A stretch of 43,511 bases of DNA from an uncultured Kiritimatiellota bacterium (GTDB lineage Bacteria; Verrucomicrobiota; Kiritimatiellia; RFP12; DVOR01). Position numbers and translations under genes: made by a program. Position 1 is the first letter of the stretch. The number at the start of each line of letters is the position of its first letter. The notes under the pieces are model-generated. The model was not told where the DNA came from and made no database searches. It saw only the letters and a program-made list of their open reading frames with translations. This document shows positions 1 through 43,511 of the stretch, in pieces. The stretch spans positions 1 through 43,511 of the forward strand of contig CALXMT010000022.1 in the NCBI GenBank assembly GCA_944389545.1. Reading direction: 5' to 3'.

Positions 1-69
1 GGGCGTCCTTTCCACCTAGAAAAGACACCCCAATAATACACCATCTGACTAGATAAGGAGATTCAGGAG
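1..69. repeat. Left copy of window-terminal inverted repeat
   Basis: The first 62 bases are an exact reverse complement of 43445-43506. After one mismatch at 63 the match runs about six more bases to 69. The unit has no reading frame of note and runs straight into the CAGGAGAT-type 9-bp repeats. A repeat at both ends of a contig is most simply explained by assembly breaking at a multi-copy sequence, but the unit may itself be a dispersed mobile repeat. Confidence 0.9.
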
Positions 70-190
70 ATGCAGGACCGCCCGCAAGCGGGCGACTGAC
101 AACCCCTGCCCTTCGCTTCACCCGTCGCCCCAGAGGGGCGTTCTGTTCTCTGTTCACTGTTCTCTGTTCTCTGGGGCGCGCCAGCGCCCC
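64..190. repeat. Repeat mosaic upstream of the Sel1 gene
   Basis: Holds a short 9-bp array (CAGGAGATG type, 64-77), a GC palindrome at 77-92, the palindrome CGCCCCAGAGGGGCG near 128-142, a heptad array of GTTCTCT units (about 140-171) and a terminal GC palindrome at 172-188. The heptads read GTTCTCT on the plus strand, as in every gap segment lying just left of a gene in this window. Confidence 0.8.
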
Positions 191-198
191 TATTATGG

Positions 199-204
199 TA
201 TACT
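199..204 (+). promoter_or_regulatory. Extended -10 box of the Sel1 gene
   Basis: TATACT preceded by TGG (TGGTATACT) is an extended -10. No convincing -35 is seen. Transcription would begin near 211 and give a leader of about 50 nt. Confidence 0.5.
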
Positions 205-261
205 GTGGGCAACTGGTGGGGGCAATGGTTGTCCCCCGTTTACTGTGAAGGGAGTCTCAGC

Positions 262-1257
262 ATGAGCGAAGAGAAGAAAGAGTCGAACAAGCCTTCGAAA
301 GAGGAGGTCTTTGCGAAGGTCAAGGCGGCCGCCGAGGCGGGCGACATCGAGGCGCAGAACACGTTGGGCGTCCTTTATTCCGAAGGGCGCGGCGTGGAGA
401 AGAACACGGAGCAGGCCATCCGCTGGATCCGCAAGGCTGCGGAGGCGGGCAATCCGGTGGCGCAGCTGAACCTGGCCCAGCGGTATCATTATGGCGAGGA
501 GGTGGAGAAGCAGGACATTCAGGAGGCGGTCAAGTGGTATCGCCGGTCCGCGGAGGGCGGCGACCCGGATGCGCAGTTCTTGCTGGGGATGATGTATTAC
601 CGCGGCGATGAGATTGAGCAGGATAAGGCGGAGGCTTTCCGACTCTTCTCGCTCTCCGCGGAGCAGGGCAACCCCGATGCGCAGGATATGCTGGGCGATT
701 GCTATTGCCTCGGCGTGGGCGTGGAAGAGGACCTGACCCAGGCGGCGACGTGGTATCGCCGGGCGGCGGAGCAGGGGAATCCTTACTCGCAGTTCGCCCT
801 GGGGCGGCTGTTGTTCCAGGGCAAAGGCGTGGAGCAGGATGAGGAGGCCGGCGCCATGTGGATCCGCCGGGCGGCGGATCAGGAATTGGACGATGCGCAG
901 GATCTGTATGGGGATCTGCTGCGCTACGGCAGGGGTGTGAAGAAGGACATTCAGGAGGCGATCCGGTGGTATCGTCGGGCCGCCGCGCAGGAACAGCCCG
1001 GCTCGCAGATGTCGCTGGGATTGCTCTATGAGCACGGCGAAGGCGTGGAGCAGTCGTTCGTGGAGGCGGTGGATTGGTATCGCAAGGCCGCCGTGCAGGG
1101 ATACGCGCCCGCGCAGCTCTGTCTGGGCAACATGTATCACTGGGGACACGGCGTGCGCCAGGACGACGAACAGGCCGCCAAGTGGTACGCCAACGCCTAT
1201 GAGAATGGCCTCGAGGAGGCCAAAGAGGCGCTGGACGAACTCGACGACGAACGCTGA
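262..1257 (+). CDS. Sel1-like repeat (SLR) protein
   Basis: A 331-residue protein made almost wholly of about eight 36-residue Sel1/TPR-like repeats. Recurring signatures are AQ.xLGxxYxxGxGVEKD and A..WYRKAAEQG. Sel1 repeats form alpha-solenoids that scaffold protein-protein contacts; no enzymatic domain is present. The N-terminus is charged (MSEEKKESNK) with no signal peptide, so a cytoplasmic adaptor role is inferred. The ATG at 262 is preferred because GAAGGGAG lies just upstream; an in-frame ATG at 205 would add 19 residues with no ribosome site. The gene stands alone between repeat-filled gaps. Function beyond scaffolding cannot be read from sequence. Confidence 0.9.
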   Translation: MSEEKKESNKPSKEEVFAKVKAAAEAGDIEAQNTLGVLYSEGRGVEKNTEQAIRWIRKAAEAGNPVAQLNLAQRYHYGEEVEKQDIQEAVKWYRRSAEGGDPDAQFLLGMMYYRGDEIEQDKAEAFRLFSLSAEQGNPDAQDMLGDCYCLGVGVEEDLTQAATWYRRAAEQGNPYSQFALGRLLFQGKGVEQDEEAGAMWIRRAADQELDDAQDLYGDLLRYGRGVKKDIQEAIRWYRRAAAQEQPGSQMSLGLLYEHGEGVEQSFVEAVDWYRKAAVQGYAPAQLCLGNMYHWGHGVRQDDEQAAKWYANAYENGLEEAKEALDELDDER

Positions 1258-1514
1258 CCGTTCGTCCGAGCGACCTTTCTCCACGAAGACACAAAGGAAC
1301 GCAAGGGCCTGGGCACAAGGGGCGGCTCCGCCGCCCCGGAGAACGGAGAACGGAACGCGCGGCAAGCGCGCGACAGGTAGGCCGTCGAACTGAACGTGTT
1401 ACTGTTCCGTGCCCATCCCTTGCGTTTCTGTGACTTTCTTGGGAAGCGCCTCAAAGGCGCACAGGAGATGCGGGATCGTCCGGGGAAAATGAAGACCGCA
1501 AAGACGCAAATCTT

Positions 1515-1570
1515 GCAGGAAAGATAGGGCGCTAACGCCGGGCGCACGTCCGTGCGCCCTACTTTCCTGC
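1515..1570. repeat. GCAGGAAAG nested hairpin module, copy 1
   Basis: Outer arms GCAGGAAAG (1515-1523) and CTTTCCTGC (1562-1570) are exact inverted repeats. An inner stem GGGCGCACG/CGTGCGCCC (1540-1548 and 1551-1559) lies inside. Related copies are at 8810-8875 and 27261-27326, the latter two in inverted orientation relative to this one. Confidence 0.8.
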
Positions 1571-1595
1571 GCCCAAGAGACGTGCACGATGGCCT

Positions 1596-1699
1596 AAGCG
1601 CGAAGCCGATGGGCGGGAGGGAGCGATCAGCGGGCGTTTAGCCCGCAAAGCGACCGGCGTTAGCCCATCTGGCTTCGCGCGTACTGGCGTCTTTGCGGG
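1596..1699. repeat. CCCGCAAAG module, copy 1 (reverse orientation)
   Basis: A module of about 104 bp that recurs at 8613-8717, 26896-27000 and, truncated, 43393-43430. It carries the inverted pair CTTTGCGGG / CCCGCAAAG around a core with CGCTGATCG and CCTCCCGCCCATC (as read in the forward copies). Confidence 0.75.
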
Positions 1700-1791
1700 A
1701 AAAGGGGGCCTACTTCCTCTTCCCTGCGCTTCGCCTGTCGCCCCGCAGGGGCGTTCCGTTCTCCGTTTTCCGTTTTCCGTTCTCCTGGCTT

Positions 1792-3315
1792 CTAAGTGCG
1801 GCCCAGCAGAACAAGGAGAGGCTTGATAAATGCCCGCCAGAGGCGGAGGCGGAGGGGACGGGTGCCGCCGATGAGGGCCGCGCAGGTGCCGCCGGCGAAG
1901 CAGGTGTGGGCGTATTTTGTGTTGAGATGGTCGAGGGCGGCGCGGAAGGTGTCGGTCTTGGTGTTACCGCGGCTCCAGTGGTGGGCCGGCAGAGGAATCA
2001 GACGCGCCAGGTGACCGGTCTTGAGGATGTATTGGCAACAGAAGTCCTCGGCGTAGAGGTCCCAGGGGCAGTCGGGGTCGAAGCGCAGGCCCAGCTTGCG
2101 GAAGAGGTCGGCATGGACAAAGAAGCCGCAGCAGTCGAAGGCCTCGACCATCGAGCCGATGAGTCGGCCCAGGCGAGGGAGGGCCACGAGGCGTTGGGGG
2201 CGGGAGCCGTCGCGCTCGGAGTCCTCGATTTGGCCGAAGGGGAGGATGAGGCAGTCGGCGACGATGCGGGTGCCGATGAGGCCCAGGGGGAACCAGGGGT
2301 TGCGCGTGCGGAGGAGGGCGCGGGGGTCGGCGAGGGGCTCGAAGTCCTCGTGCGCGAAGAGGATCCACTCGGCGTCGGGCGGCAAGGCGTCGAGGAAGGC
2401 GTTGTAGCGCACGGGGATGGGGAGGTTCTCGCGCGCGTTGTCGAAGGTCACGAAGTCGGCGCCGCGGAGGTGGGGATTGTCCTGCAGGCAACGGCGGTGG
2501 CAGTCGGGGTCGCGCACCACGGAGACGACGGTGAGGCGGGGCTCCGGCGCGACAATCGCGGAGAAGGTGAGGGCCCGGTGCATCCCCATTGGCGTGACGT
2601 CCGGCCACAGGGTGGCGCAATCGTCCAGGGCGTCCTGCGAGAAGGCGGCGGCCACGCGCGCCGACGGGAAACGCATCCCCGGCCACAGCCGCAGGGGCGA
2701 ATAGAACCGATCCTCGGGCGGGATGTGGCGGCGGCGGGGCCTGAGGCGCCAGAGGCGCGCGGCCAGACGGCAGACGCGGTGGCTACGCAGGGAAAAGCCG
2801 CCGTTGAGCACGGTCAGCCCCAGCAGGTCGGCCAGGCGTCCGCGGCCTTTGGCGGGCGGCAGGTTCGGCGCGCCCACGTAGTCATAGCGCAGGAAGCGGT
2901 CGAGGTCGTCGCGCAGGGGGAAGCCGTCGTCTTGGACGATGAGGACGTGGGGCGTGGCGAAGCGCGCATGGAGGCGGGTGATGCAATCCAGGCTCATGGC
3001 GTCCAGCCCGCCCTCGCGCAGGGTCGGCTCCACCTGCACCTCCACCCCCGGCATCGGCGGCACCAGGCCGGCATCGTGCGTGACGACGACGGTGGGCAGG
3101 GCGCCGAGCACGGCCCAACTCTGGCGGATGGCGTGCTCGAAGGGCTCGAAGCGGCCATCCTGCGGGAAGGCGTAAATCAGCAGGGTCACGCCGGGGTGAC
3201 GGCAGGGCGGGATGGGTGCGGCGCGGAGGGCGGGCAAGCGGGCCATCGCCCAAGCGTCCAGGCGCTTTCGGGTCCAGTCTTTGGGGAAGGGTTTGGGCGT
3301 GAACCGCCGCTTCAC
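1792..3315 (-). CDS. Two-domain glycosyltransferase-like protein (DUF5672-like plus GT2-like)
   Basis: 507 residues, no signal peptide. Residues about 42-255 resemble DUF5672-type glycosyltransferases: QDDGFPL (128-134), YDYVGAP (144-150) and NGGFSLRS (171-178) match the donor and acceptor motifs known for that family. Residues about 259-480 look like a second GT-A-like fold, with LTVVSVVRD, AHEDFE (321-326, a metal-site-like acidic motif) and YAEDFCCQY (421-429). The C-terminus is basic and hydrophobic (RLWRAFIKPLLVLLG) and may touch the membrane. The GTG start overlaps the prmC stop (GTGA) and follows GAGGGG, so translational coupling is likely. A role in surface polysaccharide assembly is inferred; the substrate is unknown. 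Confidence 0.75.
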   Translation of the reverse strand: MKRRFTPKPFPKDWTRKRLDAWAMARLPALRAAPIPPCRHPGVTLLIYAFPQDGRFEPFEHAIRQSWAVLGALPTVVVTHDAGLVPPMPGVEVQVEPTLREGGLDAMSLDCITRLHARFATPHVLIVQDDGFPLRDDLDRFLRYDYVGAPNLPPAKGRGRLADLLGLTVLNGGFSLRSHRVCRLAARLWRLRPRRRHIPPEDRFYSPLRLWPGMRFPSARVAAAFSQDALDDCATLWPDVTPMGMHRALTFSAIVAPEPRLTVVSVVRDPDCHRRCLQDNPHLRGADFVTFDNARENLPIPVRYNAFLDALPPDAEWILFAHEDFEPLADPRALLRTRNPWFPLGLIGTRIVADCLILPFGQIEDSERDGSRPQRLVALPRLGRLIGSMVEAFDCCGFFVHADLFRKLGLRFDPDCPWDLYAEDFCCQYILKTGHLARLIPLPAHHWSRGNTKTDTFRAALDHLNTKYAHTCFAGGTCAALIGGTRPLRLRLWRAFIKPLLVLLGRT

Positions 3316-4160
3316 GGCAGGGACCCCTCGGCGTAACGGTCGTGGCCGGCGAGGTCCCGCGCGACAACGACATCGCCATAGCCCGCGCGCTCCAGCAGGC
3401 GGCGGACGGAGAGGCCCTGATCTTCGCCGATTTCCAGGAAGAGGCGCCCGCCGGGCCGAAGCGCCTGTGTGGCGTCGAGGATGATTTGGCGGAGGACGTC
3501 CAGTCCGTCGGGGCCGCCGTCGAGGGCCAGGCGCGGCTCGCGGTCGCGGATGAGGGGCGGCAGGGCGTCCACGTCGGCGGAGGCGATGTAGGGTGGGTTG
3601 GAGACGATGAAGTCGTAGCGGCCCTGGGCGAGGCCGGAGGCGCCGTTGCCCTCGTCACAGAAGACGAGGTCCTTGACGCCGTTGTCGACGGCGTTGTTGC
3701 GGGCGAGGTTGAGGGCCTCGGGTGAGAGATCGATGGCGTGGATCTCCACGGGGCGGTGCTCGGCCTTTGCGGCCAGGGCCAGGGCGATGGCGATGGCGCC
3801 TGTGCCGGTGCCGATGTCCGCGGCGAAGCGGGCCGTGCGCCAGACGGGGTGGCGCAGGATGCGCTCCACCAGGCCCTCGGTTTCGGGTCGGGGGATGAGG
3901 GCGCAGGGGGCGACCTTCAGTTCGGCCCCGCAGAAGGGCCAATGGCCCACCACATATTGGAGCGGTTCGCCTTTGGCCACGCGCACCAACATCTCGCGCA
4001 GACGGTCCACAACCGCGGTGTCGGGGATGTCCGCTTGATGGAGGAGGAGTTTGCCGCGGGTGAAGCCGGTGGCCTCCTCGGCCAGAATCTCGGCCTGGGT
4101 GGGCGCCTCGGCGGCGGGCACGCCGTGGCGGGTCAGATAGGCCGCGCCGCGGCGTATCAA
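3312..4160 (-). CDS. prmC: Peptide chain release factor N5-glutamine methyltransferase PrmC
   Basis: Methylates the GGQ glutamine of release factors RF1/RF2 using S-adenosylmethionine. An N-terminal helical substrate domain is followed by a Rossmann methyltransferase domain with the SAM loop ADIGTGTGAIAIALA and the catalytic motif NPPY (VSNPPYIAS). LIPRPETEGLVE is the family's conserved linker. The frame stays open to an ATG at 4511, but the added roughly 117 residues are translated intergenic repeats (for example APVAPQGR and RSVLRSPFSVL). Family homology begins with TLIRRGAAYL. I place the start at TTG 4160, which gives 282 residues, the usual family size, though without a clear ribosome site. 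Function is secure; the start is not. Confidence 0.88.
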   Translation of the reverse strand: MIRRGAAYLTRHGVPAAEAPTQAEILAEEATGFTRGKLLLHQADIPDTAVVDRLREMLVRVAKGEPLQYVVGHWPFCGAELKVAPCALIPRPETEGLVERILRHPVWRTARFAADIGTGTGAIAIALALAAKAEHRPVEIHAIDLSPEALNLARNNAVDNGVKDLVFCDEGNGASGLAQGRYDFIVSNPPYIASADVDALPPLIRDREPRLALDGGPDGLDVLRQIILDATQALRPGGRLFLEIGEDQGLSVRRLLERAGYGDVVVARDLAGHDRYAEGSLP

Positions 4161-4440
<280 letters not shown>

Positions 4441-4590
4441 GGGGGTCTGAAAGGGGTCTTGGAGAAACCCTTAAGGGTCCGGGGTGAGACCCTATAAGGG
4501 TCGGAGGTCAACCCTTATAGTGGTCGGGGTCGAGACCCTATAGTGGTCCGTGGGCGACCCTTAAGGGGTCCAAAAAGGGGGCTTTTGAGG
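4441..4590. repeat. Array of five near-palindromes at 22-23-bp period, copy 1
   Basis: Five near-palindromic 12-15-mers are centred at about 4472.5, 4495, 4517.5, 4541 and 4563: ACCCTTAAGGGT, GACCCTATAAGGGTC, ACCCTTATAGTGGT, GACCCTATAGTGGTC and GACCCTTAAGGGGTC. Spacing is 22 to 23.5 bp, about two helical turns, so all dyads face the same side of the DNA. An inverted copy with the same order and spacing lies at 27413-27530. The architecture resembles operator or iteron arrays; the function is unknown. Confidence 0.8.
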
Positions 4591-4728
4591 GCTTCCCGAA
4601 GAGGCATCAGAGACGCGAGGGAGGGGCCCGGCACAGCAACGCGTTCTGTTCGGCGGCTTGCCTGTCGCCCCGTAGGGGCGCCTCCGTTTTCCGTTCTCCG
4701 TTCTCCAGGGGCGGCGCAGCCGCCCCGT
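4591..4728. repeat. Heptads and GC palindrome 3' of the DUF3127 gene
   Basis: CGCCCCGTAGGGGCG palindrome (4666-4680), GTTCTCC-type heptads (about 4686-4707), then GGGGCGGCGCAGCCGCCCC (4709-4727) immediately after the TAA of the minus-strand gene ending at 4729. Read in the gene's direction this is stop, GC hairpin, GGAGAAC heptads, GC palindrome. The hairpin has no U-tract, so it is not a classic intrinsic terminator. Confidence 0.7.
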
Positions 4729-5088
4729 TTAGAAGGGCATATCCTCGTCGCGGATTTCATCCGGGGCGAAGTCGTCGGCGGGGAGGGGGATGGGCTCGGC
4801 GGAGGAGCCGTCGGGCTCGAGGCGCTCAAGCTTGAAGGCCTGGAGGTCGGTGTAGTAGCGGCCTTGGTAGAGGTTGCCGCGGAGGGAGAAGGTGACGCGG
4901 ACCTTGTCGCCGGGCTTGACGGTGTCGAGGAGGGCGCAGTTGCCCCGAATCATCGCCAGCTTGATGTCTTGGGGGTAACGGTCGTCGTCTTCGGTGACGA
5001 CGAACTCGCGCTTGGTGAAGTCGTTCTTGAAGGTCTTGGTCTCCATAATCTCTTTTATGGTGCCTTCGAGTTCGAATGATTTGCTCAT
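4729..5088 (-). CDS. DUF3127 domain protein, SSB-like OB fold
   Basis: 119 residues. The pattern GTIKEIMETKTFKNDFTKREFVV, then QDIKLAMIRG, GDKVRVTFSLRG and GRYYTDLQAFKLER matches DUF3127, a family predicted to be a short OB-fold nucleic-acid binder. The acidic tail ending DEDMPF resembles the C-terminal tip of single-stranded-DNA-binding proteins, which recruits partner enzymes; this similarity is visible but its function is inferred. An AAAGGAG ribosome site overlaps the purB stop, so the gene is the downstream partner of purB in the grpE-dnaJ-purB operon. Confidence 0.85.
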   Translation of the reverse strand: MSKSFELEGTIKEIMETKTFKNDFTKREFVVTEDDDRYPQDIKLAMIRGNCALLDTVKPGDKVRVTFSLRGNLYQGRYYTDLQAFKLERLEPDGSSAEPIPLPADDFAPDEIRDEDMPF

Positions 5089-5097
5089 GGCGCTCCT

Positions 5098-6459
5098 TTA
5101 GCGTTCTTGTGCGAGGGATTCCGCGAGGCCGATATAGGCGGCGGGGGTGAGGGCGTGGAGGCGGTCCTTGGCGGCCTGGGGGATGTCGAGGGTGTCGACG
5201 AAGGCGCGGATGCCGGCGGCGTCGATGGCGTGGCCGCGGGTGAGTTCCTTGAGCTTTTCGTAGGCGTTGGGGACGCCGTAGCGGCGCATGACGGTCTGGA
5301 TGGGCTCGGCGAGGACCTCCCAGTTGGCGTCGAGGTCGGCGGCGAGGCGTTCGGCGTCGGGGGAGACGCGGCCGAGTCCGCGGAGGGTGGAGGCGATGGC
5401 GATGAGGGTGTAGGCGAAGCCGACGCCGATGTTGCGGATGGCGGTGGAGTCGGTGAGGTCGCGCTGCATGCGGGAGATGGGGAGCTTGCGGGCGAGGTGA
5501 CCGAGGACGGCGTTGGCGAGGCCGAGGTTGCCCTCGGAGTTCTCGAAGTCGATCGGGTTGATCTTGTGCGGCATGGTGGAGGAGCCGACCTCGCCGGCGA
5601 CGGCCTTCTGGCGAAGGTAGCGCATGGAGACGTACATCCAGATGTCGCGGTCGAGGGAGAGGAGGATGGTGTTCCAGCGCTGGAGGGCGTCGAAGAGCTC
5701 GGCCATGCCGTCGTGGCTCTCGATCTGGGTGGTGAGGAGGTTCTGGGAGAAGCCGAAGCCCTCGATGACGCGGCGGGAGAGGGCCTTCCAATCGACCTCG
5801 GGGGCGGCGGAGAGGTGGGCGTTGAAGTTGCCCACGGCGCCGCTCATCTTGGCGGGGAGGCGGACGGCGTCGACCTGCTCGGCCTCGCGGCGGAGGCGGT
5901 GCGCGAAGACGGCGAGCTCCTTGCCCAGGGTGGTGGGGCTGGCGGGCTGGCCGTGGGTGTGGGCGAGCATGGGCATGGCGCGGGTCTCGGCGGCGAGGGC
6001 GTCGAGGGCGTCCATGAGCTTGGCGCGGGCCTCGCGGAGGATGTCCAGGCCGTCACGCAGCTGGAGGGCGTGGGCCATGTTGTTGATGTCCTCGGAGGTG
6101 CAGGCGAAGTGGACGAATTCGGCGATGCCGGCGCAGCCCTGGGGGAGGCGCTCGCGGATGAAGTATTCCACGGCCTTGACGTCGTGGCGGGTGGTGGCCT
6201 CGATGGCCTTGACGCGCTCGGCGTCGGCCAGGGAGAAGCCGTCGGCGATGGCCTGGAGAGCGGCGCGGTCGGCGGGGGTGCAGGTGCACTCGGGCAGGGC
6301 GGGCTCGTCGCAGAGGGCCAGGAGCCAGGCGATCTCGACCTGGACGCGGCGGCGGATGAGGCCAAATTCGGAGAAGACGGCGCGCAGGGGGGCGGTCTTG
6401 TCGGCGTAACGGCCGTCGATGGGGCTGACGGCGGTGAGCGGGGAGAGGGAGAGGTCCAT
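5098..6459 (-). CDS. purB: Adenylosuccinate lyase PurB
   Basis: Cleaves adenylosuccinate to AMP plus fumarate and SAICAR to AICAR plus fumarate in purine synthesis. 453 residues, typical of the longer E. coli-like PurB type. The fumarase/aspartase superfamily signature SSTMPHKINPIDFEN is intact, as are the THGQPASPTTLGKE segment with the catalytic His region and the N-terminal SPIDGRYADKTAPLR. Start ATG follows AAGGAAG; dnaJ ends 12 nt upstream. Confident call. Confidence 0.97.
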   Translation of the reverse strand: MDLSLSPLTAVSPIDGRYADKTAPLRAVFSEFGLIRRRVQVEIAWLLALCDEPALPECTCTPADRAALQAIADGFSLADAERVKAIEATTRHDVKAVEYFIRERLPQGCAGIAEFVHFACTSEDINNMAHALQLRDGLDILREARAKLMDALDALAAETRAMPMLAHTHGQPASPTTLGKELAVFAHRLRREAEQVDAVRLPAKMSGAVGNFNAHLSAAPEVDWKALSRRVIEGFGFSQNLLTTQIESHDGMAELFDALQRWNTILLSLDRDIWMYVSMRYLRQKAVAGEVGSSTMPHKINPIDFENSEGNLGLANAVLGHLARKLPISRMQRDLTDSTAIRNIGVGFAYTLIAIASTLRGLGRVSPDAERLAADLDANWEVLAEPIQTVMRRYGVPNAYEKLKELTRGHAIDAAGIRAFVDTLDIPQAAKDRLHALTPAAYIGLAESLAQER

Positions 6460-6471
6460 GGGCGGTCTTCC

Positions 6472-7662
6472 TTACTTGTTTTTGGACTTTTCGCGGGCGG
6501 CCTTGAAGGCTTCGGAGGCCTTGTCCTGGGCGGCGCGCTCGGGGAAGTTGCGGTCGGTCTCGGCGGCACGGAGCTTCTCGAGGAGCTTGGATTCCTCGCC
6601 GGTCAGCGCCTGCGGGGTCTCGGCCAGGAGGACGACGATGAGGTCGCCCTGCGGGAAGCGGCCGACGGCGGGGACGCCCTGGCCGCGGAGGCGCTGCATG
6701 GTGCCATTGGGGGTGCCGGGGCGGACCTTGAGCGTGGCGGTGCCGTTGGGGGTCTCGACCTTGAGCTCGCCGCCGAGGGCCAGCAGGGTGGGCGAGACGC
6801 TGCGGCGCAGGATGAGGTCCTGGCCGTCGCGCTCGAAGAGGTCGCTGGGGGAGACGGCGCAATGGATGATGAGGTCGCCGCGGGGGCCGTTGTTGGGGCC
6901 GGCGTTGCCCTTGCCGGCGACGGGGAAGGCCATGCCGTTGGCCACGCCCGCGGGGATGCGCACATCCACCGTCTCGTGCGAGGCCACCAGACCGTCGCCG
7001 CCGCACTTGGAGCAGGGCTTCTCGACGACGGTGCCGGAGCCGTGGCAGACGGGGCAGGTCTGCTGCATGAGGCCGAAGAAGCCGCGGCTGCGGACCGCGC
7101 CGGTGCCGCCGCACTGCTTGCAGGGCACGCGCTTGGAACCCTTGGCCGCGCCGGAGCCGTTGCAATCGGGGCAGGCCACCGCTGCGCGGACGCGCAGGTG
7201 CTCCATCTTGCCGAAGAGGGCCTCCTCGAAGGTCAGGCGCACCACCTGCTCGGTGTCCTCGCCGCGCTGGGGGCCGGTGTCGCGATGGCCGCGGCCGCCG
7301 CCGAACCCGCCGAAGTTGAAGTTGAAGCCGCCGCCACCGGCGCTGAAACCGCCGCCACCGCCGCCGAAGAACTGGCTGAGGATGTCGCCGAGGTCGGACA
7401 TATCGAAGCCGCCGGCGCCGAAGGCGTTCTTCATGCCGTCGTGGCCGAACTGGTCGTAGGTCTGGCGCTTCTGGGGGTCGGAGAGCACGGCGTAGGCCTC
7501 GGAGGCCTCCTTGAACTTGGCCTCTGCCTCGGCCTTGTTGTCGGGATTGTGGTCGGGGTGCCACTTCATCGCCAACTTGCGATAGGCCTTCTTGATGGTG
7601 TCGGCGTCGGCGTCGCGCGCCACGCCGAGCACCTCGTAGTAGTCGCGTTTCTTGTCGGCCAT
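6472..7662 (-). CDS. dnaJ: Chaperone DnaJ (Hsp40)
   Basis: Co-chaperone that stimulates DnaK ATPase and delivers unfolded clients. 396 residues with the full type I layout: J domain (1-70, HPD at 35-37), glycine/phenylalanine-rich linker with [14 protein letters not shown], a zinc-binding region with four CxxCxGxG repeats ([32 protein letters not shown]) and the C-terminal client-binding domains. The ATG lies 1 nt after the grpE stop (TAACATG), so the genes are translationally coupled. dnaK is not in the window. Confidence 0.98.
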
Positions 7663-7663
7663 G

Positions 7664-8287
7664 TTACGCCTCCTCCGTCTGCGCCGCCGGGGCCTCCGGC
7701 GCGCCGAGCGAGACGATCACCTGCGCGGGGCGGATCACCTTGCCGCCCAGGCGCCACCCCTTGCGGAACTGGCTCACCACGTGGTCTTTGGGCACCGTGG
7801 GGTGCGGCACGGCCGAGAGCGCCTCGTGCGACATCGGGTCGAAGGTCGTGCCTTCGGCGGAGGCGTCGATCACCTCCGCGCCCGAACGCTCCAGCGTCTT
7901 GCGGAACTCATCGGCGATCATCCGCACGCCCTGCGCGAAGGCATCGCCCTCCGGCGCGGACTGCAACGCCAGCTCGAAGTGGTCGAAAATCGGGATCAAG
8001 TCGCCCAACAGACGCTCATTTGCGCGGGCGGTGCGCTCTTCCAGCTCGCGGGCCAGACGCTTCTTCGCGTTGTCGAAGTCCGCCACCGTGCGCAACAGAC
8101 GCTCCTTGGTCTCGGCCAACGCGCGCTCCAGGGCCGCCGTGTCCTGGGCGGGTTCCTGCGGTTTGGCCTCCTGCGCCGGCTCGGCGGGCGCCTCCTTGGG
8201 AGCCTGGGCCTCATTCCCCACGGGGGCCTGCGCCTCAACGCCGCCCTGCTGCTCTGCTTGCTTCACATCTTCTTCTGCCATGGCCAT
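7664..8287 (-). CDS. grpE: Nucleotide exchange factor GrpE
   Basis: Releases ADP from DnaK. 207 residues: an acidic, alanine/glutamine-rich, poorly ordered N-terminus, a long coiled-coil (about 60-110, [20 protein letters not shown]), then the conserved C-terminal beta domain with [15 protein letters not shown] and [17 protein letters not shown]. Two ATGs compete: 8287 (3 nt after AAAGGA, too close) and 8281 (9 nt after it, better). The tRNA-Leu CCA end is only 10 nt upstream, so the ribosome site lies directly at the tRNA 3' end. No CIRCE-type inverted repeat is seen. Confidence 0.96.
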
Positions 8288-8297
8288 AAATCCTTTC

Positions 8298-8381
8298 TGG
8301 TGCCGGAAAGGGGAGTCGAACCCCTACGCCTTGCGGCTGCGGATTTTAAGTCCGCTGTGTCTGCCATTCCACCATTCCGGC
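8298..8381 (-). tRNA. tRNA-Leu(TAA)
   Basis: Read on the minus strand: acceptor stem GCCGGAA (8381-8375) pairs with TTCCGGC (8308-8302), discriminator A at 8301 and an encoded CCA at 8300-8298. The anticodon arm GCGGACTTAAAATCCGC gives anticodon TAA (leucine). A short variable arm and T-arm GGGGTTCGACTCCCC are present. At 84 nt with a class II variable loop it is a normal leucine tRNA. It is probably co-transcribed with grpE, which starts 10 nt downstream. Confidence 0.97.
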
Positions 8382-8393
8382 CTTAATTGCACC

Positions 8394-8399
8394 ATTATA
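8394..8399 (-). promoter_or_regulatory. Extended -10 of the tRNA-Leu/grpE operon
   Basis: Minus strand reads GTGTGGTATAATGG, a consensus TATAAT with a TGG extension, 12 nt upstream of the tRNA 5' end. The expected start site is near 8387. No clear -35 hexamer is seen. Confidence 0.75.
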
Positions 8400-8612
8400 C
8401 CACACCAGTGAAGGAAGGGAACAGAGAACAGAAAACAGAAAACAGAACGCGCGGCAAGCGCGCGACGGATGAGGTTATTGTATATGAGCGGCATAGCCGC
8501 CGTCTTAGTCGTCCTCTATGTCCTCTATATGTCCTACCGAGACGCTTACGTGCGTTTCCCGAAAAACACTAGAAACGCGGTAGTGTCCGGGGAAATCGGC
8601 AAGCCTCTTTTT

Positions 8613-8717
8613 CCCGCAAAGACGCCGGTGCGCGCGAAGAACGATGGGCTAACGCCGGTCGCTTTGCGGGCTAAACGCCCGCTGATCGCTCCCTCCCGCC
8701 CATCGCCTTCGCGCTTG
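8613..8717. repeat. CCCGCAAAG module, copy 2
   Basis: Same module as 1596-1699 in the opposite orientation. It starts 30 nt after a TGTCCGGGGAAA motif, the end sequence of the inserted element described at 29427-29782. Confidence 0.75.
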
Positions 8718-8809
8718 GGGGAGAGACGTAGGGGTGTGGGGCGAAGCCCCTTCCCGAAAACCAAACTTCCAAACCTCCAAGCTTCCAAACTTCCTTATCC
8801 CTTTTGGGC

Positions 8810-8875
8810 GCAGGAAAGTGGGGCGCGGGAGGGCGCACGACCGTGCGCCCGGCGTTAGCGCCCCAGCTTTCCTGC
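8810..8875. repeat. GCAGGAAAG nested hairpin module, copy 2
   Basis: Arms GCAGGAAAG (8810-8818) and CTTTCCTGC (8867-8875), with inner GGGCGCACG / CGTGCGCCC. It could form a stem of more than 20 bp because TGGGGCGC and GCGCCCCA extend the outer arms. Confidence 0.8.
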
Positions 8876-9109
8876 AAGCGTTGCGTCTTTGCGGTTTTCT
8901 GCGAAAACGCAGAGGCGCAAGGGATGGGCACGTTAGTGAGGCCCGGAGGGGCGAACGGTGAAGTGCCCAGGCCCTTGCGCACCTTCGTGTTTTCGTGGAA
9001 ATGGAGCCTCCCCAGATGCTACGAATTTGACAGGAAAGCAATTCATGTGGTACTTTAATGACAGTTCGGTGCCACGGAGTGGCTCGATATGGATCATCCC
9101 AGCCGAACT

Positions 9110-9913
9110 TCACTTTTTTGCGAATGGACTTGTGGGCGGGAAGATTTTCAACCCGTCCACTTTTTCTTTATCCGTGTTGTCGGAATTATAAAAGAAGGGA
9201 AGGATGCGCTTATAAAAGGGGTATTCTGGGTCGTCTTGTGAGAATCTTCGATAGACGTTGTAACTGCACAAATCTGCAAGCTGAACGCCTTCACAAGTTT
9301 CACTTCTCACGAACAAAGGCATCTCGATGATATGTTTGAAATGTTGCCCGGAGGTCGCGCCGCACTCATAGAACATAATTTGGGCCTTGGTGGTCTGAAG
9401 GTTGCGTTGCTTTCCGGTGTCGTCCGTAATCAACAGTGCTTTGTGCTTAGGATGAGATTCAGTCATGTAAAACTCAATGCGCTCGCAAAGCAATTCCCAT
9501 GCTTTGAGATGGATTGCTTTTTGATCCGCGAGGTGTGAGTTGGGCAAAACGGCCTGCTTGTCGATGACGGCAGAGATGATGACCGCCTTGCACAATTCGA
9601 GTTGTTCATAAAACATGGTTGCGATTGCGAGTCGCTCGTCATCCGTCTGATACTTGGAGAAGGGGTGTTTGTCCCGTTCCTTTGGGTTTCTGAGATAAGT
9701 GGATTTCACTTCCGCGTCTGTCGAAACATCCAACTTGACACCTTCATCACGCATGATGCGGTCAATGATTGATTGCTTGAAACGCGTGATGTCAAAGTGG
9801 AAACGCTTCCAGTGATTCTCGTACATTCCCACTGCGGTGAGAATGTAAAAGCGTTCTTTCTCCAAGTGGGAAAAGTCTCGATTGCCAGACTCATCAATGT
9901 AGAATAGATACAT
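9110..9913 (-). CDS. DUF3800 domain protein
   Basis: 267 residues. The N-terminus MYLFYIDESGNRDF carries the DES motif (D7-E8-S9) typical of DUF3800, a family with a predicted RNase H-like fold often found near mobile or defence genes. Later conserved-looking acids are in KALLITDDTGK and GVQLADLCSYNVYRRF. GAGGG lies 7 nt upstream of the ATG. The base composition is visibly less GC-rich than neighbours, which suggests horizontal acquisition. Nuclease activity is only a fold-based inference. Confidence 0.85.
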   Translation of the reverse strand: MYLFYIDESGNRDFSHLEKERFYILTAVGMYENHWKRFHFDITRFKQSIIDRIMRDEGVKLDVSTDAEVKSTYLRNPKERDKHPFSKYQTDDERLAIATMFYEQLELCKAVIISAVIDKQAVLPNSHLADQKAIHLKAWELLCERIEFYMTESHPKHKALLITDDTGKQRNLQTTKAQIMFYECGATSGQHFKHIIEMPLFVRSETCEGVQLADLCSYNVYRRFSQDDPEYPFYKRILPFFYNSDNTDKEKVDGLKIFPPTSPFAKK

Positions 9914-9971
9914 CTATCGCCCTCACTTTATCATATCCGCAGAATACGCTTGAACACCAAGCGCCCTGTGG

Positions 9972-10709
9972 TCACTTGCGGCGCTTGGCGGGGAGGCGCT
10001 CGACGTATTCGCCGTGGCCGAGGTCGGCCATTTCCTTGAGGAAGGGCGACTTTTGGCCGATGGCGATGGCGTGGAAGACGACGTCGCGCGGGGGCGGGGG
10101 AAGGCGCTGTTGGCTGCGGAAGACGGGGCGCTTGGCGGTGGGGCGGCGCCACCCTTTCCAAGGCTCCCACCAGGCGGACTTGAGGCGGAAGAGGTCGCGT
10201 TGGTCGGCGGTCGGGTTCTTGCGCGGCAGGTTATACCAAGCCGTGAGGGCGGCGCGGGCGGGCGTCTCGCCGTAACGGCCGATGTCGTTGTCGCCGAGGT
10301 AGATGATGTGGGTGATATGCTGCTTGGAGACGAGGGGCCAGAGGGTCTCGCCGAAGGTGTGCTCGAAGGAGCCGCCGGAGGTGAAGGTCTTGCCGCGGAG
10401 CTCGGTGAGGAGGGCCTTGGCGGTGCCGGGCTTGGAGAGGTCGAAGGGCGTGGTGCCGGCGTGAGGCTCATCGCCGCCTTCGTAGAGGAGGCTGACGGTG
10501 TAGCAGACGCGGCGGCGTGCGATGATCTCGGCCATTTGGTCGGTCATGCCCGTGACTTCGTCCAAGAGGGTGTCCCAACGCGTGCCGCCATCGGTGCGGG
10601 CGGAATCCTTGCGGCCCATGGATTTGGAGGTGTCGATGACGAGCAGAAGCCGCGCCCCATTCTCCGGCAACTCCACGCCATAGAACATGGGACCGTAGTC
10701 ATTTGGCAT
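9972..10709 (-). CDS. von Willebrand factor A-domain protein
   Basis: 245 residues from the chosen ATG. A MIDAS metal-site motif DxSxS is present (D26-T-S28-K-S30 in LLLVIDTSKSMG), with a later acidic YLGDNDIGRY. The domain spans nearly the whole protein (HIIYLGDND, DVVFHAIAIGQKSPFLKEMADLG). VWA domains bind protein partners through a divalent metal. No signal peptide. The frame is open to 10970, but upstream residues are translated repeats; AAGAGG 5 nt before the ATG at 10709 supports this start. An alternative ATG at 10730 adds seven residues. Both ATGs lie in a strong hairpin. Biological role unknown. Confidence 0.8.
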   Translation of the reverse strand: MPNDYGPMFYGVELPENGARLLLVIDTSKSMGRKDSARTDGGTRWDTLLDEVTGMTDQMAEIIARRRVCYTVSLLYEGGDEPHAGTTPFDLSKPGTAKALLTELRGKTFTSGGSFEHTFGETLWPLVSKQHITHIIYLGDNDIGRYGETPARAALTAWYNLPRKNPTADQRDLFRLKSAWWEPWKGWRRPTAKRPVFRSQQRLPPPPRDVVFHAIAIGQKSPFLKEMADLGHGEYVERLPAKRRK

Positions 10710-10740
10710 GACGGCCTCTTCGGCCGCCATGCCAAATGAC
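10698..10740. repeat. 43-nt hairpin spanning the VWA gene start
   Basis: Arms GTCATTTGGCATGACGGCC (10698-10716) and 10722-10740 are inverted repeats with one mismatch in 19 and a 5-nt loop. On the transcript both candidate start codons (10730 and 10709) and the SD-like AAGAGG sit in or beside this stem, so it could limit translation initiation. Confidence 0.85.
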
Positions 10741-11060
10741 AGAGAACGGAGAACAGAGAACAGAGCGCGCGGCAAGCGCGCGCCGGGCGAAGCGCCGTCA
10801 AGACAGGTGCAATCCAAGTGCTCAGACGATTCATCTTCCAAGGTTTCATCTTGGCTCCTTTGTGAGAGACTTTGCTTCTTTGCGGGTGCCGCGCAGTGTT
10901 TCCCGGCTTTGTTCGTCGCCCCGCAGGGGCGTTCTGTGGCCGTGGAAGGTTTGCGGCTTCGCCGCTGCACGCTCTGTTCTCTGTTTTCTGTTCTCTAGGG
11001 CGCGTTAGCGCCCTCCTGTTCTCTGTTCTCTGCGCAGTGGTGAGGGGCGCGGCGCGCCCC
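10741..11060. repeat. Repeat mosaic between the yifB and VWA genes
   Basis: GGAGAACAGAGAAC heptads and a GC palindrome on the left (10741-10790), a CTTTGTGAGAGACTTTGC stretch, the CGCCCCGCAGGGGCG palindrome (10917-10931), then GTTCTCT heptads (about 10974-10997 and 11008-11031). A 27-nt palindrome (11039-11065, GGTGAGGGGCGCG arms) overlaps the yifB stop codon. Confidence 0.75.
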
Positions 11061-12590
11061 TCACCATTGCGCACGATCCAGGGCGCGGTATTGGATGGCT
11101 TCGAAGAGGTGTTCGCGGGCGATGGTCTGGGCGCCGGCGAGGTCGGCGATGGTGCGGGCGACGCGGAGAATGCGGGAGTAGGCGCGGGCGGTGAGGCCGA
11201 GTTCGTCCATGGCGGAGCGGAGGACGGTCTGCGCGGCGGGTTCGAGGGGGCAGAAGCGTTGGAGCTGGCCGGCGGGGAGGTCGGCGTTGCTGCGGATTCG
11301 GGGGAGGTCGGCGTAGCGTTTGGCCTGGAGGGCGCGGCAGGCGAGGACGCGTGCGCGGATGTCGGCGGAGCTTTCGCCGGGGGCCTGCTTGGAGAGGTCT
11401 TCGAAGGGGACGGCGGGGACCTCGACGTGGAGGTCGATGCGGTCGAGGAGGGGGCCGGAGACGCGGGAGCGGTAACGGTGGATCTGGGGCTCGGTGCAGC
11501 GGCAGGCGCGCTTGGGGTCGCCGGCGAAGCCGCAGGGGCAGGGGTTCATGGCGGCCACGAGCATGAAGTCGGCGGGGAAGGTGAGGGTGCCGGCGGTGCG
11601 GGCGATGGTGACGGCACCGTCTTCGAGCGGTTGGCGGAGGACCTCGAGGACGTGACGGTGGAACTCGGGGAGTTCGTCGAGGAAGAGGACGCCGCGGTGG
11701 GCGAGGGAGACTTCGCCGGGGGTGGGGTGGGTGCCGCCGCCGATGAGGCCGGCGTCGGAGACGGTGTGGTGGGGCGCGCGGAAGGGACGGCGCGCGATGA
11801 GGCCGCCGCGGAGGGCGCCGGCGACGGAGTGGATAGCGGTGACCTCGATGGCTTCCTCGGGGGTGAGGGGCGGGAGGATGGAGGGGATGCGGCGGGCGAT
11901 CATGGTTTTGCCGCTGCCGGGGGAGCCGATGAGGAGGATGTTGTGGCCGCCGGCGACGGCGACCTCGACGGCGCGGCGTGCGAGGGCCTGGCCCTTGACG
12001 TCGGCGAAGTCCTCACCGCCGGCGGCGCCTTGGGCGAAGAGGGCGTCGCGGTCGACGCGGTGCGGGGTGGGGGGCGTCTGGCCGGAGAGAAGGTCGAAGG
12101 CCTCGCGGAGGGTCTTGACGGGCCAGACGTCGATGCCTTCGACGAGGGCGGCCTCGTCGGCGTTGGGGGCGGGGACGATGATGGCGCGGAAGCCGCGGTC
12201 GCGCAGGGCCAGGGTGATGGGCAGGACGCCGCGGATGCGCCGCACTTCGCCGCTGAGGGCAAGCTCGCCGAGCACGGGCACGGTGTCGAGGAGCGGCAGT
12301 TTGTGGGAGCCGTCGGTGGCGAGGAGGGCCAGGGCGATGGGCAGGTCGTAGACGGGGCCCTCTTTGCGGAGGTCGGCGGGGGCGAGGTTGACCGTCACGG
12401 AGGCGGGCTTGAGGCGGAAGAGGGAGTTGCGCAGGGCGGCGTGGACGCGGTCGATGCTCTCTTTGACGGCGGTGTCGGGCAGGCCCACGACGCGTGTGCG
12501 GGGGTCTTCGGAGGAGAGGGCGTGGACTTCGATCTCGACGGGCTCGGCGCCGATGCCGTGGACTGCCGCCGCGTGCGCTTTGGTTAGCAT
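11061..12590 (-). CDS. YifB/ComM-family Mg-chelatase-like AAA+ ATPase
   Basis: 509 residues, the usual family length. An N-terminal ribosomal-S5-like domain (HGIGAEPVEIEVHALSSEDPRTRVVGLPD) precedes a Mg-chelatase-type AAA+ core with Walker A GSPGSGKT, Walker B-like GVLFLDELPEF, and the C-terminal helical lid (SARAYSRILRVARTIADL equivalent). In transformable bacteria ComM is a helicase that promotes branch migration during recombination; in other species the role is less clear. The frame extends upstream to 12821 through repeat sequence, but family homology starts at MLTKAHAAAVHG, so ATG 12590 is chosen. Confidence 0.95.
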   Translation of the reverse strand: MLTKAHAAAVHGIGAEPVEIEVHALSSEDPRTRVVGLPDTAVKESIDRVHAALRNSLFRLKPASVTVNLAPADLRKEGPVYDLPIALALLATDGSHKLPLLDTVPVLGELALSGEVRRIRGVLPITLALRDRGFRAIIVPAPNADEAALVEGIDVWPVKTLREAFDLLSGQTPPTPHRVDRDALFAQGAAGGEDFADVKGQALARRAVEVAVAGGHNILLIGSPGSGKTMIARRIPSILPPLTPEEAIEVTAIHSVAGALRGGLIARRPFRAPHHTVSDAGLIGGGTHPTPGEVSLAHRGVLFLDELPEFHRHVLEVLRQPLEDGAVTIARTAGTLTFPADFMLVAAMNPCPCGFAGDPKRACRCTEPQIHRYRSRVSGPLLDRIDLHVEVPAVPFEDLSKQAPGESSADIRARVLACRALQAKRYADLPRIRSNADLPAGQLQRFCPLEPAAQTVLRSAMDELGLTARAYSRILRVARTIADLAGAQTIAREHLFEAIQYRALDRAQW

Positions 12591-12966
12591 GATGGGGCCG
12601 CCTTCATGAGGTGAGGGAGGGGTGCGGGAGGGGTGCGGGTGGGGCGGCTGAAGCCGCCCCAGAGAACAGAGAACGGAGAACAGAGAACAGAGCGCGCGGC
12701 AAGCGCGCGACGGGCGAAGCGAAGGAAGAATGATGGGGCGTGGAACGCCAAGAGAAGTCGAGAGCTTGGGCGGCGAAGCCGCTGTCCTGCATCTCCTGAA
12801 CCTCCTGCATCTCCTGAACACGCGTGTTCTCCAAAGCGGTAAGCTTATGGGCTTGCCGCTCTTGCGCGTGTAAGGTTGTCAGTTGAGGGCTCATGGTTTC
12901 TCAAGAGATGTCTTTGTCGCCCCGCAGGGGCGTTTCTGTTCTCCGTTCTCTGTTCTCTGTTCTCTA
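12591..12966. repeat. Repeat mosaic between the secreted-protein gene and yifB
   Basis: A GGGGTGCGGGA direct repeat (12620-12641), GGGGCGGCTGAAGCCGCCCC palindrome (12641-12660), GGAGAAC heptads (12660-12692), GCGCGGCAAGCGCGC palindrome, a 9-bp array CTGCATCTC/CTGAACCTC (12787-12820), then CGCCCCGCAGGGGCG and GTTCTCT heptads (12936-12966). No coding potential is supported. Confidence 0.75.
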
Positions 12967-12990
12967 TTTTCCGGGGCGCGCCCCGGAAAA
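12967..12990. repeat. 24-bp perfect palindrome at a 3' end
   Basis: A perfect palindrome with half-site TTTTCCGGGGCG directly abuts the stop codon of the minus-strand secreted-protein gene (stop at 12991-12993). It could fold as an mRNA 3' hairpin. The run after the stem in the gene's direction is A-rich, so a classic U-tract terminator is not present. Confidence 0.85.
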
Positions 12991-14823
12991 TCAATTCACC
13001 AACTGACGAAGGGTGTCGAGGGCGCGGACGATGGGTTTGTCGCCGACGCCTTGGGCGACGCGCTGTTCGTAGGCGAGCTCATCGCGGAAGCGGGCCTTGT
13101 CCTTGCCGCCGGTGTCGCGGAGGAACTGTGCGGCGGCGTCGGAGCAGAGGAGGAAAAACCAGGGGCTGCGGCCTTCGGGGATGTCGGGGAGGCCTTGGTA
13201 GGAGGGCGTCTCGGCCTTCCAGGCGCGGGCGGCGGCGGAGCGGCCGTTGCGGACGTCGGAGGTCTTGACGGGGCGCTTGAGGCCGTGCTCGGCGTAGGCG
13301 CGGGCGGCGGTGAGCATCCGCAACATCTTGTCGGCGTCCTTCATCTGGCGGTATTCGGCGGCGAGGGCGTTGAAGACGTCGCCATCGAGCGGGTTCATGA
13401 GGAAGACGCTTTCGAGGAGGGCCACGCGGCGGGGCTGGGAGAGCTTCAGCAGGTCGATGACGGCGCGGGCGATGCGGGCGTCTTCGTAGGTCTGGAGGCC
13501 TTGGTTGAGGGAGACGGCCAGGCCCATGAACCAGCGGTGCTGCACCTGGCCGGGCTCGACGGGGCCGGTGGCGCAGAGGGGGCGGTCGAGGAACCAGGGC
13601 GCCCGGCTGCCGGTGCCGGTGTGGGCGTTGTCGGCGCACTGCATGAAGTAGTGGTAGTTGCCACGTTCGCCGGTGAACCAGAACTTGCCGTCGGGTGGGG
13701 CGGAGACGGGGGTGGCGGCGACGTTCACGGCGTTGAGGGCCCAGGCCCAGGAGCGGCCGCCCTGGTCTTTGGCCGAGCCGTTGTAGATGCGGATGAACTT
13801 GTCCGGGTGCCAATTGCTGCGCAGGAAGCGGAAGGCGGGGGAACGGGTGTCCACGTTCGCGCCGTCGCCGATGACGGCGCTCTGGCCGCCGCCGGGCGGG
13901 GGGATGGCCTTGTTTTTGACCACTTGATAGAAGAAGAAGCTCGTCTCATCGATCTGCGCGAGGTCGGCCACATAGAGGAGGATGGGCCATTCCGAGGCCG
14001 CCATGTCGAAGTCCGGCCGCCCATCGGTCTTGCGCGGGATGCGGCCATTGCGCCAAATCTTGAGGAGGCAGGCGCGCTGCGGCGTGGGCGTGCAGTCGAT
14101 GTAGGGCGGGTAGATGCGGCCGCCCATCGCCACGTTCTCCCAGTTGGGGAACTTGGTGAGCATGGGCGGGTCGTCGGGCGTGCGGCGCGTCATCATGTTG
14201 ATTTCGTGCAGCGGCATGTCCATGAGGTCGGGGATGGTGAGCGGCGGACGCGTGGAGGTGAGCGACTGCGGCCCGGCGAGCCATTCGCCCAGGCGCTTCT
14301 CCTCCTCGGTGACCTCGGGGAAGGCGCTCTCGTCGAGCAACGCGAAGTCGCCGCCTTTGCCCTTTTCGTTGCTGGCGACCAGACGCTCCAGACGGGCGGG
14401 GTTCCACTCCTCCTTGGCGCGGTCGATGGGGATGGGTTCCTGACGGTAACGGATGGCGTAGGCCAGGGCCAGCTGACTCCACTTGTCGGCCTGTTGCGGA
14501 CCCAAGGCCAGGGCGATGCGCTGGAAGTTCAGGAGCACATTGGGGTTCGCCGGCCACTCCGCGGCCGCGGCGGCGGTCATCACCTCCGGGTGCTGACGCA
14601 GCCACTTCCAGGTCCGCGCGTTGATCTTCGTCGGACCATACTTTGCGCGCGTGACCGCCTCCACGTAATTCACGTAGGCCTGACGCAAGGCCGGGGTGTA
14701 GGCCCCATCCCCCGCGCGCAACGCCTTGTCCACCGCCTGTTTCGCGGCGTCCACGTTCACCTCCTGCGCGAAGCCCAACAAGGCCGCCACGCAAGCCACT
14801 GCCATCACAAGCCACTTTCTCAT
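12991..14823 (-). CDS. Secreted protein of unknown function, 610 residues
   Basis: I do not recognise the family. The N-terminus MRKWLVMAVACVAALLGFAQ is a clear signal peptide with probable cleavage near AFAQ/GFAQ-E, so the mature protein is exported. The body is rich in Trp, Pro and aromatic residues (WPANPNVLLNF, NGRIPRKTDGRPDFD, GNYHYFMQCADN, RAPWFLDRPLC), looks globular, and shows no repeats or internal membrane segments. The C-terminal third is helical and TPR-like (DGDVFNALAAEYRQMKDADKMLRMLTAARAYAEHGLKRP). It stands alone between repeat mosaics. An extracytoplasmic or surface role is inferred. Confidence 0.85.
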   Translation of the reverse strand: MRKWLVMAVACVAALLGFAQEVNVDAAKQAVDKALRAGDGAYTPALRQAYVNYVEAVTRAKYGPTKINARTWKWLRQHPEVMTAAAAAEWPANPNVLLNFQRIALALGPQQADKWSQLALAYAIRYRQEPIPIDRAKEEWNPARLERLVASNEKGKGGDFALLDESAFPEVTEEEKRLGEWLAGPQSLTSTRPPLTIPDLMDMPLHEINMMTRRTPDDPPMLTKFPNWENVAMGGRIYPPYIDCTPTPQRACLLKIWRNGRIPRKTDGRPDFDMAASEWPILLYVADLAQIDETSFFFYQVVKNKAIPPPGGGQSAVIGDGANVDTRSPAFRFLRSNWHPDKFIRIYNGSAKDQGGRSWAWALNAVNVAATPVSAPPDGKFWFTGERGNYHYFMQCADNAHTGTGSRAPWFLDRPLCATGPVEPGQVQHRWFMGLAVSLNQGLQTYEDARIARAVIDLLKLSQPRRVALLESVFLMNPLDGDVFNALAAEYRQMKDADKMLRMLTAARAYAEHGLKRPVKTSDVRNGRSAAARAWKAETPSYQGLPDIPEGRSPWFFLLCSDAAAQFLRDTGGKDKARFRDELAYEQRVAQGVGDKPIVRALDTLRQLVN

Positions 14824-15081
14824 GGCTCTAACTTACCAAATCTCTAGGTAAAATGGAAGTTTAGAGGCTTGGAAGTTTGGTTGGCGGCTTCGTTCGTCGC
14901 CCGTAAGGGCGTTCCTGTATCTCTTGCATCTCCTGAATCTCCTGCTGCATCGTCATTTTGGCACGTCGCAGACGTGCCTGCGGGTGCAGGGGGTGTTTCC
15001 CCCTGCCGGGGTGTGGGGCAGCGCCCCACAGCCAATCAGCCAATCAGCTAATCAGCTAATCAGCCAATCAGCCAAACATGC
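14824..15081. repeat. Divergent-gap repeat mosaic upstream of priA
   Basis: 8-bp array GGAAGTTT/GAGGCTTG (14861-14882), CGCCCGTAAGGGCG palindrome, 9-bp array CTGTATCTC/TTGCATCTC/CTGAATCTC (14920-14950), a GGCACGTCGCAGACGTGCC palindrome (14958-14976), and an 8-bp array GCCAATCA/GCTAATCA (15031-15075). The last array ends directly at the priA -10 box. Confidence 0.8.
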
Positions 15082-15087
15082 TACAAT
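15082..15087 (+). promoter_or_regulatory. Extended -10 box of priA
   Basis: TGCTACAAT: TACAAT preceded by TGC. Transcription would start near 15094, giving a leader of about 13 nt for the ATG at 15107, with GGAG inside it. Confidence 0.5.
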
Positions 15088-15106
15088 GAGGGACATGGAG
15101 AAGCCG

Positions 15107-17335
15107 ATGTATGCACAGGTCGCGATAGAGCAGGTCCCGGGCCAGCTCTTCACCTATGCCGTGCCGGCGGGGATGGAGGTGCGTGTGGGGCAGAGCGTCA
15201 CGGTGCCGTGGCGGCGGATCTACCACCGAGGCTACGTCATCGCTCTTTCGGAGGAGTGCCCTTACGTGCCCAAGGCCGAGCCCGACGCGCAGGGCGACCT
15301 CTTCGGCGAGACGCCCGCGCCCAAGGTCAAGGCCATCGAGCGCATCGAGGACCCGCTCCCTTACTTCTCCGAAGGGACCATCACGCTCCTCCGCTGGATG
15401 GCGGAATACTACGATGTCGGCTTCACCCTGGCCCTGCGGAGCGCCCTGCCGGCGCCCGTTCGCGAGGGCCGCAGTCAGGCGCGGGAACGTTATGTGGTGG
15501 CGCCCATCCTGCCGCCGCCCCCGCACCTGCCGCCCCTCTCCAAACGTCAGAAGGAACTCTACGAAAACATCGTGCGCGTGGACGGCGGCCTCCTGGCGCG
15601 CCTCTGCGAGGAATTCTCCACCACCGCCCCCACCATCCGCCGCCTGGCCAAGATGGGCTACCTCACGTGCGAACTGCGCGAGGCCCCGCGGAGTCCCCTG
15701 GCCGGACGACGCGTCCTGCCCAGCAAGCCTCTGCCGTTGACGCCCTCCCAGGCCGAGGCGCTGGACGTCATCCTGCGCGAGGAGCGCCCCGTGCTCCTCT
15801 TCGGCGTCACCGGCAGCGGTAAGACCGAGGTCTACATGCAGGCCATCGCCAAGACGCTGGAGGAGGGTCGCGACGCCATCGTCTTGGTGCCGGAAATCTC
15901 CCTCACGCCGCAGACGGTCAGCCGCTTCGCCGCGCGCTTCGGCCAGCAGGTCGCGCTCCTCCACTCGGCCCTCAGCGATGGCGAACGTCACGACGAGTGG
16001 CACCGCATCCGCCGCGGCCAGGCCCGCGTGGTCGTCGGCCCCCGCTCGGCCGTCTTCGCCCCCGTCCGGCGCCTCGGCCTCATCATCGTGGACGAGGAGC
16101 ACGACACCGGCTACAAACAGGACGAGTCGCCGCGTTACTCCGCGCGCGACGTTGCCGTCATGCGCGCCCATATCGAGAAGGCCCGTTGCCTCCTCGGCTC
16201 GGCCACGCCTTCCCTTGAAAGTTGGCGCAACGCCACCGAACTCGGCAAATACGCCCTTGCCCGCCTCCCCGAGCGCGTCGGCGGCGCCGAGCTCCCCGCC
16301 GTCACCCTTATCGACCTGCGTGAGGCCGGCAAACCCGGCGAGCCCCTCCCCATCTTCAGTGAGCCCCTCATCGACGCCCTCAAAGGCTGCCTCGAGCGCG
16401 GTGAACAAGCCATCCTCTTCCTCAACCGCCGCGGCTACGCCCCCACCTACCAATGCGCCGCCTGTGGCGAGCCCATCAAGTGCGAACACTGCGACGCCAA
16501 GCTCACCTACCACGCCAAGGACGACACCCTCCGTTGCCACCTTTGCGGCCGCTGGCAACGTCCCCCCGCCAAATGCCCCACCTGCGGCGCCCCCCTCTTC
16601 AAGACCCTCGGCGTCGGCACACAACGCGTCGAGCAGGCCCTCGCCAAGATCCTCCCCCGCGCCCGCGTCATCCGCATGGACGCCGACAGCACGGGCCGCC
16701 GCCACAGCCACGACGAACTCCTTTCTGCCTTCCGTGCCAAAGAGGCCGACATCCTCCTCGGCACCCAGATGATCGCCAAAGGCCTCGACTTCCCCAACGT
16801 CACCCTCGTCGGCATCCTCTCCGCCGACCGCTCCCTCAACATCGCCTACGACTTCCGCGCCGCCGAGCGCACCTTCCAGCTCATCGCCCAAGTCTCCGGC
16901 CGTGCCGGCCGCGGCGTCCTCCCCGGCCAAGTCTTCGTCCAGACCCTCCAGCCCGACCACCCCGCCATCCGCACCGCCTGCGACTGCGCCTACGAACGTT
17001 TCGCCGACGACGAACTCGCCCTCCGCCGCGCCCAAGGCCTCCCCCCTTACACCCGCCTCGCCGCCCTCACCCTCACCGGCCCCGACCAAGCCGCCCTCGA
17101 GCGCGCCGCTGAAAACGCCGCCCGCGCCCTCGCCCGCACCCCCGGCCTCGAAGTCCTTCCCCCCATGCCCGCCCCCCTTGAACGCAAAGACGACCTCTGG
17201 CGCTGGCAACTCCTCCTCAAATCCCAATCCTCCCTCCGCATCGCCCGCGCCTGCCACACCCTCCTCCCCCCCGACGACCGCATCTCCGGCCCCATCAAAG
17301 CCCTCCTCGACATCGATGCCGTCTTCCTCGCCTGA
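15107..17335 (+). CDS. priA: Primosomal protein N' (PriA helicase)
   Basis: 3'-to-5' DNA helicase that restarts stalled replication forks. 742 residues, the usual size. N-terminal 3'-DNA-end-binding domain (AQVAIEQVPGQLFTYAVPAG), winged-helix region, helicase core with Walker A GVTGSGKTE and DEEH box (IIVDEEHD), and the PriA-specific cysteine cluster of two zinc sites (CAACGEPIKCEHC and CHLCGRW...CPTCGAP). Motif QMIAKGLDFPNVTLVG is intact. The frame is open from 14924 through repeats; ATG 15107 has GGAG 6 nt upstream. ATGs at 15086 and 15095 are also in frame. Confidence 0.95.
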   Translation: MYAQVAIEQVPGQLFTYAVPAGMEVRVGQSVTVPWRRIYHRGYVIALSEECPYVPKAEPDAQGDLFGETPAPKVKAIERIEDPLPYFSEGTITLLRWMAEYYDVGFTLALRSALPAPVREGRSQARERYVVAPILPPPPHLPPLSKRQKELYENIVRVDGGLLARLCEEFSTTAPTIRRLAKMGYLTCELREAPRSPLAGRRVLPSKPLPLTPSQAEALDVILREERPVLLFGVTGSGKTEVYMQAIAKTLEEGRDAIVLVPEISLTPQTVSRFAARFGQQVALLHSALSDGERHDEWHRIRRGQARVVVGPRSAVFAPVRRLGLIIVDEEHDTGYKQDESPRYSARDVAVMRAHIEKARCLLGSATPSLESWRNATELGKYALARLPERVGGAELPAVTLIDLREAGKPGEPLPIFSEPLIDALKGCLERGEQAILFLNRRGYAPTYQCAACGEPIKCEHCDAKLTYHAKDDTLRCHLCGRWQRPPAKCPTCGAPLFKTLGVGTQRVEQALAKILPRARVIRMDADSTGRRHSHDELLSAFRAKEADILLGTQMIAKGLDFPNVTLVGILSADRSLNIAYDFRAAERTFQLIAQVSGRAGRGVLPGQVFVQTLQPDHPAIRTACDCAYERFADDELALRRAQGLPPYTRLAALTLTGPDQAALERAAENAARALARTPGLEVLPPMPAPLERKDDLWRWQLLLKSQSSLRIARACHTLLPPDDRISGPIKALLDIDAVFLA

Positions 17336-17470
17336 CTCATCTCCACGAAGACACAAAGCAACGCGAGGGCCTGGGCACTTCACCGTTCGCCCCTCCGGGC
17401 CTCACTCCCTATCCCCATCCCCCGCGTTTCTGTCGCTTTCCCGAAAAGCGGCTCCAAGAGGTCCGTGAGG
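17336..17470. repeat. CCACGAAGACAC module downstream of priA
   Basis: TCTCCACGAAGACACAAAGC followed by AACGCGAGGGCCTGGGCACTTCACCG-type sequence. The same module occurs at 1279-1320, 19285-19350, reversed at 8930-9002, and inside mnmE near 31790-31840. No gene is seen. Confidence 0.75.
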
Positions 17471-17660
17471 GGTGCCACCAGAAAAAGAATCGTCTCGGTC
17501 GGTAGATTCGGTCGCGACAAGAGACCTCTCATACGGCTGCTTCACCGGAACCAAATCCGGCTACTACTCCGTCTACCAACAGAGACGATGGGATAAAGTT
17601 ATCAAATACTCCCCTTTATGTCCACGAGAAATTTGGGCTTCATGCGAGTGGACCGGGATC
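17470..17660. ncRNA. Putative structured RNA element, copy A
   Basis: Shares sequence and fold with 20137-20298. Stem P1 ATCGTCTC (17489-17496) / GAGACGAT (17582-17589); P2 GGTAGA (17501-17506) / TCTACC (17572-17577); P3 GGTC (17510-17513) / GACC (17523-17526); P4 CCGGA (17545-17549) / TCCGG (17556-17560). Relative to copy B the P1 and P2 bases differ but pairing is kept. A conserved ATAAAG.TATCAAAT block follows P1 on the plus strand. On the minus strand P1 is followed by TTCTTTTTCT, resembling a terminator, so transcription from the minus strand is possible. Family unknown; strand unresolved. Confidence 0.6.
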
Positions 17661-17852
17661 TTAGGCGAAGGGGGTTGAAAACGAAGCGTCCGATTCCGCA
17701 CGGAACCGGGCGCACAAATTGACGGTCTGTCGAACTCGGGGTATTCCCAGCCTCAGACGTTGCTTCCCTCTGTCGAAAACAGAGGTACTACACGCGCCGA
17801 CCCCGCCAAACGCGGCCTAGTATACACAATCCCATTATTGCCTGGCAAGGCG
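17661..17852. other. Gap between RNA element A and the Fic gene
   Basis: No gene or recognised module. It holds inverted pairs such as TTCCG...CGGAA around 17694-17706 and a stretch of ordinary unique sequence running up to the Fic stop codon. Confidence 0.5.
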
Positions 17853-18986
17853 TCAGAGCGTGCCTTCCTCAAGAATATCGAGATAGGGCGCAAACGTGTA
17901 GACCACGTTTCGTTTTCCTTCGGAGCGCGTGAGAATCCCACGGCTGACAAATTTTTCCAACGCCTCTCCGACGGCTGGCGAAGAAAGCGTGCCGCCGAGC
18001 GCTTTCGTAATCTTCGTGCGGGTGCTCGAGGGTTGGGCAAACAACGCCTCCAAAATCTGCCTTCCATGGCGGCCGACCGGATTGGCGTCCAACTCCGCAA
18101 ACAATTTCTGTTGCAACGCAAGGATGCGCCGTGCGGCATCAATGGCCTCCTTGGAGGATTCCGCGACGCACCGCAGAAAGAACTTCACCCACGCCTCCCA
18201 CGCACTGTCGAGTCGGATGGCATTGAGCCGGTCATAATACTCCATGCGGTGACGTTTGAACGAAAGGCTCAAATAGAGCAGGGGCCGGTCAAGAATCTTC
18301 TGTTGCATCAACCAGAACGTGATGAGCAAGCGCCCCACGCGGCCATTCCCGTCCCAAAAGGGGTGGATGGTCTCGAATTGCGCGTGGATGAGGGCAATCT
18401 TGAGCAACGGCGCAAAAGGCGTCTCATCGTGAAAGAACGCTTCCAAATCGTTCAAGGCTTCCTTCAACACCGGGACAGGCGGCGGTACATATGTGGCTTG
18501 TTCAATGGTGCAGTTGGCGGGTCCAATCCAGTTCTGGCCATCGCGAAAGGCCCCCGGGTTGCGGGCACTTCCCCGGCCGGTCGCCAACAGTTTGCCATGA
18601 ATCTCGCAAATAAGCCGGAGGCACAACGGCAATTCCTTGAGGCGTGAAAGCCCATGGCGCATGGCCTGGACATAATTCGAGACCTCGATTTGGTCTTCCG
18701 TCACAGGATCATCAGAAACCACGTCGGAAAACGATGCTTGCGTCCCCTCAATCTGTGAGCTGAGCAGAGACTCTTTTCGCACGAACATATCGACGAAAAG
18801 GTCCGGATTGGGCAAAATCGTCGTGATGCCATTCAGCATGCCAAGCTGACGCTCGGCTTCGGCAAGCAACATCACCATTTCCCCGTCCAACTCCAAGGGC
18901 GGGTTCATTGGCGGCAGAGGATTGGGGCTAAACGCACTCACGCCACCAATTTGTATACCTGGACGTCCTGCTCGTTGCGAAACCAT
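17853..18986 (-). CDS. Fic-domain protein AMPylator, class II
   Basis: 377 residues. Fic proteins transfer AMP (or related nucleotide groups) to hydroxyls of target proteins. The catalytic loop HPFWDGNGRVGR (208-219) matches HxFxxGNGRxxR with the catalytic His208. An N-terminal inhibitory helix motif S76-SQI-E80-G81 (S/TxxxEG) fits class II autoinhibited Fic proteins. A C-terminal winged-helix (about 305-370, TKITKALGGTLSSPAVGEALEKFVSRGIL) suggests DNA binding or target recognition. AAGGAG precedes the ATG. No antitoxin partner is adjacent. The cellular target is unknown. Confidence 0.93.
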   Translation of the reverse strand: MVSQRAGRPGIQIGGVSAFSPNPLPPMNPPLELDGEMVMLLAEAERQLGMLNGITTILPNPDLFVDMFVRKESLLSSQIEGTQASFSDVVSDDPVTEDQIEVSNYVQAMRHGLSRLKELPLCLRLICEIHGKLLATGRGSARNPGAFRDGQNWIGPANCTIEQATYVPPPVPVLKEALNDLEAFFHDETPFAPLLKIALIHAQFETIHPFWDGNGRVGRLLITFWLMQQKILDRPLLYLSLSFKRHRMEYYDRLNAIRLDSAWEAWVKFFLRCVAESSKEAIDAARRILALQQKLFAELDANPVGRHGRQILEALFAQPSSTRTKITKALGGTLSSPAVGEALEKFVSRGILTRSEGKRNVVYTFAPYLDILEEGTL

Positions 18987-19005
18987 GGCGTACTCCTTTT
19001 CCCTT

Positions 19006-19011
19006 AGTATA
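19006..19011 (-). promoter_or_regulatory. Extended -10 of the Fic gene
   Basis: Minus strand TTGTTATACTAAGG: TATACT with a TGT extension, 20 nt upstream of the ATG. The short leader contains AAAAGGAG. Confidence 0.55.
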
Positions 19012-19028
19012 ACAAAGTTATTAACAGG

Positions 19029-19256
19029 CTAAGGAAAGAAAATGGCACTTTTCTTTCCTTAGCGCCCTGTCAGAGGCCCCGTTAGGAAAGAAATCTTTCG
19101 TAAGGCCCCTTTGGGGGACCCTCTTAGAAAAGAAAAAGGTGCTTTTCTTTCCTTAGCGACCTATCAGAGACCCCGTTAGGAAAGAAATCTTTCGTAAGGA
19201 CCCTTTGGGGGACCTCCTTAGAAAAGAAAAGGACGCTTTTCTTTCCTTAGCGTCCT
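19029..19256. repeat. 94-bp tandem hairpin array, about 2.4 units
   Basis: The block CTTTTCTTTCCTTAGCG recurs at 19142 and 19236 (with ACTTTTCTTTCCTTAGCG from 19047 in the first unit), period 94 bp. Each CTTTTCTTTCCTTAG is preceded by a complementary CTAAGGAAAGAAAA or TTAGAAAAGAAAA, giving stems of 10-14 bp; the first (19029-19042 / 19049-19062) is perfect. Between them lie TTAGGAAAGAAATCTTTCGTAA hairpins and GGCCCCTTTGGGGGACC-like palindromes. Variable bases differ among units in a way that sometimes keeps pairing (GCGCCC, GCGACC, GCGTCC). It lies just upstream of the Fic promoter. Confidence 0.85.
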
Positions 19257-19512
19257 AAACCGGAAGCTTCCTCGCCTGACCACTCTCCACGAAGACACGA
19301 AAGAACGCAAGGGCCTGGGCACTTCATCGTTTGGCCCTATGGGCCTCTCTACCGTGCCCATTCCCCGCGCCTAAACTGCCCAGGCGCGAAACGGAGGGCG
19401 GCGGGCGCGGTCAGCGGCGAAGCCGCAGAGCGACCGATGGAGCCCGAAGCGGTTCGCGCCCACAGTCGCGTCTTTGCGGTCCTCTAACAATATTACGCTG
19501 TTTCCTATGTGC
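19257..19512. repeat. Repeat modules upstream of ogt
   Basis: A CTCCACGAAGACACGAAAG module (19284-19360), then 19378-19492, an inverted copy of the left half of the inserted element at 29427-29782 (GCGCGAAACGGAGGGCGGCGG and the CTTTGCGG region match 29450-29560 in reverse). No gene is seen. Confidence 0.7.
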
Positions 19513-19518
19513 TATACT
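19513..19518 (+). promoter_or_regulatory. Extended -10 of ogt
   Basis: TGTGCTATACTCATGG: TATACT with a TGC extension. The expected start near 19525 gives a leader of about 47 nt. Confidence 0.5.
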
Positions 19519-19571
19519 CATGGTACAGAGAGGCGCGATGAAAACCATTATCGCGACGTGGAGGCTTGACC

Positions 19572-20105
19572 ATGCAGTACACCAGCCATTACACTTCCCC
19601 GCTCGGCGAGATCCTGCTGGCCGCGGACGATGTCGGCTTGACCGGACTGTGGTTTGTGGGGCAGAAATACTTCGCCCGCTATCTGGAGAAGGACCACGAG
19701 GAAAGGGAAATCCCCCTCTTTGGCAAGGTCAAGCAGTGGCTGGACCTCTACTTCTCGGGGAAAGACCCGGGCTTTGCGGTGCCGCTCCATTTCACCGGCA
19801 CCGACTTCCAGAATGCGGTGTGGGAGATTCTCTGCACCATCCCCTATGGCCGGACGATGACCTACGGCGAAATCGCCAAGCAAATCGCCGCCAAACGAGG
19901 CGTGCCGCGGATGTCCGCCCAGGCCGTGGGCGGCGCGGTCGGCCACAATGAAATCTCCATCATCGTCCCCTGCCACCGCGTCGTCGGCACCAATGGGAGC
20001 CTCACCGGTTACGCCGGCGGCATCGACAAGAAAATCTCCCTTCTGACCCTCGAACGCGCCGACATGCGCGCCCTCTTCATCCCAAAGAAGGGCACGGCCT
20101 TGTGA
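19572..20105 (+). CDS. ogt: Methylated-DNA--protein-cysteine methyltransferase (Ogt/MGMT)
   Basis: Removes alkyl groups from O6-alkylguanine onto its own cysteine in a single-turnover repair reaction. 177 residues. Active-site motif PCHRVVG with acceptor C134, preceded by the helix-turn-helix segment (FQNAVWEILCTIPYGRTMTYGEIAKQI) and the RxSAQAVGGAVGHNE region; the arginine finger usually in RAVGxA lies within this block. The N-terminal domain is short (YTSPLGEILLAADDVGLTGL). GGAGG lies 7 nt before the ATG. A TTG at 19566 is an alternative but too near the ribosome site. Confidence 0.96.
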   Translation: MQYTSHYTSPLGEILLAADDVGLTGLWFVGQKYFARYLEKDHEEREIPLFGKVKQWLDLYFSGKDPGFAVPLHFTGTDFQNAVWEILCTIPYGRTMTYGEIAKQIAAKRGVPRMSAQAVGGAVGHNEISIIVPCHRVVGTNGSLTGYAGGIDKKISLLTLERADMRALFIPKKGTAL

Positions 20106-20136
20106 CCCCGCCCTGGTCCTCCTTTTCACGCCTTGT

Positions 20137-20298
20137 CGCCAGAAAACAAAATCGCCTTTGCGGTGACACTCGGTCGCGAAAGACCTTACATAAGGACGCA
20201 TTCCGGCACTCGAAGTCCGGCGGGGCTCCTGGTCAGCGCAAAGGCGATGAAATAAAGGTATCAAATGTCACCTAGAAATCCAAGTTTTACGCGAGAGG
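20137..20298. ncRNA. Putative structured RNA element, copy B
   Basis: Homologous to 17470-17660. P1 ATCGCCTTTGCG (20151-20162) / CGCAAAGGCGAT (20237-20248), 12 perfect pairs; P2 TGAC (20164-20167) / GTCA (20232-20235); P3 GGTC GCGAAA GACC (20172-20185); P4 CCGG (20203-20206) / CCGG (20217-20220), extended by ACT/AGT with a bulged C. Conserved primary sequence includes TCGGTCGCGA, TTCCGG-type P4 and ATAAAGGTATCAAAT after P1. Minus-strand P1 is followed by TTTTGTTTTCT. It lies just downstream of ogt. No known family was recognised. Confidence 0.6.
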
Positions 20299-20302
20299 CA
20301 TA

Positions 20303-20408
20303 ATACTGTCCGGGGACGGTTTTCCGCGAAGACGGTCTTGCGTAGAAACCCTGCGGACGCCATCGCTCCCATTGGTCGCGCCGTCCTTGGGATTTCCATG
20401 TTATCGCG
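20303..20408. repeat. Partial TGTCCGGGG-ended element
   Basis: Starts ACTGTCCGGGGA and continues for about 105 bp matching, in reverse complement, the right end of the element at 29427-29782 (GTTTTCCGCGAAGA, CTTGCGT, CCATCGCTCCC, TTGGTCGCGCCG, TTGGGATTTCCA). Homology stops near 20408; no second terminus is obvious. Confidence 0.75.
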
Positions 20409-20694
20409 CCCTTGAAGTGTGGTCCAAAGGGGATGTGGAAGTTTACTGCAAATCTCTGCGTCGCCTCGTGGCACGTCACAGACGTGCCGGGGGTGCAGGG
20501 GCAATTGGAAGCTTGTTTAGAGGCTTGGAGGCTTGGCTTTTTTCAGTGCGCCTCACCGTCGCGCGCTTGCCGCGCGTTCCGTTCTCCGTTTTCCGTGGCC
20601 GTGGAAGGTTTGGCGCTTCGCGCCTGCACGCTCCGTTCTCTGGGGCGGCAACGCCGCCCCTTGCTAGCACGCCCTTAATCTGCAACAAATCTGC
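20409..20694. repeat. Repeat mosaic 3' of the 130-residue gene
   Basis: GGCACGTCACAGACGTGCC palindrome (20470-20488), 8-bp array GGAAGCTT/GAGGCTTG (20507-20540), GCGCGCTTGCCGCGC palindrome, GTTCTCC-type heptads (about 20577-20598), GGCGCTTCGCGCC palindrome, GGGGCGGCAACGCCGCCCC (20642-20660), and AATCTGCAACAAATCTG. No gene is supported. Confidence 0.7.
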
Positions 20695-21087
20695 TCAATC
20701 TGCGGTTCCTTTTGCGGTCAGGCTCTGTTCGTACTCCGCGATCAAGCGGCGGCAGAGGGCGGCAGACACCTTGGGCGTTTTGGGCAACGGCAGACGGGCC
20801 AGCACTTTGCCGACAGTCACCTTGACCAATTCGCGCGGCGGGTCTTCCTCCGGGTCGGCAAACTGATTGAAGAAAACCCGCGCGGAGACCATTCGGTCCT
20901 CATCCTCGCGCACCTTGCCAAGACGCAGGACGTCCTTGTCATCGAGCGAGAGCGGCTCCAGTCCGCCCCGTTTCGGCACGCGATAGACGATTGTCATGGC
21001 CGACCAAGGTTTGACGCCCGGTCGCGCCACCGCCACCCACCAAATCTTCTCCTTCGCCGTCTGCACGCCTTGTTTCTCCTTGGGCAT
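20695..21087 (-). CDS. Hypothetical protein, 130 residues
   Basis: I do not recognise the family. The protein is soluble-looking and charged, with no signal peptide or membrane segment. Visible segments: KEKIWWVAVARPGVKPWSAMTIVYRVPKRG (beta-rich), SLDDKDVLRLGKVREDEDRMVSARVFFNQF and a C-terminal helix VSAALCRRLIAEYEQSLTAKG. AAGGAG lies 6 nt before the ATG and a TATAAT-type -10 is 75 nt upstream, so it is very likely a real, expressed gene. It stands alone between repeat mosaics; no partner suggests a role. Confidence 0.75.
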   Translation of the reverse strand: MPKEKQGVQTAKEKIWWVAVARPGVKPWSAMTIVYRVPKRGGLEPLSLDDKDVLRLGKVREDEDRMVSARVFFNQFADPEEDPPRELVKVTVGKVLARLPLPKTPKVSAALCRRLIAEYEQSLTAKGTAD

Positions 21088-21164
21088 CTTCGTCTCCTTG
21101 TGGTGCGTCCTCTCCGCAACAGACCCACGCAGACGCGGCGCGAATCCTTAACATCAACGCCCAT

Positions 21165-21170
21165 ATTATA
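21165..21170 (-). promoter_or_regulatory. -10 box of the 130-residue gene
   Basis: Minus strand GTGCATTATAATATGG contains consensus TATAAT. The predicted start near 21158 gives a leader of about 70 nt, long for this window. Confidence 0.55.
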
Positions 21171-21180
21171 ATGCACTCTC

Positions 21181-21960
21181 GCCCCCGCCCCGGGAAAATC
21201 CCAAAATTTAGCTGATTGGCTGATTGGCTGATTAGCTGATTGGCTGATTGGCTGATTGGCTGATTGGCATTTTTGGTGGGGCTCCGCCCCACACCCCGGC
21301 AGGGAAGGGGCGCTGACGCGCCCCAGAGAACAGAGCGGGCAGGCGCGAAGCGCCAAACCTTCCACGGCCATGGAGGACGGAGAACAGAACGCCCGACAAG
21401 CGGGCGACAAGCGAAATAGTTGTACAACGAGAAAGCCAAACTTCCAAGCATCCAAGCTTCCAAACTTCCACTCTCCCCTGCACCCGCAAGCACGTCTGCA
21501 ACGTGCCAAGAGGCTCCCCGGTAGGACGAATAGGACCAATAGGACATATAGGACGCGGCTCCCCCTTCCCCAAAGCATGGCGTGCGAAGCCCGCCATGCT
21601 CCCACAGGCCCCCGGGCCGGACGTGCGCCTTGCGCGCACGCACGGCCCACCCCTTGCATCGCTTTCCCTTCATGTCCTTAGCCATGGAAGGTTTGGCCCT
21701 TTGGGCCTGCACGGTAATTTCCAATCAATCTGGCAGTCTGCCGGCGGTAGCCGGCCCCTAATCTGCAACAAATCTGTGAAATCTGCGGTCCCCCTTGTCA
21801 GTCTTTGTGCACCTTCGTGGTCCTTCGTGTTCTTCGTGTCAGCCCCGCAGGGTAAACCCTCCACAGTTCCCCCAGTATTCCATCCGTCGCCCGCTTGTCG
21901 GGCGCTCCGTTCTCCGTTCTCCGTTCTCCGTTTTCCGTTCTCCGGGCGCGTTAGCGCCCA
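21181..21960. repeat. Long repeat mosaic between the 130-residue gene and adhE
   Basis: In order: 8-bp array GCTGATTG (21211-21268); GGGGCTCCGCCCC palindrome; GGAGAACAG heptads with GCCCGACAAGCGGGC (21326-21409); 8-bp array AAACTTCC/AAGCTTCC (21440-21468); GCACGTCTGCAACGTGC (21491-21507); 9-bp array AGGACGAAT/AGGACCAAT (21521-21553); AATCTGCAACAAATCTGTG (21760-21785); 9-bp array CTTCGTGGT/CCTTCGTGT (21803-21842); GCCCGCTTGTCGGGC and GTTCTCC heptads (21903-21945); GGGCGCGTTAGCGCCC (21945-21960). No gene is supported. Confidence 0.75.
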
Positions 21961-21987
21961 TTAAACGGAAGTCTCATGATTTTGTTC

Positions 21988-22016
21988 TTGACTTTTTGGG
22001 GAAAATAATCGATACT
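21988..22016 (+). promoter_or_regulatory. Sigma70-type promoter of adhE
   Basis: TTGACT (21988-21993), a 17-bp spacer, then GATACT (22011-22016). It is the only promoter in the window with both boxes near consensus. Transcription would start near 22023 and give a leader of about 36 nt with AAAGGAG. Confidence 0.7.
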
Positions 22017-22058
22017 TTTATACCGATTTGCCAAACCACACCTTAAAAGGAGCATTTT

Positions 22059-24797
22059 ATGGCAACGAAGAAACCCGCCGCCGCCAAGGCGCCCGCCGCG
22101 AAGAAGGCCGCGCCCGCCGCGAAGGCCGCCCCCGCGCAGCCCGTCGCCCCCGCCCCCGCCGCCGCGCCCACCGATGAAGAAGGCTTGAAGGAACTCGATG
22201 AGCTGATGGAGCGCGTCAAGAAGGCCCAGGCCATCTACGCCACCTACACCCAGGAGCAGGTCGACAAGGTTTTCCGCGAGTGCGCCCTCTCCGCGTGCGC
22301 CCACCGTATCGAGCTCGCCAAGATGGCCGTCGAAGAGACCGGCATGGGCGTGGTCGAGGACAAGGTGACGAAGAACCACTTCGCCTCCGAGTACATCTAC
22401 AACAGCTACAAGAACGTCAAGACCTGCGGCGAGCTGGAGCACGACGAGACCTACGGCATCAGCCGCGTGGCCGAGCCGCTGGGCATCATCGCCGGCATCG
22501 TGCCCACCACGAACCCCACCTCCACCGCCATCTTCAAGGCGCTCCTCGCGCTGAAGACCCGCAACGGCATCGTCTTCAGCCCCCACCCGCGCGCCAAGAA
22601 CTCCACCTACGCCGCGGCGATGATCATCGAGCGCGCGGCCGTCCGCGCCGGCGCCCCTGAGGGCATCGTGGGCTGCATCAAGCACCCCACCATGGCCGTC
22701 TCCGCCGCGCTGATGCACCACAAGTACACCAACCTCATCCTCGCCACCGGCGGCCCCGGCATGGTGAAGGCCGCTTACTCCTCCGGCCGTCCGGCCATCG
22801 GCGTGGGCGCCGGCAACACCCCCGCCCTCATCGATGAGACTGCCCACCTGAAGATGGCCGTCTCCTCCATCCTCATGTCCAAGACCTTCGACAACGGCAT
22901 GATCTGCGCCTCTGAGCAGTCCGTCATCGTCGTCGAGAGCATCTATGAGGACGTGAAGAAGGAATTCCTCGCCCGCGGCGCCTACATCCTCAACGCCTCC
23001 GAGCGCGCCAAGGTCGCCGCCACCATCTTCGTCGACGGCCACCTCAACGCCAAGATTGTCGGCCAGCCCGCGTGGAAGATCGCCGAAATGGCCGGCATCA
23101 AGGTGCCCAAGGAAGCCAAGGTCCTCATCGGCGAGACCAAGGACATCACGATGGGCCCCGAAGAGCCCTTCGCCCACGAGAAGCTCTCCCCCGTCCTGGC
23201 CCTCTACAAGTGCAAGAACTTCGAGGAAGGCGCCATGATGGCCAAGAAGCTCATCGAAGCCGGCGGCCTGGGCCACACCTCCGTGCTCTACACCAACCCC
23301 CACAACGAAGACCGCATCAAGACCTACGGCTCGCTCGTCGAGACCGGCCGCGTCCTCGTCAACATCCCCGCCTCCCAGGGCGCCATCGGCGACCTCTACA
23401 ACTTCAAGCTCGCGCCCTCCCTGACGCTCGGCTGCGGCAGCTGGGGCGGCAACGCCGTCTCGGAAAACATCGGAGTCAAGCACCTCATGAACATCAAGAC
23501 CATCGCCGCCCGCCGCGAGAACATGCTCTGGTTCAAGGTCCCGCCGAAAGTCTACTTCAAGTACGGCTGCCTGCCCTTCGCCCTCAAGGAGCTCAACGAC
23601 CGCAAGCGCGCCTTCCTCGTCACCGACAAGCCCCTCTTCGACCTCGGCTACACCGACAAGGTCACCAAGGTCCTCGACGAGATGGGCATCGAAGTCGAGA
23701 TCTTCCACGAAGTCAAGCCTGACCCGGACACCGACACCATCGAGGCCGGCCTCCAGCGCATGAACTCCTTCAAGCCCGACCTGATCATCGCCCTCGGCGG
23801 CGGCTCCCCCATGGACGCGGCCAAGATGATGTGGCTCCGCTACGAGAACCCCGACGCCAAGTTCGAGGATATGGCCATGCGCTTCATGGACATCGAGAAG
23901 CGCATCTACACCTTCCCCAAACTGGGCGCCAAGGCCATGATGGTGGCCATCCCCACCACCTCCGGCACCGGCTCCGAAGTCACCCCCTTCGCCGTCGTCA
24001 CCGACAGCCGCACCCACAAGAAGTACCCCATCGCGGACTACGCGCTGACCCCTGACATGGCCATCGCCGACCCCGAGCTGGTGCTCACCATGCCCCGCGG
24101 CCTCACCGCCGCCTCCGGCATCGACGCCCTGGTGCACGCCCTCGAAGCCATGGTCTCGGTCCTCTCCACCGAGTGGTCCAACGCCCTCAGCCTCGAGGCC
24201 GCCCGCCTGGTCTTCAAGTACCTCAAGCTCAGCTACGACCAGGGTGGCAGCAACCGCAAGGCCCGCGAGAAGATGCACTACGCCTCTAACATCGCCGGCA
24301 TGGCCTTCGCCAACGCCTTCCTCGGCCTCTGCCACTCCATGGCCCACAAGCTCGGCGCCAAGTACAACATCCCCCACGGCATCGCCAACGCCCTCCTCAT
24401 CTGCGACGTCATCCGCTACAACGCCGTCGAGAACCCGGCCAAGCAGGCCATCTTCCCGCAGTACACCTACCCCATGGCCCGCTCCCGCTACGCCCGCGTC
24501 GCCGACGTCGTCGGCCTCGCCCATGGCAAGAGCGACGCCGAGAAGGTCGAAGCCCTCATCGACGCCATCGCCAAGCTCAAGAAGGAAGTCAACATCCCCG
24601 ACTCCATCCAGGCTTGGGGCGTCCCCGAGGACGAGTTCCTCCGCAACCTCGACGCCCTCTCCGAGGACGCCTTCGACGATCAGTGCACCCCGGCCAACCC
24701 CCGTTACCCGCTGATCAAGGAAATCCGCGAGATCTACCTCAAGGCCTACTACGGTCCCAAGTACAAGGCCTCCCCCGACGCCCCCAAAATCGACTGA
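22059..24797 (+). CDS. adhE: Bifunctional acetaldehyde/alcohol dehydrogenase AdhE
   Basis: Converts acetyl-CoA to acetaldehyde and then ethanol, consuming two NADH; it regenerates NAD+ in fermentation and forms spirosomes. 912 residues. Residues 1-45 are an Ala/Lys/Pro-rich extension (KKPAAAKAPAAKKAAPAAK) not typical of the family. The aldehyde dehydrogenase half carries catalytic Cys283 (NGMICASEQSV); the C-terminal iron-dependent alcohol dehydrogenase half carries GGGSPMDAAK, PTTSGTGSEVTPFAV and the metal-binding histidines in GLCHSMAHKLGAKYNIPHG. AAAGGAG sits 7 nt before the ATG. Codon use is strongly biased to C-ending codons, suggesting high expression. Confidence 0.98.
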   Translation: MATKKPAAAKAPAAKKAAPAAKAAPAQPVAPAPAAAPTDEEGLKELDELMERVKKAQAIYATYTQEQVDKVFRECALSACAHRIELAKMAVEETGMGVVEDKVTKNHFASEYIYNSYKNVKTCGELEHDETYGISRVAEPLGIIAGIVPTTNPTSTAIFKALLALKTRNGIVFSPHPRAKNSTYAAAMIIERAAVRAGAPEGIVGCIKHPTMAVSAALMHHKYTNLILATGGPGMVKAAYSSGRPAIGVGAGNTPALIDETAHLKMAVSSILMSKTFDNGMICASEQSVIVVESIYEDVKKEFLARGAYILNASERAKVAATIFVDGHLNAKIVGQPAWKIAEMAGIKVPKEAKVLIGETKDITMGPEEPFAHEKLSPVLALYKCKNFEEGAMMAKKLIEAGGLGHTSVLYTNPHNEDRIKTYGSLVETGRVLVNIPASQGAIGDLYNFKLAPSLTLGCGSWGGNAVSENIGVKHLMNIKTIAARRENMLWFKVPPKVYFKYGCLPFALKELNDRKRAFLVTDKPLFDLGYTDKVTKVLDEMGIEVEIFHEVKPDPDTDTIEAGLQRMNSFKPDLIIALGGGSPMDAAKMMWLRYENPDAKFEDMAMRFMDIEKRIYTFPKLGAKAMMVAIPTTSGTGSEVTPFAVVTDSRTHKKYPIADYALTPDMAIADPELVLTMPRGLTAASGIDALVHALEAMVSVLSTEWSNALSLEAARLVFKYLKLSYDQGGSNRKAREKMHYASNIAGMAFANAFLGLCHSMAHKLGAKYNIPHGIANALLICDVIRYNAVENPAKQAIFPQYTYPMARSRYARVADVVGLAHGKSDAEKVEALIDAIAKLKKEVNIPDSIQAWGVPEDEFLRNLDALSEDAFDDQCTPANPRYPLIKEIREIYLKAYYGPKYKASPDAPKID

Positions 24798-24815
24798 TTG
24801 ACGGTCGCGTCACCC

Positions 24816-24847
24816 AAAAAAGCCCCGGCACCCGCCGGGGCTTTTTT
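24816..24847 (+). terminator. Rho-independent terminator of adhE
   Basis: AGCCCCGGC ACCC GCCGGGGCT stem flanked by AAAAAA and TTTTTT, 18 nt after the adhE stop. Symmetric flanks would let it act in both directions. Confidence 0.95.
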
Positions 24848-25204
24848 ATGGCTGATTGGCTGATTGGCTGATTGGTGGCGCCCCTGCGGGCGACGGATAA
24901 AGCGATGGCCTCACCCGTCGCCCGCAAGGGCGTTCCTGTATCTCCTGTACCTCCTGAATCTCCTGTTGGTCGTCTTGGGGTGTCCTTTTGGCACGTCGCA
25001 GACGTGCCGGGGGTGCAGGGGCAATTGGAAGCTTGGAAGTTTAGAGGCTTGGAGGCTTGGCTTTCTTGCATCCCACTCCACCCGTCGCCCCGCAGGGGCG
25101 CGTTCTGTTCTCTGTTCACTGTTCTCTGTTCTCTAGGGCGGCATTGCCGCCCCTCCGTTCTCTGTTCTCCGTTCTCCGTTCTCCGGGGCGGCGGAGCCGC
25201 CCCT
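24848..25204. repeat. Repeat mosaic between adhE and the sacsin-like gene
   Basis: 8-bp array GCTGATTG (24850-24875); CGCCCGCAAGGGCG; 9-bp array CTGTATCTC/CTGTACCTC/CTGAATCTC (24936-24965); GGCACGTCGCAGACGTGCC (24990-25008); 8-bp GGAAGCTT array (25026-25062); CGCCCCGCAGGGGCG; two GTTCTCT/GTTCTCC arrays (25105-25133, 25157-25184) and GGGGCGGCGGAGCCGCCCC (25185-25203) next to the minus-strand stop. Confidence 0.75.
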
Positions 25205-26608
25205 TCAGCAGGCGGCGGGGAGATGCAGGACGTTGTCGAAGAAGTCCCGGTTCGCGTTGTAGAGGGCGGCGTCGAGCTGGGTTGCGGGATCGGCACCGTT
25301 TTTGCGCTTGCTCGGCCGGGAGAGCCGGGGCATCCAGCACCCCCCGGAGACGGGACTGAAGGCCGGCTGCAAGAACCCCTTCGCGGACCGGAAGACCGGC
25401 AAGCCGCACAGGCTGGGGTAGAGCTCGGAGTTGGGCGAGAAGTAATCGGAGAAGACGGTGTAGAGGGACTTCAACCACTCGTCGGTGGCATCCTGGATCA
25501 CGGTCGGGTTCCGGGAGAGGGCCATCGCCAGATCGGCGCGGCGCATCGTCTTCACGCTGTAACCGTACAGACGGTTGAGCGCGCGCTTGCTCAGCCCATA
25601 GGGCAGGATGAAACCCCGCTCCTCATGGAAGAGCTGCTTGACGAGCGACTTCTTGAAGAGCCCCGCGATGCGACAGGCATCCTCCTCTTTGTCCAAGAGC
25701 CAGGCCTGGTCGAGCGCGATCAAGTTGCCGTCGGCCGCCGGCATGAGCGCCTCGGTGCGGTAGAGCCGCTCCACGTCGCGGCCCACCTGTTGGAAGAGCG
25801 CGTTTTCCGTGTAGCCGGGCAGGATATCCACCAGCGAGAGACACGTCTGGGTGTCGCACCACTCCTCCGGCAACTTGGTGGAGATGGTGCGGAGAGCCTG
25901 CTGGAGCAACACGGACGTCCGCGCGACGAGCGCCTTGTTGATGGCGGCATCCTTCCGCACCGACTTGCCGTTCGCCGTGAGGGCATAAGCCCCGCGGATC
26001 AAGAAGCAGAAGGGCGTCCACGCCGCGACGGGGAAGGGGGTGAAGAGACGGTCGCCCGTCACCTCTTGGAAACGCAGCGTGCCGGGCTGCGTCGAGATGG
26101 AGAACGCCAGGCCCACGTTCGCCGCGGACTCCCAATCGTCAAAACGCAGATAGGCGGAGGTCTTGGCCTGCTTCTTCGCCGAGGCGGAGGCACGCAGGGC
26201 CACCAGCTGGCCGAAGCCGTTGGGCAGGAAGGAAGCGGTCGCTGACAGGGAGACCCGGCGCGTCTTGTCGCTGTCCGGATAGGTGATGGTGAGGTCGATC
26301 GTGCGGAGCGCGTTCAAGAAGAGCAGCGCCTCCACCCGCAAACCGTTGAGAGCCTTGACGAAAGCGGCATGGGCGGCCTTCGCCCCCACGTCCGCGAGCG
26401 CCAGGTGGAGCGTGGAGCCCTCGACGACGCACGCACGGGGGAGCATCTCCGGCGCCACCTCCGCGAAGGGCAGGCCGTCATGGCTGACGCTGAAGGCCTT
26501 GGGCGTCAGCTCAAAGCACAAACGGCTCGCCTGCGCCTGTTCGGCGCACAAGACCAGAGAGTTGATGAAATGAGGCAGGTCAGAAGCGACAGTGACAAGG
26601 TCAGTCAT
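25205..26608 (-). CDS. Divergent sacsin/Hsp90-like ATPase-fold protein (tentative)
   Basis: 467 residues from ATG 26608, which has AAAGGA 7 nt upstream. The N-terminus LPHFINSLVLCAEQAQASRLCFELTPKAFSVSHDGLPF resembles the helix and DG loop of a GHKL (Hsp90-type) ATP site but lacks the full catalytic Glu/Asn pattern. Residues about 185-260 (FDDWESAANVGLAFSI, FTPFPVAAWTPFCFLIRGAYALTANGKSVRKD) resemble the sacsin repeat motif in which the substrate-side loop reads as HVNGxFALTSxR. If correct this is a stand-alone, perhaps inactive, sacsin-type module. No signal peptide. The frame also extends to 26692 without support. Confidence 0.45.
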   Translation of the reverse strand: MTDLVTVASDLPHFINSLVLCAEQAQASRLCFELTPKAFSVSHDGLPFAEVAPEMLPRACVVEGSTLHLALADVGAKAAHAAFVKALNGLRVEALLFLNALRTIDLTITYPDSDKTRRVSLSATASFLPNGFGQLVALRASASAKKQAKTSAYLRFDDWESAANVGLAFSISTQPGTLRFQEVTGDRLFTPFPVAAWTPFCFLIRGAYALTANGKSVRKDAAINKALVARTSVLLQQALRTISTKLPEEWCDTQTCLSLVDILPGYTENALFQQVGRDVERLYRTEALMPAADGNLIALDQAWLLDKEEDACRIAGLFKKSLVKQLFHEERGFILPYGLSKRALNRLYGYSVKTMRRADLAMALSRNPTVIQDATDEWLKSLYTVFSDYFSPNSELYPSLCGLPVFRSAKGFLQPAFSPVSGGCWMPRLSRPSKRKNGADPATQLDAALYNANRDFFDNVLHLPAAC

Positions 26609-26894
26609 CTGTGAATCCTTTTCAGTTAGCATCCTCGTGAGTGAGTCCAACCGAGAGAACACGGATGCTGAAAAATCCTCGGGCTGGAACAAAAACCGTT
26701 TGAGACGGCTTTTACCTTAGACGTAGCCATTGTGGGGCGAACCACTCCGGCGTAAGTGCTCATGAGGCACATCAGTGCTATCAAAAGCGCCAATAATTCT
26801 ACCAACCGGACCCGCATCGTACAAGCATTTTCTTCGCCATATGCAAAAAAATGTGGGAAAGGCCCCCGTTAAAGCCCCTCAGGGGCGTGCTACC
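26609..26894. other. Upstream region of the sacsin-like gene
   Basis: Mostly unique sequence with modest AT content. CCGTTTGAGACGG (26698-26710) is a small inverted repeat followed by CTTTTACC. On the minus strand a weak TTGGTA-N17-GATAGC promoter-like pair lies near 26790-26815. 26865-26885 contains a short GCCCCTCAGGGGC palindrome. No gene is seen. Confidence 0.4.
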
Positions 26895-26895
26895 G

Positions 26896-27000
26896 CCCGC
26901 AAAGACGCCAGTGCGCGTGAACCCAGATGGGCCAGCGCCGCTCGCTTTGCGGGTCAAACGCCCGCTGATCGCCCCCTCCCGCCCATCATCTTCGCGCTTA
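26896..27000. repeat. CCCGCAAAG module, copy 3
   Basis: Same orientation as 8613-8717: CCCGCAAAGACGCC, GATGGGCC, GCTTTGCGGGTCAAACGCCC and GCTGATCGCCCC are recognisable with scattered substitutions. Confidence 0.75.
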
Positions 27001-27412
27001 AGCAGGGGTGTGGGGTGAAGCCCAACATCCAATTCAACCAATACCCTTTGTGTTCCTTGTGAACCCTCGTGCTCTTTGTGGTAAAACAAACTGGCAGTCC
27101 TGCGTGCGGTAGCACGCCCTTAATCTGCTCAAAATCTGTGAAATCTGCGGTTTCCCATTCTGACAGTCTTCGTGTTCCTTCGTGGTTCTTTGTGTCCTTT
27201 GTGATAGCCGCGCAGTGTCACCAAGCCTCCAAGTTTCCAAACTTCCTCATCTCCTTTGGCGCAGGAAAGTGGGGTGCGGGAGGGCGCACGACTGTGCGCC
27301 CGGCGTTAGCGCCCCACCTTTCCTGCGAGATTTGCGTCTTTGCGGCCCCTTCAGTTTCCCGGACAATCGTGGCTTTATAGATGGAGAGCGCGCAGGATCG
27401 AGACGCCTCCCA
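27001..27412. repeat. Repeat mosaic with hairpin module copy 3
   Basis: CTTTGTGTTCCTTGTG-type 9-bp repeats (27045-27080), AATCTGCTCAAAATCTGTG (27122-27150), CTTCGTGTTCCTTCGTGG (27167-27215), an 8-bp CCTCCAAG/TTTCCAAA stretch (27223-27246), the GCAGGAAAG hairpin module (27261-27326), a TTTGCGTCTTTGCGG stretch and a TTTCCCGGACAATCG element-end-like motif (27352-27366). No gene. Confidence 0.7.
27261..27326. repeat. GCAGGAAAG nested hairpin module, copy 3
   Basis: Arms GCAGGAAAG (27261-27269) and CTTTCCTGC (27318-27326); inner GGGCGCACG and (T)GTGCGCCC. Near-identical to 8810-8875; the loop substitution ACCGTG to ACTGTG costs one inner pair. Confidence 0.8.
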
Positions 27413-27530
27413 AAGGGTCGTTCGCGGACCCTTAAGGGTTTCGGGTCGGACCACTATAGGGTCTCGACCCCGACCCCTATAGTGGTTGACCTCGGACCCT
27501 TATAGGGTCTCAGAAAGGCCCCTTAAGGGC
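27413..27530. repeat. Array of five near-palindromes at 22-23-bp period, copy 2
   Basis: Units centred at about 27433.5, 27456, 27479.5, 27502 and 27524.5: ACCCTTAAGGGT, GACCACTATAGGGTC, ACCCCTATAGTGGT, GACCCTTATAGGGTC and GCCCCTTAAGGGC. The whole array is the reverse complement of 4441-4590, with spacers such as TCTCGACCCCGACC also conserved. It lies between the sacsin-like gene and the first AAA paralog. Confidence 0.8.
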
Positions 27531-27561
27531 GGCCTGGGAGAGGTTGGCGTACTTGTCCATT

Positions 27562-27597
27562 GATAACGGCTAAGCCATTTAACGGAATGGCGTTATC
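27562..27597. repeat. Two-stem hairpin
   Basis: Outer arms GATAACG (27562-27568) / CGTTATC (27591-27597) enclose an inner hairpin GCCATT-TAACGG-AATGGC. It looks like a small structured RNA or recombination site. No copy was seen elsewhere in the window. Confidence 0.6.
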
Positions 27598-27794
27598 CTG
27601 CAATATGGGGGGAATAGGCGTGTAACCTTATTCTATATAGGGGAACAACCGGGAAGGAAGGCCGTAAACTCACCGGCGGAGAATGAGGAGGTCGAGGGGC
27701 GTCCGGGCGTCTTGAAGGGCGGCGAGGATTTCGGTGGAATCCGGCGTGAAAAAGGCACGCCAGTGATGGAGTCGCAAACTTGCTGCGGCTTGCG

Positions 27795-29381
27795 TTATGT
27801 GGCGGGCGTGAGGGTTTCCTCGATGGCGTCGGTGAGGGTGTTGGAGGCGGGGTCGAAGGCCAGGCCGATGAGGTGGATGGTCTTGCCGGGGACTTGGTAG
27901 GGTTTGGCGTAGCCTTTGTCCTTGATTTGGGCGAGGGCCTCGGCGGCGGTGCCGCGAATCTTGAGTTCGAAGATGTAGACTTGGTCCATGGACTCAGCGA
28001 CGAGGTCGGCGCGGCCTTGGGCCTGGCGGTCTTCGGCGGTGACGCGAAGTCCGCCGGCGGAGAGGAGGGCATAGAGGGCGCGCTGGTAGGCGGCCTCGTG
28101 GATGGGCCCCTCTTTGGCACCGTAGGGCAAGTGGGCGTAGAAGGCTTTGAGTCGCGCGAAGAAGGTTGGGAAGTCGCCGGTCAACAGGGCCGTCTGAAGG
28201 TCGTCGCTGGTCTCATCGGCCTCATCGCCGAGCGCTTTGTTCAGCAGGAGGCTATTCAGGTCTTGGCGGACGTCCTCATCGGGTACACCAAGGGCGTAAA
28301 ATTTGGGTGGAATAAAGTCCTTGATGGTGAGGTACCCGGCCTGATAGAGGACGGTCTCGGGACGGAGCGCGCCAAGGTTGTAGTTGTCGAAGATGCTCTT
28401 GGAAACGAGCGGCAGACGGTCGTAGTCCTTGTCCACCAGGTTCTCTCGTTCCAGATAACGCATGAGCGCGGAGGCATGGCCCGTCTCCGACCACGTTGTC
28501 TCAAAGTAGGGCTTTTTGCGCGAGAGTACGCGCGCAATGGCGACAGGGTTATAGACCGTGGTCGTGCAATCGGGGGAGAAGCGGTAGCCGTTGTACCAAC
28601 GGCGGAGCTCGGCGCGATAGTCTGCGTCCGAGAGGCCCATGACCTTGGCGTGGGCTTGGAGGGAGGGGGCGAAGTTGGCGTCCAGTTCCTCGTCCGTGTA
28701 ACCCAAGAGCGTGGCGGCCTCGGATTGGAGCGTCAGGTCGGTGAGATTGTTGAGCGCGGAGAAGACGGAGAGCTGCGCGAACTTCGTCACGCCGGTCATC
28801 ATCATGAAGCGGATGTTGGCAGCGTTGTTCTTGATTTCACCGTAGAAAGCGGCAAGCTCGGTGCGGATGGCCGAGGCCTTGGCGATATCGTTCATCGCGG
28901 CGCCAACGGGCGCGTCATACTCGTCGACCAAGACGACCATGGGCTTGCCGCGCTCTGCGGTCACCGTCTGAATGGCCTGTGCAAAGTTGTCGTTTGGCGC
29001 GAGCGTAGGGTCGTAAATGATCTTGGCTTGCGCAAATGCTTGTCGCACACGTGCCACGAACCCTGCGTAAAAATCCTCGAAGGTATTCACTTTCATCGTG
29101 GCAAAGTTGAAGTGGAGCACGGGATACTCTGTCCAATCGTAGTCCAGCTTGTCGATGGCCAGGCCCTGGAAGAGGTCGCGCTCGCCACGGAAGATACATT
29201 CCAACGTGGAGAGCATCAGCGACTTGCCGAAGCGCCGCGGACGCGAGATGAAGAAGAGCTTCCCGCCGATATCAATCCCCTCGACCAAGCGATAGAGCGG
29301 CTCGGTCTTGTCCACATAAATGAATTTCTTCTCCCACAGTTCGCGGAAGTCGCTTATGTCTTGCGCAATCCGTTGTTCCAT
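27795..29381 (-). CDS. AAA-ATPase-like / PD-(D/E)XK nuclease family protein, paralog 1
   Basis: 528 residues. N-terminal AAA-ATPase_like domain (PF09820 type) with the variant P-loop SRPRRFGKSLMLSTL and Walker B MVVLVDEYDAPV; C-terminal PD-(D/E)XK nuclease domain (PF08011 type) with GRADLV, FELKIRG and QIKDKGYAKPY giving D-ExK and a downstream Gln-Tyr motif. Such proteins are abundant in gut anaerobes; a mobile-element or defence role is suspected but not shown. AAGGAGG lies 6 nt before the ATG and the leader is very short. It is a tandem paralog of 29843-31414; C-terminal halves are nearly identical while residues about 100-190 have diverged. Confidence 0.9.
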   Translation of the reverse strand: MEQRIAQDISDFRELWEKKFIYVDKTEPLYRLVEGIDIGGKLFFISRPRRFGKSLMLSTLECIFRGERDLFQGLAIDKLDYDWTEYPVLHFNFATMKVNTFEDFYAGFVARVRQAFAQAKIIYDPTLAPNDNFAQAIQTVTAERGKPMVVLVDEYDAPVGAAMNDIAKASAIRTELAAFYGEIKNNAANIRFMMMTGVTKFAQLSVFSALNNLTDLTLQSEAATLLGYTDEELDANFAPSLQAHAKVMGLSDADYRAELRRWYNGYRFSPDCTTTVYNPVAIARVLSRKKPYFETTWSETGHASALMRYLERENLVDKDYDRLPLVSKSIFDNYNLGALRPETVLYQAGYLTIKDFIPPKFYALGVPDEDVRQDLNSLLLNKALGDEADETSDDLQTALLTGDFPTFFARLKAFYAHLPYGAKEGPIHEAAYQRALYALLSAGGLRVTAEDRQAQGRADLVAESMDQVYIFELKIRGTAAEALAQIKDKGYAKPYQVPGKTIHLIGLAFDPASNTLTDAIEETLTPAT

Positions 29382-29401
29382 CTTGGGCCTCCTTGTCCCA
29401 C

Positions 29402-29407
29402 AGTATA
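29402..29407 (-). promoter_or_regulatory. Extended -10 of AAA paralog 1
   Basis: Minus strand TTTGCTATACTGTGGG: TATACT with a TGC extension, 20 nt upstream of the ATG. Identical to the site at 31435-31440. Confidence 0.6.
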
Positions 29408-29426
29408 GCAAACCGGGGCCGCACGC

Positions 29427-29782
29427 AACACTGTCCGGGGAAAATGGGGACCGCAAAGACGCAACAATGGGCGCGAACCGCTTCGGGCTCCATCGGTCGC
29501 TCTGCGGCTTCGCCGCTGACCGCGACCGCCGCCCTCCGTTTCGCGCCTTCTCGGTTTCCCAGGAATCCCACCCGTCGCCCCGCAGGGGCGTTCTGTTCTC
29601 CGTGGCCGTGGAAGGTTTGGCGCTTCGCGCCTGCACGCTCCGTTCTCCGGGGCGGCAACGCCGCCCCTTTGGCGCGATAGCGTGGAAATCCCAAGGGCGG
29701 CGCGACCAACGGGAGCGATGGAGCCCGCAGGGTTCCCACGCAAGGCCATCTTCGCGGTAAAACTTCCCCGGACACTATTGGA
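29427..29782. mobile_element. 356-bp non-coding inserted element with 8-bp target duplication
   Basis: Flanked by CCGCACGC on both sides (29419-29426 and 29783-29790). The uninterrupted site AACCGGGGCCGCACGCGGGG is readable at 31444-31463, upstream of the second AAA paralog. Termini share TGTCCGGGGAA in inverted orientation (29432-29442 and 29763-29773). Inside are intergenic modules: CCGCAAAGACGC, GCCGCTGACCGCG, CGCCCCGCAGGGGCG, a GTTCTCC heptad, GGGGCGGCAACGCCGCCCC and GTGGAAATCCCAAGGGCGGC. There is no transposase, so it behaves like a MITE mobilised in trans. Confidence 0.75.
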
Positions 29783-29797
29783 CCGCACGCGGGGCGG

Positions 29798-29831
29798 TCA
29801 CTTGCCGATGCAGAAGTGGGAGAAGAGGCGG
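29798..29831 (-). pseudogene. Duplicated 3' fragment of mnmE
   Basis: Encodes [10 protein letters not shown] plus stop, identical to the last ten codons of mnmE at 31467-31499. It lost its upstream gene body at the breakpoint near 29831. It marks a tandem duplication that carried the mnmE tail, the spacer and an AAA gene. Confidence 0.85.
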
Positions 29832-29842
29832 CCTCGGGGAAA

Positions 29843-31414
29843 TCAGACGAGGGTTTCTTCTTGGGCGTCGGTGAGGGTGTTGGAGGCGGGGTCGAAGGCC
29901 AGGCCGATGAGGTGGATGGTCTTGCCGGGGACTTGGTAGGGTTTGGCGTAGCCTTTGTCCTTGATTTGGGCGAGGGCCTCGGCGGCGGTGCCGCGAATCT
30001 TGAGTTCGAAGATGTAGACCCGGTCCATGGACTCGGCGACGAGGTCGGCACGGCCTTGGGCCTGGCGGTCTTCGGCGGTGACGCGGAATCCGCCGGCGGA
30101 GAGGAGGGCGTAGAGGGCGCGTTGGTAGGCGGCCTCGTGGACGGGGCCCTCTTTGGCGCCGTAGGGCAGGTGGGCGTAGAAGGCCTTGAGCCGCGCGAAG
30201 AAGGCTGGGAAGTCGCCGGTCAACAGGGCCGTCTGAAGGCCATCGCTGGTCTCATCGGCCTCATTGCCGAGGGCTTTGTTGAGCAGGAGGGCGTTGAGAT
30301 CCTGCCGGACGTCTTCATCGGGCACGCCAAGGACATAAAGTCTGGGGGGGATGAAATCTTTAATGGTGAGGTAACCGGCCTGATAGAGGACGGCCTCGGG
30401 ACGAAGCTTGCCAAGATCGTAGCTGTCGAAGAGGCTTTTGCCGACGGGCGACAGACGGTCGTAATTCTTGTCCGCCAAGTTTTCCCGTTCCAGATAGCGC
30501 ATGAGCGCGGAGGCATGGCCCGTCTCCGACCACGTGGATTCGAAGACCGGCAACCGACGAGAGAGCGTGCGCGCGATGGCGACAGGGTTATAGACCTTAG
30601 TCGTGGTCCAAGGGGAGAAGCGGTAGCCGTTGTACCAGCGGCGGAGTTCGGCGCGATAATCCGTGTCCGAGAGGCCCATCACCTTGGCGTGGGCCTGAAG
30701 GGAGGGCGCGAAGTTGGCGTCCAGTTCCTCGTCCGTGTAACCCAAGAGCGTGGCGGCCTCGGGCTGGAGTGTGAGGTCGTTGAGATTGTTGAGGGCGGAG
30801 AAGACGGAAAGTTGCGCGAACTTTGTCACGCCGGTCATCATCATGAAGCGGATGTTGGCCCCATGCGCCTTGAGCTGGGAATAAAAGGGCGAGAGTTCCG
30901 AACGGATGGCTGTGGCCTTGGCGATATCGCCCATCGCGCGGGTGACAGGCGCGTCGTACTCATCGATCAGTACGACCACCGGACTTTTATGTTTCGCCGC
31001 CAACCAATCAATGGCAGACCCAAAGTTGCGGTGCGTACTGTCAGTTTCGTCCCACAGCGCGCCGGCATCGAGCAGAGCATCGCGGACGGTCTTTCGCAAA
31101 TCAGACCTAAACGACTCAAGGGTCGTCTCAGAGAGTACGGAGAAGTCAAAGCGAATAATCGGATACTTCGCCCAATCGTAGTCCAGCGTGTCGATGGCGA
31201 GGCCTTTGAAGAGGTCGCGCTCGCCGCGGAAAATGTACTCCAGGGTGGAGAGCATGAGGGACTTGCCAAAGCGCCGCGGGCGGGAAATAAAGAAGAAGGA
31301 GTCACTTCCCCGCGTCAGCAAAGGATAGAGGATTGCCGTCTTGTCCACGTAAACATAACCATCCTCCCGCAATTTGCGGAAGTTGAATACACTCTGCGCA
31401 ATCCGTTGTTCCAT
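29843..31414 (-). CDS. AAA-ATPase-like / PD-(D/E)XK nuclease family protein, paralog 2
   Basis: 523 residues with the same layout as paralog 1: P-loop SRPRRFGKSLMLSTL, Walker B VVVLIDEYDAPV, nuclease motifs GRADLV, FELKIRG and QIKDKGYAKPY. Residues from FMMMTGVTKFAQLSVFSALNN to the end are nearly identical to paralog 1, including GFRVTAEDRQAQGRADL. The segment between GLAID and MGDIAKA (about 80-180) is heavily diverged, as is residues 8-30. The C-terminus ends LTDAQEETLV rather than LTDAIEETLTPAT. It follows mnmE at 52 nt and has its own -10 box and AAGGAGG. Confidence 0.9.
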   Translation of the reverse strand: MEQRIAQSVFNFRKLREDGYVYVDKTAILYPLLTRGSDSFFFISRPRRFGKSLMLSTLEYIFRGERDLFKGLAIDTLDYDWAKYPIIRFDFSVLSETTLESFRSDLRKTVRDALLDAGALWDETDSTHRNFGSAIDWLAAKHKSPVVVLIDEYDAPVTRAMGDIAKATAIRSELSPFYSQLKAHGANIRFMMMTGVTKFAQLSVFSALNNLNDLTLQPEAATLLGYTDEELDANFAPSLQAHAKVMGLSDTDYRAELRRWYNGYRFSPWTTTKVYNPVAIARTLSRRLPVFESTWSETGHASALMRYLERENLADKNYDRLSPVGKSLFDSYDLGKLRPEAVLYQAGYLTIKDFIPPRLYVLGVPDEDVRQDLNALLLNKALGNEADETSDGLQTALLTGDFPAFFARLKAFYAHLPYGAKEGPVHEAAYQRALYALLSAGGFRVTAEDRQAQGRADLVAESMDRVYIFELKIRGTAAEALAQIKDKGYAKPYQVPGKTIHLIGLAFDPASNTLTDAQEETLV

Positions 31415-31434
31415 CTTGGGCCTCCTTGTCCCAC

Positions 31435-31440
31435 AGTATA
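31435..31440 (-). promoter_or_regulatory. Extended -10 of AAA paralog 2
   Basis: TATACT with TGC extension on the minus strand. The 5' flank is identical to that of paralog 1 from the ATG to about 45 nt upstream, showing the promoter was duplicated with the gene. Confidence 0.6.
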
Positions 31441-31466
31441 GCAAACCGGGGCCGCACGCGGGGCGG

Positions 31467-33092
31467 TCACTTGCCGATGCAGAAGTGGGAGAAGAGGCGG
31501 TCGAGGAGGTCGTCGGCGTAGACGCGGCCGAGGATTTGGCCGAGGGCGTCGGCGGCGTCGCGGAGGCGCTGGGCGGCGGGGACGAGGCCGGGTTCGCCGC
31601 GATCGAGGGCGGCTCGGGCGTCTTGGAGTGCGGCGAGGGTTTGGGCGAGGCCGGCGTATTGGCGCTCGGTGGCGAGGGTGGCGACGTCGCGTTCGCCTTG
31701 CTGTGTGGCGAGGGCTTGGCGGAGGAGGGCGAAGACGGTTTTGCGGGCGCCCTCGGGGTCGGCCAGTGCGGAGATGGCGGCCTCGGGTCTCCACGAAGAC
31801 ACGAAGGGACGCAAGGGACCGGGCACTTCACCGTTCGGCCCTGCGGGCCTCTCTACCGTGCCCGGCCCTTGCGTTCCTGACGTATTCGCAGAAACGCTAG
31901 GCACTCCAAACGCTGTGCCGCAGGGCACTCCCAAAGGCTCCACTGACTTTGCGCCACAGGGCGCTTCCAAAGGTGCACCAGGCACAGCGTCGCAGGGCAC
32001 TTCCAAAGGCTCCACTGGCACAGCGTCACAGGGCACACCAGGCACAGCGCCACAGGGCGCTTCCAAAGGCACACCAGGCACAGCGCCGCAGGGTGGGGTG
32101 GGGAGGAGGTCGGATTTGGTGCGGAGGAGGATGGCGGCGGGGGGGAGGTCGGGGGGCGGGTCTTCGCCGGGGGGCAGAAGGCAGAGGACGACGTCGGCAC
32201 GGGCGATGAGGTCTTTGGCGCGGGCGACGCCTTGTCGCTCGATGTCGCCGGGGGCATCGCGCAGGCCGGCGGTGTCGACGAGGCGGAGGGGGACGCCATC
32301 GAGGTCGAGGGCCTCTTCGATGGAGTCGCGGGTGGTGCCGGGCTCGGGGCTGACGATGGCACGGTCGGCGCCGAGGAGGGCGTTGAGAAGGGTGGACTTG
32401 CCGGCGTTCGGGGGACCGGCGAGGACGACGAGGGCGCCTTGGCGGAGGAGGCGACCCTGACGCCAGGTGGCGAGGAGGGCGTGGGCGCGGTCGGCGAGGT
32501 CGGCGAGACGTTCGCGGGCTTGGTCGGCGAAGTCGGGCGGGAGCTCGCCTTCATCGAAGTCCAGCAGGTGCTCGACGTCTGCGGAGAGGGCGAGGGCGTC
32601 GTCGTAGAGCGGCGTGAGGGCGTTGGAGAGGCGGCCGTGGAGGTTGGCGCGGGCGGCCTGCTCGGCGCGGGGGGTCTTGGCGGCGATGAGGTCGGCGACG
32701 GCTTCGGCCTGAGTGAGGTCGAGTCGGCCATTGAGGAAGGCGCGGCGGGTGAATTCGCCGGGGCCGGCGGGGCGGGCGCCCAGACGGAAGAGGGCGTCGA
32801 GGACGCGTTGGGGCACGACGGCGCCGCCGTGGACGCAGAGCTCGACGGTGTCCTCGCCGGTGTAGGAGTGGGGCGCGCGGTAGAAGAGAAGGACGGCGTC
32901 ATCGAGGGCTTCACCTTCGGGGCCGCGGAGCGTGGCGTAGGCGAAGGTGCCGGCGGGGCGGTCGCTCGGCGGGGGCGAGAGTCGCGGGGCCAAGCGGTCG
33001 GCGATGGCATAGACCCCCTCGCCGCTCAGGCGGATGAGGGCGACGCCGCCGAGTCCGGGGGCGGAGGCGAGGGCCGCGATGGGCTCAGCCAT
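31467..33092 (-). CDS. mnmE: tRNA modification GTPase MnmE with in-frame repeat insertion
   Basis: With MnmG, installs 5-carboxymethylaminomethyl groups on U34 of tRNAs. 541 residues versus about 450 normally. N-terminal folate domain ([20 protein letters not shown]), helical domain, then a G domain with G1 [10 protein letters not shown] (K at about 232), G2 TTRDSIEE, G3 DTAGLRD and G4 TKSD (325-328) in place of NKxD, and the C-terminal CIGK catalytic Cys motif (538-541). About 102 extra residues follow [10 protein letters not shown]: 12- and 8-residue units ([12 protein letters not shown] type) then translated intergenic module. The ATG overlaps the hemD-part stop by 8 nt. Core motifs otherwise look intact. 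Confidence 0.95.
31787..32095. repeat. Minisatellite plus intergenic module inside mnmE
   Basis: 31902-32095 is a minisatellite of 36-bp and 24-bp units (GGCACAGCGCCACAGGGCGC followed by TTCCAAAGGCACACCA or variants), all multiples of 12. 31787-31880 is the CTCCACGAAGACACGAAGG module seen in gaps at 1279, 17338 and 19284. Total length is a multiple of three and contains no minus-strand stop in the mnmE frame. Confidence 0.85.
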
Positions 33093-35076
33093 GGCAGACT
33101 TCCCGGAAACGAGTGAGGGCCCAGGCGCGGATGGCGTCGGCGGGGAGCTGGCGCGCGGGGACGGCGGCAGGTGCGTGGCCGAGGTCGCGGAGTGCGGTGG
33201 CGGTGGGGCCGCCAAGGGCGAGGACGGGGACGTCTTTGGGCGCGGCGGAGGCGGCCCAGGCGCGTGCGGCGGAGGCGGAGGCCAGGAAGACGGCATCGTG
33301 CGGGGGCGGCTCGGTCTCGGGCAGGCCGACGGTGCGGTAAATGGGGAGGTCCTTGACCTTGGCGCCGCGGGCCTTGAGGGCTTGGGCGAGGTCGGGGCCG
33401 GCCTCCTCGCTGCGGACGCGGAGAATCTTGCAACCCGAGAGGTCCTGCGGCAGGGCGGCCAGGAGGCCCTTGGCGGAGAAGTCGCGCTCGGGCATCAACG
33501 TGTCGATGTGCAGATGGGCGAGTGCGGCGGCGGTGCCGGGGCCCGTGACGGCGAGGCGCTTGGGCAGGTATTGGATGGGGCTGACGAGCTGTTCCAACAG
33601 GAAGCGCGCGGCGGTGGGCGAGGTGACGACCAGGAGATTGTAACCCTTGCTAGGGCGGATCTTGACGGAGGCCGTGGGCTCGAAGCGGACGAGCGGGCGG
33701 ACGACCGGGATGCCGCCGAGGTCCAGGACCGCCTCGCGGGCCTTGTCGGCGACGCCGGCGGAACCGGTGATCCAGACGCGTTGGCCGGCCAGGGGGCCGT
33801 TTTCGGGCCAGGCATGCTTGGCGGCCTCGCCGACGAGGAGGAGGCCGGGGGCGTCGTTGGGCTGCGGGCGGAGGTCGGCGACGGTGCCGCGCCAGACGCG
33901 TTGGGCGGGGCCCCAGGCGTCGTAGACGATGGCGCAGGGGGTGTCCGGGGCGTAGCGGCGGGCGACGGCGTCGGCCATGCCCAGGGCCATGAACCAGACA
34001 TCGGTGGTCTCGTCGCCGGTGGCGCGGGGGGTGGAAACGGCGAAGCCGCGGCCGGCCTCGCGGCGGGTCAGGAGCATGCCGGTGGCGGCGGGCGCGGCGG
34101 CCAGGGCGGAGACGCCGGGCCAGACGCGGAAGGGGAGGCCGTCGGCGGCGAGGGCGTCGGTCTCCTCGGCCAAGCGGCCAAAGACACCGGGGTCGCCGCC
34201 CTTGAGGCGGACGACGCGTTGGCCGCGGCGGGCGCGTTCGCCCAGAAGCGCGGTGATTTCGGCCTGCGGCAGGGAGTGTGCGCCGCTGCGCTTGCCGACA
34301 TAGAGGCGTTCGCCGCGGGCGCCGTCGAGGAGCGAGGGGTCGAGGAGCGCGTCGTAGACGATGACGTCGGCGGCGCGGAGTTCGCGGAGGCCGGCGACGG
34401 TGCAGAGTCCGGCGTCGCCCACGCCCGCGCCCACGAAGCGGACGGCCTTGATGTAGAGGTTGCGCAGGGCACGGAGGCGCGGGTCGTCGCGACGGAAGGT
34501 CATGGCGAGCACGCCTTGGCCCGGGGGCGGGGGCAGGTCCTCCAAAGAGATGTATGCGCTGATGCGGTCGCGGAGGCCGAGACGGTGGAGCGCGGCGGCG
34601 GCCACGACGATGGCGTCGTAATCGCCGCGGTCGAGTTTGGCGAGGCGGTCGGGGATGGCGCCGCGGAGGGTGACGCGCTCGGCCTCGGGGAAGCGCTTGG
34701 CGCACCAGGCGTCGCGGCGGCCACTGCTCACACCGACGCGGCGGGGCTCGGCCACGCGGGTCACCAGACAGTCGCGCGGGTCCTCGCGCCAGGGCAACCA
34801 GAACCAATCGAGGCCTTCGGGGAGGCCTTCGGGGGGAAGGTCCTTGGCGGAGTGGATGGCGCAGTCGATGCGGCCCTCGAGGAGCGCTTGGTCGAGGTCA
34901 CGCGTGAAGAAGTCGCCGGGGCTGACGCGCAGGTCGGTGGCTTGGTCGCGGTCGCCGGGCGAGGAGAAGGGCACGACCTTGAAGTCGAGGCCGGTCTCGT
35001 CGCGGAGCTTGGCGAGGGCGTCGTTGGTCTGGAGGAGGGAGAGGGCGGAATCGCGCGTGCCGCAGGTCAGGGTCAT
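33085..35076 (-). CDS. Fused HemC-CobA-HemD: porphobilinogen deaminase, uroporphyrinogen-III methyltransferase and synthase
   Basis: 663 residues. 1-208: hydroxymethylbilane synthase (HemC) domains 1 and 2, with [17 protein letters not shown] (catalytic D79), SSGRRDAW (R120-R121) and [11 protein letters not shown]. The third domain with the dipyrromethane-cofactor cysteine is missing: the chain passes from LRALRNLY directly into 212-425, a SUMT/CobA domain ([28 protein letters not shown]). 430-663: HemD-like uroporphyrinogen-III synthase ([43 protein letters not shown]). Together these give precorrin-2 from porphobilinogen. AAGGAG precedes the ATG; the stop overlaps mnmE. Confidence 0.9.
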
Positions 35077-35099
35077 GGTCGGCTCCTTGGGGCGCCCCG

Positions 35100-36392
35100 T
35101 CAGGGGAGGGCGTCGTAGGCTTGTTCGGCGGCGGCGAGGAGGGCATCCAGCGCGCCGGTGCGGCGGAGGTAGTCGCCGCGGAGGTCGTCCAGGTCGCGGA
35201 CGCCGTCGTCGCCGGCGATGTTGCGGGGCGCGCCGAGGTCATAGGCCGGAACGCCGCCCAGCCCGGCCGCGTCGAAACAGGGCTTCTCCACGGTCAACGC
35301 CGCGAGGAAACGGTCGGCCCCGCGCACGGCCTCGCGCCACGCGTCCAAGGGGCGGCAGTCCTCGCCTGCCAACGGCGTGCGGTGATAGAGCACGGTCATG
35401 GGCAGACCCATCGCGTGGGCCTTGGCGACGGCCGCGCGGCCCAGACGCCCCGTGCCGGCGATGACCACACGGCCCTTGGCGCCGTCGAGCGCGAGCTCCT
35501 CGACCTCGACGTTGGGGATGAGCGGGGCGACGGCGGCGCGGACGGCCTGCGCGCGGCGGAGCGCCTCGGCATAGGCATCCATCAGGTGACTGCACGCCCA
35601 GCCCTGTTCACGGGCCTCCTCGAAGGCATCGCGGACCTGCCCCACGATGTGGAACTCCCCGGCCATCTTGGCGCGCATCCCCGCGAGCACCATCGTCAGG
35701 TGGCGCATCGCGTCGGGGCCGACAAAAGCGCGGGCGCCGGGCAGGTGCAGGGCGTGTCCGGGCAGTCCGCTGGCGATGAGTTCGGGCGCGGCCCAGGCGA
35801 TCAGCTCGGTGCGGTTGCAGGTGCGCAGGAGGGCCCAGCCGTAGAGGCCGTTGAGGAAGGCGAAGCGCGCGGCCAGGGTCTCGATCGGCGGCAGGGCGGC
35901 GGCCTCCTCCACGCCCAGCACGTAGAGCACGCCGGGCGAGACGCGCGCCAGGCTGCGGGCCAACCCCTCGCGCACCTCCTTGGCCGTGCGGCAACTGCGT
36001 CCGTCGGTCGAGACGGCGAGGGTCAGCCCTTCCATGCGCAGGGTGGCCGGCACGATGAAGTCGCCCTCGGCCCAATTGCCGTCGGCGCAACAGCAGGCCA
36101 CGCCGCGGGCGCGGGCCGCGGCCAGGACGGCGCGATTGGTGTGCTTGTCATCGGTGCAGGCGAAGACCAGGCGGCACCCCGCCACGTCGTCCGGCACGAA
36201 ACAGCGCGTCACGCGCTCGATGGGCAGGCCGTCGAAGTCGGCCACCGCCTCGGGGCAGACCAGACGCACCGTGGCGCCGGCCTCCAGCAGGGCCTTGGCC
36301 TTGCGCAGGCCCACGCGGCCGCCGCCCACCACCAGGGCCGTCGCGCCCTCGATGAGCAGGTTTGCGGGGAAGGTCTTGCGCACGGGCCGCAT
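35100..36392 (-). CDS. Fused precorrin-2 dehydrogenase (SirC-like) and glutamyl-tRNA reductase (HemA)
   Basis: 430 residues. 1-150: CysG N-terminal/Met8-type NAD-dependent precorrin-2 dehydrogenase, with VVGGGRVGLRKAKALLEAG, ACTDDKHTN and AVSTDGRS. 153-430: glutamyl-tRNA reductase with the catalytic cysteine in TCNRTE (C192), GEFHIVGQVRDAF, a Rossmann NADPH site VVIAGTGRLGRAAVAKA and a C-terminal dimerisation segment. The reductase N-terminus is shortened. It makes glutamate-1-semialdehyde and oxidises precorrin-2 to sirohydrochlorin, the first and penultimate siroheme steps. ATG overlaps the bioD stop (TGATG) and follows GGAGGG at 6 nt. Confidence 0.9.
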   Translation of the reverse strand: MRPVRKTFPANLLIEGATALVVGGGRVGLRKAKALLEAGATVRLVCPEAVADFDGLPIERVTRCFVPDDVAGCRLVFACTDDKHTNRAVLAAARARGVACCCADGNWAEGDFIVPATLRMEGLTLAVSTDGRSCRTAKEVREGLARSLARVSPGVLYVLGVEEAAALPPIETLAARFAFLNGLYGWALLRTCNRTELIAWAAPELIASGLPGHALHLPGARAFVGPDAMRHLTMVLAGMRAKMAGEFHIVGQVRDAFEEAREQGWACSHLMDAYAEALRRAQAVRAAVAPLIPNVEVEELALDGAKGRVVIAGTGRLGRAAVAKAHAMGLPMTVLYHRTPLAGEDCRPLDAWREAVRGADRFLAALTVEKPCFDAAGLGGVPAYDLGAPRNIAGDDGVRDLDDLRGDYLRRTGALDALLAAAEQAYDALP

Positions 36393-37033
36393 CACACGCC
36401 CTCCAGGATGGGCATCTCCAGCCACGTCGCGCCCGGGAAGGTCTTGGCCGCCTCGGCACGCAGCAAACGCCGCGTGTCATCGTTGATCAGCGGGTCCTTG
36501 CGGCCCGGCCAGGCATTGTAGACAAGGGTTTCGACTTTTGCGCCGCGCCGCGCCAACGCCTCAAAGGAGAGCAACGCGTGGTTCACCGAGCCCAACGCCC
36601 CGTGCAACACAAAGATGAAGGGCCATCCCTGCGCGACCGCGAAATCGACCGTCAGCAAATCCTCGCGCAACGGCACCATCAGGCCGCCCGCGCCCTCCAC
36701 CAAGACGTCTTGATAGCGCGCGTCAAGAATCTCCGCGCACGCCGTCAGACGCGCCGGGTCGATCTCGGCCCCGGCCAGACGCGCGGCCAGGTCAGGCGAG
36801 CAGGGGTGCGGGAAGATATAGGGCGCCGTCAGCCCCTCCGCGTCCTCGGGCAACGGCCCCACGCCCATCATGGCCCGGTGGCGCGCGATGTCCTCGGAGC
36901 TTCCCACGTTGCCGGTCTGCGCCAACTTCAGCGTTGCCACACGCCGCCCGGCGTCCAGCCACGTCCGCGCCAACCATCCCGTCGCGATGCTCTTGCCCGC
37001 GTCCGTGTCCACGCCACTCACAAAATGAATCAT
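36392..37033 (-). CDS. bioD: Dethiobiotin synthetase BioD
   Basis: Forms the ureido ring of dethiobiotin from 7,8-diaminopelargonic acid, CO2 and ATP. 213 residues. P-loop GVDTDAGKS (7-15), substrate lysine region LKLAQTG, VEGAGGLMVPL, and VNHALLSFEALARRGAKV are typical. ATG 37033 follows AAAGGG at 6 nt; an ATG at 37057 adds eight residues. It heads an operon with the siroheme polyproteins and mnmE by overlapping or closely spaced starts. No other biotin gene is present, so the coupling looks like operon shuffling. Confidence 0.92.
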   Translation of the reverse strand: MIHFVSGVDTDAGKSIATGWLARTWLDAGRRVATLKLAQTGNVGSSEDIARHRAMMGVGPLPEDAEGLTAPYIFPHPCSPDLAARLAGAEIDPARLTACAEILDARYQDVLVEGAGGLMVPLREDLLTVDFAVAQGWPFIFVLHGALGSVNHALLSFEALARRGAKVETLVYNAWPGRKDPLINDDTRRLLRAEAAKTFPGATWLEMPILEGV

Positions 37034-37059
37034 GCCATGCCCTTTCTTACGAATCATGC

Positions 37060-37065
37060 ATTATA
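37060..37065 (-). promoter_or_regulatory. Extended -10 of the bioD-siroheme-mnmE operon
   Basis: Minus strand GCTGTGGTATAATGC: TATAAT with a TGG extension, almost identical in context to the tRNA-Leu promoter. The leader would be about 20 nt and contain AAAGGG. Confidence 0.7.
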
Positions 37066-37567
37066 CCACAGCGCTCCTCCCCCTGTTCATCTCTGGAGAA
37101 CGGAGAACGGAAAACGGAGCGCGCCCCTGCGGGGCGACAGGCGAAGCCGTTGTACAGAGCGGCGTCAGCCGTCGTTCTAGTCGTCTTATAGGTCCTATTG
37201 GTCCTACTGCGTCGTTCCTTGGCACGTCGCAGACGTGCCGGGGTGCAGGGAGAACTTCTCCCTGCCGGGGTGTGGGGCAGCGCCCCACATTCCAATCAGC
37301 CAATCCCCCCAATCAGCCAATCAGCTATTTTCCCTTGTGTCCTTTGTGGTTCTTTGTGTCCTTTGTGGTGAATTATTCTGGCAGTCCTGCGTGCGCTAGC
37401 ACGCCCTTAATCTGCCCAAAATCTGCGCAATCTGCGGTTCCCCCATTCTGGCAGTCCTTCTCTGTGTTCCTCTGTGAATCCCTCTGTGACCCTCTGTGGT
37501 CTAAACCTGCCGTGACGCGCTCATTCTCCCCGTGCTGCATTGGGGGACGGCGGAGGGGGCGTGGATA
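37066..37567. repeat. Repeat mosaic between bioD and the CxxCxxCC gene
   Basis: GGAGAAC heptads (37094-37120) and CGCCCCTGCGGGGCG (37122-37136); 9-bp array TATAGGTCC/TATTGGTCC (37187-37206); GGCACGTCGCAGACGTGCC (37219-37237); GGGGCAGCGCCCC palindrome; 8-bp array CAATCAGC (37293-37327); 9-bp CTTTGTGTC/CTTTGTGGT array (37335-37370); AATCTGCCCAAAATCTGCGC (37409-37430); CTCTGTG array (37460-37500). No gene is supported. Confidence 0.75.
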
Positions 37568-37570
37568 TGG

Positions 37571-37576
37571 TATAGT
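37571..37576 (+). promoter_or_regulatory. -10 box of the exbB-M60 operon
   Basis: TATGGTATAGTAATGG: TATAGT with a TGG extension. The predicted start at about 37583 falls at the ATG at 37584, so the first gene may be leaderless. Confidence 0.5.
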
Positions 37577-37583
37577 AATGGAT

Positions 37584-37916
37584 ATGGACACGCGGGCGGA
37601 TGGTTTTGTTTGCCGGCGGTGCGGGGCGTGTTGCCGCGTGCCGGGCGTGGTGCGTGTGGACGCCGAGGACGTGGACCGTCTGGCGGCGGCGCTGGGGATG
37701 ACGGTGGAGGCGTTCACGGAGCGCTTCACCGAGCTGGCGCCGGGGCGGACGGGCCTGATGTTGGCGGGCGACCCGGAGGGTCCGTGCATCTTTCTGGGCG
37801 GGGACAATCTGTGCCGGGTGCACGCGGCGCGGCCCAGGCAGTGCCGGGAGTATCCGGCGCGGTGGCGGAGCGCGGCGATCGAGGCGGTTTGCGAAGCGGA
37901 AAGGATTCAGGCATGA
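37584..37916 (+). CDS. CxxCxxCC-family (YkgJ-like) zinc/iron-chelating protein
   Basis: 110 residues. CRRCGACC at 10-17 (C10, C13, C16, C17), followed by PCIFLGGDNLCRVHAARPRQCREYP with three further cysteines, is the pattern of the PF03692 metal-cluster family. The ligand (zinc or an Fe-S cluster) and role are unsettled in the family. An ATG at 37578 is in frame. The stop overlaps the next gene's start (ATGA at 37913), so it is translationally coupled to the exbB-like gene. No signal peptide, therefore cytoplasmic. Confidence 0.85.
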   Translation: MDTRADGFVCRRCGACCRVPGVVRVDAEDVDRLAAALGMTVEAFTERFTELAPGRTGLMLAGDPEGPCIFLGGDNLCRVHAARPRQCREYPARWRSAAIEAVCEAERIQA

Positions 37917-38566
37917 GCTTGTTTTGGGACGGCGGCTTTCTCTTTTGGCTGACGGTGGCGTTGACGGTCGCCGCGGTCTTCGTCTTTTTGGACCGTCTGT
38001 TGCGCTTGCGGAAGATCGCGATTGACCCGCAGGACTTTCTGCAGGGCATCTTTACGGTGCTGGACAAGGGGCAGACGGACGAGGCGCTGGCCATCTGCGA
38101 TGAGACGCCGGGCCCCTTGGCGGCGCTGGTGGCGGAGGCGGTGACGCACCGCGACAGCGATGAGGAGCACCTGCGCGAGATTTTGGCGACCACGGCGCAC
38201 GCAGAGCTGTCGCGTCTGGAGCGGCGGACGATGTTGCTGTCGCTCTTTGCGCAGATTCTGCCGTTGATTGGGCTGATCGGGACCTTTGTGGGGGGCTATG
38301 CGGCGCTTTCGGCGATCGACGCGGCGGCGCCTCTGGTGCAACCGGGTGCGGCGGTGCGCGCGGCGGCGGGGGCGTTGGCCACGACGATCGCGGGCCTGGT
38401 GGGGGCGGCTTTCTGTTATGCGGGCCACTATGTGCTGGTGATGAAGACCGACGCGCTGAGTCTGCACATGGATACGTGCGTGGCGCTGACGTTGGACTAT
38501 CTGTCGCGGAACCCGGATCTCGGCGCAGACGTGCCGGAGGAGGCGGAAGATGTCGCCGCGGAGTGA
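37913..38566 (+). CDS. MotA/TolQ/ExbB-family proton channel protein
   Basis: 217 residues with three predicted membrane segments: FLFWLTVALTVAAVFVFL near the N-terminus, LSLFAQILPLIGLIGTFVGG, and AAAGALATTIAGLVGAAFCYAGHY. The LPLIGLIGTFVGG and ALATTIAGL segments hold the conserved threonines that line the ExbB/TolQ proton path. In the family it forms a pentamer around an ExbD dimer and couples proton motive force to a TonB- or TolA-like partner. The large cytoplasmic loop between the first two segments is helical. Start overlaps the preceding stop; exbD-like follows with a 17-nt overlap. Confidence 0.88.
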   Translation: MSLFWDGGFLFWLTVALTVAAVFVFLDRLLRLRKIAIDPQDFLQGIFTVLDKGQTDEALAICDETPGPLAALVAEAVTHRDSDEEHLREILATTAHAELSRLERRTMLLSLFAQILPLIGLIGTFVGGYAALSAIDAAAPLVQPGAAVRAAAGALATTIAGLVGAAFCYAGHYVLVMKTDALSLHMDTCVALTLDYLSRNPDLGADVPEEAEDVAAE

Positions 38567-39083
38567 GGAGTCGCCCTTCGTTTGGGAGCGGCACACCTTC
38601 GCGGGCAAGCGTTGGCCGCGGAACCGCGTGGTGCGGTCGTTCCTGTTGGTGGTGCCGTGGCTGAACCTGCTGGCGCTGGGCGTGTTGCTCTGGATGGTGG
38701 GCCAGGCGACGTTGGTGCAGCCGGGGCGGACGATGACCCTGGCGAAGGCGTCGTTGACCGAGGGTTTGCCGGCGACGTTGCCGACGGCGATGTTGCGCTA
38801 TGTGGAGTCGCCGGGCAGCGGCGGGACGACGGTCCTCTTCCTGGAAGAGGAGGGGCGCTTTTCGGCCGACCGCCCGGAGGAGCTGACGAAGTTGGCCGAG
38901 GCGCTCAACCAGACCTTGGCGCAGACGGAGAGCCGGTCGCTCAACCTGCTGATTGACGCGAACGTCTCGCACGGCGAGGTGATGCAGTGGCTGGAGCGTC
39001 TGCAGGCGTGCGACGTGAAGGTGGTGAACCTGGTGGCGATTCCCAGGGGGACGGAGGGGGATGTCCCGGCGGCTGAACATTGA
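38550..39083 (+). CDS. ExbD/TolR-like membrane protein with Asn at the proton-site position
   Basis: 177 residues. A cytoplasmic N-terminus, one membrane helix (VVPWLNLLALGVLLWMVGQ, about 34-52) and a periplasmic alpha/beta domain ending in SRSLNLLIDANVSHGEVMQWLERLQACDVKVVNLV, which matches the ExbD periplasmic fold. The ExbD motif TPxxDxxxxLL has Asp at the position here occupied by N39 (VVPWLNLLALG). That Asp carries protons in ExbD/TolR, so function may be altered. The gene overlaps its neighbours on both sides. Confidence 0.8.
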   Translation: MSPRSEESPFVWERHTFAGKRWPRNRVVRSFLLVVPWLNLLALGVLLWMVGQATLVQPGRTMTLAKASLTEGLPATLPTAMLRYVESPGSGGTTVLFLEEEGRFSADRPEELTKLAEALNQTLAQTESRSLNLLIDANVSHGEVMQWLERLQACDVKVVNLVAIPRGTEGDVPAAEH

Positions 39084-39813
39084 GCGGCGGCGCAAGCGCA
39101 TCCGCCACTATCGGGCGCAGCGTCGGCGGCGTTCGCCGGCGTGGCGCGCGTTGCTCTTTTGGTGGGCGCCGGCGTTGGTCTGCCTGTTGGCGGGCTTGGC
39201 GTTGGCGCAGACGGTGGCCCTCTTCTGGGGGCGGCCGGGCTTCCTGCTGGACGCGACGTGGACGCCGCCGGAGATGCGCGAGCCCGGCCTGGGGATGGTC
39301 TGGGCGACGGCGGACGAGGCTCAGGCGTTGCGACGCCGGCTGGGCAATGTGCGCCGCCGCGCCGGGGCGTTGCAAGACGCCGACATCGGCATTTCCTTCG
39401 CGCAGGAGGTGCCGGAGCCGGTGCGGTTGAACTTTGAGCCTTTGGGGCCACTCCCGCAGGCCTCCATCGCACAGGAAGCGCCGACGGCGGATTTGGCTTT
39501 GCCCCCCGCCGCCGAGAGCGTGGCGGTGGCGCCGCGGAAACCTTTCGGGCTGCGGACCACGGCCGAGGGCGCGTTGCGCGAGGTGGGCTATGTCTTTGAC
39601 TGGAAGCCGCCGGCGGGGCGCGGCTACGCGGATTTCTTGGTGACCCTGGGACCCGAGGGGCGGCCCGAGACCGTGGCGCGGCTGGCGCCCAAAGGCCCCG
39701 AGACGGCGGCGTTGCGCGGCTTGCGGCGGGCGCTTGAGGCCGGCCGCGGCGAGGGCCCCGCGCAGGGCATCGTGCGGGTGCGGTGGGAAACGGAAAGCGA
39801 GGCAACCCCATGA
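39061..39813 (+). CDS. TonB-like transducer with membrane anchor
   Basis: 250 residues. A very basic cytoplasmic N-terminus (RRRKRIRHYRAQRRRR), one membrane helix (RALLFWWAPALVCLLAGLALAQ, about 28-50), a linker rich in Pro and Ala, and a C-terminal module (DFLVTLGPEGRPETVARL..., RGLRRALEAGRGEGPAQGIVRVRW) with the pattern of a TonB C-terminal domain. Position after ExbB/ExbD-like genes supports a TonB- or TolA-like energy transducer role. The proline-rich spacer is short, so a long periplasmic reach is doubtful. It overlaps the previous gene, and its stop overlaps the M60 start (ATGA). Confidence 0.65.
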   Translation: MSRRLNIERRRKRIRHYRAQRRRRSPAWRALLFWWAPALVCLLAGLALAQTVALFWGRPGFLLDATWTPPEMREPGLGMVWATADEAQALRRRLGNVRRRAGALQDADIGISFAQEVPEPVRLNFEPLGPLPQASIAQEAPTADLALPPAAESVAVAPRKPFGLRTTAEGALREVGYVFDWKPPAGRGYADFLVTLGPEGRPETVARLAPKGPETAALRGLRRALEAGRGEGPAQGIVRVRWETESEATP

Positions 39814-42113
39814 CGAGACTGACCTTGACTTTGACGGCGATGGCGATGGCCGGCGTGGCCGGCGCGCAACTGACCTTCCGAAACGCGGAGCCGGTGGAGA
39901 CCGACTCCCAGGGGCACGTCATCGAGAAGCTGGATTACGACCGCAAGATCTCCGTGCAGGAGGGCGACCGCGTGCCCACCGCCGCGGAGTATCGCGCCGA
40001 ACTGAAAGAGCGCGAGCGCATGAAGAAGGTGGCGCAGGAGGTCGGCCCCTGGTTCGACGCCATCCAGCGCCTGGAGATCGACCAGAAGAAGGCCGAGGAA
40101 GAGCACGCCGATGACGGCGGCGGCGTGGCCGGCGATGGTGCGGAGGCGCCCCCCGGGCAGTCCGGCGCCGGGATGTTGGCCTACATCGAGGCCATCCGCC
40201 TCTTCAACACCGACACCTCCGAGGGCGGCAAGACCGCCAAAGAGGCCAAGCAACTCAAGGCCGCCCTCGAGGAACTGCTCTACCGCCGCGGCGGCGAGGT
40301 GCTCTGCGGCCCCGGTCACGGCGTGAGCCTCAAGTGGCCGCTGGAGTTGCTCCTGGTGCGCTACCAAAGCTGGAAGGCGCAGTCGCTGCCCATCGATGAA
40401 CTCTACGCCGCGAAGTCCGCCGACCTGTGGCCCGGCAAGGTGCCCGAGGACGCCGAGCGCGTCCGCAAAAAGGTGCGCCTCTATCCCGGCGAGGGCGGCT
40501 GGATCAGCACGGGCCTCTATGTCCCCCCGGGCGAGGTCATCACCATCGACTGCGGCAGCCTCACCGGCAATCTCACCGCCCAGATTGGTTGCCACACCGA
40601 CAACCTCCCGCCCAAAATCGTCCCCCTCGACGAGGACGGCAACCCCATGGACGACCCCTACGACCCGCAGCCCATCAACCTGATGAAGGTGAAGATGGGC
40701 TGGCAGCAGGTCACCGACAACCGTCCACTCTGGCGCTGGCCCCTCATGACCCGCTCCTTCCGCATTGAGAAGAAGCGCGAGGAGATCGGCCACGTGCTCG
40801 GCGGCGTGCTCTGGTTCAAGTGGAGCGGCGGCAAGCGCCCCATGGACGTCGAGGTCTCCGGCTGCGTGCAGATGCCGTGGTTCCGCCTCGGCATCGACAC
40901 CGACCAGGACTGGGTGGAGACCATCTCCAAGTATCCCGCGCCCTGGGCCGAGATTCAGACCAAGACCGTCATCCTCACCGTCCCCTCCGAGGACGTCCGC
41001 CACATCACGCGCATGGAGGCCCTCGCCCAATGGTGGGGCAAGGCCGCCGCCCTCATGCTCCGCCTCTCCGGCCACGGCCTGCCCACCGACTCCGAGGCCG
41101 CCAACTACCGCGGCGCCCGCCGCGAGTGGGGCGTCCTCAACAAAAAGCTCGTCCAGATGACGCCCGATGCGCCGCCGGACACCGAGGAGCTCGTCCGCGC
41201 CGCCACCGTCGCCAAGGCCGCCGAGCCCAAGCCCGCCCCGTCGGCCGACGGCTCCTCCCCCCACGACTACGGCATCGAGCCCGAGCCCATCGCGCAACAG
41301 CCCGTGCCGCAAGACCCGCGCGCCCCCCGCGCCCTCAAGAAGCCCTCCCGCGAGAACGAGCCCAAGTTCACCCCCATCCGCATCGTCGACGATACCCAGA
41401 TCAACCTTGGCGCCGGCCACTCCGGCTACCCCATTATGTGCCTCGACTGGGGCGGCGGCATGATGAACCTCGAGAGCCTGCAGAAGCACGGCTCCTGGGG
41501 CGCCCTCCACGAAATCGGCCACAACATGGACGACGGCGGCCGCGCCACCATCTTCTCCCTCCCCGGCGACACCGAAGTGGTCAACAACTTCTACTCCGCC
41601 TGCACCCTCAACATGCTCAACGGCACCCCCTTCCCCGCCATCCGCTCCTGGGCCTGGCCCACCGCCCTCGAGAAGCTCGAGAAGGGCACTCCCGACCTCT
41701 GGCAGAAGGCCTCCGTCGCCGAGCGCCTCGTCTTCTACATGACCCTCGCCCACGTCTTCGGCGTCGAGGGCGTCTACCACACCATCTACGGCAAGAACGA
41801 CAAACTCCCCTCCGAAGCCACCGGCGACCGTCTCTGCTGCGCCTGGAGTCGCGCCGTCAAGCGCGACCTCACGCCCTACTTCGAGATGTGGGGCCTCGGC
41901 CTCTCCAAGGCCACCTACACCTTCACCCAGGATTGGCCCCCGTGGCCCGCCAACGACGAAGACAAGCAAGCCATCCTCTCCATCGGCTCCGAAGCCTCCA
42001 ACTCCCGCTACGGCATCTCCCAAGAGGCCTACGCCAACCCCGAGGACGTCAAAACCCGCCGCCAGCTGAGAGTGCGACCCACGCTCAGGAAAAGTAAGGC
42101 CGATGACAAGTAA
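39810..42113 (+). CDS. Secreted M60-like zinc metallopeptidase
   Basis: 767 residues. Signal peptide MTRLTLTLTAMAMAGVAGA, so exported. A domain around 190-400 has the beta-sandwich look of the region that precedes M60 catalytic modules (GGWISTGLYVPPGEVITIDCGS). The gluzincin site HEIGH (H567, E568, H571) with E589 in GDTEVVNNF fits HEXXHX(17)E, as in mucin-targeting M60/enhancin peptidases. Substrate is inferred as host or dietary glycoprotein. It is last in the ExbB-ExbD-TonB-like operon, joined by an overlapping ATGA. A TTG-rich or other start is not needed. Confidence 0.85.
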   Translation: MTRLTLTLTAMAMAGVAGAQLTFRNAEPVETDSQGHVIEKLDYDRKISVQEGDRVPTAAEYRAELKERERMKKVAQEVGPWFDAIQRLEIDQKKAEEEHADDGGGVAGDGAEAPPGQSGAGMLAYIEAIRLFNTDTSEGGKTAKEAKQLKAALEELLYRRGGEVLCGPGHGVSLKWPLELLLVRYQSWKAQSLPIDELYAAKSADLWPGKVPEDAERVRKKVRLYPGEGGWISTGLYVPPGEVITIDCGSLTGNLTAQIGCHTDNLPPKIVPLDEDGNPMDDPYDPQPINLMKVKMGWQQVTDNRPLWRWPLMTRSFRIEKKREEIGHVLGGVLWFKWSGGKRPMDVEVSGCVQMPWFRLGIDTDQDWVETISKYPAPWAEIQTKTVILTVPSEDVRHITRMEALAQWWGKAAALMLRLSGHGLPTDSEAANYRGARREWGVLNKKLVQMTPDAPPDTEELVRAATVAKAAEPKPAPSADGSSPHDYGIEPEPIAQQPVPQDPRAPRALKKPSRENEPKFTPIRIVDDTQINLGAGHSGYPIMCLDWGGGMMNLESLQKHGSWGALHEIGHNMDDGGRATIFSLPGDTEVVNNFYSACTLNMLNGTPFPAIRSWAWPTALEKLEKGTPDLWQKASVAERLVFYMTLAHVFGVEGVYHTIYGKNDKLPSEATGDRLCCAWSRAVKRDLTPYFEMWGLGLSKATYTFTQDWPPWPANDEDKQAILSIGSEASNSRYGISQEAYANPEDVKTRRQLRVRPTLRKSKADDK

Positions 42114-42416
42114 GGATGGAGAACGGAGAACGGAAAACGGAGAACGGAACGCGCGACAAGCGCGCGACGGTCAGCCTGCATAAAACCATGAAACCCTCTC
42201 TGACAAACACGCGTACAGGAGATACAGGAGGTTCAGGAGATACAGGATGGTACCTCCGGCACCCGTTTCTTCGACCTTGCCTAGCCCTTCTCGTTTCACA
42301 GTTCTTTCGTTGCTTTACCCGTCGCCCCGTAGGGGCGTTCTGTTCTCCGTTCTCCGTTCTCCGTTCTCCCCATTAACGCCCTCCGATTCCACTCTCCTCA
42401 CGAGCCTTTCACAGCC
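42114..42416. repeat. Repeat mosaic between the M60 and radical SAM genes
   Basis: GGAGAACGGAGAACGGAAAA heptads (42117-42148) directly after the M60 stop, CGCGCGACAAGCGCGCG palindrome (42150-42166), 9-bp array CAGGAGATA/CAGGAGGTT (42219-42247), CGCCCCGTAGGGGCG (42322-42336) and GTTCTCC heptads (42337-42369). No gene is supported. Confidence 0.75.
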
Positions 42417-43298
42417 ATGTACATTTTCGGACCTGTTCCTTCGCGGCGGTATGGCCGCAGTTTGGGCATCGACCTGGTGCCTATGAAGACCTGCTGCTAC
42501 GACTGCGTCTTTTGCCAGCTCGGCCCCACGCCCCACACCACCCTGGAGCGGCGCGACTACGTCCCCCTCGACGCCGTCTTCGCCGAGCTCGATGCCTGGC
42601 TCGCCAAAGGCGAATCCGCCGACGTCCTCACCCTTTGCGGCAGCGGCGAGCCCACCCTCCACGCCCACTTTGGCGACGCCCTCCGCCGCATCCGCGACCT
42701 CGGCCGCCCCTCCCTCCTCATGAGCAACGGCGCCCTCCTCTGGGACCCCGCCGTCCGCGCCGACGCCTGCCTCGCCGACCGCGTCAAAGTCTCCCTCCAC
42801 TTCTGGGACGAGCCCTCCTTCCGCGCCACCGTCCGCCCTCACCCCGACCTCACTTTCCGTCGCGTCTACGACGGCCTCCTCGCCTTCCGCGACACCTTCC
42901 GCGGCAAGCTCGACCTCGAGTTCTTCGCCCTCCCCGGCCTCAACGACGCCCCCGCCCAGCTCAACGCCATCCTCCCCCTCGCCCAGCGCCTCCGCCCCGA
43001 CACCGTCACCGTCAACTCCGCCGTCCGGCCCCCCGCCGACTCCGGCGTCCGCGACGTGCCCCCCGCCGAGCTCGCCCACCTCCGCCGACTCTTCGGCGCC
43101 GTCGCCGCCGAGCAGCACGCCGGCCACGCCGCGCCCCCCGAGCCTTACGCCGAGGACGCCCTCCTCGCCCTTGCCCGCCGCCATCCCCTCACCCCCGCCC
43201 AATTCGCCCGCTACTTCGGCGTCCCCGAGGAAACCATCCGCGCCGCCCTCCTCCGCCACCCCGACGACCCCTACGCCTCTCGCGCCCTCCTCGGTTGA
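42417..43298 (+). CDS. Radical SAM domain protein
   Basis: 293 residues. The motif C26xxxC30xxC33 (CCYDCVFC) binds a 4Fe-4S cluster and S-adenosylmethionine. Adjacent FGPVPSRRYGRSLGIDLVPMK, LCGSGEPTLH and SNGALLWDP match the family of radical SAM proteins often annotated as MoaA/NifB-like or with an SPASM-free C-terminus. The C-terminal 80 residues (EDALLALARRHPLTPAQFARYFGVPEETIRAAL) form a winged-helix-like segment. The substrate is unknown. Start ATG follows GCCTTTCACAGCC with no clear ribosome site. Confidence 0.85.
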   Translation: MYIFGPVPSRRYGRSLGIDLVPMKTCCYDCVFCQLGPTPHTTLERRDYVPLDAVFAELDAWLAKGESADVLTLCGSGEPTLHAHFGDALRRIRDLGRPSLLMSNGALLWDPAVRADACLADRVKVSLHFWDEPSFRATVRPHPDLTFRRVYDGLLAFRDTFRGKLDLEFFALPGLNDAPAQLNAILPLAQRLRPDTVTVNSAVRPPADSGVRDVPPAELAHLRRLFGAVAAEQHAGHAAPPEPYAEDALLALARRHPLTPAQFARYFGVPEETIRAALLRHPDDPYASRALLG

Positions 43299-43310
43299 CC
43301 CATTCCCTAC

Positions 43311-43347
43311 AAAAAAGGCCCCCGGCATCCCGCCGAGGGCCCTTTTT
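43311..43347 (+). terminator. Rho-independent terminator after the radical SAM gene
   Basis: AAAAAAGGCCCCCGGC ATCCC GCCGAGGGCC CTTTTT: GC stem with one bulge and a T-run, 12 nt after the stop. Confidence 0.92.
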
Positions 43348-43437
43348 GTCGCGATGGACCGCTTACGCCACGCGGCGGCGGAGCGCGACGTCCGCTGATC
43401 GCTCCCTCCCGCCCATCGTCTTCGCGCTTGCCGTGCG
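43348..43437. repeat. Truncated CCCGCAAAG module, copy 4
   Basis: CGCTGATCGCTCCCTCCCGC CCATCGTCTTCGCGCTTG-type sequence (43393-43430) matches the right half of the modules at 8613-8717 and 26896-27000. 43348-43392 shows no recognised feature. Confidence 0.7.
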
Positions 43438-43506
43438 CTCCTGTATCTCCTTATCTAGTCAGATGGTGTATTATTGGGGTGTCTTTTCTAGGTGGAAAGG
43501 ACGCCC
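43438..43506. repeat. Right copy of window-terminal inverted repeat
   Basis: Reverse complement of 1-69 with one mismatch. A further five bases (CGTGGG side, 43507-43511) lie outside the match. See the left copy for interpretation. Confidence 0.9.
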
Positions 43507-43511
43507 GTGGG

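Follow-up and report, generated by a model that had tools for sequence, protein, structure and literature searches.

Can a hydroxymethylbilane synthase (HemC) work without the domain to which its cofactor is attached? Heme, siroheme, B12 and chlorophyll all go back to this enzyme, whose domain 3, together with the cysteine therein, is treated as indispensable. The cofactor is attached at Cys242 in E. coli and at Cys261 in human, and as this cysteine moves it draws the chain past the catalytic aspartate (PMC8561815); the human Cys261 is intolerant to mutation and no substitution is tolerated (PMC10577081). The question is raised by a gene in the window (the whole stretch of 43,511 nucleotides analyzed here, from an uncultured Kiritimatiellota bacterium), in which domains 1-2 of HemC run straight into a SUMT (CobA) domain. 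With a natural lineage that lacks domain 3, one can test whether the covalent cofactor is essential or one way of holding the chain.

The fusion gene

The gene (33085 to 35076, minus strand), identified by its open reading frame and Pfam domains and kept in the genus, encodes a HemC-CobA-HemD protein of 663 amino acids; its start codon is the ATG at 35076, with AAGGAG just upstream. Residues 1-208 (34453 to 35076, minus strand) are HemC domains 1-2, as the original prediction had it: PF01379 matches residues 4-202 (E 9.5e-51, 172.7 bits), TIGR00212 yields 166.2 bits, just over its cut-off of 164, and the structural alignment to 1pda covers the same part. The HemD (uroporphyrinogen-III synthase) domain at the other end, residues 430-655 (33112 to 33789, minus strand), is matched by PF02602 at residues 447-643 (E 4.1e-32, 111.6 bits) and aligns with 4es6. 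PF03900, the model of HemC domain 3, gives no match in the 663 residues, and CobA begins 4 residues after HemC. The claim that the start of a SUMT domain has replaced domain 3 is thereby borne out.

The CobA domain, residues 210-425 (33802 to 34449, minus strand), is matched by PF00590 (TP_methylase) at residues 214-402 (E 5.5e-34, 118 bits) and is the sole SUMT detected in the genome of the window. Its score for the equivalog TIGR01469 is below the cut-off (160.7-161.7 versus 185 bits), which is exceeded by the CobA parts of same-type relatives (genomes G483, G252, G187 and G218). The active-site positions for uro'gen binding and catalysis are conserved (Asp242, Lys262, Asp295, Arg301, Glu304 and Met363). 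Compared with SUMT, the C-terminal half of CysG and NirE, the TP_methylase fold, the GGDP motif, Arg301, Glu304 and Met363 are shared, whereas the domain is shorter and has GAGVGDxxLCT for GAGPGDPxLLT and FGRLAEE for FGRGGEE.

The fusion gene lies in an operon-like run that starts with bioD (dethiobiotin synthase; 36392 to 37057, minus strand, true start possibly at 37033; TIGR00347 122.9 bits, cut-off 83.3). Next come a gene in which a CysG-type precorrin-2 dehydrogenase is joined to a short, divergent HemA (35100 to 36425, minus strand; PF13241 and PF05201), the fusion gene itself and mnmE (31467 to 33092, minus strand; PF10396, PF12631 and PF01926), its start overlapping the fusion gene's stop. 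The last three genes stay adjacent in every locus of the genus that reaches far enough. The HemA part is another shortened enzyme in this operon: it scores 41.6 bits against a TIGR01035 cut-off of 209.6 and its dimerisation domain is without a match, while the TCNRTEL active site is retained.

A second HemC or a decaying gene

The original prediction named a separate full-length hemC, with the present copy degraded in relatives, as the finding that would speak against it. The draft genome of the window (2.53 Mb) holds a single PF01379 match, which is the HemC part of the fusion, and PF03900 finds nothing genome-wide even at E<=10, although the same model does match in 11 of the 14 genomes used as controls. 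In relatives assembled as a single contig, G218, G483, G283 and G252 among them, HemC likewise matches once per genome and PF03900 in none. Across the phylum survey PF03900 is absent from nearly all other genomes with the domain-3-less fusion, several of them single-contig; the sole weak match (G314, E 0.006) is in an unrelated frame far from the HemC of that genome. The PF03900 tally by itself overstates the loss of domain 3, because many domain 3s of Verrucomicrobiota match over only 25 residues around the cysteine.

Given that the genome is in 61 contigs and 95.8% complete, domain 3 or an entire HemC might still come from another gene, too divergent to be detected or falling in an assembly gap. 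The searches at E<=10 and in the single-contig relatives make this very improbable. Even harder to credit is an inactive HemC domain that survives for its fold or as part of a dimer, for which the missing domain 3 and the equally short and divergent HemA next door could be adduced. The dN/dS of the HemC domain is 0.08-0.23 in three comparisons, similar to the CobA and HemD domains and indicative of purifying selection, and the catalytic residues are invariant over 103 sequences. Moreover, HemB is kept (15 of 17 genomes of the genus, all 9 of the good ones, and the genome of the window), as are users of siroheme (a NirA-type siroheme reductase is encoded in the window's genome), with no other HemC to supply them. 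A degraded gene or a second hemC copy is rejected on the grounds of the single PF01379 match, the missing PF03900 and the purifying selection.

Distribution and lineage

The truncated fusion recurs widely in related genomes, where the original prediction suggested looking for it. Sixteen of the 17 genomes of the genus match it (14 at full or nearly full length, the others split at contig ends), and in the order the genes retrieved from families f1, f3 and f5 show the same junction. When extended with the phylum survey and 75 additional loci, the distribution covers most HemC-bearing families of the class Kiritimatiellia and, in addition, families f42, f50, f51, f58, f60, f65, f67, f71 and f79. 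Because the fusion is found in nearly all of the genus, across the order and class and in other families, the absence of domain 3 is confirmed as a real feature beyond chance.

The spacing of the junction is constant: 4 residues separate the end of the HemC model from the start of the CobA model in all window-type proteins, whereas in fusions that retain domain 3 the stretch from HemC domains 1-2 to CobA measures 52-120 residues. In a maximum likelihood tree of domains 1-2 (120 rows, unrooted, bootstrap incompletely settled) the window-type HemCs group together with support 100/99, and all domain-3-less HemCs fall on one side of a 100/100 branch. This is compatible with a single loss of domain 3, but does not prove it. 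The domain-3-less HemCs form a separate, old and widespread lineage rather than a case of decay.

A second domain-3-less HemC-CobA-HemD type occurs in the class (loci L234-L251; families f10, f12, f18, f19, f29 and f35), with a gap of 7-8 residues between HemC and CobA. Most of its members have lost Arg120 in HemC, and Lys292 and Arg301 are lost in CobA. That this CobA is a mere stand-in for domain 3 is unsupported, as G314, G253 and other genomes have no other good SUMT match. One domain-3-less fusion lies outside the PVC group, in Spirochaetes bacterium GWF1_51_8 (locus L090, 5980 to 7932, plus strand); here the gap is 9 residues, Arg120 is lost and the CobA loop has no cysteine. Genome G409 carries two window-type domain-3-less fusions (L202 and L197).

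The order of the three enzymes is itself already known from other bacteria in the data set: fusions of Clostridia (L094, L095, L105, L106, L115, L121 and L129) share it but retain domain 3. The same holds for genus g11 of the order of the window's genome (L020, L021 and L024), where a short domain 3 and its cysteine (GADC/GATC) are present in HemC and Ile or Val takes position 225. The g11 operon is arranged differently (cysG-N, hemB, hemL, hemA, hemC-cobA-hemD; locus L177 in G037, 7270 to 12966), and its fusion is probably a replacement by transfer, since its HemC groups with ordinary HemCs in the tree of domains 1-2. The short synthase modelled by NF002202 (PRK01066, 241 positions), which we take to be chlamydial, likewise has no room for a full domain 3; this model describes a stand-alone protein and matches residues 3-204 at 115 bits, far below its cut-off of 251. 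In a literature search of incomplete coverage, HemCs without domain 3 were not described in any paper, and neither were HemC-CobA-HemD fusions of Kiritimatiellae or Lentisphaerae or a short HemC of chlamydiae.

Active site and predicted structure

The HemC part resembles the known hydroxymethylbilane synthases (TIGR00212; E. coli 1pda, human 3ecr) in domains 1-2, in fold, in the catalytic aspartate and in the Arg, Lys and Ser residues that bind the cofactor. It differs in having neither domain 3 nor a cysteine at the usual place, and in its active-site loop, which reads SPGDFF instead of VGGKGLF. The catalytic Asp79 (E. coli Asp84; 34840 to 34842, minus strand) and Arg120-Arg121 (E. coli Arg131-Arg132; 34714 to 34719, minus strand) are where the original prediction placed them. 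All three are invariant in 46 of 46 relatives. Asp79 is kept in 103/103 window-type sequences, 18/18 of the second type and L090; Arg120-Arg121 is kept in 103/103 window-type sequences.

The cofactor and the substrate acid groups are bound in E. coli HemC by Arg11, Lys83, Asp84, Arg131, Arg132, Arg149 and Arg155. Besides Asp79, Arg120 and Arg121, the residues invariant over the 103 window-type sequences are Arg8, Ser10, Gln16, Ser76, Lys78, Asp102, Ser117, Ser118, Arg138, Arg144, Gln187 and Gly188, and by alignment these comprise the E. coli binders. As the cofactor-binding residues are conserved while the usual cysteine is missing, the comparison of sequences indicates that the cofactor site is kept and its usual tether gone. 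No single cysteine within HemC domains 1-2 is common to all domain-3-less enzymes in the alignments.

AlphaFold2 yields a pLDDT of 93.5 and a pTM of 0.92 for the whole chain and a pTM of 0.86 for residues 1-352; the domain arrangement is therefore predicted with confidence. HemC domains 1-2 of the model superpose on solved HemCs with Z scores of 23-24 (1pda: Z 23, rmsd 1.6 A), and the HemD part on 4es6 with Z 15.8. In many rows the structural alignment runs on into domain 3: residues 237-238 of the model, within CobA, fall on residues 281-284 of bacterial enzymes, and residue 314 on residue 322 of human HemC. The output gives range ends only and a number of rows break off where domain 2 ends, but the model suggests that the N-domain of CobA occupies the position of domain 3.

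A candidate anchor in CobA

The candidate is Cys225 (34402 to 34404, minus strand), in the loop that joins strand 1 to helix 1 of CobA (GAGVGDxxLCT) just past the junction. CobA, which stands in the place of domain 3 in the chain, often has a new cysteine there: it is present in 89 of 113 window-type proteins and in 0 of 81 SUMTs from genomes without this type, where the position holds Leu, Ile, Val, Phe or Met (Fisher 4e-33, relatedness ignored). The second type, a sister group, has a cysteine elsewhere in the same loop (VGCPAD) in 17 of 18 cases. Reconstruction on the tree makes Cys225 ancestral for the window type, with approximately 8 changes where shuffling would lead one to expect 21. 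An unfused CobA of the class (L252) also carries Cys225, and its junction looks window-type.

Cys225 is not universal. It has been lost about 8 times within the window-type group and is missing in 24 of the 113 proteins (one large clade plus single cases). At least three enzymes (L015, L214 and L232) lack both Cys225 and Cys72 and offer no other plausible cysteine near the site, with their catalytic residues intact. Of the two options in the original prediction, that another part supplies the cofactor anchor or that the mechanism differs, the first gains support from Cys225, and the second is kept alive by these losses.

We propose that the fusion is a three-function enzyme (hydroxymethylbilane synthase, SUMT and uroporphyrinogen-III synthase) and the only hydroxymethylbilane synthase found in the organism, its HemC part deriving from an old lineage that gave up domain 3. 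The N-domain of CobA, held at a fixed short distance behind HemC domain 1, would replace domain 3 and close the active site, with dipyrromethane still bound by the unchanged residues of the cleft (Arg, Lys, Ser and Asp79). A substitute anchor is the leading mechanism, and supply of the cysteine by another part is plausible though unproven; for the protein of the window, tethering to Cys225 would be the most likely arrangement, to which we nevertheless assign a chance somewhat short of even. Cys225 would likewise hold the cofactor in most members of the type. Hydroxymethylbilane would then be handed to HemD, which would supply CobA with uroporphyrinogen III, and the resulting precorrin-2 would go to the product of the neighbouring dehydrogenase gene on the way to siroheme. 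The order HemC-CobA-HemD is unlike the order of the reactions, because HemD acts before CobA; channelling from porphobilinogen to precorrin-2 by the fusion is a plausible inference.

The supply of a cysteine is an incomplete account for some relatives: at least three enzymes offer no plausible replacement, so non-covalent or primer-free chemistry stays in play. Dipyrromethane, or a chain begun on free porphobilinogen, would then be kept in place by the arginine-rich cleft alone, with CobA closing it off, the fused HemD would take the product directly, and Cys225 would be incidental or merely helpful. Every non-covalent contact to the cofactor is invariant, and the second type and L090 have lost Arg120, an E. 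coli cofactor contact, which implies that cofactor handling changed in that branch. Still, we judge the absence of any covalent anchor unlikely, as the enrichment of Cys225 is too strong for an accident and the human anchor tolerates no replacement (PMC10577081). The loop cysteine could alternatively serve the SUMT reaction or the packing of the domains, with the cofactor on another residue such as Cys72 where present. Cys72 is found in 19 of 23 enzymes without Cys225 against 28 of 80 with it, an association that is uncorrected for relatedness and in which the losses of Cys225 cluster. However, Cys72 is missing in the majority of window-type proteins and lies in the beta strand before HSAKD, where it is probably buried and where the residue in ordinary HemCs is Leu, Ile, Phe or sometimes Cys as well, which makes this reading distinctly improbable.

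The arrangement would also be an instance in which one enzyme of a pathway has taken on a structural role of the enzyme before it. More broadly, the sequences predict that a whole bacterial lineage makes the first linear tetrapyrrole without domain 3, with the next pathway enzyme in its place. It is less likely than not, though by no means negligible, that this lineage works without any covalent dipyrromethane, the chain being held by the cleft and the docked CobA and the product passed on within one polypeptide; the cysteine in the methyltransferase loop may be an anchor recruited in most members.

Other features of the locus

The mnmE gene downstream carries an insert at 31917 to 32093 consisting of 36- and 60-base tandem repeats, which resemble an 11-residue motif in translation and are unalignable in most other members of the genus. 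Two long paralogous ORFs that neighbour each other (27795 to 29636 and 29843 to 31831, minus strand) share near-identical stretches and both start with MEQRIAQ; we take them to be AAA-ATPase/PD-(D/E)XK nuclease-like proteins.
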